DNA from: Roseibaca calidilacus | Lineage (GTDB): Bacteria > Pseudomonadota > Alphaproteobacteria > Rhodobacterales > Rhodobacteraceae | Direction: 5' to 3' | Assembly: GCF_001517585.1 (NCBI RefSeq) | Contig: NZ_FBYC01000004.1 | Coordinates: forward strand, 2,065,501-2,129,500 | DNA length: 64,000 nt | Part shown: positions 1 to 64,000 of the stretch, piece by piece | Layout: each line of letters starts with the position of its first letter | Numbering within the stretch: the stretch's first letter is position 1 | Translations under genes and position numbers: made by a program | The notes under the pieces: generated by a model | Told to the model about the DNA's origin: nothing | The model's database searches: none | The model's input: only the letters and a program-made list of their open reading frames with translations

Positions 1-1
1 T

Positions 2-337
2 GGCGTGGGCATTGGCGGCGTGCTGGAACCCATGCAGGCCGGGCCGACCATTATTGAGGACAACTGTTTCATCGGCGCGCGGTCCGAAGTGGTTGAAGGC
101 TGCATCGTGCGCGAGGGGTCCGTGCTGGGCATGGGCGTGTTTATCGGCAAATCCACCAAGATCGTGGACCGCGACACCGGCGAGGTCATGTATGGCGAAG
201 TCCCGCCCTATTCGGTGGTTGTGGCCGGGTCCATGCCGTCGAAGAACGGTGTGAACCTTTATTGCGCGGTGATCGTGAAACGGGTGGATGCGCAGACACG
301 CTCGAAAACCGGGATCAACGAATTGCTGCGCGACTAA
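2..337 (+). CDS. dapD: DapD, tetrahydrodipicolinate N-succinyltransferase (C-terminal part)
   Basis: Only the last 111 or so codons are present; the reading frame is already open at the left edge. The enzyme transfers succinyl from succinyl-CoA to tetrahydrodipicolinate in the succinylase route to meso-diaminopimelate and lysine. The visible part is the end of the left-handed beta-helix, with hexapeptide-type repeats ([17 protein letters not shown], then [19 protein letters not shown]) and the family C-terminal tail [14 protein letters not shown]. It runs convergently into the glycosyltransferase gene, with 18 bases between the two stops. The N-terminal half is outside the window, so integrity of the whole gene cannot be judged. 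Confidence 0.93.
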
Positions 338-355
338 ACCTATCGGGCGGGGCGG

Positions 356-1552
356 CTATCTGGTCGCCCCTTCGAACAAGGCTTTCAACCGGGCGGCGCT
401 TTCATGCAGATCGTGCCGTTCCTCTATGCGGGCGCGGGCGGTTTGGCCCATCCGCGCCAACCGATCTGCCGGGGTATCAAGGCTTTTGCGCAACGCATCC
501 GCCAGCGCCGACACATCGCCCGCCGCGACCAGCCAGCCCGCTTCGCGGTCCACCAGTTCCGGAATGCCCGCGATATAGGTCGAGATAACCGGCCGCCCCA
601 GCGCGAAGGCTTCCATGATGACAATGGGCAGTCCTTCGGCAAAGCTGGGCAGCACCATGGCGCGGGCATTGGTCAGGGCGGCCTTGACCGCCGCACCATC
701 GGCCCAGCCGCGCAAGTCTACCGCGCCTTCCAGCTTGTGACGGGCGATCAGCGCCTCTATCTCGGGGCGGGTTTCACCATCGCCGATCAGCACCAAGCGC
801 GCGGCGGGATGGGTTTTCACCAGTTCCGCCATGGCCTGAACCAGCAACACCTGCGCCTTTTGCGGGCAAAGCCGCCCCACGCAGACAAAAGGCGCATCTT
901 CGGGCGCGGGCGGCGCTGGTGCGAAATCGGCCAGATCTACGCCGCAATGCACCACATGCAGCTTGTCCGAGACATGCGCGCCACCGGCCAGCGCCAATCG
1001 GGTGCGGGCGAATTGGGTGATGGCGACCGCAAAGCGCGCTTCGGACAGTTTCAGCGCCAACGACGACGCCTTTGGGTCATCAAACTCATCCGGCCCATGT
1101 GCCGTAAAGGAAAACCCCGGCCCGCCCATCCGGTGGCACAACAGTGCCACGGCAGCGGTGTTGGTGGTGAAATGCGCGTGAATGTGGTCGCAGCCCCTGG
1201 ATGCGCGTTTCAGATGCACCGCTTCCAGCAGATAGGCGACATGGCGCACCAAGGCGCCATGGCCTGCCGCGCGCGCCATGGTCCACATGCCGGACACGGC
1301 GCGCAAAACCCCACGCGGATTGCGCAGGCTTTCCGCCAACAGGTAGCCTAGAAGCCGCCCCGCGCCGGGGGCCAGCAGGTAATGGGTGCGCGCGGCTTCG
1401 GCCTTGTCGGCAGCCTCGACCAAGGCTTCACCCCAAGGCCGGATCGCGTAGCGCGCGATATTAACGCCTTGCGCTTCCAAGGCCCCGATTTCGCGGCGGA
1501 TAAAGGTCGCACTTGTCACCGGGTAGGTGTTCATCAAATACCCGATGCGCAT
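356..1552 (-). CDS. GT4-type glycosyltransferase (group 1)
   Basis: The protein is about 398 residues. It starts MRIGYLMNTYPVTSATFIRRE, which is the typical N-terminus of exopolysaccharide or colanic-acid type group 1 transferases. The C-terminal Rossmann domain carries FVCVGRLCPQKAQ and the sugar-nucleotide binding E-x7-E signature in SFAEGLPIVIMEAFALGRPVI. It should transfer a sugar from an NDP-sugar in surface polysaccharide assembly; donor and acceptor cannot be read. A TTG 27 bases further upstream would also open the frame, but the ATG gives the family's usual N-terminus. It follows the complex I accessory gene on the same strand with a gap of about 23 bases. No other polysaccharide gene is adjacent, so the pathway is unknown. 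Confidence 0.85.
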   Translation of the reverse strand: MRIGYLMNTYPVTSATFIRREIGALEAQGVNIARYAIRPWGEALVEAADKAEAARTHYLLAPGAGRLLGYLLAESLRNPRGVLRAVSGMWTMARAAGHGALVRHVAYLLEAVHLKRASRGCDHIHAHFTTNTAAVALLCHRMGGPGFSFTAHGPDEFDDPKASSLALKLSEARFAVAITQFARTRLALAGGAHVSDKLHVVHCGVDLADFAPAPPAPEDAPFVCVGRLCPQKAQVLLVQAMAELVKTHPAARLVLIGDGETRPEIEALIARHKLEGAVDLRGWADGAAVKAALTNARAMVLPSFAEGLPIVIMEAFALGRPVISTYIAGIPELVDREAGWLVAAGDVSALADALRKSLDTPADRLARMGQTARARIEERHDLHESAARLKALFEGATR

Positions 1553-1575
1553 GGCAGACGCCCCCGGAAATGACG

Positions 1576-1887
1576 TCAATGCGTCCAGACCTGCCGACGG
1601 TTCGTGGCGAAATTCTCGGCATAGCCGGTGGGGCGAATGTTCGGGCGGCGGGTTTTGGGTTCGACCACCGTATAGTCGATGCCATGCGCCTTTGCATAAG
1701 CTTCGGCGCTGTCGCGGTCGTCAAAGCGCAGCGTCACTTGGCTGTCCATGTCGGCGGAACTGGTCCAGCCCATCAGCGGGTCGATCTTGCGCGCTTGTGA
1801 CGGCGCGAAGGACAAAACCCATTGCTTGGTCTTTGCCGTGCCCGATTGCATGGCAGTGCGGGCGGGACGGTAAATTCGTGCGCGCAT
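1576..1887 (-). CDS. ETC complex I subunit (NDUFS4-like, 18 kDa accessory)
   Basis: This 103-residue protein matches the ETC complex I conserved-region family (mitochondrial NDUFS4/AQDQ homologue), found in alphaproteobacteria as a supernumerary NADH dehydrogenase subunit. Typical blocks are [14 protein letters not shown] near the N-terminus, then [25 protein letters not shown] in the centre and the C-terminal [12 protein letters not shown]. It is expected to sit peripherally on the matrix-like (cytoplasmic) arm of complex I and stabilise the N module. The nuo operon itself is not in the window, which is normal for this gene. A moderate ribosome site (AGAGG) precedes the ATG. Confidence 0.92.
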
Positions 1888-1958
1888 GATCAGACCTCTG
1901 TTGGCTGCTTGGCCATGTTATCGTGCCAACGCCCCGAATTTGCAAGCCCGTGCAGCGG

Positions 1959-2034
1959 TGCAGGCAGGAAGGCCCCGCCGAAAGGAGGGAACGAGGAGTA
2001 AGTCTTCCGAGACAGGGATATCCTCCTGCCTGCA
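1959..2034 (-). ncRNA. Candidate small RNA or structured leader (MmgR/suhB-like)
   Basis: This intergenic block is closed by a perfect 11-base inverted repeat (1959-1969 with 2024-2034). On the minus strand the interior begins with a small palindrome (GGATATCC, 2016-2023). It continues with a CU-rich single-stranded stretch containing ACTCCTC and CCCTCC, and then a small hairpin with a TTTCGG-type loop. CU-rich anti-Shine-Dalgarno loops of about this size are characteristic of alphaproteobacterial trans-acting sRNAs such as the MmgR/suhB family, and the element is about 76 nt long. The family resemblance is from memory. No T-rich terminator tail is seen, so it could instead be a leader of the complex I gene downstream or a plain structured spacer. 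Confidence 0.35.
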
Positions 2035-2093
2035 TGTAACAAGCTAGGGGCAGATTTCTCAGTGGGCAACAAAAATGTAACTAAGATACATGT

Positions 2094-3086
2094 TTAGGGC
2101 GTGTCCCCGATTTTTCCCGCAAAATGACAGGCCGCCTGTCCAGTTGGCGTGACGCTGGGTTGCGGTGTTTCTGCCTTGCAGATGTCTTGCGCCAGCGGAC
2201 AGCGCGGGTGAAACGCACAACCAGACGGCGGGTCGATCGGGTTTGGAATCTCGCCCAGAACAGGTTTGCGGCGGCGACCAGACAGCGCCAGATCTGGCAC
2301 GGCATCCAGCAACATCCGCGTGTAGGGGTGCTGCGGTTCCAAGAACAGACGCTTGGCATCGGCCACCTCGACCAATCGGCCCAGATACAAAACGCCGATA
2401 CGGTTCGCCATATGCCGCACGACCGACAGGTCATGCGAAATCAGCAGATAGGTCAGGCCGAATTCATCTTGCAAATCCCGCATCAGGTTCAGGATTTGCG
2501 CCTGCACCGACACGTCCAGTGCCGACGTGGGTTCATCACAGACAATGAATTCCGGCTTAGAGGACAGCGCCCGCGCGATGGCGATGCGCTGGCGTTGCCC
2601 ACCCGAAAATTCATGCGGGAATTTCGCGGCATCGGCGGCGGACAGACCCACCACTTCCAGCAGGCGGTCGACCTCGCGCGTGATCTCGTCGCCTTGCAGC
2701 AGACCGAAGGTCACGATGGGTTCGGCCACAATGTCACGCACCCGCCAACGCGGGTTCAGACTGGCGAACGGGTCTTGAAAGATCATCTGGAAGCGGCGGC
2801 GCAATGCGCGCATATTCGCTCCACTGGCGAAATCCATATCCTGCCCATCAAAGCGGATATGCCCCGCGGACGGTGCGAGCAGCCCCACGATCATCTTGGC
2901 GATGGTCGATTTGCCAGATCCCGATTCGCCCACAAGCGCGAAGGTCTCGCCCTTCTTGATCTCGAAACTGACATCGGCATTCGCGGTCAGGAACTGGCGG
3001 CTTTCGCGCTCCAGCACCCGGTTCAGCCATGGTTTGGAAATGTCGAAACGCCGTGTCAGCCCCTCGACCTGCACCAAAGACGTCAT
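2094..3086 (-). CDS. dppF: Dipeptide/oligopeptide ABC transporter ATPase (DppF/OppF)
   Basis: This 330-residue cytoplasmic ATPase is the second of the two nucleotide-binding subunits of a peptide importer. Walker A GESGSGKS is at residues 53-60. The signature FSGGQRQRIAIARAL, Walker B FIVCDEPTSALD and the C-terminal oligopeptide-transporter extension (GCAFHPRCPLAQDIC) are all present. It is the last gene of the dppA-dppB-dppC-dppD-dppF operon and overlaps dppD by 4 bases. The substrate cannot be told from an ATPase; the linked beta-keto acid cleavage enzyme hints at a non-peptide amino compound. Confidence 0.92.
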   Translation of the reverse strand: MTSLVQVEGLTRRFDISKPWLNRVLERESRQFLTANADVSFEIKKGETFALVGESGSGKSTIAKMIVGLLAPSAGHIRFDGQDMDFASGANMRALRRRFQMIFQDPFASLNPRWRVRDIVAEPIVTFGLLQGDEITREVDRLLEVVGLSAADAAKFPHEFSGGQRQRIAIARALSSKPEFIVCDEPTSALDVSVQAQILNLMRDLQDEFGLTYLLISHDLSVVRHMANRIGVLYLGRLVEVADAKRLFLEPQHPYTRMLLDAVPDLALSGRRRKPVLGEIPNPIDPPSGCAFHPRCPLAQDICKAETPQPSVTPTGQAACHFAGKIGDTP

Positions 3087-4060
3087 GCGCCGCCCTCCTC
3101 TGTCAGCCAGCAGGCAACGTGGTGGTTGGGCGCGGCCTGTTGTAGAAACGGCCGCTCTGCCCGGCAGCGGTCGAACACATGCGCGCAGCGCGGGTTAAAC
3201 GCGCAGCCCGTGGGGATCGCGTTCAGCCGCGGCATGGCACCGGGAATTTGCACCAGCCGGTCGCTTGTCTGCTCTAGCGTCGGGATGGCACCCATCAGCC
3301 CGCGCGTATAGGGGTGGCGAGCGTGTTGGATCACCTCTCGCACCGGCCCGATTTCGGCCACGCGGCCTGCATAAAGCACTGCCACGCGGTCGGCGGTTTC
3401 CGCGATCACGCCCATGTCATGCGTAATCAGCATGACCGACGCGCCCCGCTCGGCGCAGATTTCCTTTAGCACGTCGATGATCTGGGCCTGCACAGACACG
3501 TCCAAGGCGGTCGTCGGCTCATCTGCGATGACCAGTTCTGGCTCTGCCGCCAAGGCCAGCGCGATCACCACGCGCTGCCGCATCCCGCCCGAGAAATGGT
3601 GTGGGTAGTCATCTATCCGGCGCGCGGCGGCAGGGATGCCGACTCGGTCCAGCAGACCTACGGCGCGTCTGCGCGCCTCACCCTCTGACACATCCATATG
3701 CGTGCGGATGGTCTGGATCAGTTGCTGCGCCACGGTATAAAGCGGGTTCAGGCTGGTCAGCGGGTCTTGGAACACCATGCCGATGCGGCGCCCCCGGATG
3801 CGGCGCATGGCCTCTGGCGGCAGATTGTCGATCCGTTCGTCCCGCAGCCAGATTTCGCCCCCGGCAATGCGGCCCGGCGGTTCCAACAGGCCAATGATCG
3901 CAGCCCCGGTCAGCGATTTGCCGGCACCCGATTCACCGACCATGCCCAGCACCTCGCCCGGGGCGATGTCGAAGGACACTTGGTCAAGCGCGCGCAAGTT
4001 GCCGCGCCGCGTGGGAAACTCCACGACCAGATCGCGGACGGTCAGAAGTGGCTTTTGCAT
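3083..4060 (-). CDS. dppD: Dipeptide/oligopeptide ABC transporter ATPase (DppD/OppD)
   Basis: This is the first ATPase of the importer, 325 residues from the ATG used here (MQKPLLTVRDLVVEF). Walker A GESGAGKS is at about 42-49, followed by FSGGMRQRVVIALAL and LVIADEPTTALDVSVQAQI. The C-terminal oligopeptide domain contains GCAFNPRCAHVFDRC, whose cysteines bind a [4Fe-4S] cluster in characterised relatives. An alternative ATG 15 bases upstream overlaps the dppC stop as TGATG. I prefer the inner one because GGGGGC lies 5-10 bases before it and it fits the family start. It pairs with dppF. Confidence 0.92.
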   Translation of the reverse strand: MQKPLLTVRDLVVEFPTRRGNLRALDQVSFDIAPGEVLGMVGESGAGKSLTGAAIIGLLEPPGRIAGGEIWLRDERIDNLPPEAMRRIRGRRIGMVFQDPLTSLNPLYTVAQQLIQTIRTHMDVSEGEARRRAVGLLDRVGIPAAARRIDDYPHHFSGGMRQRVVIALALAAEPELVIADEPTTALDVSVQAQIIDVLKEICAERGASVMLITHDMGVIAETADRVAVLYAGRVAEIGPVREVIQHARHPYTRGLMGAIPTLEQTSDRLVQIPGAMPRLNAIPTGCAFNPRCAHVFDRCRAERPFLQQAAPNHHVACWLTEEGGA

Positions 4061-4074
4061 ATTGCCCCCGGTCA

Positions 4075-5004
4075 TCAGCGTAGCCTTGGGTTCAGCGCAT
4101 CGCGCAGCCAGTCGCCCAGCAGGTTGACCGACAGCGCCAGCGCCAGAAGTGCTATGGACGGGAAAAGCAAAATCCACCACTCGCCTGAGAACAGGTATTG
4201 CTGGCCAATGCGGATCAGCGTGCCAAGGCTTGGCTGCGTCGGCGGCACGCCAACCCCCAGAAAGCTGAGTGTCGCCTCTGCGATGATCGCCAGCGCCAGA
4301 CCGATCGTGGCAATCACCAGCACCGGGCCCATCACATTGGGCAGGATATGCCGGATCAGGATCTTGACCGGATGCGCCCCCACCACGCGGGCGGCCTGCA
4401 CATATTCCTTCGATTTCTCGACCATGGTCGCGCCGCGCACGACGCGCGCGAATTGCACCCAATCCGACAGGCCGATGGCCACGATCAGCACCCAGATCGC
4501 CATGGTTTCGCGGTAGGCAGGCGGGATCAGCCCGCGCGCCACCCCGAAGATCAGCAGCGCGATCAGGATGGACGGGAAGGACAATTGCACATCGGCAATG
4601 CGCATCAGCACCCCATCGACCCAGCCGCCGCGATAGCCTGCGATCAGGCCCGCCGTAATGCCCAGAACCATAGCGAACAGCACCGCGGAAATACCGACGA
4701 ACAGCGAAATCCGGGTGCCATAAAGGATGGTGGACAGCACATCGCGGCCTTGGTTATCGGTGCCCAGAATGTAGCTGTTGCCGGTAAATGCGTTCGGTTC
4801 CATTGGCGGGGTGAACCCGTCCATCAGATTTAACTGTGACGGGTCATAGGGGTTGGTGGGGGCAAGCCACGGCGCAAAGATCGCCGCCAGCGCAATCAGC
4901 ACCACCACCAGCCCTGCGACAATCGCCACGGGGCTGTGCCGGAAAGACCATATGATGTCGCTGTCCCAGAAGCGGGCAAAGCGGGATTGGGTGTCAGGTG
5001 TCAT
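4075..5004 (-). CDS. dppC: Peptide ABC transporter permease (DppC/OppC)
   Basis: This 309-residue inner-membrane permease has an OppC-type N-terminal segment followed by a binding-protein-dependent transport domain. The EAA-loop region reads EYVQAARVVGAHPVKILIRHILPN, the contact site for the ATPase. About six membrane helices are evident, the first at residues 26-48. The start is set at MTPDTQSRF because AAGGAAA lies 8 bases ahead and only 10 bases separate it from the dppB stop; an in-frame upstream GTG-type extension would run into dppB. It forms the translocation pore with DppB. Confidence 0.9.
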   Translation of the reverse strand: MTPDTQSRFARFWDSDIIWSFRHSPVAIVAGLVVVLIALAAIFAPWLAPTNPYDPSQLNLMDGFTPPMEPNAFTGNSYILGTDNQGRDVLSTILYGTRISLFVGISAVLFAMVLGITAGLIAGYRGGWVDGVLMRIADVQLSFPSILIALLIFGVARGLIPPAYRETMAIWVLIVAIGLSDWVQFARVVRGATMVEKSKEYVQAARVVGAHPVKILIRHILPNVMGPVLVIATIGLALAIIAEATLSFLGVGVPPTQPSLGTLIRIGQQYLFSGEWWILLFPSIALLALALSVNLLGDWLRDALNPRLR

Positions 5005-5014
5005 GCGTGTTTCC

Positions 5015-6001
5015 TTAATGCCCGGTGCCCGCGCGGTCCACACGCAAACGTGGGTCCACCGCGTAATACAGCAGGTCCACGATCAGGTTGATAACGACGA
5101 AGATGACCGCAATCAGCATCAGATACGCGGCCATTACCGGCACATCGACAAAGCGGACCGAATTGATGAACAGCGCCCCCACGCCCGGCCATTGGAACAC
5201 GGTTTCCGTAATGATGGCAAAGGCAATGATCGCGCCAAGCTGAAGCCCGGTGATGGTTATGACCGGCACCATCGTGTTCTTCAACGCATGGCCGAAATGA
5301 ATGGCGCGGTTCGACAGCCCCCGCGCGCGGGCGAATTTGATGTAATCGGTGCGCAGCACTTCCAACATCTCGGCCCGCACCAGCCGCATGATAAGGGTCA
5401 TCTGATACAGCCCCAGCGTGATCGCCGGCAGGATGAGAGAGGCGCGGCCCGTGGATGTCAGGAACCCGGTGGACCACCAATCGCCGATATCGACCACCTC
5501 GCCGCGTCCGAAACTGGGCAGCCACTGCAACTCGACCGCGAACAGCCAGATCAGCAGCACCCCGATCAGGAATGTCGGCAGCGACACGCCAATCAGTGAC
5601 ACGCTCATGACGGTGCTCGACAGCCAGCCCCGGCGGTTGAGCGCGGTATAAACCCCGAACCCCACGCCGAACACAAAGGCCAGCACGCCCGAGACCAGCG
5701 CCAATTCCAGTGTGGCGGGCAGGCGCGACAGGATCAATTCCATCACCGGCTGTTGCAGACGGTAGGAAATGCCGAAATCGCCCTGCATGGCGCGGGTTAC
5801 GAAATTGAAGAACTGCACCACGAACGGGTCGTTCAGGCCCAGCCGTTCGCGCAACGCTTCGCGGTCGGCAATGGTGGCCTCTTGCCCCATCATGGTGGAA
5901 ATCGGGTCACCGACATAACGAAACAGCGCGAAAGACACCAGCGCCACGACCAGCATGACGACCAGTGATTGCAGCACACGGCGCAGGATGAAGGCCAGCA
6001 T
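5015..6001 (-). CDS. dppB: Peptide ABC transporter permease (DppB/OppB)
   Basis: This 328-residue permease starts MLAFILRRVLQSLVVMLVVAL, the conserved first helix of OppB/DppB proteins. It has the DPISTMMGQEAT periplasmic loop and the EAA motif DYIKFARARGLSNRAIHFGHALKN. A GGGGAG ribosome site precedes the ATG. The gene follows dppA after a spacer that holds a very stable hairpin (6026-6057), which likely lowers permease expression relative to the binding protein. It should form a heterodimeric pore with DppC. Confidence 0.9.
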   Translation of the reverse strand: MLAFILRRVLQSLVVMLVVALVSFALFRYVGDPISTMMGQEATIADREALRERLGLNDPFVVQFFNFVTRAMQGDFGISYRLQQPVMELILSRLPATLELALVSGVLAFVFGVGFGVYTALNRRGWLSSTVMSVSLIGVSLPTFLIGVLLIWLFAVELQWLPSFGRGEVVDIGDWWSTGFLTSTGRASLILPAITLGLYQMTLIMRLVRAEMLEVLRTDYIKFARARGLSNRAIHFGHALKNTMVPVITITGLQLGAIIAFAIITETVFQWPGVGALFINSVRFVDVPVMAAYLMLIAVIFVVINLIVDLLYYAVDPRLRVDRAGTGH

Positions 6002-6025
6002 CAGCGGCTCCCCGGTAAATGGAAA

Positions 6026-6057
6026 GCGCGCGCGAAGCTGTCAGGCTTCGCGCGCGC
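6026..6057 (-). promoter_or_regulatory. Strong intercistronic hairpin between dppA and dppB
   Basis: A perfect 13-base inverted repeat (6026-6038 with 6045-6057) encloses a 6-base loop in the 72-base spacer after the dppA stop. It has no T-tract, so it is more likely a 3' mRNA-stabilising or partially attenuating element than a full terminator. The position, just after the solute-binding protein gene, is where such elements raise binding protein over permease. Confidence 0.7.
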
Positions 6058-6073
6058 AAGACAGGTTCAAAGC

Positions 6074-7675
6074 TTAGTCGAAGGTGACATCGGCCATAGA
6101 TGGCTGGTTTTCCGGGTGCACGGGCAGATTGATCCCGTCGCGCATCGCGTAAGCCAGCGTTTGGTTGTGGATCGGCAGGAACACGCGGTCTTCTTGCAAT
6201 TGCGCCCAAACCTGCGCGATCATTTCGTTGCGCGCATCCAGATCGGTTTCGGTGGCCATGGCCTGAATCAGCGCATCCACTTCCGGGTTGGAATAGCGCG
6301 AGCCGTTCCAACCGCCGCGCGCCCCTTCGGTAGAGTGCACGAGGAAATCGAACACATACTGGCTGTCAAAGGTCGGCACACCCCAGCCCAGCAGGTAGAA
6401 ATCCGTTGTGCGGTTCTGGATTTCGGGGAAGTGCATGGACCGGGTCTGCGATACAAGGTTCACCTTGATCCCGATCCGCGACAGCATACCCACCAGCGCC
6501 TGAGAGATCGCTTCGTCATTCAGATAACGGTCATTGGGCGTGTGCAGATCAACCGAGAAACCATCGGCATACCCGGCTTCGGCCATCAGTTCCACCGCGC
6601 GCTCGACATCCGGGGCGCTATAGGCGTCCAGTTCTTCTGTCCAGCCATTCACGAAGGGCGGCATGGTAACGCCCGTGGGCAGCGACTGGCCGCGCATCAC
6701 GACCTGACGGATCGCATCGCGGTCAACAGCCAGATGCATCGCTTCGCGCACCAGCGGGTTGGCGAAGGGGTTGTCGTCAACATTGGCGCTTTGCAGCTTT
6801 TCCGAGCCCATGTCATAAGCAAAGAAGATGGTGCGGTTTTCCGGGCCGAATTCGACCTTGATGGCGTCGGTCTGCTCCAGCCGTGCGATATCCTGCACCG
6901 GCACGTCCTGCACAATATCCACCTCGCCCGATAGCAGGGCGGCGACACGGGTCGCGGCCTCGGCGATCGGGGTGTAGATGATTTCGGTCACTTCCGGCGC
7001 GTCATCCCAATGGCCCTCATAGGCCTGCAACACGGTGCGCACTTCGGGGTCACGCTCGACCAGCGTGTAGGGGCCGGTGCCGTTGGCATTGCGCACGGCG
7101 AAGTTTTCTTCCCCGGCGGCGAAATCCTGCGCTTCTGCTGCGTCATTCGCTTCGGCCCAAGCCTTGGACATGATGAACGTGTTGGTCAGGTTCTGCACAT
7201 AAAGCGGCGCTGGCCCTTCGGTCTTGATATGCACGGTCATGGAATCTGGCGCCGTCACTTCGACCACACCAGCGTGCAGGCCTTTCATGTCCGACGTTTC
7301 GCCCCGTGCGCGGTTCAGCGAGAACACGACGTCATCGGCGGTCAGCGCGCTGCCGTCATGGAATGTCACACCCTCGCGCAGCTTGAACACCCAAACGGTG
7401 CTGTCATCGGGGTGGATACCCCATTCCGTCGCCAGTCGCGGGGTCAGCGAGCCATCGGTCGCGCGACCCACCAGCGTTTCATAAATGTGATGCGCCAGCG
7501 TATGCGTCGGGCCTTCGTTCTGGCTGTGCGGGTCCAGCGTCAGCGCGTCACCAACGCGCGCCCAGCGAATGGTTTCGGCACTGGCGGCGGCCAGTGACAG
7601 CCCCAGCGCAAGCGCCGAGACAGAGGCCATGCGCAGCGCGCCGCCTAGGCCCGAGCGAAAGGAAATGGCAGTCAT
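6074..7675 (-). CDS. dppA: Periplasmic peptide-binding protein (DppA/OppA family, SBP_bac_5)
   Basis: This protein of about 533 residues has an N-terminal Sec signal (hydrophobic core MASVSALALGLSLAAASA, predicted cleavage ASA|ET). A cluster C solute-binding domain follows: WARVGDALTLDPHSQNEGPT, then VWVFKLREGVTFHDGSALTADDVVFSLNRA, the diagnostic SBP_bac_5 block. It captures the ligand in the periplasm for DppBCDF. The second ATG is chosen because GGGAGA stands 6 bases ahead of it but directly abuts the first ATG. The ligand is not predictable; members bind di- and oligopeptides, glutathione, opines or haem. It lies about 150 bases downstream of the beta-keto acid cleavage gene on the same strand. 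Confidence 0.9.
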   Translation of the reverse strand: MTAISFRSGLGGALRMASVSALALGLSLAAASAETIRWARVGDALTLDPHSQNEGPTHTLAHHIYETLVGRATDGSLTPRLATEWGIHPDDSTVWVFKLREGVTFHDGSALTADDVVFSLNRARGETSDMKGLHAGVVEVTAPDSMTVHIKTEGPAPLYVQNLTNTFIMSKAWAEANDAAEAQDFAAGEENFAVRNANGTGPYTLVERDPEVRTVLQAYEGHWDDAPEVTEIIYTPIAEAATRVAALLSGEVDIVQDVPVQDIARLEQTDAIKVEFGPENRTIFFAYDMGSEKLQSANVDDNPFANPLVREAMHLAVDRDAIRQVVMRGQSLPTGVTMPPFVNGWTEELDAYSAPDVERAVELMAEAGYADGFSVDLHTPNDRYLNDEAISQALVGMLSRIGIKVNLVSQTRSMHFPEIQNRTTDFYLLGWGVPTFDSQYVFDFLVHSTEGARGGWNGSRYSNPEVDALIQAMATETDLDARNEMIAQVWAQLQEDRVFLPIHNQTLAYAMRDGINLPVHPENQPSMADVTFD

Positions 7676-7829
7676 GTTCATTCTCCCATGTCGTTCTTGT
7701 TGTTGGTCCCGGCGCGGTGGCTATGCCAAACCGCGCGGAATTGCCACAAGTTGCCAGCACATTCCCGCCAAGTCGAGAGGGCATTGTCGCTTTTGCAACC
7801 AAAAGCCCGTTTCCCCGGCGTCATGCAGT

Positions 7830-8663
7830 TCATAGCGACGGGCGCAGCCCAAGCATCTGGCGTGCCTGCTGCCATGTCGCCACGGGCCGGTTATATTTCG
7901 CACATAGATCGACCGTGCGGGCAACAAGTGCCGCGTTGGACGGGGCAAGCGTATGGCGATCCAACCGAACATTGTCCTCCAGCCCTGTGCGGGTATGCCC
8001 ACCGCGCGCGATGGCCCATTCATTGACCACAATCTGCCCCGCGCCAATGCCTGCGGCACACCACAGCGCATCGGGAGCGTAACGGTTCAGGGTTTCGATA
8101 TAGAAATCGAGCACACGCTCATCGACCGGCATGGCGTTCTTCACGCCCATCACGAATTGCACATAAAGCGGGCGCGGCAAGCGCCCGTCATCGGCCATGC
8201 GCGCGGCCTGAATGACATGCGACAGGTCGAAAGCCTCTATTTCCGGCACCACGGCATGGGCGCGCATTTCCGATGCCAGCCAATCGACCAGATCGGGCGG
8301 GTTTTCATAGACGCGCGTGGGAAAGTTGTTCGACCCCACCGCCAATGACGCCATATCGGGCCGCAGCGGCAACATCCCGCCCCGCTCTGCGCCCGCGCCA
8401 GACCGCCCACCGGTGGACAGCTGCACGATCATGCCGGGGCAGTGCTGCGCGATCCCCTCCATCAGCGCGGCAAAACGATCCGGGTCGGATGTCGGCGTGC
8501 CGTCATCCTTGCGAACGTGGCAATGGGCAATGGCTGCCCCCGCCTCGAACGCGGCATGGGTGCTTTCAACCTGCTCGGCCACGGTGATCGGCACGGCGGG
8601 ATTATCTGCCTTGCTTGGCACAGAACCGGTGATCGCCACGGCGATGATACAGGGTTGCGTCAT
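7830..8663 (-). CDS. Beta-keto acid cleavage enzyme (BKACE, DUF849)
   Basis: This protein of about 277 residues belongs to the 3-keto-5-aminohexanoate cleavage enzyme family. These Zn-dependent TIM barrels condense a beta-keto acid with acetyl-CoA to give acetoacetate plus a new CoA ester. Typical features are the N-terminal strand IIAVAITGSVP, the zinc-site AAIAHCHVRKDDG, IVQLSTGGRSG and the C-terminal VGLEDN-like GLEDNVRLDRHTLA. Substrates in the family vary widely (dehydrocarnitine, 5-hydroxy-beta-ketohexanoate, beta-keto amino acids and others), so none is assigned. Candidate starts are the ATG used here and another 21 bases upstream. It leads the peptide transporter operon, so its substrate may derive from whatever that system imports. 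Confidence 0.88.
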   Translation of the reverse strand: MTQPCIIAVAITGSVPSKADNPAVPITVAEQVESTHAAFEAGAAIAHCHVRKDDGTPTSDPDRFAALMEGIAQHCPGMIVQLSTGGRSGAGAERGGMLPLRPDMASLAVGSNNFPTRVYENPPDLVDWLASEMRAHAVVPEIEAFDLSHVIQAARMADDGRLPRPLYVQFVMGVKNAMPVDERVLDFYIETLNRYAPDALWCAAGIGAGQIVVNEWAIARGGHTRTGLEDNVRLDRHTLAPSNAALVARTVDLCAKYNRPVATWQQARQMLGLRPSL

Positions 8664-8732
8664 ATCTGCTGCTTTCTTGGTCATTTTGCGCAATCTGGGT
8701 CAGAACGCCGGCGGGATTCAAGCGATTTCGCG

Positions 8733-9821
8733 CTAGGGGTAAATCGCGCGGTAATGGTCATAGACAGCACGCAAATGCAAATCGCGTAGCCGCGCATCGC
8801 CCAAAAACCCGCATAGCGCCCGCGCCCGTGCGGCAATCGCCTTGCATTCGGCGGGGTTGGCCCGCGCCCAATCCAGCTTTTCGTCCAGATCGCTCAGCAA
8901 GGGGGCCAGCGGGATGTAATGTTCCCAAGCTCGGATGGCGGCGGAATAGAACAGCTCCCACCCGTCCTCTTCGCGCAGCACCACCGAATTGCTGTCCAGC
9001 GCGGGGATGAAATTCGACCCGGTGTCATTGCCACGCATACTTAGGATATAGCGGAACTGGCGCTGCCACGACATTGGTCGCGACGGCTTTACAACATGCC
9101 CAACCCCGTGCCGCGCCAGAATACTCGTGATCCGCGCGTCACAGGTCAGGCCCAGATCAAAATCTGGGTTGCCCGCCCGGTCGAACACGGTCCCGAAACG
9201 CAGGTTGCGCCGCAACTCTGCAACAATCGGCGCGCCGTCCTGCGCGCTGGGCGCTGTTTCCAGCGCGGCGATCAGATGCATGCAATTCTTGCCACCCGGC
9301 GCCAGTGGGCGCGTCCGCCCCGACAGCGCGCCACGCCAGACCACGGCATCGCGCTTTTCTTCAAACGCCAGTGGGTCGGGCGGGGTTTTGCCCAGAAAGC
9401 GTTGCGTGCCAAGGTCATGGTAGCGCGGCAAAGGCCAGAGCACGACATTGCGGGCCTCTGGCCTGCGGCAATAGCACAAAACCGGCGCAGGCAGCGGGCG
9501 CGCGGGCATGCCCAGATTGCGCGCATCCTGCAAATCCATATGCACCGCCCCGCGCGCGCCGATGACTTGCAAGGCGCGCAGCGCACCAAGATTGCGCAGG
9601 GGTTTATGCGCTGTGCCCGTCTCTGCCCAGCGCCCCCAGTTGCGCCGAAAAGGGCCGGGCGCGCCGTTACGGTCCAGCGTGGTGCCGGTGCGGAAATCCG
9701 CGCTCAGGAACATGAGCGAGCAGCTCTCGAACCCGCCTTGCCCGAACGGCCCAACACGCGCCACAGACCCTTGCACTAGCTGGTCCAAAACCGTGATTTC
9801 ACTGTCGGAAAGCCGCGTCAT
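8733..9821 (-). CDS. Glycosyltransferase family 90 (CAP10 domain)
   Basis: This protein of about 362 residues has a CAP10/GT90 domain, seen in KRDAVVWRGALSGRTRP, RILSMRGN-like YILSMRGNDTGSNFIPALDSNSVV, then WELFYSAAIRAWEHYIPL and a helical tail. Bacterial members modify lipopolysaccharide or other surface glycans with xylose or glucose. No signal peptide is seen, so it acts on the cytoplasmic side. Two starts are possible: the ATG used here (MTRLSDSE) and one 63 bases upstream that reads through a poorly conserved leader close to the tRNA gene. It is isolated from other glycan genes. Confidence 0.8.
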   Translation of the reverse strand: MTRLSDSEITVLDQLVQGSVARVGPFGQGGFESCSLMFLSADFRTGTTLDRNGAPGPFRRNWGRWAETGTAHKPLRNLGALRALQVIGARGAVHMDLQDARNLGMPARPLPAPVLCYCRRPEARNVVLWPLPRYHDLGTQRFLGKTPPDPLAFEEKRDAVVWRGALSGRTRPLAPGGKNCMHLIAALETAPSAQDGAPIVAELRRNLRFGTVFDRAGNPDFDLGLTCDARITSILARHGVGHVVKPSRPMSWQRQFRYILSMRGNDTGSNFIPALDSNSVVLREEDGWELFYSAAIRAWEHYIPLAPLLSDLDEKLDWARANPAECKAIAARARALCGFLGDARLRDLHLRAVYDHYRAIYP

Positions 9822-9895
9822 AATGTGCCTGTTGCCCAGATTGCACGACACAGAATGCCCTAAGGCGGTGGCAACGGAAAGCATGGATATAAGGC

Positions 9896-9969
9896 TGGAG
9901 CGGGTAGCGGGAATCGAACCCGCACTTCAGGCTTGGGAAGCCGGCGCGCTACCACTACACCATACCCGC
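9896..9969 (-). tRNA. tRNA-Gly (anticodon CCC)
   Basis: On the minus strand a full cloverleaf can be drawn. The acceptor stem is GCGGGTA/TACCCGC, the anticodon loop is TTCCCAA (anticodon CCC), the T-arm is GCGGG-TTCGATT-CCCGC, and the 3' CCA is encoded. The anticodon stem CCGGC/GCCTG contains one C-T mismatch at the second pair. It lies between accA and the GT90 gene. Confidence 0.93.
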
Positions 9970-10041
9970 TCTAGCGCCGCAAATAGCACTATTCGCGCAA
10001 AGGCCACAAGCCGATTCTGGTGGCCATCGGGGAAAACGCGC

Positions 10042-11001
10042 TTAGGCGGCCAGCCCCTTGCTGCCCATGTCCAGAAACTTGCGGCGGCGGTCGCGGCGCA
10101 GCTTATCGGGGCTTTTGCCGTCCATTTCTGCCAACATGGCGGAAATCGCGCTGCCCACGGCGCGGATGGTGGCGTCCGGGTCGCGCTGCGCGCCGCCCAT
10201 CGGTTCGGGGATGACCCGGTCGATGACGGCCAGCTTCAGCAGGTCTTGCGCGGTCAGGCGCAGGGCCTCGGCGGCCTCGCGCATTTTCTCGGCGTCTTTC
10301 CACAGGATCGACGCGCACCCCTCGGGGCTGATGACCGAATAGACCGAATGCTCCAGCATGGCGATGCGGTTAGCCGTGGCCAATGCCACAGCGCCGCCGG
10401 AACCGCCTTCGCCGATGATGACCGACACCATCGGCACCCCCAGCGACAGGCATTTCTGCGTGCAGCGCGCAATGGCCTCGGCCTGTCCGCGTTCTTCTGC
10501 CCCCTTGCCGGGATACGCGCCGGGCGTGTCGACCAGCGCCACCACCGGCAGGCGGAACCGGTCGGCCATGTCCATCAGCCGGATTGCCTTGCGGTAGCCT
10601 TCGGGCCGGGCCATGCCGAAATTGCGGCGCAACCGGCTTTGCGTGTCATGCCCCTTTTCCTGCCCGATCACCATCACCGGGCGGTCGTTCAGGCGGGCCA
10701 ACCCGCCGATGATGGCCTCATCCTCTGCAAAGCCCCGGTCGCCTGCAAGTGGCGTGAATTCGTCGAACAGCGTTTCGATATAGCGTTTGCAATGCGGCCG
10801 GTCCGGGTGGCGCGCAACTTGGCATTTGCGCCAAGGCGACAGGGCCTTGTACATATCCACCAGCATTTTCTGCGCTTTTGCATCAAGGGCGGCGGCCTCT
10901 TTTTCGATCTGCACATCGGGGTTGGCAGCGGCCATGGCGCGCAGCTCTGTGGCCTTGCCTTCGATCTCGGCCAAGGGCTTTTCGAATTCCAGATAGTTCA
11001 T
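10042..11001 (-). CDS. accA: Acetyl-CoA carboxylase carboxyltransferase, alpha subunit
   Basis: This 319-residue protein starts [20 protein letters not shown], the usual AccA N-terminus, with GGAG 10 bases ahead of the ATG. The crotonase-fold core carries [34 protein letters not shown] and [13 protein letters not shown], the oxyanion-hole glycines. With AccD it transfers the carboxyl from biotinylated AccB to acetyl-CoA, making malonyl-CoA for fatty acid synthesis. It is divergent from imuB, and 120 bases separate the two starts. Confidence 0.96.
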
Positions 11002-11093
11002 CGACCCACTCCAACGCAGTTTGAGGGGATATGCGGCATCGGGGCGCGATTTGCAATGCACCAGACGCTCGACCGGCCCAAGGGAATCGGATA

Positions 11094-11108
11094 GAACAAA
11101 TAAAGAAC
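11094..11108 (+). promoter_or_regulatory. LexA (SOS) box of the alphaproteobacterial type
   Basis: The sequence is GAAC-N7-GAAC, the direct-repeat operator used by alphaproteobacterial LexA, with a wholly A/T spacer (aaataaa). It ends 13 bases before the imuB ATG, so LexA bound here would block the promoter or early transcription. I see no second copy upstream of accA or elsewhere nearby. Confidence 0.82.
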
Positions 11109-11121
11109 ATCTGGAATCGTC

Positions 11122-12600
11122 ATGCCTGCCCAACGCCGTATCATCGTGATCTGGCTGCCCCGCCTGCAATCGGACCTGGCCTTGCGCCGGCTGGGGCTGG
11201 ACGCGCCCTTTGCCGTGGTCGACCGCCAGCGCGGGGCGGAACGGCTGGTCTGCCTGAACGCCCGGGCCGAAGGCTTGGGGCTGGCGCGCGGCATGGGGCT
11301 GGCCGATGCGCGGGCACTCTGCCCCGACCTGCTGACCCGGCCCGCCGACCCCTACCGCAGCGCACAGGCGCTTGAATCCCTGCGCCGCTGGGCGCTGCGC
11401 TACTGCCCATGGGCTGCGTGCGACGGCACCGATGGGCTGGCGCTGGATATTACCGGCGCGGCACATCTGATGGGCGGCGAGGACGCGCTCATGGACGACC
11501 TGCTGGCGCGACTGGCGCGCATGGGGTTCAGCACCTGCGCAGGCCTTGCCGATACGCGCGGCGCGGCTTGGGCTGTGGCGCATGTCGGGCCGGGGGGGAT
11601 TATACCGCCGGGGGGCACCCCTACCGCGCTTGGGCGGCTGCCCTTGGCGGCGCTGCGGTTGGATGCCAAAACGCTGACAGCACTGGAACGGCTGGGCCTG
11701 CGCCATGTGCGCGATCTGGCGCAGATGCCCCGCGCGCCGCTGGCCCGGCGCTTTGGCGCGGGGCTTTTGCAACGGCTGGATCAGGCCATGGGCGATCTGC
11801 CCGAACCCATAGCCCCCCCGCCCGCGCCCCCGGTCATGGCGGTGCGCCTGTCGCTGCCCGAGCCCGTCGGCCTGCTGGGCGATCTGCAAGCGGGGCTGGC
11901 GCGGTTGCTGGAGCGGTTGTGCCAGCATCTGCACCGGGCCGAACTGGGGGCGCGGCGACTGGTGCTGGACCTGTCGCGCGTTGATGGCCATGCGGTGCGG
12001 CTGGAAATCCGGCTGGCGCGCGCCATGCGCGACGCGGGCACAATCGCGCCGCTATTCGACCGCGCGCTGGATGGGGTGGATGCGGGCTTTGGCATAGATG
12101 GTATGCGGCTAAGCGCCCCCGACACAGACCCCATGCCCTTGCAACAGGTTACGACCGGCGGCGCACAGGCGCAAGACGATCTGGCCGACCTGCTGTCGCG
12201 CCTTGGCAACCGGTTGGGGTTTGAGCATGTTCAACGCCTGCTACCCGCCGACAGCCATATTCCCGAAAAGGCGTTTACCGTGGCGGCGGCGGCCTATAGC
12301 GATCCGGCGCAGGACTGGCCGCGCGGCCTGCCCCCGCGTCCGTTGGTGCTGTTTGCGCCCGAACCTATCGTGGGCCATGGGCGCACAGTGCCACGGCGCT
12401 TCAAGTGGCGGGGCCAATGGTGGCAGGTCATGGCGGCCAGCGGGCCAGAACGCATTACCCCCGAATGGTGGCTGGATGACCCCAATTGGCGGTCGGGGAT
12501 GCGCGACTATTGGCGGGTGCAGACCGACCGGGGCGCGCGGCTATGGCTGTTTCACACGCCGCAACGCGACGGCTGGTGCGTTCAGGGCGAATTCGCCTGA
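11122..12600 (+). CDS. imuB: ImuB-type Y-family polymerase homologue
   Basis: This 492-residue protein of the ImuB/DinB-like family acts in SOS mutagenesis as a non-catalytic partner of DnaE2. The N-terminal strand reads [18 protein letters not shown], where true Y-polymerases have a catalytic Asp (DMDAF); the loss is normal for ImuB. Later blocks include [21 protein letters not shown], and the C-terminal end [19 protein letters not shown] is typical of ImuB. I do not find a clear clamp-binding motif; the place where one is expected reads [11 protein letters not shown] (about residues 337-347). Unusually, neither imuA nor dnaE2 flanks it. A LexA box lies just upstream. Its 3' end overlaps the convergent MsbA-like gene by 19 bases. 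Confidence 0.88.
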
Positions 12601-14336
12601 TCCTCTTCCCCGAACTGGATGGCATAGAGCCGCGCATAGGCCCCGTCTTGCGCCAGAAGAGTGTCATGCGTGCCCTGTTCCACCACGCGCCCGCGGTCCA
12701 TGACCACGATCTTGTCGGCGCGGCGCACCGTCGATAGCCGGTGCGCGATCACCAGCGTTGTGCGCCCCTGCGCCAGCCGGTCGAGCGCGGATTGCACCAG
12801 CGCTTCGGATTTCGCATCAAGCGCGCTTGTCGCTTCGTCCAGCAGCAGGATCGGCGCGTTGCGCAAAAGCGCGCGGGCAATCGCCACGCGCTGACGCTGC
12901 CCCCCCGACAGCGACGACCCGCGCGGGCCTGCCAACGTGTCCAGACCCTGCGGCAGGTTCGGCAGAAAATCGGCGACATGCGCATCGGACAAGGCGGCGT
13001 GCAGCGCCGTGTCGGACACCTTGCCCGCGCCCAAGGTCACGTTGTCGCGGATGGTTTCATCAAACAGGGCTGAATCCTGGCTGACCACAGAAAACAGGCC
13101 CCGCAAGGCCGTAAGGTCGTAGTCGCGCACATCCTGCCCGCCGATCAAAACCTGCCCTGCCTGCACATCGGCCAATCGCGTCAGCAGCGTGAAGATGGTG
13201 GTTTTGCCTGCGCCTGAAGGTCCGACAATAGCGGTGGTCTGCCCGGCTTCGGCCACAAGCGACAGACCGCGCAGGACCAAGGTTTCGTCATAGCCGAAGG
13301 TGACATCGCGCAATTCCACGCGCGCGGCATCGCGGGCCGGTGGCGTGGCGCGCGGCAGGGCGGGGCTGACAACTTTCGGCACAACCTGCAACAACGCATG
13401 GGTGCGTTCCAACGACGCCAGAATGTTCTGCCATTCCGCCGATAGCGCCGACAGCCGCCGCATCGGATCAAACAGCAAGCCCAGCGCGGTGAAGAAAGAC
13501 ATGAATTCCCCCACCGTGCGCGTGCCGTCGATGATCTGGAACCCACCCACGACCAGCACCAGCGCGAAACCGATGGCCGCGCCGAAATCCATCACCGTGC
13601 TGACAGAGGCCTGCCCAACGGCCGCACGCGTGGCCTTGCGCGCGAAGCGGTCCATGATCTGGCGAAAGCGGCCAAGTTCCTGCGCTTCGGTGCCGGTCAA
13701 TTGTATGGTAGAAATACCGTGAAACGCCTCGTCCAGCCGGTTGGAACTGTCGGCGGCCGCCATCCGCGCCTCGCGCGAGCGGCGGCGGATCAACCGCTGG
13801 ATGGCCAAAATCGGCACCACGATAAGCGGAATCGCCACGACAGCCGCCAGCGTCCATTGCCAAGCGGTCCATAGCGCCACGCCAAGCAACACCACCACAG
13901 CGGCCCCATCGCGGCCCAGCCCAGTGATGAACCCGTTAAACACGCGGCGCATACCTTCGGAATCGCCGCGGACGCGTTCGATCAGCACACCGGGCGCGTT
14001 GAGCTTGAAAAACGCCTGATCCAGTGTTGCCAGATGCCCCAGCAGCACGGCTTGCAGTTCCGCCGTGGCCTGCTCTGACAGTTTTGCCATGATCGATCTA
14101 TGCGCCAGCCGCGCCACGCCACGCCCGAAGAACACACAGGCCATGGCCAACGCCACGAACACAACACGCCCCCGGTCGCCCGCAACCAACACGTCGTCAA
14201 ACATCGGTTGCACAAGGTAGCTGAAGGCCCCCAGCATCCCGGCTTCCAGCACCATGAACACCACGGCAAGGCCAATCCATGGCACCCGCTTTTGGATAAA
14301 CCGGTCCCATAGCCAGCGTGCAACAACGCGGTCCAT
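12582..14336 (-). CDS. ABC exporter, MsbA-like (fused TMD-NBD)
   Basis: This half-transporter of about 584 residues has a six-helix exporter domain (residues about 20-310). The ATPase domain follows, with Walker A VGPSGAGKTT, Q-loop SVVSQDSALFDETIRDNV, signature SLSGGQRQRVAIARAL and Walker B ILLLDEATSALD. It is closest in layout to MsbA/lipid A or lipid-linked exporters of alphaproteobacteria. The ATG at MDRVVARWLWDRF is used; the frame continues upstream with low-quality sequence and no clear ribosome site is visible, so the start is uncertain. It sits downstream of the curli genes on the same strand, but a role in curli export is not implied because curli use the Sec/CsgG route. Confidence 0.85.
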   Translation of the reverse strand: MDRVVARWLWDRFIQKRVPWIGLAVVFMVLEAGMLGAFSYLVQPMFDDVLVAGDRGRVVFVALAMACVFFGRGVARLAHRSIMAKLSEQATAELQAVLLGHLATLDQAFFKLNAPGVLIERVRGDSEGMRRVFNGFITGLGRDGAAVVVLLGVALWTAWQWTLAAVVAIPLIVVPILAIQRLIRRRSREARMAAADSSNRLDEAFHGISTIQLTGTEAQELGRFRQIMDRFARKATRAAVGQASVSTVMDFGAAIGFALVLVVGGFQIIDGTRTVGEFMSFFTALGLLFDPMRRLSALSAEWQNILASLERTHALLQVVPKVVSPALPRATPPARDAARVELRDVTFGYDETLVLRGLSLVAEAGQTTAIVGPSGAGKTTIFTLLTRLADVQAGQVLIGGQDVRDYDLTALRGLFSVVSQDSALFDETIRDNVTLGAGKVSDTALHAALSDAHVADFLPNLPQGLDTLAGPRGSSLSGGQRQRVAIARALLRNAPILLLDEATSALDAKSEALVQSALDRLAQGRTTLVIAHRLSTVRRADKIVVMDRGRVVEQGTHDTLLAQDGAYARLYAIQFGEEDQANSP

Positions 14337-14448
14337 ACGCGACTGTGCTTTGCGGTTGGGGGCGGGGATATAGGTCAAGTTGCGCTCGGCTTGGGCTGTG
14401 ATGCGCGTAGCCTTATCGGGTTTTCGCCCTTGGAAACAAGCCCGCTTG

Positions 14449-14850
14449 TCACCGGCTGAATTGCAGCAAGATACCCGCCTGCCCGCCACGCTGCACGATA
14501 TCGGCATGGGCACCATCGCCAAATTGCAAAATGACCTGCCCGTTATCGCCGCCCGTCTGGGTCAGATTGGCACTGTGGTTGCGCCCGCGCTGATGGATGA
14601 TCGCGCGGTTGCCCCCGCCGGACTGAGACAGCCCCGCAGCATGGTTACGCCCGATCTGGCGGATATCGGCACCGGATTTGAGATCGCGGTGCAGCGCGTA
14701 AAGCGCAATCGCGGTGTTGAGCGCACGTGCCTCTTGCCCGGTACGGGCGTTTAGCGACAGCGACAGGCTGCCGGCTTGCGCCGATATGGGGGCCAATGCG
14801 GTCAGGCCAAGCACGAAGGCAAGCGCGATCTTGTGGGAATGGTGGGTCAT
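14449..14850 (-). CDS. csgB: Curlin-repeat protein, CsgB-like minor subunit
   Basis: This 133-residue secreted protein has a Sec signal (cleavage near AQA|GS). A short N-terminal segment (SLSLSLNARTGQEARALN) is followed by at least six curlin half-repeats of the form Q-x-G-x-x-N/H: QIGRNH, QSGGGN, QRGRNH, QTGGDN, QFGDGA, QRGGQA, ending QFSR. The last units lose the Asn and gain basic residues, a feature of nucleator (CsgB) subunits, which is why I lean to CsgB over CsgA. It is the third gene of the set csgA-like, csgH, csgB-like, 25 bases after csgH. No csgG, csgE or csgF is in the window. Confidence 0.75.
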   Translation of the reverse strand: MTHHSHKIALAFVLGLTALAPISAQAGSLSLSLNARTGQEARALNTAIALYALHRDLKSGADIRQIGRNHAAGLSQSGGGNRAIIHQRGRNHSANLTQTGGDNGQVILQFGDGAHADIVQRGGQAGILLQFSR

Positions 14851-14875
14851 CGAATCCGTCCTTTCGTTTGGTGTA

Positions 14876-15256
14876 TTACAGGGTCAGTGCTGAACAGGTC
14901 TTGCGCTGGCCGTTGGCCTCTAGTGTCAGGTCAACGGTCAAATCGCGGGCGCGCCCGGTGAAACTGGCCGTGGCCAGAACGCTGCGCTGGCCAGCTTTCA
15001 GGTCGAACGCATCGGCTTGGCGCAGGGTGGATCGGCCCGCGCGGCCGCGATGTTCCACTGTCAGGGTATAGGTGCCGCGCATGGCAACGGCTGCTTGCGC
15101 CTCGGCCGTCAGGGTCACGGTGCGACCTTGCGAGGAAATGTGCAGCGCGCAGCTTAGCGCATCGGGCTTGGGGTGCGCTTGCGGCGCAGCCAGGCTTGCC
15201 GCGCAAGCCGTGGCCGTGATGACCAGTGCCGCGACGGTGTAGGGAATGGCAGACAT
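14876..15256 (-). CDS. csgH: CsgH-like curli assembly chaperone
   Basis: This 126-residue periplasmic protein has a signal peptide (MSAIPYTVAALVITATACAASLAA). The mature beta-sandwich domain looks like CsgH/CsgC, the family that keeps curlin from aggregating in the periplasm. Key blocks are LSCALHISSQGRTVTLTAEA, GTYTLTVEHRGRAGRSTLRQADAF, LATASFTGRARDLTVDLTLE and the final KTCSALTL. Two cysteines (near the mature N-terminus and C-terminus) could form a disulfide. AAGGAGA 8 bases ahead fixes the start. Its place between two curlin-repeat genes supports the assignment. Confidence 0.75.
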   Translation of the reverse strand: MSAIPYTVAALVITATACAASLAAPQAHPKPDALSCALHISSQGRTVTLTAEAQAAVAMRGTYTLTVEHRGRAGRSTLRQADAFDLKAGQRSVLATASFTGRARDLTVDLTLEANGQRKTCSALTL

Positions 15257-15318
15257 GACAGGTCTCCTTGACAAGGGCTGTGGCGCGCCGAAGGCCATCC
15301 CCCGGCGCGGCCCGGCTA

Positions 15319-15421
15319 AGAGCACGTCGCGCAAAAGTGGTTCCCGGTTTTGCGCAAAAAGACGTGCGATCATAAAAGGTTAGAGTGGGGCGCGTTGATG
15401 CGAATAAACGCGACGCGCTCT
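15319..15421. repeat. Alphaproteobacterial interspersed palindromic repeat (two-module)
   Basis: The spacer between the csgA-like stop and csgH contains a two-part mosaic repeat. Module 1 has arms GCACGTC (15323-15329) and GACGTGC (15361-15367), with inner arms GCGCAAAA and GTTTTGCGC. Module 2 has GCGCGTT and AACGCG arms and runs into the csgA TAG stop. The wording matches a repeat family I recognise as dispersed in rhizobial and rhodobacterial genomes. As RNA it would form stable hairpins after csgA. Confidence 0.65.
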
Positions 15422-15854
15422 AGTCCTGAATAACAACCACGACATTGCCGCTGCCATGTTGTGTCGTGCTCGACGTGTTGCCACGCCCTGCCTGAATGAC
15501 GCCCACGGCGTTGCGATGGCCCGACTGGGTGACGGTTGCGTCGTTGTCGCGGCCCATCTGCGCGATGCCCACGATACTGCGGCGACCGCTTTGCAGCGTG
15601 TCGGCCACGTTGTGGCGCCCCGACTGCCCCACCACGACCCGGTTGCGCGCGCCATCTTGCGTGTTCAGCGACAGGTTGCCACGCCCGCTCTGGGTGATGC
15701 TGACACGCTGGTGCCGACCGGTCTGCGCAATGGCCCCGGAATTGTCGCGCCCCCATTGGTCGATCTGAACGCGGTTGGACCCGGCGCTTGCGGGCAGGCT
15801 GGACAGCGCGACAACAAGGGCACAAGCGGCGGTGGAAAACTTCAGGATGGTCAT
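15420..15854 (-). CDS. csgA: Curlin-repeat protein, CsgA-like major subunit
   Basis: This 144-residue protein has a Sec signal (MTILKFSTAACALVVALSSLPASA|GS) and a mature part built almost wholly of 11-residue curlin half-repeats Q-x-G-x-x-N-x5. Ten can be counted: QWGRDN, QTGRHQ, QSGRGN, QDGARN, QSGRHN, QSGRRS, QMGRDN, QSGHRN, QAGRGN and QHGSGN. That corresponds to five curlin repeats, the number in CsgA. The turns are rich in Arg (GRxN), giving a basic fibre unlike E. coli CsgA. It would be exported by CsgG and polymerise into surface amyloid for biofilm. GGAG 9 bases ahead supports the start. Confidence 0.8.
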   Translation of the reverse strand: MTILKFSTAACALVVALSSLPASAGSNRVQIDQWGRDNSGAIAQTGRHQRVSITQSGRGNLSLNTQDGARNRVVVGQSGRHNVADTLQSGRRSIVGIAQMGRDNDATVTQSGHRNAVGVIQAGRGNTSSTTQHGSGNVVVVIQD

Positions 15855-15981
15855 GGCGGATGCTCCGTCTGGTTGGGTCTGAACTGGCCCGAGGCTGGGC
15901 CGCGATCTGGTCGCAAACCCAAGCTGGGGGCAGACAAGCCCGACGGGCAATATCAGCGCGCGGCCATCCCATTTCAGCCGC

Positions 15982-15998
15982 CTGCTATTGACTAGCAG
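15982..15998. promoter_or_regulatory. Inverted repeat upstream of the csgA-like gene
   Basis: CTGCTA-TTGAC-TAGCAG is a perfect 6-base inverted repeat with a 5-base spacer, about 130 bases upstream of the csgA-like ATG in the only spacer before the curli genes. It is a candidate operator. No -35/-10 pair is convincing next to it, and the regulator is unknown. Confidence 0.3.
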
Positions 15999-16041
15999 AG
16001 CGCCAAATCCTTGCTATTCCTGCATTTTCCGGGCCAGCCTG

Positions 16042-19000
16042 CTAGCCGCCCGCCTTAAGCGCCAAATCGCGGGCAATGGCGAACGCCCCGCGCACGCGCT
16101 CTTTCTCGGTGGACCAGTCGCGCTTGACCACGATCTTGTTGTCGCGAATCTTGGCCAGACCCTTCTGGTCCTGCACGAAGGCGACCAGACCTGCGGGGTT
16201 GGGAAACTTGTCGTTATGGAACTGGATCGTCGCACCCTTCGGACCGCATTCGAACTTGGCAATGCAGGCGCGCTTGCATTCGGCCTTGATGCGCATGACC
16301 GCAAGCAGCGTGTTCACTTCGCGCGGCAATTTGCCGAAACGGTCGATCAATTCGGCGGCAAAGCCTTCCAGCTCGACCTTGCTGGTCAGGGCTGACAGGC
16401 GACGGTAAAGCCCAAGGCGCACATCTAGATCGGGCACATAGGGTTCGGGGATCAGCACCGGCACGCCAAGGTTGATCTGCGGCGCCCATTGCCCATCCAG
16501 ATCATCGACCGAGGCAATCTCACCCGAGCGGATCTTGGAAATCGTTTCCTCCAGCATCTGCTGATACAGCTCGTAGCCGACTTCCTTGATATGGCCTGAT
16601 TGTTCCTCGCCCAGAATATTCCCGGCGCCGCGCTGGTCCATGTCATGGCTGGCAAGGTTGAACCCGGCGCCAAGGCTGTCAAGGCTGGCCAGCAGCTTCA
16701 GCCGCCGCTCGGCCTGCGGTGTCAGCGGCAGGCGCGGCTTGGTTGTCAAAAAGCAATAGGCGCGGGTCTTGGAGCGGCCCACGCGCCCGCGTATCTGGTA
16801 TAGCTGCGCCAGCCCGAACATGTCGGCGCGGTGCACGATCATGGTGTTGGCGCGCGGAATATCCAGCCCCGACTCGACGATGCTGGTGGCCAGAAGCACG
16901 TCATATTTGCCATCGTAAAAGGCGTTCATCCGCTCATCCAGATCGCCCGCCGCCATCTGGCCATTTGCGGTGACGAAGCTGACTTCGGGCACATGGGTGC
17001 GCAGGAACTCTTCCAATTCCGGCAAATCGGCAATGCGCGGGGTCACGAAGAATGTCTGCCCGCCGCGGTAATGTTCGCGCAGGATCGCTTCGCGCAGGGT
17101 CAGCGTGTCGAATTCCGATACATAGGTGCGGATCGCCAAGCGGTCGACCGGCGGGGTCTGGATGATGGACAGATCGCGCACCCCCGTCAGCGACAGTTGC
17201 AGCGTGCGCGGGATGGGCGTGGCGGTCAGCGTCAGCACATGAATGTCGCTGCGCAATTCCTTCAACCGTTCTTTGTGGCTGACACCGAAATGCTGTTCCT
17301 CATCAATGACCAGCAAACCCAGATTGGCGAATTTCACCGATTTCGCCAGCAACGCATGGGTGCCGATGACAATATCGACCGTGCCCTTGTTGATCCCCTC
17401 GCGCGTGGCGCTGGCCTCTTTGGCAGAGACAAAGCGCGACAAGGGCCGCACATTGACCGGAAAGCCCCGGAACCGGTCGGCGAAGGTTTTGTAATGTTGC
17501 CGCGCGAGCAGCGTGGTGGGCGCGATAACCGCCACCTGCACCCCCGACATGGCGGCAATGAACGCCGCGCGCATGGCGACTTCGGTTTTGCCAAAGCCCA
17601 CATCGCCCACCACCAGCCGGTCCATCGGGCGGCCAGATTCGAAATCCGACACCACATCGGCAATGGCGTTCAACTGGTCATCGGTTTCGGCATAGGGGAA
17701 CCGCGCAAGAAATTCGTCCCACAGCCCGTCGGGCGCGGTGAATTCGGGCGCGCGGCGCAACTGGCGTTCGGCGGCAATGCGGATCAGCTTGTCGGCAATC
17801 TCGCGGATGCGCTGCTTCAGCTTGGCTTTCTTGGCCTGCCACGCGCCGCCGCCCAGCTTGTCAAGCAAGCCTTCTTCATGCCCATAGCGCGACAGAAGTT
17901 CGATGTTTTCCACAGGCAGGAACAACCGGTCGCCACCGGCATATTCCAGCGCGATACATTCATGCGGCGCCCCCATGGCGGTGATGGTTTCCAACCCCGT
18001 GTAGCGGCCCACGCCATGGTCAACATGCACGATCAGGTCGCCGGGGCTAAGGGTCTGCGCTTCGGTCAGGAAATTCTCGGCCCGTTTGCGGCGTGACTTG
18101 CGGCTGACAAGCCGGTCACCCAAAACGTCCTGTTCAGAAATCACAGTCAGTTCGGGCGCTTCAAACCCGGCTTCCAGCGGCCAGATGGTCAGATACAGCC
18201 CGTTTGGCTTGGCCTGCATATCGCGCAAGGTAGCGATATCTTCGGCTGCGCCCGCGCCATGGTCTTCCAGCAGGCCGCGCAACCGTTCGCGCGCCCCTTC
18301 CGAGTGGCTGGCCAAAACCACCGCCCCCGCCTTGCGCCGCGCGGCGATATGGGCGGCCAAAGCATCGAACACATTGGCGCCCGACTGGCGTTCCGGGGCA
18401 AAACTGCGCCCCATGCGCCCGCCTGCATCCAGCACGCCCGGCCCCGGCGCGGCGGGTGCCGCTTGCAGGCGGATCACGCGGCGCGGGGACAGGGCCGCAT
18501 CCCATGCCGCCCCATCCAGATACAGCAATTCCGGAGGACAGGGCTTGTAGACCGTATCCATCCGGCCTTTTGCGCCCATCGCCTCGCGGCGGGCATCATA
18601 TTGGTCTGCAATGCTGTCCCAACGCGCGGCGCGCAGCGCATCCAGCCCCTCGTCCAGCATCAACGCGGCGCTGGGCAGATAGTCGAACAAGGTTGCCATT
18701 TTTGCGTGGAAGAAAGGCAGCCAATGTTCCATGCCCTGATGCTTGCGGCCCGCGCTGACAGCTTCATAAAGCGGGTCGTCATTGCCCACCGCGCCGAATT
18801 CCACCCGGTAATTCTGCCGGAAGCGGGTGATCGCGGGCGGGTCGAGGATGATCTCTGACACCGGCGCGAATTCCACCCTTTGCAGTTTTTCAAGGCTGCG
18901 CTGCGTGGCCGGGTCGAAGCGGCGCGCGCCATCCAGCACATCGCCGAACAGGTCTAGTCGCACCGGGCCGGATTCGCCCGGCGGGTAGATGTCGAAAATC

Positions 19001-19482
19001 CCGCCGCGTATGGCATAGTCGCCGGGTTCGGACACCGTGGGCGCTTGCGAAAACCCCATCCGCACCAGCCAGTCGCGCAAGGCGCTTTCATCCAGCCGGT
19101 GGCCGACAGTTGCCTGAAACGACGCCCCCGCCACGACCGCTGTTGCGGGAACACATTGCATGGCCGCCGACAATGTCGTGAGCACGATGAACTGCCCCGG
19201 AACGCCATGCGCCAATGCCGCCAGCGTGGCCATACGCGCCGCCGATATGTCGGGATTGGGCGAGACCCGGTCAAATGGCAGGCAGTCCCATGCCGGAAAG
19301 CGCAACACCGTCAATTCGGGCGCGGCAAAGGCCAGCGCCTGAGCCATCGCCTCTGCCCGCTTGTCATCGCGCGCGACATGGATCAGGGCATCGCCGCCGC
19401 GGGCCAGTTCGCGTTTCAGCAAGGTGGCATCATAGCCTTCGGGCGCGCCGCCCATGATTATCCGGGAAGGGGCATTGGTCAT
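16042..19482 (-). CDS. mfd: Mfd, transcription-repair coupling factor
   Basis: At 1146 residues it has the full length for Mfd (E. coli 1148). The N-terminal UvrB-homology region contains DCLPFDRVSPNPDISAARM. The RNA polymerase-interacting domain (LSPGDLIVHVDHGVGRYTGLE) follows, then the RecG-like translocase with Walker A GDVGFGKTEVA at about 625-635 and the DEEQ box DEEQHFG at about 727-733. The TRG motif region is IRGRVGRSKTRAYCFL, and a C-terminal autoinhibitory domain ends the protein. It removes stalled RNA polymerase from lesions and recruits UvrA. It is upstream of the curli genes on the same strand but separated by about 190 bases. Confidence 0.97.
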   Translation of the reverse strand: MTNAPSRIIMGGAPEGYDATLLKRELARGGDALIHVARDDKRAEAMAQALAFAAPELTVLRFPAWDCLPFDRVSPNPDISAARMATLAALAHGVPGQFIVLTTLSAAMQCVPATAVVAGASFQATVGHRLDESALRDWLVRMGFSQAPTVSEPGDYAIRGGIFDIYPPGESGPVRLDLFGDVLDGARRFDPATQRSLEKLQRVEFAPVSEIILDPPAITRFRQNYRVEFGAVGNDDPLYEAVSAGRKHQGMEHWLPFFHAKMATLFDYLPSAALMLDEGLDALRAARWDSIADQYDARREAMGAKGRMDTVYKPCPPELLYLDGAAWDAALSPRRVIRLQAAPAAPGPGVLDAGGRMGRSFAPERQSGANVFDALAAHIAARRKAGAVVLASHSEGARERLRGLLEDHGAGAAEDIATLRDMQAKPNGLYLTIWPLEAGFEAPELTVISEQDVLGDRLVSRKSRRKRAENFLTEAQTLSPGDLIVHVDHGVGRYTGLETITAMGAPHECIALEYAGGDRLFLPVENIELLSRYGHEEGLLDKLGGGAWQAKKAKLKQRIREIADKLIRIAAERQLRRAPEFTAPDGLWDEFLARFPYAETDDQLNAIADVVSDFESGRPMDRLVVGDVGFGKTEVAMRAAFIAAMSGVQVAVIAPTTLLARQHYKTFADRFRGFPVNVRPLSRFVSAKEASATREGINKGTVDIVIGTHALLAKSVKFANLGLLVIDEEQHFGVSHKERLKELRSDIHVLTLTATPIPRTLQLSLTGVRDLSIIQTPPVDRLAIRTYVSEFDTLTLREAILREHYRGGQTFFVTPRIADLPELEEFLRTHVPEVSFVTANGQMAAGDLDERMNAFYDGKYDVLLATSIVESGLDIPRANTMIVHRADMFGLAQLYQIRGRVGRSKTRAYCFLTTKPRLPLTPQAERRLKLLASLDSLGAGFNLASHDMDQRGAGNILGEEQSGHIKEVGYELYQQMLEETISKIRSGEIASVDDLDGQWAPQINLGVPVLIPEPYVPDLDVRLGLYRRLSALTSKVELEGFAAELIDRFGKLPREVNTLLAVMRIKAECKRACIAKFECGPKGATIQFHNDKFPNPAGLVAFVQDQKGLAKIRDNKIVVKRDWSTEKERVRGAFAIARDLALKAGG

Positions 19483-19552
19483 AGGTCTGGCACAAATCCT
19501 TGGCAGATGGTCACAAAACGCGCTGCGACCAGAACATGGGGAAGATGCGGTG

Positions 19553-20080
19553 TCACAGCCCCAGAACAGAGGCCGTCATGACATGCAACATACCCCAGAC
19601 CGCCGTGACGAAAATAGCGACCAGACCCACAAGCTGTATCCAAAGCCTGTGGCGCAGCAAGGCGCGCTGCAAACGGGCGTCACGCATCCTGTCATGTTCG
19701 ATCCGAAAGGCAAGCCGCAAGGTCAGCAACTGTGTCAGCGTCAGGGGCAGGAACAGCAGGAACACCGCCTGCGCGAATTCCATCGCATAGCCGAACGCCA
19801 TAATGCAAACTGTTGTCAGCACCATGACCTGAAAGCCCAGCACCCAATGGCCTGCCCGCCGCACGACGACCAAGCGGCGGCGCACGAAAATGCCAACCAA
19901 GGTGTTCAGGTCTTCCGCCGCTTGTCCGCCGGTGCGACGCGCTTTGACGATCAGGTCAAAAGGCGCGCCCATCACATTCTGCGACACAGAGGACCACGCC
20001 AGCGCCAGAATGATCCAGAACCAGACCGACGAGAACGACCGCATGTCGATCAGTTCGAATATGTTCTCCAGAATGACCAA
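19553..20080 (-). CDS. Small four-helix membrane protein ('component of SufBCD complex' family)
   Basis: This 175-residue inner-membrane protein begins FELIDMRSFSSVWFWIILAL, a signature I associate with a Rhodobacterales family annotated as a component of the SufBCD complex. That label is inherited and has no clear functional basis. Four hydrophobic stretches are visible (about residues 17-35, 78-97, 100-120 and 150-172), separated by Arg-rich loops. The start used is TTG, because the conserved FELIDMRSF block precedes the first in-frame ATG at residue 13. It is divergent from gap. Confidence 0.6.
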   Translation of the reverse strand: MVILENIFELIDMRSFSSVWFWIILALAWSSVSQNVMGAPFDLIVKARRTGGQAAEDLNTLVGIFVRRRLVVVRRAGHWVLGFQVMVLTTVCIMAFGYAMEFAQAVFLLFLPLTLTQLLTLRLAFRIEHDRMRDARLQRALLRHRLWIQLVGLVAIFVTAVWGMLHVMTASVLGL

Positions 20081-20192
20081 GGCGCGACACTTTCACAGCT
20101 TTCCGCAATTCCGGTTAGCGACTGTCCGGGTGTTTTGCAATCCCGCCCCGGTTGCGACTACGCGGCGCCACGCCGCTGCGCAGTCTGCCCAA

Positions 20193-20225
20193 TGGTTGCG
20201 CTACCAAAGCAAGATTGCGCTAACG
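20193..20225 (+). promoter_or_regulatory. Tandem LacI-type operator half-palindromes upstream of gap
   Basis: Two near copies of a GCGC-centred motif, TGGTTGCGCTACCA (20193-20206) and AGATTGCGCTAACG (20212-20225), are spaced 19 bases apart, about 85-115 bases before the gap ATG. The first is palindromic with one mismatch. They resemble operators of LacI-family central carbon regulators (CceR type) in Rhodobacterales. That link is from memory. Confidence 0.4.
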
Positions 20226-20308
20226 CCCGACAAACACACAGTTTTCGCCCTTTTTTTGCCCTTACCCCATCGGTATACCGCTGGCAACCAGCTTGCGGAG
20301 AGACGATC

Positions 20309-21313
20309 ATGACCATCACCATCGGGATCAATGGCTTTGGGCGCATCGGGCGCTGCACGCTTGCACATATCGCCGAAAGCGCGCGCAACGATGTCGAGGT
20401 GGTGAAGATCAACGCCACCGGCCCGATCGAAACCAACGCGCATCTGCTGAAATACGACAGCGTGCATGGCCGCTTCCCCGGCAGTATCCGGGTCGAGGGA
20501 GACACGCTGGATCTGGGTCGTGGCCCGATCAAGGTTATGTCCACCTACGACCCGCAGGAACTGGACTGGGAAGGCGTGGACGTGGTGCTGGAATGCACCG
20601 GCCAGTTCAACGCGCGCGACAAGGCTGCCGTGCATCTGGACCGTGGGGCCAGCCGGGTTCTGGTGTCTGCCCCGGCCAAGAACGCGGATGCGACCATCGT
20701 TTACGGGGTGAACCACCGCAGCTTGCTGAGCGAGCATCTGGTTGTGTCCAACGGTTCTTGCACCACGAACTGTCTGGCACCGCTGGCAAAGGTTTTGAAT
20801 GACGCCATCGGGATAGAGGCGGGCATCATGACCACGGTGCACAGCTACACGGGCGATCAGCCAACGCTGGACCGCCGCCACAAGGATCTGTATCGCGCCC
20901 GTGCCGCCGCCATGGCGATGATCCCCACCTCGACCGGTGCGGCGAAAGCGCTTGGCGAGGTGCTGCCGGAACTGGCGGGCAAGCTAGACGGCACCGCTTT
21001 GCGCGTGCCGACCCCCAATGTCAGCGCCGTGGACCTGACCTTTCAGGCCGGTCGCGATGTGACCGTGGCAGAAGTGAACGACATCGTGCGCAAAGCCGCC
21101 GAAGGGTCCATGGGCGCGGTTCTGGCCTATGACCCGGAACCGAAAGTCTCGATCGACTTCAACCACACCCCGCATTCCTCCATCTTCGCGCCCGACCAGA
21201 CCAAGGTTGTTGGCGGTCGCACCGTGCGCGTGCTGGCATGGTATGACAATGAATGGGGCTTTTCGTGCCGCATGGCCGATGTCGCCGCCGCGATGGGGCG
21301 GTTGATCCACTAA
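20309..21313 (+). CDS. gap: Type I glyceraldehyde-3-phosphate dehydrogenase
   Basis: This 334-residue enzyme oxidises glyceraldehyde 3-phosphate to 1,3-bisphosphoglycerate. The Rossmann start is INGFGRIGR; the catalytic Cys is C151 in SNGSCTTNCLAP (usual SNASCTTN), with His further on in TVHSYTGDQ. The C-terminal catalytic domain ends WYDNEWGFSCRM. An oddity is the loop after beta strand 2, which reads KINATGP. The Asp that normally binds the adenosine ribose of NAD (IND) is Ala36, which could relax coenzyme choice toward NADP. GGAGAG fixes the start, and a terminator follows. Other gap copies may exist outside this window. Confidence 0.93.
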   Translation: MTITIGINGFGRIGRCTLAHIAESARNDVEVVKINATGPIETNAHLLKYDSVHGRFPGSIRVEGDTLDLGRGPIKVMSTYDPQELDWEGVDVVLECTGQFNARDKAAVHLDRGASRVLVSAPAKNADATIVYGVNHRSLLSEHLVVSNGSCTTNCLAPLAKVLNDAIGIEAGIMTTVHSYTGDQPTLDRRHKDLYRARAAAMAMIPTSTGAAKALGEVLPELAGKLDGTALRVPTPNVSAVDLTFQAGRDVTVAEVNDIVRKAAEGSMGAVLAYDPEPKVSIDFNHTPHSSIFAPDQTKVVGGRTVRVLAWYDNEWGFSCRMADVAAAMGRLIH

Positions 21314-21333
21314 TCGTGCCAAAGACAACGGCG

Positions 21334-21364
21334 CCGGCGCGCCTTGGGCCGCGCCGGATTTTCC
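21334..21364 (+). terminator. Rho-independent terminator after gap
   Basis: Perfect 8-base GC stem CCGGCGCG/CGCGCCGG (21334-21341 with 21350-21357), an 8-base loop, then ATTTTCC. It lies 20 bases after the gap stop and before the convergent TPP-enzyme gene. Confidence 0.7.
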
Positions 21365-21383
21365 TTTGGGGTCAGCGCGTGGC

Positions 21384-23042
21384 CTAGGCTTTCGCCAAGG
21401 CCCGCGCGCCTTCTATGGTCAACCCCGGCGAGAGCGCGTCCGGGTCCAGCACCAATTCGATGACCGCAGGCACACCGGCGTTTAGCGCGCGGTCCAATGC
21501 GGGCGCGAATTCCTCGGTCGCACGCACGCATTCGCCATGCCCACCGTATGCCTGCACCAGCGCCGCATAATCCGGGTTAAAAAGTTGCGTGCCGCTCACC
21601 CGCCCCGGATAAGTCTTTTCCTGATGCATCCGGATCGTGCCATATTGGCCATTGTTGCAAACGATCACCACCACATTCGCCCCGTATTGGCGCGCGGTGG
21701 ACAGCTCGTTCAACGTCATCTGGAAATCGCCATCGCCTGCCACGCAGACCACGGCGCGGTCGGGGTGTTCCAGCTTGGCCGCAATCGAGGCCGGAAAGCC
21801 ATACCCCATGGACCCCGATGTGGGCGCCAAATTGCCGGGAAAGGCCCGGGCGCGGAAATAGCGGTGCAGAAACGCCGCGAAATTGCCCGCGCCATTGGTC
21901 ACGATCGCGTCATCCGGCAGCAGGTCGGACAGACGGCTGAGCACCTGTTCCAGCTTCACATCGCCCGGTGTTTCGCGCGGGGTGATCCAGTCCAGATAGT
22001 CGGCGCGCGCGGATTTGGTCCATGCCGACCAATCAGGCCGCGCGGGCGCGTCGCGGCGGGCCAGCCGCGCCAGCACATCGACCGCGGGTGCCACCAGCCC
22101 CAGATCGGGGCGGAACACGCGGCCAAGCTCATCCGGGTCGGGGTGAATGTGGATGATCGCCTTGCCGGGGGCTGCCGGGTCAACATGCTGGTAACTGCCT
22201 GTCGCAATATCGCCCAGCCGCGCGCCAATGACCAACAGGCAATCAGCGTCTCGCAGGCGCTGACCAAGCTTTGGGTTCATGCCAACCGACAAATCGCCCG
22301 CGTAATTCGGGTGGCGGTTGTCGATCCGGTCCATCCGCCGGAAGGTGGCACACACCGGCAGGCCGAACCCTTCGGCAAAGCGCGCCAAGTCTTGTGCCGC
22401 CTGCGACGACCAGACCGACCCGCCCGCGATAACCAAGGGGCGTTCGGCCCGGCACAGCATGTCCAGAACCGCGTCGATCTGCTCGCCGCAAACAGAGGGC
22501 GGCATGGGGGCGACGGGCGGCAAATCGGGCACATCGGCGCGCGCCGATAGCATGTTTTCGGGCAGCGCCAGCACCACCGGGCCGGGGCGGCCCGATTGCG
22601 CAACATGAAAGGCACGGCTGATATATTCGGGCAATCGGTCGGTCTGGTCCACTTCTGCCGCCCATTTGGCAAGCGGCCCGAATACAGCGCGGTAATCGAC
22701 CTCTTGGAATGCCTCGCGGTCGCGGTGGCGCGTGTCGATCTGCCCCACGAACAAGATAAGCGGCGTCGAATCCTGCTTGGCCACATGAATGCCGCTTGAC
22801 CCGTTCGTGGCCCCCGGCCCGCGCGTGACAAAGGCAACGCCCGGCTGCCCGGTCAGCTTGGCATGGGCTTCGGCCATCATCACGGCCCCACCTTCGTGGC
22901 GGCAGACGATGTTCTCGATGCCCGACTCGTGCAGCCCGTCCAGCGCCGCCAGAAAACTTTCGCCTGGCACGGAAAACACCCGCCGCACGCCTTGCGCTTT
23001 CAACTGGTCCACAAGAATCTGTCCGCCATGGCGTAGGGTCAT
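21384..23042 (-). CDS. Thiamine pyrophosphate-dependent enzyme, acetolactate synthase-like
   Basis: This 552-residue protein has the three-domain TPP enzyme layout. The N-terminal PYR domain has the catalytic Glu in NIVCRHEGGAVMMAEAHAKLTG. The central domain follows, and the PP domain binds Mg-TPP through GDGDFQMTLNELSTARQYGANVVVIVCNN. It is annotated generically because relatives include acetolactate synthase, benzoylformate decarboxylase and others. It lacks an adjacent ilvN regulatory subunit, so it is probably not the biosynthetic acetohydroxyacid synthase. GGAG lies 8 bases before the ATG. It is convergent with gap and divergent from the FMN reductase. Confidence 0.85.
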   Translation of the reverse strand: MTLRHGGQILVDQLKAQGVRRVFSVPGESFLAALDGLHESGIENIVCRHEGGAVMMAEAHAKLTGQPGVAFVTRGPGATNGSSGIHVAKQDSTPLILFVGQIDTRHRDREAFQEVDYRAVFGPLAKWAAEVDQTDRLPEYISRAFHVAQSGRPGPVVLALPENMLSARADVPDLPPVAPMPPSVCGEQIDAVLDMLCRAERPLVIAGGSVWSSQAAQDLARFAEGFGLPVCATFRRMDRIDNRHPNYAGDLSVGMNPKLGQRLRDADCLLVIGARLGDIATGSYQHVDPAAPGKAIIHIHPDPDELGRVFRPDLGLVAPAVDVLARLARRDAPARPDWSAWTKSARADYLDWITPRETPGDVKLEQVLSRLSDLLPDDAIVTNGAGNFAAFLHRYFRARAFPGNLAPTSGSMGYGFPASIAAKLEHPDRAVVCVAGDGDFQMTLNELSTARQYGANVVVIVCNNGQYGTIRMHQEKTYPGRVSGTQLFNPDYAALVQAYGGHGECVRATEEFAPALDRALNAGVPAVIELVLDPDALSPGLTIEGARALAKA

Positions 23043-23154
23043 GTTCTGCTCCGGTCTGGTTTGGCCCAAACCTGCGGCAAAGCCTGCAAAGGTGCAAGCG
23101 GGTTGCTTTTGGCAAGTCGTCTCTTAGCTAAGCCGTAACAAGGAAAGGAAAACC

Positions 23155-23700
23155 ATGAGTGAATTGACCCTGATGGGCCTGTGCGGATCGTTGCGGGCCG
23201 ACAGCTTCAACCGCAAACTGATGCATGCGGCAGCCAGATCGTTCGGGCCTGCGCAATTTGTCGAAGGCGATCTGAACCTGCCGCTGTTCAACGAAGATGT
23301 GGAAGCGCAAGGGATGCCCGAAGCTGTCACCCGCCTGAAAGAGCAGGTCAAGGCCGCCGATGCCGTTGTGATCGCCTGCCCCGAATACAACAAGGCCCCA
23401 CCGGGTGTGCTGAAAAACGCGCTCGACTGGATCAGCCGGGGTGGTCAGCCATGGACCGGCAAGCCGGTGGCGCTTGTTTCCGCCGCTGGGGGCCGCGCAG
23501 GCGGCGAGCGCACGCAATTTGCGCTGCGCCTGATGATGGTGCCGTTTCGTCCGCTGATCCTGCAAGGGCCGGAAGTTCTGGTCGCCAGCCCCAAGGACCA
23601 TTTCGACACACAAGGCGCATTGATAACCGAAACCTACCAAAAGCTGCTGGATGAATTGATGGCCAGCTTGCGTGCGGCGGCAGAAGGGCGGCGCGCCTAG
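23155..23700 (+). CDS. NADPH-dependent FMN reductase (ChrR/YieF-like)
   Basis: This 181-residue flavodoxin-fold protein has the FMN phosphate loop GLCGSLRADSFNRKL at residues 6-20 and the family motif CPEYNKAPPGVLKNALDWIS at about 82-101, typical of NAD(P)H:quinone/FMN reductases. Such enzymes reduce quinones, chromate and azo compounds in the cytosol. A strong AAGGAAAGG ribosome site precedes the ATG. It is divergent from the TPP enzyme, and its stop overlaps the convergent olsA stop by 4 bases. Confidence 0.9.
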   Translation: MSELTLMGLCGSLRADSFNRKLMHAAARSFGPAQFVEGDLNLPLFNEDVEAQGMPEAVTRLKEQVKAADAVVIACPEYNKAPPGVLKNALDWISRGGQPWTGKPVALVSAAGGRAGGERTQFALRLMMVPFRPLILQGPEVLVASPKDHFDTQGALITETYQKLLDELMASLRAAAEGRRA

Positions 23701-24515
23701 CCCGCGTTGAACCCGGTCTGCACGGCGGCCTCGGCTTGCAGGGCCAAGGCCTTGCGGGTTGTGCCGGGCGTGCAAAAGATCGGGGCATGGCACAGAACCG
23801 TCACATGCCCTTGGCGGGCCTGCCCCAGCACGCGCAGGAAATGGCGTGCAAAATCCATCCCACCCCACCAGCCGTAAAAACGCGGGTCGGCCCCGTCAGG
23901 CGCGTGGTAGCGCAACGATACGGGCTGCACGGCCATATCGCGCGGCATGTCGGGTGCCAGAAAAGCCTGAAACAACGTGGCCTTGAACGGCAGCACCAAG
24001 GTGCTGTCGGTGCTGGTGCCTTCGGGGAAGAACACCAGCCGGTGCCCACGCCGGAACTCTGCCGCCAGCAGACGAGTCTGGGCGGTCGCATCGCGCCTGT
24101 CGCGGCGGATGAAAACGGTCCCCGCTAGCCGGGCAAGCAAACCGATACCGGGCCAGCCCGCGACCTCTGCCTTGGCCACGAATTGCACCGGCGCGCGCGC
24201 ATTCAGCACGAAAATATCCAGCCATGACGCATGATTGGCGACCAAAGCGCCATCCCCCGCCATGACCGTGCCGCGACAATCGCTGCGCAGCCCGATGACC
24301 CATAGCAAGAAGCGGCAATAGCCCTGCACTACACGCGGCGTGAAGCGGCGCGCCCCGGAATGGATGACGGTCTCTGCCGCGCGGGCAAGGCCTAAAGCCA
24401 GCAAGGCCGGCACCAGCCCCAGCGCCAGCAGCGCGAAGCGCAGCATCGCGCGTGCGCGCTGACGCGGGGTCAGCCCCATATCGGGCGGGGGGATGTGCGA
24501 GTCCCAAGTGCTCAT
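23697..24515 (-). CDS. olsA: OlsA-type lyso-ornithine lipid O-acyltransferase
   Basis: This 272-residue PlsC-family acyltransferase has the catalytic NHASWLD (H-x4-D) at about 95-101 and the FFPEGTSTDSTLVLPFK block that binds the acceptor phosphate region. An N-terminal hydrophobic segment (LRFALLALGLVPALLALGLA) anchors it to the inner membrane. The gene overlaps olsB by 4 bases (ATGA). That linkage supports transfer of the second acyl chain to lyso-ornithine lipid over general phosphatidate synthesis. A generic 1-acylglycerol-3-phosphate acyltransferase remains possible. Confidence 0.85.
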   Translation of the reverse strand: MSTWDSHIPPPDMGLTPRQRARAMLRFALLALGLVPALLALGLARAAETVIHSGARRFTPRVVQGYCRFLLWVIGLRSDCRGTVMAGDGALVANHASWLDIFVLNARAPVQFVAKAEVAGWPGIGLLARLAGTVFIRRDRRDATAQTRLLAAEFRRGHRLVFFPEGTSTDSTLVLPFKATLFQAFLAPDMPRDMAVQPVSLRYHAPDGADPRFYGWWGGMDFARHFLRVLGQARQGHVTVLCHAPIFCTPGTTRKALALQAEAAVQTGFNAG

Positions 24516-25285
24516 GGCGCGCGCCGGATCAGGGTCTGCGCTTGCGCGCTAAGACGCGCGGCATCTAGAATGATGCACACATCGGTCGTGTTGAACGCAC
24601 GGTCCACGAAAGCGCCCTCTCCGATATAAGCGCCAAGGCGCAGGTAGCTCCGGATCAGCGGCGGGATTGCGCGTTGCGCCGCGCGCATATTTAGTTGCCC
24701 TAGCGGAACAAGATATTCCAGCCTGCAGGGTATTGAGTTCACCCGCAAATTCGCCGGAGCAAGATGCGTATGGTGCAGCCAACTGAGCGGTTGCGCCAAG
24801 CCAGACAGGTCCGTTCCGGGAAAGCTGGCCGCCCCGAACAGAATCTCGGCCCCGCGGTCCATGGCATAGGCGGCAACGGCCTGCCACATCAGCATCATCG
24901 CAAGCCCGCCGCGATAAGCCGGGTCCACACAAGAACGCCCCAGTTCCAGCATCCGCTTGCCAGAGCGGCGCAGCACCGTCAGGTCAAATTCCCCGTCGCA
25001 ATAAAACCGACCATCCGGCCCAAGACGGTCCCATGGTAACAGGCGATACACCCCCACGACCTGCCCGTCGCGGTCTTTGTCAATCAGCAGCAGATGGTCG
25101 AAATACGGGTCGAACGCGTCTTTCTCCAGCGCGGCATCATGGTCCACAAAAGGCCCGTCACCGCCCAGTTCATCCACGAAAACACGGTAGCGCAAAGCTT
25201 GCGCGGCGCGCAGATCCGCCGGGCTGGTCGCCAGCCGCGTCGTCAAGCTGCCCGAGCGTATCCGCGAATCTGCCCCTGCCCCCAT
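24512..25285 (-). CDS. olsB: OlsB-type ornithine N-acyltransferase
   Basis: This 257-residue GNAT-like protein of the OlsB/hemolysin-like family transfers a 3-hydroxyacyl chain from acyl-ACP to the alpha-amino group of ornithine, the first step to phosphate-free ornithine lipids. Blocks visible are ALRYRVFVDELGGDGP, FDPYFDHLLLIDKD, MLELGRSCVDPAYRGG and WLHHTHLAPANLRV. AGGAACGG stands before the ATG. It is co-transcribed with olsA. Ornithine lipids often replace phospholipids under phosphate limitation; no Pho box is evident upstream. Confidence 0.88.
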   Translation of the reverse strand: MGAGADSRIRSGSLTTRLATSPADLRAAQALRYRVFVDELGGDGPFVDHDAALEKDAFDPYFDHLLLIDKDRDGQVVGVYRLLPWDRLGPDGRFYCDGEFDLTVLRRSGKRMLELGRSCVDPAYRGGLAMMLMWQAVAAYAMDRGAEILFGAASFPGTDLSGLAQPLSWLHHTHLAPANLRVNSIPCRLEYLVPLGQLNMRAAQRAIPPLIRSYLRLGAYIGEGAFVDRAFNTTDVCIILDAARLSAQAQTLIRRAP

Positions 25286-25395
25286 GCCACCGTTCCTAAT
25301 CTTACCAAGCCGCTCGCGCTTACTGCAAAGCGCCCAACCGCTTCAAGGGAAACAGTTTGTTTCGCATCGCGGCGTTGAGAACACGCAAAGGTTGT

Positions 25396-25584
25396 CTATC
25401 CTTCATCCGAAAGGCTCCAAACTACTTCTAGTGGAATTATGGCTGCGTTAATGACCTGTTTGCCAGTCTCTGCGAAATTGACCGTGACCATATCACCCAC
25501 CCGTGATTGGACCTGCCCCAGCCCCCAATCGGGATGGGCCGGACTGCGCACGAACATACCAGGCTCTAAAATATGATGCGACAT
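25396..25584 (-). CDS. DUF3553 domain protein
   Basis: A 62-residue protein that is almost entirely a DUF3553 domain: LEPGMFVRSPAHPDWGLGQVQSRVGDMVTVNFAETGKQ, a small SH3-like beta fold related to the CarD/UvrD-associated segment. The function is unknown; the resemblance suggests binding of a protein partner or nucleic acid. GGGAGACAG precedes the ATG. Its first 12 bases overlap the divergently transcribed chpT start, so each gene's promoter must lie inside the other gene. Confidence 0.8.
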   Translation of the reverse strand: MSHHILEPGMFVRSPAHPDWGLGQVQSRVGDMVTVNFAETGKQVINAAIIPLEVVWSLSDEG

Positions 25585-26229
25585 TGCAATCTGTCTCCCA
25601 GCGCCCAAGACGAAGGGCAACCAGTTTCGGCACCCGACCTGCCCGCGCTGATCGCAGCGCGAATCTGTCATGACCTTATCAGCCCCTTGGGGGCCATAGG
25701 CAATGGGGTGGAACTGCTGGAATTGTCCGAAACAACCGCAGGGCCAGAGCTTGCGCTGGTGCGTGACAGTGTGCAACAGGCGCAAACCCGCATACGGCTG
25801 TTCCGCATTGCCTTTGGCAACGTCGGCGCCGATCAGACAATCGGGGCCGAAGAACTGCGCACGGTTTTGCGGGATTACAGCGCACAGCTTCGGTTCGAGC
25901 TGGATTGGCCGCCACAGCCATACCAACCCAAACCGCTGGTCAAACTGGGGCTGCTGGCGTTGCTATGTATAGAAACCGCGCTGCCGCATGGGGGGCAAGC
26001 CCAGTTTCGTCTGTCACAAGAGGGGCTGCATATCGTGGCGCAAAGCGACCGGTTGAAACTGGATGATGGGCTATGGTCCGCCCTTGGCGGAACCGTGCCA
26101 TGGCCGGACAGTCTGCGGGCAGCCCATGTCCAGTTCCCGGCGCTGGCGCAAAGCGTCGCAGCCGCGCATTTGACCCTGCGAGTCCGAACGGAACCAGACA
26201 GCATAAACTTGCAGATAAGCGCCGATTGA
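25573..26229 (+). CDS. chpT: ChpT histidine phosphotransferase
   Basis: This 218-residue protein has the pseudo-histidine kinase fold of ChpT. The dimerisation helix carries the phospho-accepting His33 in AARICHDLISPLGAIGNGVELL, and a degenerate ATPase-like domain lacks N/G boxes. In alphaproteobacteria it relays phosphate from CckA to CtrA and CpdR, controlling cell cycle, motility and gene transfer agents in Rhodobacterales. A stop codon lies in frame just before, so translation must begin at one of the two adjacent ATGs. The start overlaps the divergent DUF3553 gene. Confidence 0.9.
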   Translation: MMRHCNLSPSAQDEGQPVSAPDLPALIAARICHDLISPLGAIGNGVELLELSETTAGPELALVRDSVQQAQTRIRLFRIAFGNVGADQTIGAEELRTVLRDYSAQLRFELDWPPQPYQPKPLVKLGLLALLCIETALPHGGQAQFRLSQEGLHIVAQSDRLKLDDGLWSALGGTVPWPDSLRAAHVQFPALAQSVAAAHLTLRVRTEPDSINLQISAD

Positions 26230-26331
26230 ACCTGCCTTCGCGCCACACCTGTTCTGACCGGATGACAGTTTCGAAAAAGCTGGTAAGCTGACAGGACTAG
26301 GAATTCGGGCATGTCCCGGGAAGGAGAGCAG

Positions 26332-26604
26332 ATGACAAAATTCGCAAGCATAGCCATTCTGGCCGCTTCCGTGGCCCTTGCGGGCTGCCAGATGACCTCG
26401 AACGAGCGTGAGATCGCAAGTGGCGTGATGGGCGCAGCCGGCGGCTTGGCCGTGGCCAGCCTTTTGGGCGGCAACACCAATTGGAAGATCTTGGGCACTG
26501 TTGCGGGTGCCGCAGCAGGCACCTTGCTGGCGCGCAACACCGAAACCGGCACCTGTGCCTATGCACGCGGCGACGGCACCTATTACGAGGCAGCCTGCCC
26601 GTAA
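26332..26604 (+). CDS. Small glycine-zipper lipoprotein
   Basis: This 90-residue protein has a lipoprotein signal (MTKFASIAILAASVALAGC) ending in the lipobox LAGC at residue 19. The mature part has a glycine-zipper-like hydrophobic stretch (GVMGAAGGLAVASLLGG and GTVAGAAAGTLLA) and a C-terminal CAYARGDGTYYEAACP with two cysteines. This is typical of small outer-membrane-associated 17 kDa antigen-like lipoproteins. AAGGAGAG 6 bases ahead makes the start clear. Specific function is unknown. A terminator follows. Confidence 0.8.
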   Translation: MTKFASIAILAASVALAGCQMTSNEREIASGVMGAAGGLAVASLLGGNTNWKILGTVAGAAAGTLLARNTETGTCAYARGDGTYYEAACP

Positions 26605-26628
26605 CTTGAACGGCCTACCCGAAATGGC

Positions 26629-26660
26629 AAAAGGCCCCGCCTGCGCGGGGCCTTTCTTGT
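26629..26660 (+). terminator. Rho-independent terminator, probably bidirectional
   Basis: Perfect stem AAAGGCCCCGC/GCGGGGCCTTT (26630-26640 with 26645-26655) with a CTGC loop, followed by CTTGTT on the plus strand and flanked by A residues on the other side. It lies between the lipoprotein gene and the convergent gltB stop and can serve both. Confidence 0.9.
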
Positions 26661-26676
26661 TGTGAAGCGCCGGATG

Positions 26677-31215
<4,539 letters not shown>

Positions 31216-31244
31216 CTCGTTTCCCTTTCAGACAGGAAATTCGG

Positions 31245-32687
31245 TTATTCGGCAGCGACCTGTGCGGGTGCCGAAAGGAAATTCAGGATCGAGTCTGCGG
31301 CTTCGCGCCCGTCGCGGATGGCCCAGACCACCAAGCTTGCCCCGCGCACGATGTCGCCCACCGCCCAGACGCCGGGCATCTCGGTTTCATGCGTGTTGAA
31401 ACGTGCCTTGATCGTGCCCCAGCGCGTGACGGCCAGTTCCGACTGATTGAACAGTTTGGGCATGTCTTCGGGTTCAAACCCCAGCGCCATGATCGCCATG
31501 TCGGCCGCTTCGGTATAGTCAGCACCTTCGATCACTTCAGGCGCGCGGCGGCCGCTGGCATCGGGCTTGCCAAGGCGCATTTTCTGCACGCGCACGCCAG
31601 ACAGGTCGCCGGACGCGTCCACTTCAAACCCAAGCGGGGCAGTCAGCCAGACGAATTCGACACCCTCTTCTTCAGCATTGGCGGTTTCGCGGCGCGAACC
31701 GGGCATGTTTTCACGGTCACGCCGATACAGGCATTTGACAGAGGTCGCCCCCTGCCGCACCGCCGTGCGCACGCAATCCATGGCCGTGTCGCCACCGCCG
31801 ATGACGACCACGCGCTTGCCCTTGGCATCCAGCGTGCCGTTGTCGAATTCCGGCACTTCATCGCCAAAGCTTTTGCGGTTGCTGGCGGTCAGGAATTCCA
31901 GCGCAGGCAGCACCCCGGATGCCGTGCCGTTGGGCACGGTCAGATCGCGGGCCTTGTAAACACCTGTGGCAATCAGAACTGCATCATGCTTGCCACGAAT
32001 CGCGTCGAAGCTGATATCCGCGCCGACATTGCAATTCAGCACGAATTCGACGCCCGCCGCTTCCAACTGTTCGATCCGGCGCATGACAACGGGCTTTTCC
32101 AGCTTGAAGCCGGGGATGCCATAGGTCATCAACCCGCCCGCGCGGTCGTAGCGGTCATAGACCGTGACTTGCACGCCAGCGCGGCGCAGCACATCCGCTG
32201 CCGCCAGACCGCCGGGACCAGCGCCGATGATGGCGACCGATTCGGAGCGGTCAGCGGCGGGGGTGATGGGCTGAACCCAGCCTTCTTCCCACGCCGTGTC
32301 GGTGATGTATTTTTCAACCGCGCCGATGGTGACGGTGCCGTGGCCCGACTGTTCGATCACGCAATTGCCTTCGCACAGGCGGTCCTGCGGGCAGATGCGG
32401 CCACAAATCTCGGGGAAGGTGTTGGTCGCTTGGCTGATTTCATAGGCTTCCTGCAAACGCCCTTCGGCGGTCAAGCGCAGCCAATCGGGGATGTTGTTGT
32501 GCAACGGGCAATGCGACTGACAATAGGGCACGCCGCATTGGCTGCACCGGCCTGCCTGCTCGGCGGCCTTTTCAGTCGCATATTCGCGGTAAATCTCTCC
32601 GAAATCCTCGGTCCGCAGGTTGGGCGGGCGTTTCTCGGGCATTTCCTTGCTAACAGATACAAAACGCAGCATCGGTTGCTTGGCCAT
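31245..32687 (-). CDS. gltD: Glutamate synthase (NADPH) small subunit
   Basis: This 480-residue electron-input subunit has N-terminal [4Fe-4S] cysteines (CSQCGVPYCQSHCPLHNNIPDW and CGRICPQDRLCEGNCV). The FAD site IGAGPGGLAAADVLRRAG and the NADPH site VVIGGGDTAMDCVRTA follow. Two nearby ATGs exist; the second is used because GGAGGA is 6 bases ahead of it and abuts the first. Its promoter region (32694-32889) holds a duplicated operator-like word. Confidence 0.96.
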   Translation of the reverse strand: MAKQPMLRFVSVSKEMPEKRPPNLRTEDFGEIYREYATEKAAEQAGRCSQCGVPYCQSHCPLHNNIPDWLRLTAEGRLQEAYEISQATNTFPEICGRICPQDRLCEGNCVIEQSGHGTVTIGAVEKYITDTAWEEGWVQPITPAADRSESVAIIGAGPGGLAAADVLRRAGVQVTVYDRYDRAGGLMTYGIPGFKLEKPVVMRRIEQLEAAGVEFVLNCNVGADISFDAIRGKHDAVLIATGVYKARDLTVPNGTASGVLPALEFLTASNRKSFGDEVPEFDNGTLDAKGKRVVVIGGGDTAMDCVRTAVRQGATSVKCLYRRDRENMPGSRRETANAEEEGVEFVWLTAPLGFEVDASGDLSGVRVQKMRLGKPDASGRRAPEVIEGADYTEAADMAIMALGFEPEDMPKLFNQSELAVTRWGTIKARFNTHETEMPGVWAVGDIVRGASLVVWAIRDGREAADSILNFLSAPAQVAAE

Positions 32688-32745
32688 TATCATTCCTCCA
32701 AGGTTCGGAACGGCCTTCTACAAAGACTGGCAGCAAATGAAAAGT

Positions 32746-32762
32746 CAGCATGGCTGCCATAT
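32746..32762. promoter_or_regulatory. gltD upstream operator copy 1
   Basis: CAGCAT-GGCTGCC-ATAT, an imperfect copy of the site at 32820, about 60 bases upstream of the gltD start. It shares the central GCTGCC and the CAG-AT / ATA arms. Confidence 0.4.
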
Positions 32763-32819
32763 TTCGATAATTTTGCGATACAAGTGCAGAAATTATGTCG
32801 CAGATGCGTGATTTTATGT

Positions 32820-32838
32820 CAGTATAGCTGCCATACTG
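32820..32838. promoter_or_regulatory. gltD upstream operator copy 2
   Basis: CAGTAT-AGCTGCC-ATACTG, a perfect 6-base inverted repeat with a 7-base spacer in the gltD-uppP divergent region. The distance to copy 1 is 74 bases, close to seven helical turns, so both faces are aligned. The regulator is not identifiable from the site. Confidence 0.5.
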
Positions 32839-32889
32839 CCTGTTACTATTAAACTTGGCACCTGATCTTTGGGGGCATATAAGCCAGAC

Positions 32890-33693
32890 ATGACATTGCT
32901 TTACCTTGCCATTTTGGCCCTCGTGCAGGGCGTGACAGAGTTCTTGCCGGTCTCATCGTCCGGCCATCTTATCCTGTTGCCGAAGGTGATGGGCGCACAG
33001 GATCAGGGCTTGGCGCTGGATGTGGCGGTGCATGTCGGCACGCTTGGCGCGGTCTGTCTGTATTTCCGCACCGATGTTATGCGCGCCCTGCGCGGTGCAG
33101 GCCAGCTTGCACGCGGCCAGATGAACAGCCCAGAGGCGTTTCTGGCCCTGTGCCTGATCGTGGCGACAATCCCGGTCATGGCCGTTGGGCTGGTGCTGAA
33201 GCTGACCGGATGGATTGATCTGATGCGCAGCATTGCGGTGATTGGTTGGGCAATGATCGTGTTCGGGATCGCGCTCTATGTCGCCGACAAGCGCGGGGCA
33301 GAAACCCGCACCGCCCCCGGCTGGACGCTGCGCCATGCCGTTATTCTGGGGCTGTGGCAGGTGGTGGCGCTCATTCCCGGCACCTCGCGCTCTGGCATCG
33401 TGATTACCGGGGCGCGCGCCTTGGGCTATGCGCGCCATGACGCGGCAAAGCTGTCTATGTTGATGTCCATTCCGACGATTCTGGCATCGGGCGCGCTATT
33501 GTCGTTGGATGTGGTTGGCCAAGCCGATTGGGCGCTGGCCCGCGACGCAGGTATAGCGGCGTTGATCGCGTTTGTTGCAGCCCTCGCCGCGCTGGCGCTG
33601 ATGATGCGCCTGCTGCGCTCTGTCAGCTTTACCCCTTATGTGATTTACCGAATCGCGCTTGGGGTGCTGCTTTTGGGCATCGCCTACAGCTAA
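32890..33693 (+). CDS. uppP: Undecaprenyl-diphosphatase
   Basis: This 267-residue integral membrane enzyme recycles undecaprenyl pyrophosphate to the monophosphate carrier for cell wall synthesis. It starts MTLLYLAILALVQGVTEFLPVSSSGHLIL, with the catalytic Glu (TEFLP) and the SSSGH block. The second signature is IPGTSRSGIVITGARALGY, and at least seven hydrophobic helices are visible. It is divergent from gltD. mtgA follows about 40 bases downstream and also serves peptidoglycan synthesis. The ATG is chosen to match the family N-terminus. Confidence 0.95.
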   Translation: MTLLYLAILALVQGVTEFLPVSSSGHLILLPKVMGAQDQGLALDVAVHVGTLGAVCLYFRTDVMRALRGAGQLARGQMNSPEAFLALCLIVATIPVMAVGLVLKLTGWIDLMRSIAVIGWAMIVFGIALYVADKRGAETRTAPGWTLRHAVILGLWQVVALIPGTSRSGIVITGARALGYARHDAAKLSMLMSIPTILASGALLSLDVVGQADWALARDAGIAALIAFVAALAALALMMRLLRSVSFTPYVIYRIALGVLLLGIAYS

Positions 33694-33733
33694 CCCCTTG
33701 ACCAAGTCCGCTGCGACATGTGTTAACCGCCAC

Positions 33734-34483
33734 ATGCCGCGCAGCAAGCCCGCCCCGAAAAAGCCCCGCTACCGCACCGGTGCCCCGCACCGGGCGTTTA
33801 TGGCCATCGCCAATACATGGCGGCGGTTTCGGCGCTGGGTGTTACGCCTGTCTGCACTGGTTCTAGTGCTGTTGCTGGCGTGGGTTCTGCTCTATCGCTT
33901 TGTCGCCCCGCCCGGCGGTTTGTTCATGTGGCAAGAATACCGGCGATTGGGAGAGATCAGCCGCCAATGGGTGCCGCTGCACCAGATCGCCCCGATCATG
34001 GCGCGGTCGGTCGTGGCGGCGGAAGACGCGAATTTCTGCCGTCATTGGGGATTCGACATGTCGGCCATCCGGCAGGTGATTGAACAGGGTGCCGCGCGCG
34101 GAGCATCGACCATCAGCCAGCAGACGGTCAAGAATGTCTTTCTATGGCATGGCCGCGACTGGACACGCAAAGCACTTGAATCGGGGATCACCCTGTTGGT
34201 GGAAGCAAGCTGGCCCAAAGCCCGCATCATAGAAGTTTATCTAAACATTGCCGAATTCGATGAGGGCGTTTTCGGGGTAGAGGCTGCCGCACAGCACTAT
34301 TTCGGCACAACCGCCGCAGAGTTATCCGCCGAACAAGCCGCGCGTCTGGCCGCGATCCTGCCTGCGCCCAAAACCCGCAATGCGGCCAACCCATCCGAAT
34401 TCACACGTCGGCGCGCGGTCGCCATCATGGACGGGGCGGCGACAATCGCTCGTGATGGCCGCGCCGATTGCCTGAGTGGTTGA
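33734..34483 (+). CDS. mtgA: Monofunctional peptidoglycan transglycosylase
   Basis: This 249-residue GT51 enzyme polymerises lipid II into glycan strands at the outer face of the inner membrane. A single N-terminal anchor lies at about 36-56 after a basic tail. Catalytic Glu97 is in SVVAAEDANFCRHWGFD, followed by GASTISQQTVKNVFLWHGRDWTRKALE and IIEVYLNIAEFDEGVFGVEAAA. No transpeptidase domain is present, which separates it from class A PBPs. No good ribosome site is seen before the ATG. Confidence 0.94.
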   Translation: MPRSKPAPKKPRYRTGAPHRAFMAIANTWRRFRRWVLRLSALVLVLLLAWVLLYRFVAPPGGLFMWQEYRRLGEISRQWVPLHQIAPIMARSVVAAEDANFCRHWGFDMSAIRQVIEQGAARGASTISQQTVKNVFLWHGRDWTRKALESGITLLVEASWPKARIIEVYLNIAEFDEGVFGVEAAAQHYFGTTAAELSAEQAARLAAILPAPKTRNAANPSEFTRRRAVAIMDGAATIARDGRADCLSG

Positions 34484-34543
34484 ACTTGTCGCGCGCGCGG
34501 GGCAAGAGGAACCACCCGCAAGACACAAGGCATCGGATCGCCC

Positions 34544-35209
34544 ATGGCTCGACTGTATCACGTTCCCCTGTCGCCCTTTTGCCGCAAGGTGCGGCTGACA
34601 TTGGGCGAAAAGCGCATAGAGGTTGAACTGGTCGAAGAACGCTACTGGAACCCAAGCCAAGATTTCATGCGTCGCAATCCGGCGGGCAAGGTGCCGATCC
34701 TGCGCTATAACGGCACGCATATGTCCGAAAGTCAGGCCATTTGCGAATATCTGGACGAGGTGGTTCCATCCCCGCCCTTGGTGCCCAAATCGCCCGAAGC
34801 GCGCTATGAAATGCGCCGGCTGTGCACGTGGTTCGATGACAAGTTCCATTCCGAAGTGACCGCCAACCTTGTCTATGAGCGCGTGAACAAGAAGATCAGC
34901 GCGCAGGGCTACCCGGATTCGGCGCGCATCAAGATGGGTTCGACCCGGATCAAGTTTCATCTGGATTACATGGATTGGCTGCTGGGCCAGCGCCGCTGGC
35001 TGGCGGGCAACGAGATGACACTGGCGGATTTTACCGCCGCTGCGCATCTGTCCTGTCTGGATTACATCAATGATGTGGACTGGAAACGCTCTGCCACAGT
35101 GCATGAATGGTATGCCAAGATCAAATCGCGCCCGGCCTTTCGCACATTGTTGGCCGACCAGATCCCCGGTTTCCAGCCGCCCGCGCATTATGCCGATCTG
35201 GATTTCTAG
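34544..35209 (+). CDS. fzlA: FzlA, FtsZ-binding glutathione S-transferase-like protein
   Basis: This 221-residue protein has a GST fold: thioredoxin-like N-domain LYHVPLSPFCRKVRLTLGEKRIEVELVEE with NPAGKVPIL and SESQAICEYL, then a helical C-domain ending HYADLDF. The C-terminal tail, conserved in FzlA, is required in Caulobacter for its role in constriction. FzlA binds curved FtsZ filaments and activates division; it is not known to use glutathione. The call over a generic GST rests on the N-terminal PLSPFCRKVRL block and the tail. queG follows 24 bases downstream. Confidence 0.8.
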   Translation: MARLYHVPLSPFCRKVRLTLGEKRIEVELVEERYWNPSQDFMRRNPAGKVPILRYNGTHMSESQAICEYLDEVVPSPPLVPKSPEARYEMRRLCTWFDDKFHSEVTANLVYERVNKKISAQGYPDSARIKMGSTRIKFHLDYMDWLLGQRRWLAGNEMTLADFTAAAHLSCLDYINDVDWKRSATVHEWYAKIKSRPAFRTLLADQIPGFQPPAHYADLDF

Positions 35210-35233
35210 CGCATTTTGCGTCATGCCGGGCGC

Positions 35234-36265
35234 ATGGCCGAGAACCTGACATCAGAGCTGCGCGCAACCGCGCTGGTCTATGGCTTTACCGCCTGTGCGA
35301 TCACGCATCCCGGCGCGATCCCGCAAGCGCCCGAGCGCTTGGGCGCCTTTGTGAAGGCTGGCTATCACGGCCAGATGGGTTGGATGGCAGAGCGCATGGG
35401 CTGGCGCGGCAACCCCGCCGCGCTCTGGCCAGAGGCGCGCAGCATCATCATGCTGGCCGAAGCCTATACGCCCGACCACAACCCTTTGGACCTGCTAGAC
35501 CTGCGGGAAAGCGCCGTGATTTCCGCCTATGCGCAGGGCCGCGATTACCATGATGTGGTCAAGAAACGGCTGAAACGGCTGGGCCGCTGGCTGATCGACC
35601 GCGCCGGCGGCGAGATCAAGGTGTTCGTAGATACCGCACCCGTGATGGAAAAACCCCTTGCGCAAGCGGCGGGCTTGGGCTGGCAGGGCAAACACACCAA
35701 CCTGTTGTCGCGCGAGTTAGGGAATTGGTTCTTTCTCGGGGCGATTTTCACGACCCACGCCCTGACGCCCGATGCGCCAGCCGTGGGGCATTGCGGGTCG
35801 TGTCGCGCCTGTCTGGACATTTGCCCGACCAACGCGTTCCCCGCGCCCTACCAATTGGATGCGCGGCGCTGTATTTCCTACCTGACAATCGAGCATCATG
35901 GGCCGGTTCCCGAAGAGTTTCGCGCCAATATGGGCAACCGCATCTATGGCTGCGACGATTGCCTTGCCGTCTGCCCGTGGAACAAATTCGCGGCCGAGGC
36001 GCGAGAGGCGAAATACGCCGCCCGTGACGGCATGATCGCGCCCGACCTTGGCGAATTGGCGCAGTTGGATGACGCAGCCTTTCGCGCGCGGTTTTCCGGC
36101 TCTCCCATCAAGCGGATCGGGCGGGGGCGCTTCGTACGCAACGTGCTTTACGCCATCGGCAATTCCGGCAGCGCGCGGCTGCGCGCAGTGGCGCAGGGTT
36201 TGTGCGACGATGCTGACCCCGTGGTCGCGGACGCGGCCAGATGGGCCGTGGCGCGCTTGGCCTGA
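35234..36265 (+). CDS. queG: Epoxyqueuosine reductase
   Basis: This 343-residue cobalamin- and Fe-S-dependent enzyme performs the last step of queuosine synthesis in tRNA (epoxyqueuosine to queuosine). Two [4Fe-4S] motifs are clear: [15 protein letters not shown] from residue 187 and [11 protein letters not shown] from residue 240. The family active-site segment [26 protein letters not shown] is present. The C-terminal HEAT-like end ([15 protein letters not shown]) is normal. The start is MAENLTSEL, as upstream TTG codons lack support. It is convergent with zapE, with a GC hairpin in between. Confidence 0.95.
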
Positions 36266-36267
36266 CC

Positions 36268-36287
36268 CCGGGGGCTACCGCCCCCGG
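36268..36287. terminator. GC-rich hairpin between convergent queG and zapE
   Basis: CCGGGGGC-TACC-GCCCCCGG, a perfect 8-base stem with a tetraloop, begins 3 bases after the queG stop. No T-tract follows on either strand, so termination strength is uncertain. Confidence 0.5.
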
Positions 36288-36323
36288 CCCCCCGCAAGCA
36301 TTTGTGGCAAGGTGAAACAGGGC

Positions 36324-37412
36324 TTAGCCTTGCCAATCCGCGCTTTGCATCTCCCGCAAACGGCTGGCAGTGCGTTCGAATTCGAACGCACCGGCACCTT
36401 CGGTATACAACTTCTCCGGCTCTGCCGCCGCCGAAGCGATCAACCTCACCCGCCCCTCATACAGCGCATCGACCAGCGTGACGAAACGTTTGGCCTGATT
36501 GTAATTGCCCGAGGACAGTTGCGGAATATCGTCGAGGATGAGCACCCGCAAGGCTTCGGCAATGGCCAGATAGTCCGCCGCGCCCAAGGGCTGGCCGCAC
36601 AATTCCCAGAACGACGCACGACCCACGCCGTTATGCGCCTTGGGGATGACCACGTCGCGGCCCGTGACCCGCAGGCGCAATTCCTGCCCCGGATCGTGGC
36701 CGGTCAGGTCATCCCACAACCGGCCAAGCGTTTCGCGCGCCTGCGCGCCGCCGGGGGTGAAATAGACCTGCGCACCCGCCAGACGGTGCTGGCGGTAATC
36801 GGTTTCCGACTCTAGCTCATGCACCACCATCCGCGCTTTCAGCATGTCGATAAAGGGCAAAAACAGCGCGCGGTTCAGCCCATCTTTATACAGATCATCC
36901 GGCGGGCGGTTCGAGGTGGTGACGATGGCCACACCGGCATTCATCAGCCGCTCGAACAGGCGGCCCACGACCATAGCGTCGGTGATGTCGGTGATCTGCA
37001 TTTCATCAAACGCCAGCAGGCGCACCTGCGCGGCCACCGCATCGGCCACCGGCGCAAGCGCGTCTTGCGTGTTGGCTTGGCGGGCCTTGTGCATCCCGGC
37101 ATGGATTTCTTGCATGAAGGCGTGAAAATGCACCCGCCGCTTGGGCACATCGCCTGCATGGGCCACAAACAAATCCATCAGCATGGATTTGCCGCGCCCC
37201 ACCCCGCCCCACAAATACAGCCCCGGCGCGGGCGCGGGCTGCGCACGACCAAACAGGCCACGCAGACCGCCGGTTTTGGGTGCGGGTCGGCCCAAATGGT
37301 CAAGGATCGGTTGGAACAGCGGCAGCGCCGCGCGCTGTGCCGGGTCGGGGCGCAGCGCACCGGTTTCCACCTTCTGGTCGTAAATCTGTGTCAGCGTGTC
37401 GGCCATGCTCAT
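36324..37412 (-). CDS. zapE: ZapE/AFG1-like ATPase
   Basis: This protein of about 362 residues is an AFG1-type P-loop ATPase; in bacteria it is known as the division protein ZapE, which acts on FtsZ under stress. Walker A GGVGRGKSMLMDLF and the preceding GLYLWG are visible, with Walker B LLAFDEMQITDITDAM. The family motifs ATSNRPP-like TTSNRPPDDLYKDGL and the C-terminal FEFERTASRLREM are present. Two in-frame ATGs lie 6 bases apart and neither has a good ribosome site. A frame extension upstream overlaps sseA and is not used. Confidence 0.92.
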   Translation of the reverse strand: MSMADTLTQIYDQKVETGALRPDPAQRAALPLFQPILDHLGRPAPKTGGLRGLFGRAQPAPAPGLYLWGGVGRGKSMLMDLFVAHAGDVPKRRVHFHAFMQEIHAGMHKARQANTQDALAPVADAVAAQVRLLAFDEMQITDITDAMVVGRLFERLMNAGVAIVTTSNRPPDDLYKDGLNRALFLPFIDMLKARMVVHELESETDYRQHRLAGAQVYFTPGGAQARETLGRLWDDLTGHDPGQELRLRVTGRDVVIPKAHNGVGRASFWELCGQPLGAADYLAIAEALRVLILDDIPQLSSGNYNQAKRFVTLVDALYEGRVRLIASAAAEPEKLYTEGAGAFEFERTASRLREMQSADWQG

Positions 37413-37506
37413 CTGAATAAGCCAAGCCGTAGGCCGCGAAAAGCCCTGCTTGCCAGTCCGTGCGGGCCTTAGTAGGTGTATGGGGTTGCAAGTTACGGGG
37501 GCAGAC

Positions 37507-38352
37507 ATGGACGATCCGAAAACGCTGGTTTCTACCGAATGGCTGGCCGCCCATCTGTCCGACCCCGACCTGCGCGTACTGGATGCAAGCTGGTACATGC
37601 CCGCTATGGCGCGCGACGCAAAGGCGGAATACGCCAAGGCCCATATCCCCAGCGCGCGGTTTTTCGACATTGACGAAATCAGCGACCACCGATCCGCCCT
37701 GCCCCACATGGCCCCCCCGGTCGAGAAATTCATGTCCCGGATGCGCGCCATGGGTGTGGGCGACGGGCATCAGGTGGTGGTCTACGATGGGATGGGGCTG
37801 TTTTCCGCGGCCCGCGTCTGGTGGCTGTTCCGGCTGATGGGCAAGACCGATGTGGCCGTGCTGGATGGCGGCTTTCCGAAATGGCAGGCCGAAGGGCGTG
37901 CGGTCGAAGACATGCCTCCCCCCTTGCGCGAGCGCCACATGACCGCGCTGCGCCAACCGCATTTGGTAAAAGATGTCAGCCAAGTTGCCGCCGCGATCAA
38001 GCTGCGCGACTGGCAGATCGTGGATGCCCGCAGCCCCGCGCGCTTTCGCGGGGATGAACCCGAACCCCGCGAGGGCTTGCGCGCGGGCCACATGCCGGGT
38101 GCGCTGAACCTGCCTTTTGGCGCGCTGCTGAACGCCGATGGCACCATGAAGCGTGGCGACGCCTTGCGCGACGCGTTCACCGATGCGGGCGTTGATCTGG
38201 ACCGCCGTGTTATCACCACCTGCGGGTCCGGCGTGACGGCGGCGATCCTGTCGCTGGGGCTGGAAATTCTGGGCCACCGCGACCATGCGCTGTATGACGG
38301 GTCTTGGGCGGAATGGGGCCTGTTCCCAGACCTGAAGGTGGAACAGGGATGA
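37507..38352 (+). CDS. sseA: 3-mercaptopyruvate sulfurtransferase
   Basis: This 281-residue two-domain rhodanese has the catalytic Cys239 in the loop CGSGVTA, which matches the mercaptopyruvate type (CGSGVTA) and not thiosulfate rhodanese (CRKGVTA). The N-terminal domain carries the interdomain signature DARFFDIDE-like SARFFDIDEISDH. It transfers sulfur from 3-mercaptopyruvate to acceptors such as thioredoxin or cyanide. GGGGG precedes the ATG. The stop overlaps the next gene as ATGA. Confidence 0.93.
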   Translation: MDDPKTLVSTEWLAAHLSDPDLRVLDASWYMPAMARDAKAEYAKAHIPSARFFDIDEISDHRSALPHMAPPVEKFMSRMRAMGVGDGHQVVVYDGMGLFSAARVWWLFRLMGKTDVAVLDGGFPKWQAEGRAVEDMPPPLRERHMTALRQPHLVKDVSQVAAAIKLRDWQIVDARSPARFRGDEPEPREGLRAGHMPGALNLPFGALLNADGTMKRGDALRDAFTDAGVDLDRRVITTCGSGVTAAILSLGLEILGHRDHALYDGSWAEWGLFPDLKVEQG

Positions 38353-38909
38353 CCACGCGCCGCGCCGGGGAAAGCGTTCCCTACACCGTTACCTTTCTGG
38401 AAATGACCGCGCGGCCAAGTTATGACTGGCCGCATACCCCCACCGCCATGACCGGCGCGCTGCTAAAGGCGGAAACCCCGCCTGTCTGGTATTTTCGTGC
38501 GTTATACGACGCGGTCGGGCGCGATTATGCCTGGACCGATCTGCACGCCTCGGAAGATGCCGAAATCGGCAACTGGCTGACCAGCCCCAAGGTCGCTTTA
38601 TACTCGCTGATCGACCATGGCTGGCCGCACTGCTTCTTCTTGCTGGACTGGCGCGCGGGCGACACATGCGACTTGTGCTATTTCGGGCTGGTGCCGGGCG
38701 TTGTGGGCCGTGGCCTTGGGTCGTGGATGCTGCGCACCGCGATCCTGACGGGCTGGGCGCAAGACAGCGTGCAGAAATTGACCGTCAACACCTGCACGCT
38801 GGATCATCCGCGCGCGTTGATCCAGTATCAGCGACACGGATTTTCGGTGGTCCGCCGCGAAGAGCGCACCCGCACCCTGACACGCGATTGGTCGCCAGCA
38901 CAGGACTAA
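38349..38909 (+). CDS. GNAT family N-acetyltransferase
   Basis: This 186-residue protein has a GNAT fold. The acetyl-CoA binding strand-loop reads YFGLVPGVVGRGLGSWMLRTAI (about 114-135), followed by VNTCTLDHPRALIQYQRHGF, the beta5-alpha5 part. The acceptor is unknown. It overlaps sseA by 4 bases and is followed 4 bases later by the aromatic aminotransferase, so the three are one operon. Confidence 0.85.
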   Translation: MTTRRAGESVPYTVTFLEMTARPSYDWPHTPTAMTGALLKAETPPVWYFRALYDAVGRDYAWTDLHASEDAEIGNWLTSPKVALYSLIDHGWPHCFFLLDWRAGDTCDLCYFGLVPGVVGRGLGSWMLRTAILTGWAQDSVQKLTVNTCTLDHPRALIQYQRHGFSVVRREERTRTLTRDWSPAQD

Positions 38910-38913
38910 GCCC

Positions 38914-40098
38914 ATGTTCGAAACCCTGCCCACCCCGAAACTGGACGGAATTATCGGTCTGATGCAGGCATTTGCTGCCGATACCCGCACCGACAAGATT
39001 GACCTTGGCGTCGGTGTCTACCGCGACGCAGAGGGGCGCACCCCGGTGATGCGCGCGGTCAAACAGGCAGAGGCGCGGATATTGGACACGCAGGATAGCA
39101 AAAGCTACCTATCGCTGGCAGGCGATGCGGCCTTTCTGACTGAAATGGAAACCCTGCTTCTGGGCGGCGCGGTGCCAAGCGCCCGCGTGGCCGCCGTGGG
39201 CACGCCGGGCGGCACTTCGGCGGTGCGCCAGATCTGCGAGTTGATCGCCAAGGTGCGCCCCGGCGCGACCGTCTGGGTCAGTGCGCAGACATGGCCGAAC
39301 CACGGGCCGTTGATCGCAGCGGCTGGCCTGACCGCACGCCCCTATCGGTATCTGGATGCCGAAGCCGGGGCCTTGGACCGCGCCGGGATGATGACCGATC
39401 TGGCGCAAGCACAGGCCGGAGAAGTCGTGCTGCTGCATGGTTGCTGCCACAACCCGACAGGCGTGGACCTATCGGCGCAAGACTGGGCAGAGGTTGCAGC
39501 ACTTCTAGAGCGCAGCGGGGCCACGCCGTTTGTGGACATGGCCTATCAGGGCTTTGGCGAAGGGCTGGATGCCGATGCAGGCGGGTTGCGCCACTTGGCC
39601 GCGCGCTTGCCCGAGGTGTTGATCGCGGCGAGTTGTTCAAAGAATTTCGGCCTGTATCGTGACCGGGTGGGCATTGCCATGGCGGTGGTGCCCGACGCGC
39701 AGCGCGACGCGATGGCGGCGACATTGGCCGGGCTGAACCGGCAAAGCTTTGCCTTTCCGCCCGACCATGGGGGCCGCGTGGTCAGCACCATTCTGGGCGA
39801 TCCGATGTTGCGCGCCGTCTGGCTAGAGGAACTGGATGGCATGCGCGCCCGCGTGCAGGAAAACCGCCGCGCGCTGGCCAACGCCTTGCGCGAGGCAACC
39901 GGGTCCGACCGCATGGGGGCCGTGGCCGCGCAACAGGGGATGTTTTCCATCCTGCCGCTGACCGAAGCGCAGGTCACAAAGCTGCGCGAGGATCACGGAA
40001 TCTACATGCTATGGGACGGGCGGGTGAACATGGCAGGCATGGACCCGTCGCGCGCGGGCGACGTGGCGCGCGCGGTGGCAGGGGTATTGCGCGGGTAG
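38914..40098 (+). CDS. Aromatic amino acid aminotransferase (class I)
   Basis: This 394-residue PLP enzyme of the aspartate/tyrosine aminotransferase Ia-gamma group has the start FETLPTPKLDGIIGLMQAF, GTPGGTSAVRQI, CCHNPTGVDLSAQDW and DMAYQGFGEGL. The PLP lysine is in SCSKNFGLYRDRVG. The last Arg, in the segment YMLWDGRVNMAGM, binds the substrate carboxylate. It likely transaminates aromatic amino acids and aspartate with 2-oxoglutarate. It is the third gene of the sseA operon. Confidence 0.92.
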   Translation: MFETLPTPKLDGIIGLMQAFAADTRTDKIDLGVGVYRDAEGRTPVMRAVKQAEARILDTQDSKSYLSLAGDAAFLTEMETLLLGGAVPSARVAAVGTPGGTSAVRQICELIAKVRPGATVWVSAQTWPNHGPLIAAAGLTARPYRYLDAEAGALDRAGMMTDLAQAQAGEVVLLHGCCHNPTGVDLSAQDWAEVAALLERSGATPFVDMAYQGFGEGLDADAGGLRHLAARLPEVLIAASCSKNFGLYRDRVGIAMAVVPDAQRDAMAATLAGLNRQSFAFPPDHGGRVVSTILGDPMLRAVWLEELDGMRARVQENRRALANALREATGSDRMGAVAAQQGMFSILPLTEAQVTKLREDHGIYMLWDGRVNMAGMDPSRAGDVARAVAGVLRG

Positions 40099-40138
40099 CG
40101 CAACCCTTGGGCTTTGCCAATGTTCCGCAGCGAAACGT

Positions 40139-40876
40139 TTAGCGCTTCACTGAAGCTGTCACATAATTCACCGACAGGTCGCGTTCCGACAGGGACCAAC
40201 TCCACCGCAGCTTGTCGAACACAAAACCGGTGCGGTCCACCGGGTCCAGCCCTGCGCGACGAATCAGGTCGTAAAGCTCATCCGGGGTGATGAATTTAGA
40301 CCAGTCATGCGTCCCTTTCGGCAGCCAGCGCATGACATATTCCGCCCCGATAATCGCCATGACATAGCTTTTCGGATTGCGGTTGAGGGTTGAGCAGATC
40401 ATCAGCCCGCCCGGTTTTAGAAGCTGCTGGCAGGCTGTCAGATAGGCCAGCGGGTCGGCCACATGTTCGACCACTTCCATGTTCAGCACCACGTCGAACT
40501 GCTCGCCCGCCGCCGCCAGATCCTCGGCGGTGGTGTGGCGGTAATCGATGGTCAGACCTTCCTGTTCGGCATGGATCTGCGCCACGGGAATGTTGCGCGG
40601 TGCGGCATCTGCGCCCACCACATCGGCCCCAAGCCGGGCCATGGGCTCGGACAGCAAGCCCCCCCCGCAGCCGATATCCAGCAGGCGCAAGCCCTTAAAG
40701 GGCAACGGCGCAGTCAGATCACGGTCAAATTCGGCGGCAATCTGGCGGGTGATGTAGTCCAACCGACAAGGGTTCAGCATATGCAATGGCTTGAACTTGC
40801 CGTTCGGGTTCCACCATTCAGCGGCCATCGCCTCGAATTTCGCCACTTCGGTCGGGTCGATCGTGGTTGTGGTCAT
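40139..40876 (-). CDS. ubiG: UbiG, ubiquinone O-methyltransferase
   Basis: This 245-residue class I SAM methyltransferase performs both O-methylations of ubiquinone synthesis. It has [29 protein letters not shown], the hallmark UbiG N-terminus, and SAM motif [20 protein letters not shown]. Motif [11 protein letters not shown] and [18 protein letters not shown] follow. GAGGGAA is 5-8 bases before the ATG. It is divergent from pip, and the gap to that start is about 65 bases. Confidence 0.96.
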
Positions 40877-40941
40877 GGTTCCCTCGGTTTTTCCAATCTG
40901 CCCCATGGCGGGCACGCGCTACGACCTATATAGTCCGAAAC

Positions 40942-41931
40942 ATGGACAAGCCAGTCGGACACGATAGCGCACAACGGGGCCTTTACCCCTATATCGAACC
41001 CTACGACCAGCGGCTGCTGGACGTGGGCGATGGCCATCGTGTGTATGTCGAGCAATGCGGCAATTCAAAAGGCATGCCTGTCGTGGTGCTGCATGGCGGC
41101 CCCGGCGGTGGGTGCAGCCCGACCATGCGGCGGTTTTTCGATCCCGCGCATTACCGGGTTATCCTGTTCGACCAGCGCGGATGTGGGCGCTCCAAGCCCT
41201 CTGCCTCAACCCATGCCAACACAACCGCGCATCTGCTGGCCGATATCGAATTGATCCGCACCGCGCTTGAGATACCCCGCTGGGTGGTGTTCGGCGGGTC
41301 TTGGGGGGCAACGCTGGCGCTGGCCTATACCCAAGCTCAGCCGCAAGCCGTGGCCCATGTGGTGTTGCGCGGCGTGTTCATGGGCACGCGCGCGGAACTG
41401 GACTGGTTTTATGGGGGCGGGGCTGCGCGGTTCTTTCCCGAACTATGGGCGCAATTCACGCGTGTCATCCCCGAGGACGAACATCACGACCTGATTACAG
41501 CCTATTCCAAGCGCCTGTTCAGCGGCGATATCCACGAAGAAAACCGCTTCGCCCGGGCCTGGACACGGTGGGAAAACGCGCTGGCCTCTATCGAGACACG
41601 CGGTCTGCTGGGTGCCGACGCCCCAAGTGACTATGCCCGCGCCTTTGCCCGGCTGGAGAATCACTATTTCTCGAATGGGTGCTTTCTGGGCGAAGATGGC
41701 GCGCTGATGAACGGGCTGTGGAAGATGTCCAATGTCCCCGGCACAATTGTTCAGGGCCGTTACGATATGATTTGCCCGCCCGCCACCGCGTGGGAACTGC
41801 ACCGCAATTGGGGCCGCTCACGGCTGGAAATGGTCGGATTGTCGGGCCATGCGCTGTCCGAACCCGCCATTGCGCGCGAATTGGTGCGGGTCATGAACCA
41901 AATGCGCCATGTCGAAATGCAGACACCATAA
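40942..41931 (+). CDS. pip: Proline iminopeptidase
   Basis: This 329-residue alpha/beta hydrolase of peptidase family S33 removes N-terminal proline. The oxyanion motif HGGPGGGCSP and the nucleophile elbow GGSWGATLAL are visible. DQRGCGRSKP is characteristic of Pip, and the catalytic Asp and His are expected in GRYDMICPP and SGHALSEP. The N-terminus LYPYIEPYDQRLLDVGDGHRVYVE is typical. It could process peptides taken up by the cell. Confidence 0.93.
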   Translation: MDKPVGHDSAQRGLYPYIEPYDQRLLDVGDGHRVYVEQCGNSKGMPVVVLHGGPGGGCSPTMRRFFDPAHYRVILFDQRGCGRSKPSASTHANTTAHLLADIELIRTALEIPRWVVFGGSWGATLALAYTQAQPQAVAHVVLRGVFMGTRAELDWFYGGGAARFFPELWAQFTRVIPEDEHHDLITAYSKRLFSGDIHEENRFARAWTRWENALASIETRGLLGADAPSDYARAFARLENHYFSNGCFLGEDGALMNGLWKMSNVPGTIVQGRYDMICPPATAWELHRNWGRSRLEMVGLSGHALSEPAIARELVRVMNQMRHVEMQTP

Positions 41932-41943
41932 GTTTATCTTATG
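41927..41943. promoter_or_regulatory. Inverted repeat before katG
   Basis: CATAAG-TTTAT-CTTATG, a perfect 6-base inverted repeat overlapping the pip stop, 80 bases before the katG ATG. It could be an operator or part of a weak terminator. It does not match the OxyR consensus. Confidence 0.3.
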
Positions 41944-42007
41944 AAAGATATCAGTATAAAAAACTATTCCTGATTGCTCGGACATGTTAGACCCATTCCA
42001 GATTTAA

Positions 42008-44188
<2,181 letters not shown>

Positions 44189-44208
44189 TCGCTCGCATCA
44201 CTGAAAGG

Positions 44209-44236
44209 AAAAGGGGCGCCGCGTGCGCCCCTTTTT
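44209..44236 (+). terminator. Rho-independent terminator after katG
   Basis: Stem AAAAGGGGCGC/GCGCCCCTTTT (44209-44219 with 44225-44235), a 5-base loop and five T residues, 20 bases after the katG stop. Confidence 0.92.
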
Positions 44237-44240
44237 CATG

Positions 44241-44888
44241 TCACACGCCCAGAAGGGTGGGCAGGTCATCCATCCTGCGGAACAGTTGCGCGCCCTCTGC
44301 CGCCAGTTTCGTGCCGTCCCCCTCGGGCGCATAACCGAAACAGCGCATCCCGGCGGCCCTCGCGGCCCGCGCGCCGGTGGGGCTGTCTTCAATCACGACG
44401 CAAGCGTCGGGCGTATGGCCCATGGTCTTGGCCGCGTGCAGGAACAGATCGGGCGCGGGTTTGGGGCGGGCAACATCGGTTGCCGCAAAGACGTTGGACG
44501 TGAAGCGCGCCGCAAGTTCCGGGTGCTGGCCCAGAGTCGCGCGCATTTTCACATGCCGCCCGTTCGACCCGATGCAATAGGGGATGGTGGCCGCCTCCAA
44601 CTGCTCCAGAACACCGACAATACCGGGGATCATCGGGGTGCCCTCTGCCAGCTTGTCGCAGATGCGCGGGTAGAAATTCTCAACCCAATCCTCTGGCAAG
44701 GTCGCTCCCAATTCGCGCGCCCGCACCGCGACACCGGCGATGGTGCCGCCCACGAAAAGCCCCATGATCTGGTCCAAAGGCAGGTCCAGCCCATGCGCCG
44801 CCATCTCATCGCGTAGGAAGCTGTTGGTGATGATCTCTGAATCCACCACGACGCCGTCGCAGTCGAAAATCACAAGCTGCGGGGTCAT
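44241..44888 (-). CDS. HAD-IA family hydrolase
   Basis: This 215-residue haloacid dehalogenase superfamily phosphatase has motif I FDCDGVVVDSE (residues 8-18), motif II YCIGSNG, motif III KPAPDLFL and motif IV VIEDSPTGARAARAAGM. This is the pattern of beta-phosphoglucomutase and sugar-phosphatase-like members. The natural substrate is not inferred. It overlaps rsmD by 4 bases and is the last gene of the three-gene operon with the flavin oxidoreductase. Confidence 0.88.
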   Translation of the reverse strand: MTPQLVIFDCDGVVVDSEIITNSFLRDEMAAHGLDLPLDQIMGLFVGGTIAGVAVRARELGATLPEDWVENFYPRICDKLAEGTPMIPGIVGVLEQLEAATIPYCIGSNGRHVKMRATLGQHPELAARFTSNVFAATDVARPKPAPDLFLHAAKTMGHTPDACVVIEDSPTGARAARAAGMRCFGYAPEGDGTKLAAEGAQLFRRMDDLPTLLGV

Positions 44889-45448
44889 GGGGTATATTCC
44901 AACATAGTGACATGGGTGTCGCCGTAACGGCGCTGGTCGATCAGGGCGAAGCCTTGGGGCGCAAGCTGCGGAGTGCTTTCTTCCCAGACAATGCGCGCGC
45001 CGGGGGCCAGCCAGCCGCCTGTAACGGCCGATGCCAAAGCCTGCGCGCCCAAACCCTTGCCATAGGGCGGGTCCATGAACACAAGGCCAAAGGCTGCGCC
45101 ATGGTTTGCGCCCAAGGTGGTGGCGTTGCGGCGGAACACCTTGGTGCGGCCCATGGCGCGCATCTTCTCGATATTCTCGCGCAACAATGCGCGGGCGGCG
45201 GCCCCGTCATCTATGAAGCAGGCGAAGGACGCGCCGCGCGACAGCGCTTCCAGCCCCAACGCCCCCGTGCCCGCGAACAGGTCGAGCACGCGAATACCGT
45301 CCAGCGGGATCGCGTCCGCACCGTTTATCAACAGGTTGAACATCGCCTCGCGCACGCGGTCGGATGTGGGGCGCAGATGCGCCTGCGCATCGCCCGCGCC
45401 GACATCCGCCAGTTTCAGGCCACGCGCGCTTCCGCCAACGATCCTCAT
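44885..45448 (-). CDS. rsmD: RsmD, 16S rRNA (guanine966-N2)-methyltransferase
   Basis: This 187-residue enzyme starts MRIVGGSARGLKL, the exact family start. It continues RPTSDRVREAMFNLL, SAM motif VLDLFAGTGALGLEALSRGA and the catalytic FMDPPYG. It methylates G966 of 16S rRNA in the assembled 30S subunit. It overlaps both neighbours by 4 bases. Confidence 0.95.
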   Translation of the reverse strand: MRIVGGSARGLKLADVGAGDAQAHLRPTSDRVREAMFNLLINGADAIPLDGIRVLDLFAGTGALGLEALSRGASFACFIDDGAAARALLRENIEKMRAMGRTKVFRRNATTLGANHGAAFGLVFMDPPYGKGLGAQALASAVTGGWLAPGARIVWEESTPQLAPQGFALIDQRRYGDTHVTMLEYTP

Positions 45449-46647
45449 GCGCGCAAAAGCGCCTTGAGGTCGGTCGCGGGATCCACCAGCGCCGCCGGGT
45501 CAGGGGTGATCCCCTGCTCGATCATTCGTTTGCCGACCATGTAGGCACGCGGATCGCCCAAAGCATCGACCGAGATCAGCCGCGCACTTTTGAAATACCA
45601 ATGGCTGCGCGCACCCGCATCGCGAACGATCACTTGGTCATATCCAGCATTCAGCCCCGCGATTTGCAGCTTCATGTCGTATTGGTCCGACCAGAACCAC
45701 GGCATGGGCACATAATCGCGCCCAGCGCCCAGCATGTTATCGGCCACGCATTCGGCTTGGTCGATGGCGTTCTGCACGCTTTCCAACCGCAACCGCCCGC
45801 CCTGCCACGGGAAAGACGCGCAATCGCCCGCCGCCCAAATGGCCGGATCGCTGGTTCGGCCCTGCGCGTCGGTGGCAATGCCGTTGTCCAGCGTCAGCCC
45901 GGCGGCTTCGGCCAGATCGGTCGCAGGTGCGATCCCAATGCCGACAATCACGAAATCGGCGGGCAACTGCGTGCCATCCGCCAGCGTCACGCCTGTTGCG
46001 CGATCATCGCCGTCGATCCGGGCCAAAGCGGTATCCGTCAAGATACGCACGCCATGGCGTTCGTGCAGCGCGTGGACGGCTTCGGCGGTTTCAACCGCAG
46101 CAACACGCGCCAGAATACGCGGGGCCATTTCAAGCACTGTCACGTCCAGCCCGCGCTTGGCGGCAACCGCCGCCGCTTCCAGCCCGATATAACCGCCACC
46201 CACGATGACCACGCGCGCGCCTTGGCGGAATTCAGACGCCATAGCATCGACATCGGCCAGCCCGCGCACGGTATAAACACCGGGCAAGTCGCCGCCTATC
46301 GCGGCAGGCAAGCGGCGCGGGATGGACCCGGTGGTCAGCACCAGCGCATCATAGGGCAGTGTTTCGCCCGCCAGATGGACAAGCCGCGCGCTTCGGTCCA
46401 GCCCGGCCACGCGCGCACCGACTCGCAAGTTAACCCCCTGATCGGCATAGAAACTTTCGGGGCGCAGGAACAGGCGTTCCATGTCCATCTCGCCCAGCAG
46501 GTAGGCCTTGGACAAGGGCGGGCGCTGGTAGGGGGGCACGGGTTCCTCGCCCAGCAGCGTGATCGCGCCGTCGAACCCCTTGGCCCGCAGCCGCGCCACC
46601 AAAGATGCGCCGGCCTGACCAGCCCCCACAACGACGATATTCTTCAT
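45445..46647 (-). CDS. FAD-dependent NAD(P)H-ferredoxin reductase-like oxidoreductase
   Basis: This 400-residue protein is of the putidaredoxin/rhodocoxin reductase family. It has the FAD site IVVVGAGQAGASLVARLRAKG, the block PPYQRPPLSKAYLLGEM and the NAD(P) site VVIVGGGYIGLEAAAVAAKRG. The second FAD motif is IWAAGDCASFPW, followed by a reductase C-terminal domain (HWYFKSARLISVDALGD). Members pass electrons to a [2Fe-2S] ferredoxin or P450; no partner is next to it. GGGGGCAGG precedes the ATG. The upstream in-frame extension lies antisense to the peroxiredoxin gene and is not used. Confidence 0.9.
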   Translation of the reverse strand: MKNIVVVGAGQAGASLVARLRAKGFDGAITLLGEEPVPPYQRPPLSKAYLLGEMDMERLFLRPESFYADQGVNLRVGARVAGLDRSARLVHLAGETLPYDALVLTTGSIPRRLPAAIGGDLPGVYTVRGLADVDAMASEFRQGARVVIVGGGYIGLEAAAVAAKRGLDVTVLEMAPRILARVAAVETAEAVHALHERHGVRILTDTALARIDGDDRATGVTLADGTQLPADFVIVGIGIAPATDLAEAAGLTLDNGIATDAQGRTSDPAIWAAGDCASFPWQGGRLRLESVQNAIDQAECVADNMLGAGRDYVPMPWFWSDQYDMKLQIAGLNAGYDQVIVRDAGARSHWYFKSARLISVDALGDPRAYMVGKRMIEQGITPDPAALVDPATDLKALLRA

Positions 46648-46726
46648 CCTGCCCCCACTGGCCATGTTGCGCCTGCATCCTATATGCCGGGTCAGAGGAA
46701 AGACAACCAACAGAAGGGACAGGACC

Positions 46727-47215
46727 ATGACAATCAAACCCGGCGACACGCTGCCAGATGCCACGTTTTCACGCATGGGCGCGGACGGGCCGGAACAGGT
46801 CGCACTTGGCGATCTGACAAAGGGCCGCAAAGTGGTGCTGTTCGCCGTGCCCGGCGCATTCACCCCGACCTGCCATTCGGCGCATGTGCCCAGCTTTATC
46901 CGCACCAAGGACGAATTCGCGGCAAAGGGCGTGGATGAGATTATCTGCCTGTCGGTCAACGACCCGTTCGTGATGAAAGCCTGGGGTGACGCAACGGGGG
47001 CGGCAGAGGCTGGGCTTACCCTATTGTCCGATGGCACCGGCGCCTTCACCGCTGAAATCGGCATGAATTTCGACGCGCCGCCCGTTGGCCTGATGCGGCG
47101 TTCCAAGCGCTATGCAATGCTGGTCGAGGATGGGGTGGTCAAGCTGCTTCATGCCGAAGAAAGCCCCGGCACCTGCGACGTCTCGGGTGGCGAGGCGCTG
47201 CTGGCGGCGATGTAA
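46727..47215 (+). CDS. Peroxiredoxin (Prx5 type)
   Basis: This 162-residue peroxiredoxin of the Prx5/AhpE-like group has the peroxidatic Cys49 in PGAFTPTCHSAHVPSF and the family block DEIICLSVNDPFVMKAWG. A second cysteine near the end (SPGTCDVSGGEALL) may be the resolving one. It reduces hydrogen peroxide and organic peroxides in the cytosol, probably with glutaredoxin or thioredoxin. Its stop overlaps the next gene as TAATG. Confidence 0.93.
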   Translation: MTIKPGDTLPDATFSRMGADGPEQVALGDLTKGRKVVLFAVPGAFTPTCHSAHVPSFIRTKDEFAAKGVDEIICLSVNDPFVMKAWGDATGAAEAGLTLLSDGTGAFTAEIGMNFDAPPVGLMRRSKRYAMLVEDGVVKLLHAEESPGTCDVSGGEALLAAM

Positions 47216-48384
47216 TGGCGGATGGCGGGGCGCTTTCGGTCACGCTTGTCGCGTCGCTGAACGAGATCGCAGCGCAGGATTGGGATGCCTGCGCCTGCCC
47301 GGAAGCTGCGACAGGCCGCCCCGCCGATCCGTTTACCACCTATCGCTTCCTGCACGCGTTGGAAGCGTCCGGGTCCGTCGGCACCGGCACGGGGTGGGAG
47401 CCGCGTTACATCACCGTCGAACAGGACGGGGCGTTGATTGCGGTCGCGCCCCATTATGTGAAATCGCATTCTCAGGGCGAATACATTTTTGACCATGCCT
47501 TTGCCCAAGCCTACACGCGGGCAGGCGGGCAATATTACCCCAAGCTGCAACTGGCTGTGCCATTTACCCCTGCCACTGGCAAACGGTTTCTGTGCAAACC
47601 GGGGTATGAGGAACCGGGCACCGCTGCCATTTTGCAAGCCGTGGCGCAGGTTGCGCGCGACAATCGGCTGTCCTCGGCGCATGTGACCTTTTGCACCGCA
47701 GAGGAAGCCGCGCGCGGGGCCGAACACGGGTTCCTGCACCGGGTAACGGAACAGTTCCACTGGGAGAACCAAGGCTATTCCAGCTTTGACAGTTTCCTTG
47801 CCGCGCTGTCCTCGCGCAAGCGCAAGACCATCCGCAAGGAACGCGCCACTGCCCAAGCCTTTGGCGGCGTGATCCGCGCCTATACCGGCGACGATCTGCG
47901 CCCAGAGCATTGGGACGCGTTCTGGCAGTTTTACCAAGACACCGGCGCGCGCAAATGGGGCACGCCCTACCTGACGCGGGCCTTTTTCGACACCGTCCAA
48001 GACACGATGCGCGACGACGTGCTGCTGGTGATGGCCGAGCGCGACGGCACCCCGATTGCAGGCGCGCTGAACTTTATCGGGCGCGACTGCCTTTATGGCC
48101 GCTATTGGGGCTGCCTAGACGATCATTCCTGCCTGCATTTCGAGTTGTGCTATTATCAGGCCATGGATTTTGCCATTGAACACGGTCTGGCACGGGTCGA
48201 AGCCGGGGCGCAAGGCACGCATAAACTGGCGCGCGGCTATATGCCAAGCGAGGTGCATTCGTTGCACCATTTCCCCGAACCGGGCTTTCAGCAAGCCGTC
48301 GCGCGCTACCTGCGCGAAGAACGCGCAGCGATTGACTACGAAATGTCGGCGCTGGCAAACTTCGCACCCTTCCGAAGAAGCTAG
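47215..48384 (+). CDS. FemAB-like GNAT protein (DUF482 family)
   Basis: This 389-residue protein belongs to the 'peptidogalycan biosynthesis' DUF482 family, a tandem GNAT (FemAB-like) fold. Recognisable parts are YITVEQDGALIAVAPHYVKSHSQGEYIFDHAFA, SSRKRKTIRKERA, YQDTGARKWGTPYLT and GALNFIGRDCLYGRYWGC. The biochemical role is not established; FemAB relatives aminoacylate wall precursors. The start codon overlaps the peroxiredoxin stop, and phhB follows 9 bases later, so they form an operon. Confidence 0.85.
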   Translation: MADGGALSVTLVASLNEIAAQDWDACACPEAATGRPADPFTTYRFLHALEASGSVGTGTGWEPRYITVEQDGALIAVAPHYVKSHSQGEYIFDHAFAQAYTRAGGQYYPKLQLAVPFTPATGKRFLCKPGYEEPGTAAILQAVAQVARDNRLSSAHVTFCTAEEAARGAEHGFLHRVTEQFHWENQGYSSFDSFLAALSSRKRKTIRKERATAQAFGGVIRAYTGDDLRPEHWDAFWQFYQDTGARKWGTPYLTRAFFDTVQDTMRDDVLLVMAERDGTPIAGALNFIGRDCLYGRYWGCLDDHSCLHFELCYYQAMDFAIEHGLARVEAGAQGTHKLARGYMPSEVHSLHHFPEPGFQQAVARYLREERAAIDYEMSALANFAPFRRS

Positions 48385-48393
48385 GAGGATATC

Positions 48394-48681
48394 ATGGCAC
48401 AGAAACTGACCGACCGCGCCGCGCTGGACCCGCTTTTGGCCAATGGCTGGGCGCTGGTTGACGGGCGCGACGCGTTGGAAAAAACCTACACCTTCGCCAA
48501 TTTCATCGACGCCTTCAGCTGGATGACCCGCGCGGCCATCGTGGCCGAGAAGATGAACCATCACCCGGAATGGTTCAACGTGTACAAGACCGTGCGCGTT
48601 ACGCTGACCACGCATGACGTGGGCGGGCTGAGCGATCTGGATGTGACGTTGGCGCAGAAAATGGACAAGCTGGCGGGGTAA
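48394..48681 (+). CDS. phhB: 4a-hydroxytetrahydrobiopterin dehydratase (PhhB)
   Basis: This 95-residue pterin-4a-carbinolamine dehydratase has the active-site block [17 protein letters not shown], with the HHPEW histidines, and the C-terminal [17 protein letters not shown]. It regenerates the pterin cofactor of aromatic hydroxylases; some homologues act in molybdopterin metabolism or as DCoH-like factors. phhA is not nearby. AGGAGG lies 6 bases before the ATG. Confidence 0.95.
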
Positions 48682-48726
48682 CATTCCCCCTCGCCAATCC
48701 GGGTTTTTGGCCCTAGTGCGGGGGCC

Positions 48727-49812
48727 ATGAGCGATCACACAATATTCATGGCCTGCCTGCCGGGGTTTGAACCGCTGCTTCTGGCAGAGGCGCAAGGCTT
48801 GGGGCTACCCGGTGCAACGGCGCTGCCCGGCGGGGTGGAATTTACCGGCGGGCTGGCGGAAGTTGCCCGCGCCAACCGCGAAAGCCGCTTGGCCAGCCGG
48901 GTTATGCTGCGCATCGGTGAATTCCGCGCAATGCATCTGGCGCAATTGGACAAACGGTTGCACAAGCTGCCTTGGGCCGAGTGGCTGCGCCCCGATGTGC
49001 CTGTGCGGGTCGAGGCAAGCTGCACGCGCTCGCGCATCTACCACCAGAAAGCGGCGGCAGAGCGTTTGGAGCGCGCGATTGCCGACAGCGTGGGCGCGCC
49101 CATTGCGGCGGATGGGCTGCGCGTGATGCTGCGAATCGACGATGATCTGGCGACCATCTCTGTCGATACCTCGGGCGAGGGGCTGCATAAACGCGGCTTC
49201 AAGCAATTCACCGGCAAAGCCCCCTTGCGCGAAACCATGGCCGCCGGGTTCCTGCGGCAGATGGGCTATGACGGAACCCAGCCGGTGCTGGACCCGATGT
49301 GCGGGTCGGGCACGTTTCTGCTAGAAGCCGCCGAAATCGCCGCCGGGCTGCCCCCCGGTCGCGCGCGTAGCTTTGCCTTTGAGCAATTCGCCGGGGTGCG
49401 CAGCCTAACTGCTGCGCCGGACATCTCTCATCCGCCGGTGCTGCGGTATTACGGGTATGATCGCGACCAAGGCGCGATTCAGGGTGCCCGCGCGAATGCC
49501 GAGCGCGCAGGTGTGGCGGATTGGACCAGCTTTGCTTGCCAGCCCATCAGCGCGCTGACCCGGCCCGATGGCCCGCCCGGTCTGGTCATGGTCAACCCGC
49601 CCTATGGTGGCCGGATCGGCAATATCGGCCAGCTTTACGGGCTGTATGCCAGCTTGGGCAAAGTGTTGACGGAACAGTTTCAAGGCTGGCGCGTCGGGCT
49701 GGTGACGACGGATGCCAAGCTGGCCCATACCACCGGCCTAAAACTGGACGGCGGCCCGCCGATTCCGCATGGCGGGCTAAGGGTGCGGCTATTTCAATCC
49801 GGGCCGCTCTGA
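48727..49812 (+). CDS. THUMP-domain class I SAM RNA methyltransferase (RlmL-like)
   Basis: This 361-residue protein has an N-terminal THUMP/ferredoxin-like part (MACLPGFEPLLLAEAQGLG, then SRIYHQKAAAERLERAI and the strand ISVDTSGEGLHKRGFK). The methylase domain carries LDPMCGSGTFLLEAAEIAAG and the catalytic VNPPYGGRIG. This matches the first half of RlmKL, which makes N2-methylguanine 2445 in 23S rRNA. Length and order fit RlmL/YpsC homologues. The exact target base is inferred. Confidence 0.88.
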   Translation: MSDHTIFMACLPGFEPLLLAEAQGLGLPGATALPGGVEFTGGLAEVARANRESRLASRVMLRIGEFRAMHLAQLDKRLHKLPWAEWLRPDVPVRVEASCTRSRIYHQKAAAERLERAIADSVGAPIAADGLRVMLRIDDDLATISVDTSGEGLHKRGFKQFTGKAPLRETMAAGFLRQMGYDGTQPVLDPMCGSGTFLLEAAEIAAGLPPGRARSFAFEQFAGVRSLTAAPDISHPPVLRYYGYDRDQGAIQGARANAERAGVADWTSFACQPISALTRPDGPPGLVMVNPPYGGRIGNIGQLYGLYASLGKVLTEQFQGWRVGLVTTDAKLAHTTGLKLDGGPPIPHGGLRVRLFQSGPL

Positions 49813-49877
49813 CCGTTGCGATTGCACTGGTCAAAGCCCATATTCCAGAGTATAACGCTCGGGAATGGGATGATCCG

Positions 49878-50306
49878 ATGCAAACACTTCGCCAGTTCGA
49901 CACGAATCCACAACCGCAGCGCAGTGATGCCGCCCTGACATTGTTGCGGGTTCTGATGCGCACCTGTCGCGCCAAAGCCCGTATGCCGGTGCTTGAAGCC
50001 TGCGCATTGTTGCACCATAGCCCGGCGCAATCGGCGCAGGTCTATGCAGACGCCTTGCTGCGTGCGCTGGTGCAGGCGCTGCCCAAGCCACCAGTCATTC
50101 ACACCGTCGCCGCCGCAGAACGCTCTTTCGATGAAGATTGGTTGCTGGCGCTTCTGTCCGCCATCACCCGCGAGGACCACACAAGCGCGACTTTCCTGCT
50201 GCGTGCCCGCCTACCCTTGCATTACCGGCGCTCTGTCGGCTGGCTGGCTGCCCAGCTTGCCGCGCGTTTGGACGAGGATGAGACCTACAAATTCTCTCGG
50301 ATTTAG
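49878..50306 (+). CDS. Hypothetical protein, 142 residues
   Basis: I do not recognise the family. The protein is soluble, helical and leucine- and alanine-rich, with no signal peptide or membrane segment. A middle stretch (QSAQVYADALLRALVQAL) and a C-terminal stretch (SVGWLAAQLAARLDEDE) look amphipathic. It lies 65 bases after the RlmL-like gene. Its stop codon is embedded in the Irr-type box that precedes dps. The start at MQTLRQFD is the first ATG after the previous gene with plausible codon use; a ribosome site is weak. Confidence 0.65.
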   Translation: MQTLRQFDTNPQPQRSDAALTLLRVLMRTCRAKARMPVLEACALLHHSPAQSAQVYADALLRALVQALPKPPVIHTVAAAERSFDEDWLLALLSAITREDHTSATFLLRARLPLHYRRSVGWLAAQLAARLDEDETYKFSRI

Positions 50307-50318
50307 AATATTTCTAAA
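50302..50318 (+). promoter_or_regulatory. Irr box (iron control element) before dps
   Basis: TTTAGAA-TAT-TTCTAAA is a perfect 17-base palindrome and an exact match to the ICE consensus bound by the haem-responsive regulator Irr in Rhizobiales and Rhodobacterales. It lies 108 bases before the dps ATG and overlaps the stop of the preceding gene. Irr usually represses iron storage genes when iron is low. Confidence 0.85.
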
Positions 50319-50426
50319 AACCTCTTGAATGCGTGCGCGGTTCCGCCTACCTTGTTGGAAGCGGGCCGCCAGCTATGCGCCAGCCAGTCCCGCGCCCAAT
50401 TCCAATTTATGACAGGAGGGTTGCGC

Positions 50427-50897
50427 ATGACCCAGACAGCCGCTCAATTGACCACATCCGCCCAAGAGGCGATTTGCGACGCGCTGACGCAAAGCGTGGC
50501 CGAAACCGCCGTAACAACCATGTTGGCACAGAATTTTCACTGGAATGTCAAAGGTATGGCTTTCGGCCCCCTGCATGACCTTTTCCAGAAAATCTACGAA
50601 GACCACTTTGAAGCGCAAGATGATCTGGCCGAGCGGGTCAAAATTCTGGGTGGCCATGCCGAAGGTCGCCTGTCAGAAATGCTGAAGCGCTCCAAGGTTG
50701 CAGAGCATGACGGGCACGCCTCTGCCGAGGATATGATCCGCATCTTGGCCGACGCACAGGAAACCCTGGCCTCTACCTTGGCAGGCACCGCTGCCGTTGC
50801 CGAAGAAAACGGCGATATGCTGACGCAGGATCTGGCCATTTCGCGCGGTCAGGTGCACGAAAAATTCGCTTGGCTGCTGCGCGCGCATCTGGGTTAA
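50427..50897 (+). CDS. dps: Dps, ferritin-like DNA-protection protein
   Basis: This 156-residue ferritin-like protein forms dodecamers that oxidise iron with peroxide and shield DNA. The ferroxidase ligands are all visible with canonical spacing: His38 and His50 (NFHWNVKG and PLHDLF), then Asp65 and Glu69 in FEAQDDLAERV. AGGAGGG stands 5 bases before the ATG. An Irr box lies upstream, suggesting repression under iron starvation. The convergent DUF1289 gene ends 1 base away. Confidence 0.94.
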   Translation: MTQTAAQLTTSAQEAICDALTQSVAETAVTTMLAQNFHWNVKGMAFGPLHDLFQKIYEDHFEAQDDLAERVKILGGHAEGRLSEMLKRSKVAEHDGHASAEDMIRILADAQETLASTLAGTAAVAEENGDMLTQDLAISRGQVHEKFAWLLRAHLG

Positions 50898-50898
50898 A

Positions 50899-51138
50899 TC
50901 AAACCAGCGCCTTGACACCCTTCTTGTCGCAGCGCTTGCGATAGGCGACAGGCCAGTGCGAATACTTGCCCAGATCGCTTTGTTGATGCACCAGCATGTC
51001 CAGAAAGGCATGCTGGTGTTTTTCTTTCTTCAACTTCTTGAACAGCGATTTCTGATCCTTGGTCATCGAACAGCCAATGCAATGGCCTTCGCGCTTGAAC
51101 TTGCACACACCGATACAGGGAGAGGGGATTTTGCTCAT
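50899..51138 (-). CDS. DUF1289 domain protein
   Basis: This 79-residue protein with a DUF1289 domain has four cysteines in SPCIGVCKFKREGHCIGCSMTKD that probably bind an Fe-S cluster or zinc. A lysine-rich tail follows. The family is widespread and uncharacterised. It follows hemP on the same strand after 40 bases, so the two may share a message and an iron-related signal. Confidence 0.88.
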   Translation of the reverse strand: MSKIPSPCIGVCKFKREGHCIGCSMTKDQKSLFKKLKKEKHQHAFLDMLVHQQSDLGKYSHWPVAYRKRCDKKGVKALV

Positions 51139-51178
51139 TTCAGGTCCGGGCTTGGCGTTGCGATAACGCGGGCTGGGG

Positions 51179-51340
51179 TTACTTGGTCAGGATCAATTTG
51201 CGACCGCGCGTGATGCGCAGGGTATAGATTTGCCCGTCCAGCAGGATTGTCGCGGTGCTGCCCTTCGCGGTCAGGTCTTCGGCCTGATGCACAGGCAAGG
51301 GTGCTTCAGTCCCTGCGGCAGATTTTTCATCGTTTACCAT
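51179..51340 (-). CDS. hemP: Hemin uptake protein HemP
   Basis: This 53-residue protein ends ILLDGQIYTLRITRGRKLILTK, the diagnostic HemP motif. In several proteobacteria HemP (also HmuP) activates expression of haem and siderophore receptor genes with iron-responsive regulators. No haem receptor or transporter is near. The frame continues upstream, but the ATG here fits family length. A promoter-like pair lies about 100 bases upstream. Confidence 0.85.
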   Translation of the reverse strand: MVNDEKSAAGTEAPLPVHQAEDLTAKGSTATILLDGQIYTLRITRGRKLILTK

Positions 51341-51441
51341 ACCGCACCATGGGCGGCAGGGATTTGCGTTTGGCTGGTCATGGTGGCACGGCTGACTGAT
51401 CTGAATGTGCGCCGGGCTATCTTGGTTGGCTAGGCAAGCTC

Positions 51442-51471
51442 TTATCTGACAAGTTCTGTCGGAATAGTCAA
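51442..51471 (-). promoter_or_regulatory. Candidate hemP promoter with embedded operator
   Basis: On the minus strand TTGACT (51471-51466) and AGATAA (51447-51442) are 18 bases apart. Between them is a near palindrome CCGACA-GAACT-TGTCAG (one mismatch) filling the spacer, an ideal place for a repressor. Strength is inferred only. Confidence 0.4.
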
Positions 51472-51473
51472 GC

Positions 51474-52490
51474 CTAGCCTTGGATGGGGTGGAAGGCCAG
51501 CAACAGCGCCATGGCCAAACCCAGCAGCACCAGCGTTTCGACCACGACAATCGCCATATGCCCCGGCCCAACCGCAGCAAGTGCTTTCAGCGAGGTTTTG
51601 ACGCCCAATGCCGCAATCGCGGTTACAAGGCAGACACGGGACAGGGTGTTGACCTGCTCGACCAAGATCACAGGTAATTCCACCACGCTGCCCAAACCAA
51701 CAAGCGCCAGAAACAGCACCATGAACCATGGCAAAAGCGCCACGCGCCCGGTGCCCTGCCCTGCCCCGCTGGCGCGCAGCACCAGCCCGATCACGATCAG
51801 CACCACAGGCAGCATGGCCACCCGAAACAGCTTGGTGATGGTCGCGGTTTCGCCTGCCGTATCGGACACCGTAAAGCCCGCGCCAACGACCTGCGCCACG
51901 TCATGGATGGTGGCCCCGATCAGGAAACCCTGTTCCACCTCGGTAAAGCCCAAGCCGCCGAACAGCAGTGGGTAAAGGACCATGGCGATGGTCGACAGCG
52001 CGGTCACGGCCATGACCGTAAACAGCGTATTGCGTTCGGTCTTGTCATTATGCGGGATGACGGCGGCAATGGCCAAAGCGGCAGAGGCCCCGCAAATCGC
52101 CACCGCCCCACCCGTCAGCAACGCAAAGCGCCATTGCCGCTTGAACAAAGGGGCCGCAATGAACCCGGTGGCAATGGTGGCCGCGATCAGCCCGACCAAA
52201 AGCGCCGCGCCGGACAGCCCGATCTGCGCCATATCGTCCAGCGCAATTCGGATCCCCAGCAACCCCACCCCCAGCCGCAACACGAATTTCGCGGCAAAAT
52301 CAACGCCCGGACCACAAGGGCCGTCCGTGTGCATGAAGTTGAACGCCATCCCCAGCAGCAGCGCGAACAGCATGACCGGCGCACCGTAATGCGCGCCAAG
52401 GAAACTGGCCGCCGCGGCGATGGTGGCGCTTAGCATCAGCCCCGGCAGAAGCGGCTTTGCACGGGCGGTCAGGTCGGTCAGCTTGGGCAT
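51474..52490 (-). CDS. suyZ: YeiH/SuyZ-family sulfate (sulfite) exporter
   Basis: This 338-residue multi-helix membrane protein of PF03601 (UPF0324, 'putative sulfate exporter') has about ten hydrophobic segments. Family blocks are GMAFNFM, LRLGVGLLGIRIAL, GGAVAICGASAALAIAAVIP, IGATIHDVAQVVGAG and GVKTSLKAL. In Paracoccus pantotrophus the homologue SuyZ adjoins suyAB and is proposed to export the sulfur anion released from sulfolactate. The same linkage is seen here, across a terminator. It could instead be a general YeiH; linkage to suyAB is the reason for the symbol. Confidence 0.75.
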   Translation of the reverse strand: MPKLTDLTARAKPLLPGLMLSATIAAAASFLGAHYGAPVMLFALLLGMAFNFMHTDGPCGPGVDFAAKFVLRLGVGLLGIRIALDDMAQIGLSGAALLVGLIAATIATGFIAAPLFKRQWRFALLTGGAVAICGASAALAIAAVIPHNDKTERNTLFTVMAVTALSTIAMVLYPLLFGGLGFTEVEQGFLIGATIHDVAQVVGAGFTVSDTAGETATITKLFRVAMLPVVLIVIGLVLRASGAGQGTGRVALLPWFMVLFLALVGLGSVVELPVILVEQVNTLSRVCLVTAIAALGVKTSLKALAAVGPGHMAIVVVETLVLLGLAMALLLAFHPIQG

Positions 52491-52505
52491 GGTGGTCTTT
52501 CGCAT

Positions 52506-52535
52506 AAAAAAGGGGCGCACGAATCTGCGCGCCCC
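52506..52535 (-). terminator. Rho-independent terminator after suyB
   Basis: On the minus strand GGGGCGC (52535-52529) and GCGCCCC (52518-52512) form a 7-base stem with a 10-base loop, followed by six T residues (52511-52506). It stands 19 bases after the suyB stop and 15 bases before the suyZ start, so suyZ expression depends on read-through or its own promoter. Confidence 0.85.
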
Positions 52536-52553
52536 CATTTGGTTTTGCCCCGA

Positions 52554-53735
52554 TCAGGCCGAGCGGTAAAGCTTGGTCATCGAGAATTCGCGGTGGCCCA
52601 GCGCCTCGGCGCAGGTCAGGCGGCCATTGGCGGTGCGCTTTATCATCTCGATCAGGCTGTCACCCGCCTGGTCGATGGTCATGTCGCGCCGCAACACACC
52701 GGTCACATCCACGTCAATATGTTCGGACATGGTGCGCAGGGTGCGCGGGTTGCCCGATATCTTGATAACCGGCACAATCGGGTTGCCAACCACGTTGCCC
52801 TGCCCCGTGGGGAAGGTGTGGATGACATAGCCCGCCGCCGCCATCAGCGTCACGCATTCCGCCGCGGCCGATGACGTGTCCATGAAATACAGCCCCGCGC
52901 CCTTGGCCGGTGCCTCTGCCGGTTCCAGCACGTCAATATAGGTGCTGGTGCGGCCAATTTTCTCAAGGTTGCCCAGCGCCTTTTCCTCAATAGTCGAAAG
53001 GCCGCCCAGAATATTGCCCTTGGTCGGCTGGCTGTCGGACAGATCAGAGGTCTTGAACTGTTCGATCACGTCATCGGTATAGGCCTGCCATGTTTTCATG
53101 AACTTGGCCGCCGCTTCCGGATTCGCTGCGCGCTTCTCGCAGATATGTTCCGCCCCGGTGATTTCCGAGGTTTCGCCGAACACGCCATACAACCCATGCG
53201 GCAGCAGCTTGTCATACATGTTGCCAACCGTGGGGCAGGAGGACAGGCCGGTGGTGGTGTCGGATTCGCCGCATTTGGTGGACACCCACAGATCGGTCAC
53301 GGGGCAGTCTTCTTTCTGAAGCTCTGTCGCCCATTGAACGTATTCCTTGGCCTTCCAGCTTGCCCGGCGGATGGTCTCGAAATCGCCGTTCTGTTCAATC
53401 CAGAACCCTTCGACCGGCTTGCCGGTCTTGGCAATGCCATCAACGATGATCTTGGTCCATTCCGGTTCAATCCCGATGACGACCACAGCCGCCACATTGG
53501 GGTTGGCCCCGGTGCCGATGATGGTGCGGAAATGCAGGTCCAGATCCTCTCCGAACTGCAAGCGCCCATAAGCGTGCGGAATGGCCATGGTGCCCTTGAC
53601 GTTATTGGCCACAGCTTCACAGGCCGCGTTGGAAATGTCATCCACCGGCAGGATCAGGACGTGGTTGCGCACACCCACACGGCCGTTTTCACGGCGCCAT
53701 GCCTTGACCGTATCTTGAGAAAAATCGAATGCCAT
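52554..53735 (-). CDS. suyB: (2R)-3-sulfolactate sulfo-lyase, beta subunit (UxaA-family large subunit)
   Basis: This 393-residue protein is the large part of the altronate dehydratase (UxaA) family, here split from the small SAF subunit as in SuyAB. Motifs include [86 protein letters not shown] and [21 protein letters not shown]. With SuyA it cleaves sulfolactate to pyruvate and sulfite. The split organisation, the adjacent suyZ and hpsN homologues, and the sequence of the partner favour SuyB over altronate or galactarate dehydratase. Confidence 0.82.
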
Positions 53736-53747
53736 GGTCGGTCCCCC

Positions 53748-54044
53748 TTACCAGCGCTTGGTTTTCATGTTGTGGGTGTGGACATGGCCGCCAATCTCGG
53801 CGCTGCCCACCATGCGGCCAATATCTTCACCGTATTTGATAACGGTGTCGCCCTCGGCCAGATCCTTCAGCGCAACCTTGTGACCGATGGGAATATCGGC
53901 CTTGGCGGTCAGGCGGAAATCAGAGTTATCCTCGGTGCAGACGCATAGCATGTCGGTGCCGGCGGTCAGCCCCTCGACCACGACAACGCCGACATTGTCG
54001 ACCTTGTCATGGACAAGCAATTGGGGGTGGGTGTTTGCGGTCAT
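53748..54044 (-). CDS. suyA: (2R)-3-sulfolactate sulfo-lyase, alpha subunit (SAF domain)
   Basis: This 98-residue SAF-domain protein is homologous to the N-terminal part of altronate dehydratase. The body reads DNVGVVVVEGLTAGTDMLCV, NSDFRLTAKADIPIGHKVAL, GDTVIKYGEDIGRMVG and the C-terminal GGHVHTHNMKTKRW. That tail is very close to what I recall of Paracoccus SuyA. It works with SuyB, whose start is 12 bases downstream. The comC-like gene ends upstream, so order is comC-suyA-suyB. Confidence 0.82.
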   Translation of the reverse strand: MTANTHPQLLVHDKVDNVGVVVVEGLTAGTDMLCVCTEDNSDFRLTAKADIPIGHKVALKDLAEGDTVIKYGEDIGRMVGSAEIGGHVHTHNMKTKRW

Positions 54045-54071
54045 GTCCTCTCTCCCTTTTAGATGAGGTGT

Positions 54072-55100
54072 CTAGCCACGGGCGAGGCCCGTGAGCGTGT
54101 CGTAAAGCTGTTGCGAAATCTCGATCTGCGCGGCGCGGGCGGCGCGGTCCGCCATGCGGCGGGCACCGGGCAGGCGCGCGCTGTCCTGTGCCTCTATCGC
54201 GGTGAACATGGCTTCGGCCCGGTCCGTGAAACCGGGGCCAAAGCGCGCAGGGTCCAGCACCAGCATGAAATGCGCAAGATTCGGGGCTGGCCCTTTGTCA
54301 TCGAAGAGCGAGCTGGCCTGATAGGCGAAATGCGCACCCGCAAGCCCTGCGGTCAGCAATTCCACCATCAGCGCGAGCGCCGCGCCCTTGGCCCCACCCG
54401 ACGGCACCATCGTGCCCGCCATAGCGGCATCGGCATCTGTGGTCGGGTTGCCATCCACATCCAGCGCCCAGCCTTCGGGAATGGGTTGGCCCGCCTTTTG
54501 CGCCAGCATCACCTTGCCGCGCGCGACATGGCTTAGCGACAGGTCAATCAGCAGCGGATCGCCCTGCGCGCGGGGCGCGGCAAAGGCGATGGGATTCGTG
54601 CCATAAAGCGGTTTGTTGCCGCCCCAAGGGGCCATGGCAGCGGGTGCATTGGCGAAGGCCAGCGCGATCAACCCTTCGCGGGCGAAAGGTTCCACCGCCT
54701 GCCCGGCCACCCCGAAATGGTGCGACCGCGTCACGCTGACCACGGCCACGCCCAACTCGCGCACCACATCGCGCGCGGCCAGGGCAGCAGCGTCGATCGC
54801 GGCAAAGGCCAGCCCGAACCCTGCATCCACCCGGATGACCGCGCCGTCGCGTGTGACGGTCGGGGCCGCATCCGCCACCACCTTCCCCGTCACCATTTGC
54901 GCAGCATAAAACGGCGCGCGGGCCAACCCATGCGAGGGCAACCCCTCTTGCTCTGCCATGACCAGGGCGCGCGCTGCGTGCTCGGCCAGAGGCGCGGGCA
55001 TTCCTGCTTTGCCGAACACGTCAACCACCAACTGGCGCGCATCTACAAGGCTGATCGTGGTGGTTGCCATGGAGGATCGGTCCGATTCTGGTGCTGTCAT
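54072..55100 (-). CDS. comC: Ldh-family (malate/lactate/sulfolactate) dehydrogenase, ComC-like
   Basis: This 342-residue NAD(P)-dependent 2-hydroxyacid dehydrogenase is of the type 2 malate/L-lactate family. The start region VDARQLVVDVFGKAGMPAPLAEHAARALV and SRSHHFGVAGQAVEPFAREGLIALAFANAP are typical, as are GTNPIAFAAP and MVPSGGAKGAALALMVELLTAGLAGA. Archaeal ComC and Chromohalobacter ComC oxidise (R)-sulfolactate to sulfopyruvate. Here it precedes suyAB on the same strand. Substrate is inferred from context only, and no SlcC partner is visible. Two starts are possible; the upstream ATG with GAGAGA ahead is used. Confidence 0.7.
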   Translation of the reverse strand: MTAPESDRSSMATTTISLVDARQLVVDVFGKAGMPAPLAEHAARALVMAEQEGLPSHGLARAPFYAAQMVTGKVVADAAPTVTRDGAVIRVDAGFGLAFAAIDAAALAARDVVRELGVAVVSVTRSHHFGVAGQAVEPFAREGLIALAFANAPAAMAPWGGNKPLYGTNPIAFAAPRAQGDPLLIDLSLSHVARGKVMLAQKAGQPIPEGWALDVDGNPTTDADAAMAGTMVPSGGAKGAALALMVELLTAGLAGAHFAYQASSLFDDKGPAPNLAHFMLVLDPARFGPGFTDRAEAMFTAIEAQDSARLPGARRMADRAARAAQIEISQQLYDTLTGLARG

Positions 55101-55118
55101 TCTCTCGCTTCACTTCTA

Positions 55119-55130
55119 TATAGTTTATAT
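55119..55130 (+). promoter_or_regulatory. Shared operator-like word, copy 1 (gntR-comC divergent region)
   Basis: TATAGTTTATAT lies inside ATATA-GTT-TATAT, a 5-base inverted repeat, between the comC-like gene (minus) and gntR (plus). An identical 12-mer occurs at 62891-62902. It is an AT-rich word in a GC-rich genome and stands 19 bases from the comC start codon. Confidence 0.65.
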
Positions 55131-55222
55131 GATAAAGTAAGGTCAATGCCCTTACCGCTTTCCCGTTGGGTTTTCCGATTTTTACGGGTAAATACATGAA
55201 ATCGTTTTATTCGGAGGTGTCC

Positions 55223-55942
55223 ATGTCCCTGCGCCCAGTATCCCAGCCGCTTCACCAGCAGTTGCGCGATCTTATGCTGGCACGCATCGAATCCGGCGAA
55301 TGGTCGCCGGGCACTTTTCTGCCGTCCGAAACACGGCTGGCAGAGGAATACGGCGTCGCGGTTGGCACCCTGCGCAAGGCGCTCTTGGACATGGCTGCCG
55401 AAGGGCTGGTGCAACGCAGGCAGGGCAAAGGCACGGTTGTGTCCAGCCACGACAGCGACGCAGTGCTGTTTCGCTTCTTCAACCTGCGCCGCGTCGATGG
55501 CACCACCTTTCACCCCGAAAGCCGGGTGCTGGACCGCGCGCGCCGCACGGCCACCCCAGAGGAAGCCGCCGCTCTGGGTCTGGCCACGGGGGCCGACATC
55601 CTCTGCATCACCCGCGTGCGCGATGGCGACGGGGTGCCGCTGATTTATGAACAGATCGTGCTGGATGCCGCGCGCTTCGGCAGCTTGCTGGCAACGCCCG
55701 ACCCTCTGCCAAACACGTTGTATCAGCTATACCAGACCGAATTCGGCGCAAGCGTGTTTCGCGCCTTGGAACAGGTCACGGCTTGTGCGGTAGATGCCGA
55801 TTGCGCGCGTGAATTGGGGCTGGCGGCAGGCACCCCCATTCTGCGCGTGCACCGGGTTGCGGTAGATTATAACGGTGCACCGCTGGAATTGCGTGTGTCC
55901 TACATCAACACCGGCGCTGTGCATTACCATGCCGAAGTCTGA
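55223..55942 (+). CDS. GntR-family transcriptional regulator (HutC/UTRA type)
   Basis: This 239-residue regulator has an N-terminal winged helix ([42 protein letters not shown], about residues 8-70) and a C-terminal UTRA ligand domain ([26 protein letters not shown] and [24 protein letters not shown]). GGAGGTG ahead of MSLRP sets the start. It is divergent from comC-suyAB and very likely senses a sulfonate intermediate such as sulfolactate. Operators of this family are often TATA-containing palindromes, consistent with the word at 55119. Its end overlaps the next gene by 14 bases. Confidence 0.88.
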
Positions 55943-56393
55943 TCCGATCATCTATGTCGATGCAGACGCCTGCCCGGTCAAATCAGAGGTCGAGCGCGTC
56001 GGCACAAGGCACCGGGCGCGCATGGTGATCGTCTCGAACGGCGGGATACGCCCGTCGCAAAACCCGCTGGTGGACACTGTGATCGTCAGCGCAGGTGCCG
56101 ATGAGGCCGACAAATGGATCGCGGATCGCGCCGGGCCGGGGGACATCGTGGTCACGTCCGACATTCCGCTGGCCGCCAAATGCGTGGCGGCGGGCGCGCA
56201 GGTTTTGCGCCATGACGGGTCGGAATTGTCAGAAGCCAATATCGGCAGCGTGTTGGCCACGCGCGACCTGATGGCTGATGTGCGCGCCGCCGACCCGTTC
56301 CACCAAGGGCGCGGGCGCAGCTTTTCCAAGGCCGACCGCGCGCGGTTTCTGGACGGTCTGGAGCGGGCCATGCAACGGGCCAAACGTGCCTGA
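55929..56393 (+). CDS. YaiI/YqxD family protein (DUF188)
   Basis: This 154-residue NYN-like protein of the UPF0178/DUF188 family has the opening [19 protein letters not shown], with acidic residues like PIN/NYN nucleases. [20 protein letters not shown] and [17 protein letters not shown] complete the family pattern. The function is unproven; a nuclease role is suggested by fold. It overlaps the end of gntR by 14 bases. This is likely a chance compact pairing, since no sulfonate role is known. Confidence 0.88.
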
Positions 56394-56399
56394 GCCACC

Positions 56400-57389
56400 T
56401 CAGACAACTTGCAATACGATCTTGGCCGCATTCACGCGGCCTGCGTCCAGATCGGCAAAGGCTTGCGCGCCCTCATCCAGCGCGCGAGTTTCGACCCAGC
56501 CCAACGCGCCCAAGGCCCCTGCCCCAAGGGCTGCCAAGGCATCGGCAAAGTCTTGCGGCGTGTAGCAATAAGACCCTGTCACGCAGATCTCCTGTAGCGT
56601 GATGCGGCGAATGTCATAGCCCTCTTGCCCCGGCAGCAGGCCCACATGCACGATCACCCCGCCGGGCCGTACTAGGCGCGATGCATCGGCGCGGGTGGCC
56701 GCAGCGCCCACCGCGTCAATCACCAGATCGAAGGCATCTGCGCCGGGGTCATGGCTGGTGGGGTCGAACGTCTTGATCCCCGCTTCCGGCGCAAGGGTCG
56801 CGCGGCGGCCTGCATGGGGTTCGGCCACATGAATGCTGGCCGCACCCATATGCCGCGCAACCAAAGCCGCGGCCACGCCAATTGCACCCGCGCCTTGCAC
56901 CAGCACGCGCGGCTCCGTTTGCCCCAGCCGTTCCAACCCGATCCGCATGGCGTGCCACGACACGGCGACGGGTTCGGCCAGCGCAGCGTCACGCATCGAC
57001 AGGCCATCGGGAATGGGCAGCAGGTTGCGTTCGGGGATGGTGACATAATCCGCGAAAGCGCCGGGGCGCGGCGGCATGGAGATGATCGCGCGGCTGGGCG
57101 ACAGATGCGGGCGGCCCGCTTTCACCGCCGGGCAATCGGGGTCCACCACCAGCGGGTTTATCGCCACCGCCTGCCCCTTGCGGGGGCCGTCTGCGACGAT
57201 CCCTGCCGCCTCATGCCCCAGCACCAAGGGCGCGGGGCGGCGGTCGTCATGCCCGTGATACGCGTGCATGTCGGACCCGCAAATGCCCACGGCATGAACC
57301 GCGACCAGAACCTCGCCCGCCGCAGGCACCGGCGCGGGCAGGTCGGTCAATTCCATCTGGTTCGGCCCGGTATAGAGTAACGCGCGCAT
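56400..57389 (-). CDS. Zinc-dependent alcohol dehydrogenase (HpsP-like position)
   Basis: This 329-residue medium-chain dehydrogenase has catalytic zinc ligands Cys37 (GICGSDMHAYHGH) and His59-Glu60 (GHEAAGIV), and the Rossmann motif VLVQGAGAIGVAAALVARHMG. The structural-zinc loop that normally has four cysteines at spacing C-x2-C-x2-C-x7-C reads D83, C86, V89, S97, so that site is lost. It is the last gene of the TRAP-hpsN operon, next to an SDR. In Cupriavidus and Roseovarius such a pair (HpsO, HpsP) interconverts DHPS enantiomers; this role is by context. Confidence 0.8.
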   Translation of the reverse strand: MRALLYTGPNQMELTDLPAPVPAAGEVLVAVHAVGICGSDMHAYHGHDDRRPAPLVLGHEAAGIVADGPRKGQAVAINPLVVDPDCPAVKAGRPHLSPSRAIISMPPRPGAFADYVTIPERNLLPIPDGLSMRDAALAEPVAVSWHAMRIGLERLGQTEPRVLVQGAGAIGVAAALVARHMGAASIHVAEPHAGRRATLAPEAGIKTFDPTSHDPGADAFDLVIDAVGAAATRADASRLVRPGGVIVHVGLLPGQEGYDIRRITLQEICVTGSYCYTPQDFADALAALGAGALGALGWVETRALDEGAQAFADLDAGRVNAAKIVLQVV

Positions 57390-57398
57390 GGTCTGTCC

Positions 57399-58153
57399 TT
57401 ATTTCGCAGTAAAGCCGCCATCGACGAAAAGCGTCTGCCCGGTAATGTATCCCGACGCGTCCGAGCATAGGAACACAGTCGCCCCGTGCAGGTCTTCCAG
57501 CGTGCCATTGCGCCCGATCGCCGTGCGCGCGGCATTTGCGGCAGCCAGATCCGGGTTGCCAAAGACAGGTGCTGTCAGCGGTGTGGGGAAAAACCCCGGC
57601 GCGATCGCGTTGCAGGTGATGCCTTGGCCCGAGAATTCCTCTGCCATGGCGCGGGTCAGTTGCACAACGCCCCCTTTGGCCGCCCCATAGGGCGCGGAAT
57701 TGGCGAAGGCACGCACCGATTGCAGGGACGCGATGTTCAGCACCCGCCCCCAACCGCGCGCAGCCATACCCGGCGCCAAATGCTGCACCAGCAAGAACGG
57801 CGCGCGCAGGTGCAGCGCCATGTGCAAATCGAACGCCTCTGCCGTGACCTGCGCGTAAGGTTCGCGCAGGTTGACCCCGGCGGCATTCACCAGAATGTCC
57901 ACCTCGCCCGCCGCGTCGGCCAGCCCCGCCAGCGCGGCAGGGTCGGCCAGATCGGTTGGGTGGGCGCTGGCCGCGATACCGTCAGCGGCCAGTTCCGCCA
58001 CCGCCGCATCCAGCTTATCGGGCGCGCGGGCAGCAAGGACGACCGATGCCCCGGCCAACCCCAATGCGCGCGCCATAGCCAGACCGATGCCGGAATTTCC
58101 GCCCGTCACCAACGCGCGCCGACCACTCAGGTCGAACAAATGCGCCAGACGCA

Positions 58154-58154
<1 letters not shown>
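57399..58154 (-). CDS. SDR-family oxidoreductase (HpsO-like position)
   Basis: This 251-residue classical short-chain dehydrogenase has the cofactor motif TGGNSGIG (17-24) and NNAG-like NAAG at 90-93. The catalytic triad is Ser143, Tyr156 and Lys160 (YGAAKGGV). It overlaps the hpsN start region by one base and precedes the zinc alcohol dehydrogenase by 10 bases. It probably oxidises the secondary hydroxyl of DHPS (HpsO role), though gluconate 5-dehydrogenase-like enzymes look similar. Confidence 0.82.
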
Positions 58155-60834
<2,680 letters not shown>

Positions 60835-60844
60835 AGCGGCCCCC

Positions 60845-61351
60845 TCAGTCGAACAGTTTTTCGCCGGTGAATGGCGGCTCATCGCGGCGCAGCGTGCCGA
60901 TGTCGCGCCAGATGGATTGCAGCAATCGCGCCGTGACCATGCTGAAGCCTATCGGTACCGCCAGCAGGAAATAGACCTTCGACACGCGCAGCCCGTCAGT
61001 AACGGACCCAAACCGCATAGAGGTGTCGACCGCGTGCCACGACCAGATGACGACGGCCACCGCCACCGCCAGCATGATCAGGTCGCCCAACAGATACAGC
61101 AGCGTCTGCGCGCGGTGCGGCAGCGCGTGAAAAATCACGTCAATGCGGATATGTGCGCGGTCCTTGATCGCTGCCGAAGCCCCGATCCAGACAAGGTAGA
61201 TAAAGGAATACCGCACCAGTTCTTCGCCCCAGATAGACGAATAGGACAGAACTTCGCGGCGGATCACCTCGACCACCATGGTGGTGACAAGCAGGATGTA
61301 GAAGAAAAGCAATGCCCAGCGTTCAGCATTGCGGTCCAATGCGCGCAGCAT
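60845..61351 (-). CDS. TRAP transporter small permease (DctQ type, HpsL-like)
   Basis: This 168-residue protein has four membrane helices and the family block EELVRYSFIYLVWIGASAAIKDRAHIRIDV at about residues 43-72. It pairs with DctM. AAGGGA lies before the ATG, and the gap from dctP contains a 10-base hairpin. Confidence 0.9.
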   Translation of the reverse strand: MLRALDRNAERWALLFFYILLVTTMVVEVIRREVLSYSSIWGEELVRYSFIYLVWIGASAAIKDRAHIRIDVIFHALPHRAQTLLYLLGDLIMLAVAVAVVIWSWHAVDTSMRFGSVTDGLRVSKVYFLLAVPIGFSMVTARLLQSIWRDIGTLRRDEPPFTGEKLFD

Positions 61352-61392
61352 GGCCGGTCCCTTTCGGTCGGTATCTGGTCAGATAAGGCGCA

Positions 61393-61416
61393 CCGCCGGG
61401 CCAGATGGCCCGGCGG
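61393..61416 (-). promoter_or_regulatory. Strong hairpin between dctP and dctQ
   Basis: CCGCCGGGCC-AGAT-GGCCCGGCGG is a perfect 10-base stem with a tetraloop in the dctP-dctQ spacer, 12 bases after the dctP stop. It lacks a T-tract. It stands where the dppA-dppB hairpin stands, after a binding protein gene. Confidence 0.72.
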
Positions 61417-61427
61417 GCAACAGGCCT

Positions 61428-62582
61428 TTAGGCGTCATCCACCGGAATACCGGCATAGGTCTCGGCCGCTTCGGCCAGCCCGTTGAACGTGTCCATGTCG
61501 CCTGCGAGTTCCATTTTGAAACTGTCCCACTCGCTGCGCTGGTAGCCCACGGTTTCGCGCCATTCGTTCAGCTGGTCTTCGCTCAGGCTGTGGAATTGCA
61601 CGCCCGCCTTGCGCATTTCGGCCATGGCGTAGTTGCGCGCCGAAGGCACCTTGGCAAGGTTCTGCATCATGGTGATGCGGCCTGCTTCCTCGATTCCGTC
61701 TTGGACATCGGAGGGCATGGAATTGAACCATTCAAGGTTCATCGAATAAACTTGGCTGTCCGGCACCGGCTGGTTGAAAGTGACATGGCTGAGGAGGTCG
61801 CGGAAGCCAAACACGTTCAACGCGCCCACGGACGGGTCAAGCGCATCGGCTACACCCTGTGTGATCGCCGACGGCGTTTCGCCCCAAGCAACCGGCGTCG
61901 GGTTCGCACCCGCCATCGAGTAATATTGCTGCAACATCAGCGAACCGGGGACGCGGAATTTCACGCCACGCAGGTCGGACGGCACCAAAGCAGGGTTTTC
62001 GATTCCCTTGCGCAGGGCAACCACACGCGGGTCGATGACAATGTAGAACAGGGGCTTGAAGCCGCGCTCTTCGACCTTGGGGTGAACGTTATTGATCCAG
62101 GCTTCCGAATTCACAAGGTTCACGAAACGCTGGTTCGACCCGCACAGATAGGGAAGGTTGATCAGGTCCGTGACAGGCGCAAAAGGCGCAAAGTTGGCAA
62201 GCGAGTGCTGCGCGCATTGAATTGCGCCATTCTGCACGCCGCTGACCAGTTCACCCTCCGACCCAAGCTGACCGCCCGGCGCCAGCCGGACATAGACCTT
62301 GCCGTTGGTGGCGTTCTGGATGTTTTCCTTTAGATCCAACTGCATGATCGGATAGCTGCGGGTCGCGCCAAGCACATAGGCGGTGGCAATGGTCATGACA
62401 TGCTCTGCTGCAGCCTGACGCTCGCGTTCTTCAGCGGCGGTTTGCGCTGCCGCCTCGGACGACCACAGCGTGCCCGCGGCCCCCGCAACCACGGCGGCGG
62501 TAAAGCTGCCCGTGGTGGCAAGCTTCAGGAAATTGCGCCGCTCTGCGCTTTGCAGTTCTGTCCGTGTTGTCTTATCCGTCAT
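61428..62582 (-). CDS. TRAP substrate-binding protein (DctP type, HpsK-like)
   Basis: This 384-residue periplasmic protein has a twin-arginine signal (SAERRNFLKLATTGSFTAAVVAGAAGTLWSSEAAA). A DctP domain follows: GGQLGSEGELVSGVQNGAIQCAQ, with GVKFRVPGSLMLQQYYSMAGANPTPVAWGET the substrate-site helix. Its conserved Arg (FRVPG) usually binds a carboxylate or sulfonate. Tat export is common in TRAP binders of this group. GGAGGAG is near the ATG. It likely binds DHPS or sulfolactate. Confidence 0.9.
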   Translation of the reverse strand: MTDKTTRTELQSAERRNFLKLATTGSFTAAVVAGAAGTLWSSEAAAQTAAEERERQAAAEHVMTIATAYVLGATRSYPIMQLDLKENIQNATNGKVYVRLAPGGQLGSEGELVSGVQNGAIQCAQHSLANFAPFAPVTDLINLPYLCGSNQRFVNLVNSEAWINNVHPKVEERGFKPLFYIVIDPRVVALRKGIENPALVPSDLRGVKFRVPGSLMLQQYYSMAGANPTPVAWGETPSAITQGVADALDPSVGALNVFGFRDLLSHVTFNQPVPDSQVYSMNLEWFNSMPSDVQDGIEEAGRITMMQNLAKVPSARNYAMAEMRKAGVQFHSLSEDQLNEWRETVGYQRSEWDSFKMELAGDMDTFNGLAEAAETYAGIPVDDA

Positions 62583-62607
62583 GACCTGTCTCCTCCCTAG
62601 ATGTTGG

Positions 62608-62805
62608 TCAGTTCTTCTTGCGCTTGCGCGCTTCACGCCCAAGGCTGCCAGCGGCAAAGCAAAGCACCGAAATGGCTAGCAAAATTGCTTCCATGCGAAC
62701 ATTCAGGATCGGGCTGCGCGTGCTGGCGGCATAGATCACATGCCCGAAATACCCCGAAAACAGCACCAAGGATGCCAGCAAAGCCAGATTTTCCCATCGT
62801 GACAT
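62608..62805 (-). CDS. Small two-helix membrane protein at head of the TRAP operon
   Basis: A 65-residue protein with two hydrophobic stretches (LALLASLVLFSGYFGHVIYAA and AILLAISVLCFAAGSLG) and a basic end REARKRKKN. GGAGAGG 6-7 bases ahead of MSRWENLAL supports translation. A longer frame beginning upstream is possible. It starts the operon of the TRAP transporter and precedes dctP by 25 bases. I recognise no family. It may be a transporter accessory peptide or assembly factor. Confidence 0.6.
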   Translation of the reverse strand: MSRWENLALLASLVLFSGYFGHVIYAASTRSPILNVRMEAILLAISVLCFAAGSLGREARKRKKN

Positions 62806-62846
62806 GACGCCTCTCCCCATGCGTTTCATGCAAGCCTCAGGGCTTT

Positions 62847-62860
62847 TGTAAACGCTTACA
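62847..62860. promoter_or_regulatory. LacI-type operator 1
   Basis: TGTAAACGCTTACA is a 14-base palindrome with one mismatch and the central CG typical of LacI/GalR operators. It lies 42 bases before the small membrane-protein ATG on the minus strand, so it probably covers the TRAP operon promoter. Confidence 0.75.
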
Positions 62861-62890
62861 TAGGCAACGGCGCGAGTCAAATCATTTCTG

Positions 62891-62902
62891 TATAGTTTAT
62901 AT
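62891..62902 (+). promoter_or_regulatory. Shared operator-like word, copy 2 (lacI-TRAP divergent region)
   Basis: TATAGTTTATAT, identical to 55119-55130; the 15-base context CT(A/G)TATAGTTTATAT matches at 14 positions. It sits between the two LacI-type palindromes, in the divergent region of the TRAP operon and the LacI-type gene. Confidence 0.65.
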
Positions 62903-62934
62903 AAAATAATTGAACGCGCAGAGGCGAACGTGCT

Positions 62935-62949
62935 ATGTAAAATTTACAT
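62935..62949. promoter_or_regulatory. LacI-type operator 2 before the regulator gene
   Basis: ATGTAAA-A-TTTACAT is a perfect 15-base palindrome, similar in its TGTAAA/TTTACA arms to operator 1 but lacking the CG centre. It ends 14 bases before the regulator's ATG, where it would give autorepression. Confidence 0.6.
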
Positions 62950-62963
62950 TCCACACAGAACAC

Positions 62964-63992
62964 ATGACAAAACGCACCAAACCCACGCTGATCGACATTG
63001 CCGCCGCTTGCGATACATCCATCGCCACTGTTTCGCGTGCCTTGTCGAAACCGGGCCTTGTGCAGCCCGAAACGCTGGAGCGCGTGCGCAGGGTTGCCGC
63101 CAGCATGGGCTATGTGCCCAACCGCCGCGCACGCGCGCTTGTGTCGGGGCGGTCGAACACGGTGGGTGTGGCGGTGCCAACCCTTGCCAGCCCGGTCTTT
63201 TCGGCGACATTACAAGAAATGCAGAAAACGCTGTCGGCCAATGGCTACCAGTTGCTGATCGCTTCGCATGAATACGACCCTGCGGCAGAGGCGGCCGCCT
63301 TGTCGCAACTTATCTCGCACGGGGTGGATGCGCTTGTGGTGGTGGGGGGCGCGCGCCCGCAAACCACATGGGCTTTGATCGACAGCGCCGAATTGCCCTT
63401 GGTGCAGCTTTGGGAAGGGCGCGAGGGCTTTGACCGCGTGTTAGTGGACAATCATCACGCCGGGGAATTGGCCGCGCAGCACCTACTGGACCTTGGGCAT
63501 TGCCGCCTTGGCGTGATTTGTGGCGACATGGCGATCAACGACCGGCAAGCGGCGCGGGTGGCGGGCATTCGTGCTGCACTGGCACGCGCGGGGCTGGATT
63601 TGCCGGATGCGCTGGTTTCAGAACAGCCCCCCAATGTCATGGCCGGGCGCAGCGGTTGCGCCGCAATTCTTGAGCAGGCCGCGCGCCCCACTGCCATCAT
63701 CGGCACCATGGACCTGCTGGCCATGGGCGCGATGTTGGAAGCGCAGGCGCGCGGCATTGCGGTGCCGAGGGCCTTGTCTTTCATCGGGATCGACAATATC
63801 GACGTCAGCGCACATCTGTCCCCGGCCCTGACCACGGTGGACATACCCGCAACCCGGATCGGTGCCGAAGCCGCCGCCATGGTGTTGCGGCGGCTAAGCG
63901 GACAGGTCACGGAATGTGAACGGCTGGTGTTGCCGGTCATCCCGGTCATCCGCGCCTCTACGGCCGCCTACCCCATACGTTCAGACGCATAA
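62964..63992 (+). CDS. LacI-family transcriptional regulator
   Basis: This 342-residue regulator has an N-terminal LacI helix-turn-helix and hinge (LIDIAAACDTSIATVSRALSKPG at 9-31, then YVPNRRARALVSG). The periplasmic-binding-like sensor follows (NTVGVAVPTLASPVFSATLQEMQ, GVDALVVVGG and GTMDLLAMGAMLEAQARGI). It stands divergent from the TRAP-hpsN operon and two LacI-type palindromes lie between, so it very likely represses that operon. The inducer is presumably DHPS or a product. The regulator JMP134 uses differs in family as I recall, so this is a separate arrangement. Confidence 0.9.
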   Translation: MTKRTKPTLIDIAAACDTSIATVSRALSKPGLVQPETLERVRRVAASMGYVPNRRARALVSGRSNTVGVAVPTLASPVFSATLQEMQKTLSANGYQLLIASHEYDPAAEAAALSQLISHGVDALVVVGGARPQTTWALIDSAELPLVQLWEGREGFDRVLVDNHHAGELAAQHLLDLGHCRLGVICGDMAINDRQAARVAGIRAALARAGLDLPDALVSEQPPNVMAGRSGCAAILEQAARPTAIIGTMDLLAMGAMLEAQARGIAVPRALSFIGIDNIDVSAHLSPALTTVDIPATRIGAEAAAMVLRRLSGQVTECERLVLPVIPVIRASTAAYPIRSDA

Positions 63993-64000
63993 GACCCCGG

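Follow-up and report, generated by a model that had tools for sequence, protein, structure and literature searches.

The window that we analyzed, a 64,000-nucleotide stretch of DNA from a Roseibaca-like genome, contains at 51474-63992 a 12-gene hps/suy locus for a TRAP transporter, HpsN, HpsO, HpsP, a ComC-type dehydrogenase, SuyA, SuyB, an exporter, and regulators of the GntR and LacI families. We consider it very probable (roughly 0.9) that the genome degrades DHPS, an algal sulfur compound, and sulfolactate to pyruvate and sulfite; the gene identities come from sequence, and from these we infer the activities and the reaction directions. The genome would thus join the bacteria predicted to use both compounds as carbon sources. 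The gene set is of a known type and the pathway itself is already known, and what is new here is a regulatory lead, a rare box that suggests that one regulator ties the locus to a distant third operon. All of the genes named in a first-pass annotation of this DNA were recovered at their positions in the open reading frame listing and by family-model matches. The run of genes is not a product of chance, because two relatives' loci (L007 and L009) carry all 14 of the window ORFs used as queries and a third (L008) carries 10 of the 14, up to the end of its contig.

The genes predicted to mediate uptake and oxidation of DHPS are the following:

61428-62657, minus strand: hpsK-type TRAP solute-binding protein (DctP), matching PF03480 and PDB entry 24gc
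60845-61351, minus strand: hpsL-type TRAP small permease (DctQ), 58.3% identical to that of Paracoccus seriniphilus
59506-60882, minus strand: hpsM-type TRAP large permease (DctM), TIGR00786 298.8 bits (above cut-off), 74.4% identical to that of P. seriniphilus
58154-59470, minus strand: hpsN, predicted (R)-DHPS 3-dehydrogenase, 438 aa, HisD fold, 685.9 bits with 8v35
57399-58154, minus strand: hpsO, predicted (R)-DHPS dehydrogenase (SDR), 251 aa, 258.1 bits with 8wwf and 310.2 bits with 9pvq
56400-57389, minus strand: hpsP, predicted (S)-DHPS dehydrogenase (zinc alcohol dehydrogenase), 329 aa, 360.9 bits with 8wwd

It could be argued that the HisD-like, SDR, and alcohol dehydrogenase proteins serve histidinol or sugar-acid metabolism, as enzymes of the gluconate, sorbitol, or threonine dehydrogenase type, and that the UxaA-like pair described below is a sugar-acid dehydratase. 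General family models do name the proteins in this way, the hisD model TIGR00069 scoring above its cut-off and the gluconate 5-dehydrogenase and threonine dehydrogenase models below theirs. Public plasmid records, too, mostly call such relatives histidinol dehydrogenase and UxaA hydrolase, which is why the discriminating residues matter for annotation. However, the residues checked in HpsN, HpsO, and HpsP were all kept, and the genome encodes a separate HisD elsewhere. The window HpsN was 69.5% identical to an HpsN of Cupriavidus pinatubonensis (CpHpsN) versus 37.9% to the genome's own HisD, and it contains at residues 123-127 the sequence GRYAH, an HpsN-only motif (GRY-A/S-H, its HpsN-only histidine being His126 in CpHpsN) that is absent in HisD, the genome's own HisD included. 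Its catalytic and zinc- or substrate-binding residues E319, H320, D353, K354, Q249, H252, and H412 align with E318, H319, D352, K353, Q248, H251, and H411 of CpHpsN, that is, with numbering one higher throughout. Clustering with genuine HisD had been named beforehand as grounds for abandoning the assignment, but in a 23-row tree, the rooting of which is unsure because the HisD rows form long branches, the protein fell among the HpsN rows. We therefore assign to 58154-59470 an HpsN with predicted (R)-DHPS oxidation activity, more similar to 8v35, a structure of the Cupriavidus type (685.9 bits), than to 8wwe (467.7 bits), which we take to be HpsN of Ruegeria pomeroyi. A mechanically called 780-aa ORF at 58154-60496 was rejected as an out-of-frame extension of hpsN across dctM.

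Residues S143, Q145, Y156, and K160 of HpsO align with S145, Q147, Y158, and K162 of RpHpsO (8wwf), of which Q147 recognizes (R)-DHPS, and H59, E60, and E139 of DsHpsP are kept with identical numbering in the alignment of HpsP with 8wwd. The solute-binding protein, meanwhile, matched over residues 72-408 the structure 24gc, deposited as a DHPS TRAP transporter, with 563.9 bits (E 1.6e-168), the next best structure scoring 74.2 bits. This match to a DHPS-type protein speaks against a role in sugar-acid metabolism, and 59506-62657 is predicted to encode an HpsKLM-type DHPS TRAP transporter. The listed start of the hpsM-type permease may be too early.

The remaining enzymes and the exporter are encoded in a second run of genes:

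54072-55100, minus strand: comC-type dehydrogenase of the Ldh_2 family (PF02615), predicted (R)-sulfolactate dehydrogenase, 342 aa
53748-54044, minus strand: suyA, predicted small subunit of (R)-sulfolactate sulfo-lyase, 98 aa, 82.1% identical to that of P. seriniphilus
52554-53735, minus strand: suyB, predicted large subunit (the UxaA/GarD-type long part), 393 aa
51474-52538, minus strand: suyZ-type YeiH-family exporter (sulfite/sulfate), 354 aa, PF03601 202.6 bits (above cut-off)

SuyA and SuyB are separate short and long chains. SuyB was 89.8% and 66.2% identical to proteins in the corresponding position in P. seriniphilus and in the hps-suy cluster of C. pinatubonensis HN-2, comparison proteins that are SuyAB by cluster context, versus 30.7% to UxaA and 31.4% to GarD of Escherichia coli, and both the identities and the tree placed the pair with the former rather than with the altronate and galactarate dehydratases, a grouping likewise named beforehand as grounds for abandoning the assignment. 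The galactarate dehydratase model gave SuyB 127.7 bits (cut-off 730.85) and matched the N-terminal part of SuyA weakly (35.7 bits). SuyA, which found no Pfam family, was 45.2% identical to the C. pinatubonensis protein at the same place; scans of the window proteins against the family-model libraries brought up no SuyAB model. Homology and context thus point to 52554-54044 as suyAB, and, with HpsN, HpsO, HpsP, and the solute-binding protein as described, we regard a role of these proteins in histidinol or sugar-acid metabolism as highly improbable.

The families proposed for the exporter and the Ldh-family dehydrogenase were indeed present, but both proteins missed the cut-offs of the nearest curated models. 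The exporter scored 141.7 bits with TIGR00698 (cut-off 232.6) and was 50.8% identical to a "putative sulfate exporter" in the P. seriniphilus locus, and its assignment as SuyZ-type is a prediction from homology and context. The best NCBIfam match of the dehydrogenase, the genome's only PF02615 protein, was L-sulfolactate dehydrogenase NF040650, at 185.9 bits; because the equivalog cut-off is 500, we call the protein ComC-type rather than filing it as a member. Might it be another Ldh_2 enzyme, such as one of the ureidoglycolate dehydrogenase or delta1-piperideine-2-carboxylate reductase type? Its best solved match was 1wtj, an entry of just those types (205 bits), and the L-sulfolactate dehydrogenase 2x06 scored only 137.6 bits; the missed equivalog cut-off points the same way. 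Yet comC opens the suy operon, the best NCBIfam hit of its product is the sulfolactate model, and in P. seriniphilus the Ldh encoded next to the SlcC-position gene (51.4% identical) has the same best match (186 bits). Such an identity is therefore unlikely in our judgment, and homology and context favor ComC.

The proposal that uptake, oxidation, cleavage, and export are all served by one locus is supported by the grouping of HpsN and SuyB and by the 24gc match. DHPS would be imported via the TRAP transporter. HpsN would convert (R)-DHPS to (R)-sulfolactate in a single four-electron step, HpsO and HpsP would convert (R)-DHPS and (S)-DHPS, respectively, to sulfolactaldehyde, SuyAB would cleave (R)-sulfolactate to pyruvate and sulfite, and the YeiH-type carrier would export the sulfur anion. 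The description of the locus as complete fared less well. Because it lacks genes for SlcC and for sulfolactaldehyde dehydrogenase, the locus alone does not provide a full route for both DHPS enantiomers, and completeness holds at best genome-wide, with SlcC-like, Tct, and SoeABC-like genes elsewhere on the contig. The (S) branch would be completed from elsewhere, by an aldehyde dehydrogenase, for which the genome offers several candidates, and then by an SlcC-like protein and the local ComC-type enzyme, which together would racemize sulfolactate via sulfopyruvate.

The gene for the SlcC-like 2-hydroxyacid dehydrogenase, a predicted (S)-sulfolactate dehydrogenase, lies at C4:1767.7 kb, about 350 kb from the locus. 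Its product was 57% identical to a Paracoccus suy-locus protein that is SlcC by context, the genome's next best protein by score being 34% identical. The gene is adjoined by genes for TctC, TctA, and a TctB-like 150-aa ORF of a tripartite carboxylate transporter, in the operon tctC-tctA-tctB-slcC. As had been remarked earlier, no sulfite dehydrogenase was recognized in the ORF list for 48-64 kb. Outside the window, at C4:2452-2457 kb, is a SoeABC-like operon, in which genes for a 945-aa molybdopterin protein, an Fe-S protein, and the one protein of the genome to match PF04976 follow one another. SoeABC has a molybdopterin A subunit, an Fe-S B subunit, and a DmsC-like C subunit, a build common to other enzymes; no NCBIfam model reached its cut-off for this set, which only gene order and family identify as SoeABC-like and which would possibly oxidize the sulfite.

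How does the locus compare with known systems? The C. pinatubonensis cluster, hpsRNOUP-suyAB (PMC11382572), as found on HN-2 plasmid p2, likewise has a LacI-type regulator, HpsN, HpsO, HpsP, and SuyAB together, with identities of 69.5% for HpsN, 63.9% for HpsO, and 66.2% for SuyB but only 45.7% for HpsP and 45.2% for SuyA. Its importer is of the MFS type, whereas that of the window is TRAP, and no Ldh, YeiH-type exporter, or GntR is annotated within the 19 kb shown, whereas the window has all three. R. pomeroyi DSS-3 (hpsRKLMNOPQ-slcD, SPO0590-0598; PMC4334477), for which an hpsKLM mutant phenotype has been described (PMC10130141), shares the order LacI, TRAP KLM, HpsN, HpsO, HpsP; next there come a UspA protein and a membrane-bound SlcD, with comC elsewhere (SPO3187), whereas GntR-comC-suyAB-suyZ follows in the window. 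Plasmid p420573 of P. seriniphilus (LacI, small ORF, TRAP, HpsN, HpsO, HpsP, GntR, and SuyAB, then Ldh and exporter) is the nearest full architecture match seen outside the Roseibaca loci, although its HpsN is only 59.6% identical, as against 89.8% for SuyB, and its Tct and SlcC-position genes lie inside the locus rather than in a separate operon. The SlcC/ComC-SuyAB module described for Paracoccus wurundjeri and, as cited there, Chromohalobacter (PMC12421959) similarly feeds SuyAB through a two-dehydrogenase sulfolactate racemase, but in P. wurundjeri, by that account, it is fed by sulfofucose degradation and in the window, as predicted, by DHPS dehydrogenases. For such a module, tripartite importers and dedicated regulators are partners of an already known kind, suyR and the putative importer SlcHFG being named in PMC6018796.

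The regulatory lead concerns the GntR/UTRA protein:

55166-55942, plus strand: GntR/UTRA regulator (PF00392, PF07702), divergent from comC, likely start ATG 55223
55116-55130, minus strand: predicted GntR box ATATAAACTATATAG in the comC-suyABZ promoter, TATATA 18 nt behind TTGACC
62888-62902, minus strand: second predicted GntR box ATATAAACTATACAG in the TRAP-hpsNOP promoter region

When no more than one mismatch was allowed, ATATAAACTATATAG matched the 3.35-Mb genome three times, upstream of comC-suyABZ, TRAP-hpsNOP, and the unlinked tct-slcC. With at most two mismatches there were four matches, of which the best three were at these operons and the fourth (two mismatches) fell in the ruvC-ruvA region, not known to be connected with the pathway; the reversed-pattern control gave none. 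The 12-mer TATAGTTTATAT had two perfect matches, both within the window locus (control 0). Among relatives, the box core was found upstream of comC/suyAB in nine of the 11 loci with a close GntR gene; L025 has a variant suy-side box, and L008, the sequence of which diverges before its contig end, has none. No TRAP-side box was seen around the start of lacI in 17 additional loci (LacI 58-69% identical).

Because the box and a likely -10 element overlap, some of the conservation may be owed to the promoter. Indeed, the box might be merely the conserved -10 region of a sigma-70 promoter and no operator, with GntR controlling something else or the suy operon only: at the comC/suyA promoter, in the window and in 10 relatives, its TATATA/TATACA sits 17-18 nt behind TTGAC. 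Against this, every one of the two 12-mer and three one-mismatch 15-mer matches in 3.35 Mb is at the sulfonate pathway, the conserved block extends beyond the -10 into the spacer (TAAAC), and by eye the TRAP-side copy has no clear -35 at the 17-18 nt spacing. Moreover, among 84 relatives' loci the 10-mer core occurred only in those with a close GntR, although the suy region, too, is missing from many of the rest. A bare promoter element is thus a possible but less probable explanation, and we lean toward a single GntR/UTRA regulon that would unite DHPS uptake and oxidation, sulfolactate cleavage, and the unlinked sulfolactate uptake and epimerization via ATATAAACTATATAG. The TRAP-hps promoter carries the box in the Roseibaca loci, and related Rhodobacteraceae without TRAP genes carry it at the suy promoter only; the DHPS operon may therefore have been recruited into an older sulfolactate regulon. 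The operator-like box is directly testable and in this genome also marks the unlinked slcC/Tct operon; should the same be true elsewhere, pathway calls whose "missing" steps are merely unlinked could be completed with it.

Control would be exerted at two levels, by GntR/UTRA at ATATAAACTATATAG in the comC-suyABZ, TRAP-hpsNOP, and tctC-tctA-tctB-slcC promoters and, at the promoter for DHPS uptake, by the LacI regulator through TGTAAGCGTTTACA:

62910-63992, plus strand: lacI-family regulator (HpsR-type; PF00356), likely start ATG 62964
62847-62860, unstranded: LacI-type operator-like site TGTAAACGCTTACA (reverse complement TGTAAGCGTTTACA) at the DHPS promoter
62935-62949, unstranded: palindrome ATGTAAAATTTACAT adjoining the lacI start, a possible second LacI site

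In C. pinatubonensis, P. seriniphilus, and R. pomeroyi (SPO0590, hpsR), the hps genes are likewise bordered by LacI-family genes. As to the palindrome, TGTAAAATTTACA is present also in L007, L008, and L009. A LacI-type site alone is not rare in the window, at least one match (two or fewer mismatches) arising in 12 of 100 shuffles. A LacI-type operator beside the GntR regulon is a prediction, as are the regulator-operator pairings.

Finally, we note two small genes. One, at about 55944-56393 (plus strand) between gntR and hpsP, is presumably YaiI/DUF188-like and has no evident pathway role. The other lies between lacI and hpsK/dctP and has a small annotated ORF at the matching position in Paracoccus, Leisingera, and Rhodovulum:

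62608-62880, minus strand: small membrane ORF, likely ATG start 62805

The window spans C4:2065501-2129500 (C4 is its contig) of a 3.35 Mb genome in four contigs, and the sulfonate genes lie in one run near its right end:

51474-63992, main run on the minus strand, sulfonate locus (ORF, NCBIfam and Pfam assignments)

In order of transcription the minus strand encodes DctP, DctQ and DctM of a TRAP transporter, a HisD-fold protein, an SDR protein and a zinc alcohol dehydrogenase (ADH), followed further along by an Ldh_2 protein, two UxaA-type proteins (first a short one, then a long one) and a YeiH carrier. Between the zinc ADH and Ldh_2 genes the plus strand carries genes for GntR and a YaiI-like protein, and a divergent LacI gene forms the right end of the locus. 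The first-pass annotation had read this run as a locus for the degradation of 2,3-dihydroxypropane-1-sulfonate (DHPS) and sulfolactate, and the gene identities, as judged by structure matches, motif residues, sequence identities and trees, confirmed that assignment.

Two small genes are set among the others. The gene at 55944-56393, which we take to be YaiI/DUF188-like, sits between gntR and hpsP and, among the 84 HpsN loci of relatives compared (L007-L090), was matched only in those of Roseibaca (L007-L009), as if it had been inserted there. A small membrane ORF (62608-62880) is located between lacI and the gene for the TRAP binding protein. Given that small ORFs are annotated at the corresponding position in Paracoccus, Leisingera and Rhodovulum, its product may serve the DHPS transporter as an accessory.

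The annotation of the HisD-fold protein (58154-59470) as HpsN rather than histidinol dehydrogenase was borne out by several lines of evidence. A search of solved structures matched it to 8v35, "Sulfopropanediol 3-dehydrogenase," with 685.9 bits and to 8wwe, "(R)-DHPS dehydrogenase," with 467.7 bits, as compared with 261.8 bits for the best histidinol dehydrogenase structure. It is 69.5% identical to the protein of Cupriavidus pinatubonensis HN-2 and 37.9% identical to the HisD of its own genome, these two being the only PF00815 matches in the genome. PMC11382572 separates the two proteins by a motif, GRY-A/S-H in HpsN versus GSAPL in HisD, and gives as residues of HpsN His126, Glu318, His319, Asp352, Lys353, Gln248, His251 and His411. 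In the window protein the motif reads GRYAH (123-127), and the other residues are retained, each one position later. In view of this motif and of a separate HisD elsewhere in the genome, we rejected a genuine HisD. In a 23-row tree the protein fell among the HpsN rows, beside those of Roseibaca and other Rhodobacteraceae, and midpoint rooting placed two HisD rows on the opposite side; a HisD-like row from Aminobacter that lacks the motif sits on a long branch and also joined the HpsN rows, a kind of placement that may be spurious.

We assigned roles to HpsO and HpsP after PMC11131964, which describes them as (R)- and (S)-DHPS dehydrogenases, respectively, both yielding sulfolactaldehyde, which is then oxidized by GabD-2. 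The residues implicated there by mutagenesis are conserved: HpsO keeps Ser, Tyr and Lys and the chirality-reading Gln, and HpsP keeps His59, Glu60 and Glu139. For the next step the genome offers ten aldehyde dehydrogenase matches to TIGR01780, one of them above the cut-off, as candidates for the sulfolactaldehyde dehydrogenase. In HpsP (56400-57389) the structural metal lobe typical of zinc ADHs is missing part of its cysteine set, reading VVDPDCPAVKAGRPHLSP versus TCGTCPAC...NLC in 8wwd, even though its catalytic residues are intact. Among 11 proteins compared, the set is likewise incomplete in L007, L008, L009, L011, L013, L027 and L036, and the cysteines are present in L060, P. seriniphilus and C. 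pinatubonensis.

The long UxaA-type protein is the only PF20629 match in the genome, and its alignment upheld its identification as SuyB. It is 66.2% and 89.8% identical to the proteins of C. pinatubonensis and P. seriniphilus, with which it groups in a 12-row tree, versus 30.7% for E. coli UxaA and 31.4% for GarD; given an identity of only 31%, we rejected an altronate or galactarate dehydratase. SuyA gave no PF08666 match at an E value of 0.001 and no match to any Pfam family at 0.01. The Ldh_2 protein is the only PF02615 match in the genome. Because its best NCBIfam match, L-sulfolactate dehydrogenase, scored 185.9 bits, well under the cut-off of 500, and its best solved-structure match is something other than a sulfolactate dehydrogenase, we predict it to be ComC mainly from its context. 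A route from sulfopyruvate through Xsc was dismissed, as the two TIGR03457 matches scored 277.6 and 244.8 bits against a cut-off of 676.4. The lower-scoring of these, the ORF at 21438-23018, is probably some other thiamine-diphosphate enzyme.

The solute-binding protein matched 24gc, "Dihydroxypropanesulfonate (DHPS) TRAP transporter," with 563.9 bits; the next structure, an isethionate-binding protein, scored 74.2 bits. In R. pomeroyi, PMC4334477 places hpsKLM (SPO0591-0593) next to hpsR (a LacI gene), hpsN, hpsO and hpsP, and PMC10130141 reports poor growth of an SPO0591 mutant on DHPS.

SuyAB has been described as acting on (R)-sulfolactate, and so the (S) branch needs SlcC and ComC. The predicted SlcC and the ComC-type enzyme would turn sulfolactate into the form that SuyAB accepts. 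Candidates for SlcC and for a further step lie elsewhere on C4:

C4:1767705-1768601, SlcC-like protein, 57% identical to the P. seriniphilus protein in the SlcC position
about C4:2452187-2456830, SoeABC-like operon: 945-aa molybdopterin protein, Fe-S protein, DmsC-like protein

The next protein by score in the SlcC-like search of the genome's own proteins was 34% identical. The SlcC-like gene closes an operon (C4:1767.7-1771.7 kb) that also encodes TctC, TctA and a TctB-like ORF; identity to the counterparts in the P. seriniphilus locus is 41.7% for TctC and 48.5% for TctA. With these two operons it is the genome, and not the window, that looks complete, so the earlier description of the locus as complete holds at best at the genome level, except that the sulfolactaldehyde dehydrogenase may be any of the ten candidates and that Soe is putatively assigned by its build.

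Loci of this kind are already well known. PMC11131964 counts 609 genomes with hpsO, hpsP and hpsN, and SuyB was detected at an E value of 1e-100 or better in 38 of 198 family genomes examined, its own included. We compared the best 80 of 527 confirmed HpsN loci, of which the closest named ones, the Roseibaca loci L007-L009, were 97%, 95% and 95% identical in HpsN, suggesting that this genome belongs to a Roseibaca or a near relative. Both hpsO and hpsP were matched in at least 72 of the 80, and suyB lay within the fetched stretch in at least 23, these being lower bounds because many loci end at contig ends. Of the 14 window ORFs that served as queries, every one was matched in L007 and L009, and 10 in L008, whose contig ends ahead of the suy genes. 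DctP was at least 60% identical in five of the 80 (L007, L008, L009, L040 and L054). Other close Rhodobacteraceae have no TRAP genes in the gap between lacI and hpsN, lacI directly preceding hpsN in some and lying about 4 kb away in others. In L089 (Paracoccus versutus pTAV3), ABC transporter genes take the place of the TRAP genes seen in others, and genes for pyruvate carboxylase, transhydrogenase and sulfite oxidase follow those for SuyAB and the exporter; transhydrogenase genes likewise follow suyAB in L087 (C. pinatubonensis).

What specialists might not expect, and what is directly testable, is a predicted regulatory link among three operons: comC-suyABZ, TRAP-hpsNOP and the unlinked tct-slcC. 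The sequence TATAGTTTATAT is identical in both promoter regions of the locus (55119-55130 and 62891-62902), for which 0.11 occurrences within two mismatches are expected by chance in the window, and these are its only two exact copies in the genome. A near copy lies 57 bp before the start of tctC in the same orientation, and the slcC operon had been located by homology alone before this copy was noticed. The longer pattern ATATAAACTATATAG, modelled on the comC-suy site when the other two were already known, gave four genome-wide matches with up to two mismatches: comC-suy (0), tct-slcC (1), TRAP-hps (1) and the ruvC-ruvA region (2). The reversed pattern, as a control, gave none on the same terms. 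The core TATAAACTAT occurs in 9 of the 84 loci. A GntR of 60% identity or more is encoded in 11 of the 84, and these include all 9; of the other two, L008 diverges before its contig ends and L025 reads TTTAAACTATATAG. A TTGAC-type hexamer lies 17-18 nt ahead of the box's TATATA or TATACA in the window and in 10 relatives, one of them L025, a spacing that indicates that the box covers the likely -10 element. The simple reading is that the box is a predicted GntR site at which a repressor would overlap the promoter. At the TRAP promoter the window shares TAAACTATA with L007, L008 and L009; this sequence was not found around the start of lacI in any of 17 other loci with a 58-69% identical LacI.

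A second element lies between lacI and the TRAP genes:

62847-62860, TGTAA[AG]CG[CT]TTACA, candidate LacI/HpsR operator

Neither element is described among the freely available literature matches listed, which is no proof of absence; a search of the same scope for Roseibaca with sulfonate found no paper. In PMC6018796, the passages that mention the regulator gene suyR and the importer SlcHFG describe no operator. Judged on the window alone, this second element does not stand out statistically, since 12 of 100 shuffles hold a match within two mismatches; TGTAAGCGTTTACA fits a predicted LacI site. Exact matches to TGTAA[AG]CG[CT]TTACA were present in 10 of the 84 loci and in Leisingera (L125), a distribution that fits a candidate operator for LacI/HpsR. 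In L007-L009, P. seriniphilus and Leisingera the element occupies the interval from lacI to the TRAP genes, and in L056, L068, L082, L083 and L086 it precedes hpsN by about 30 bp. L082 has a second copy, and in L066 the element is far from hpsN.
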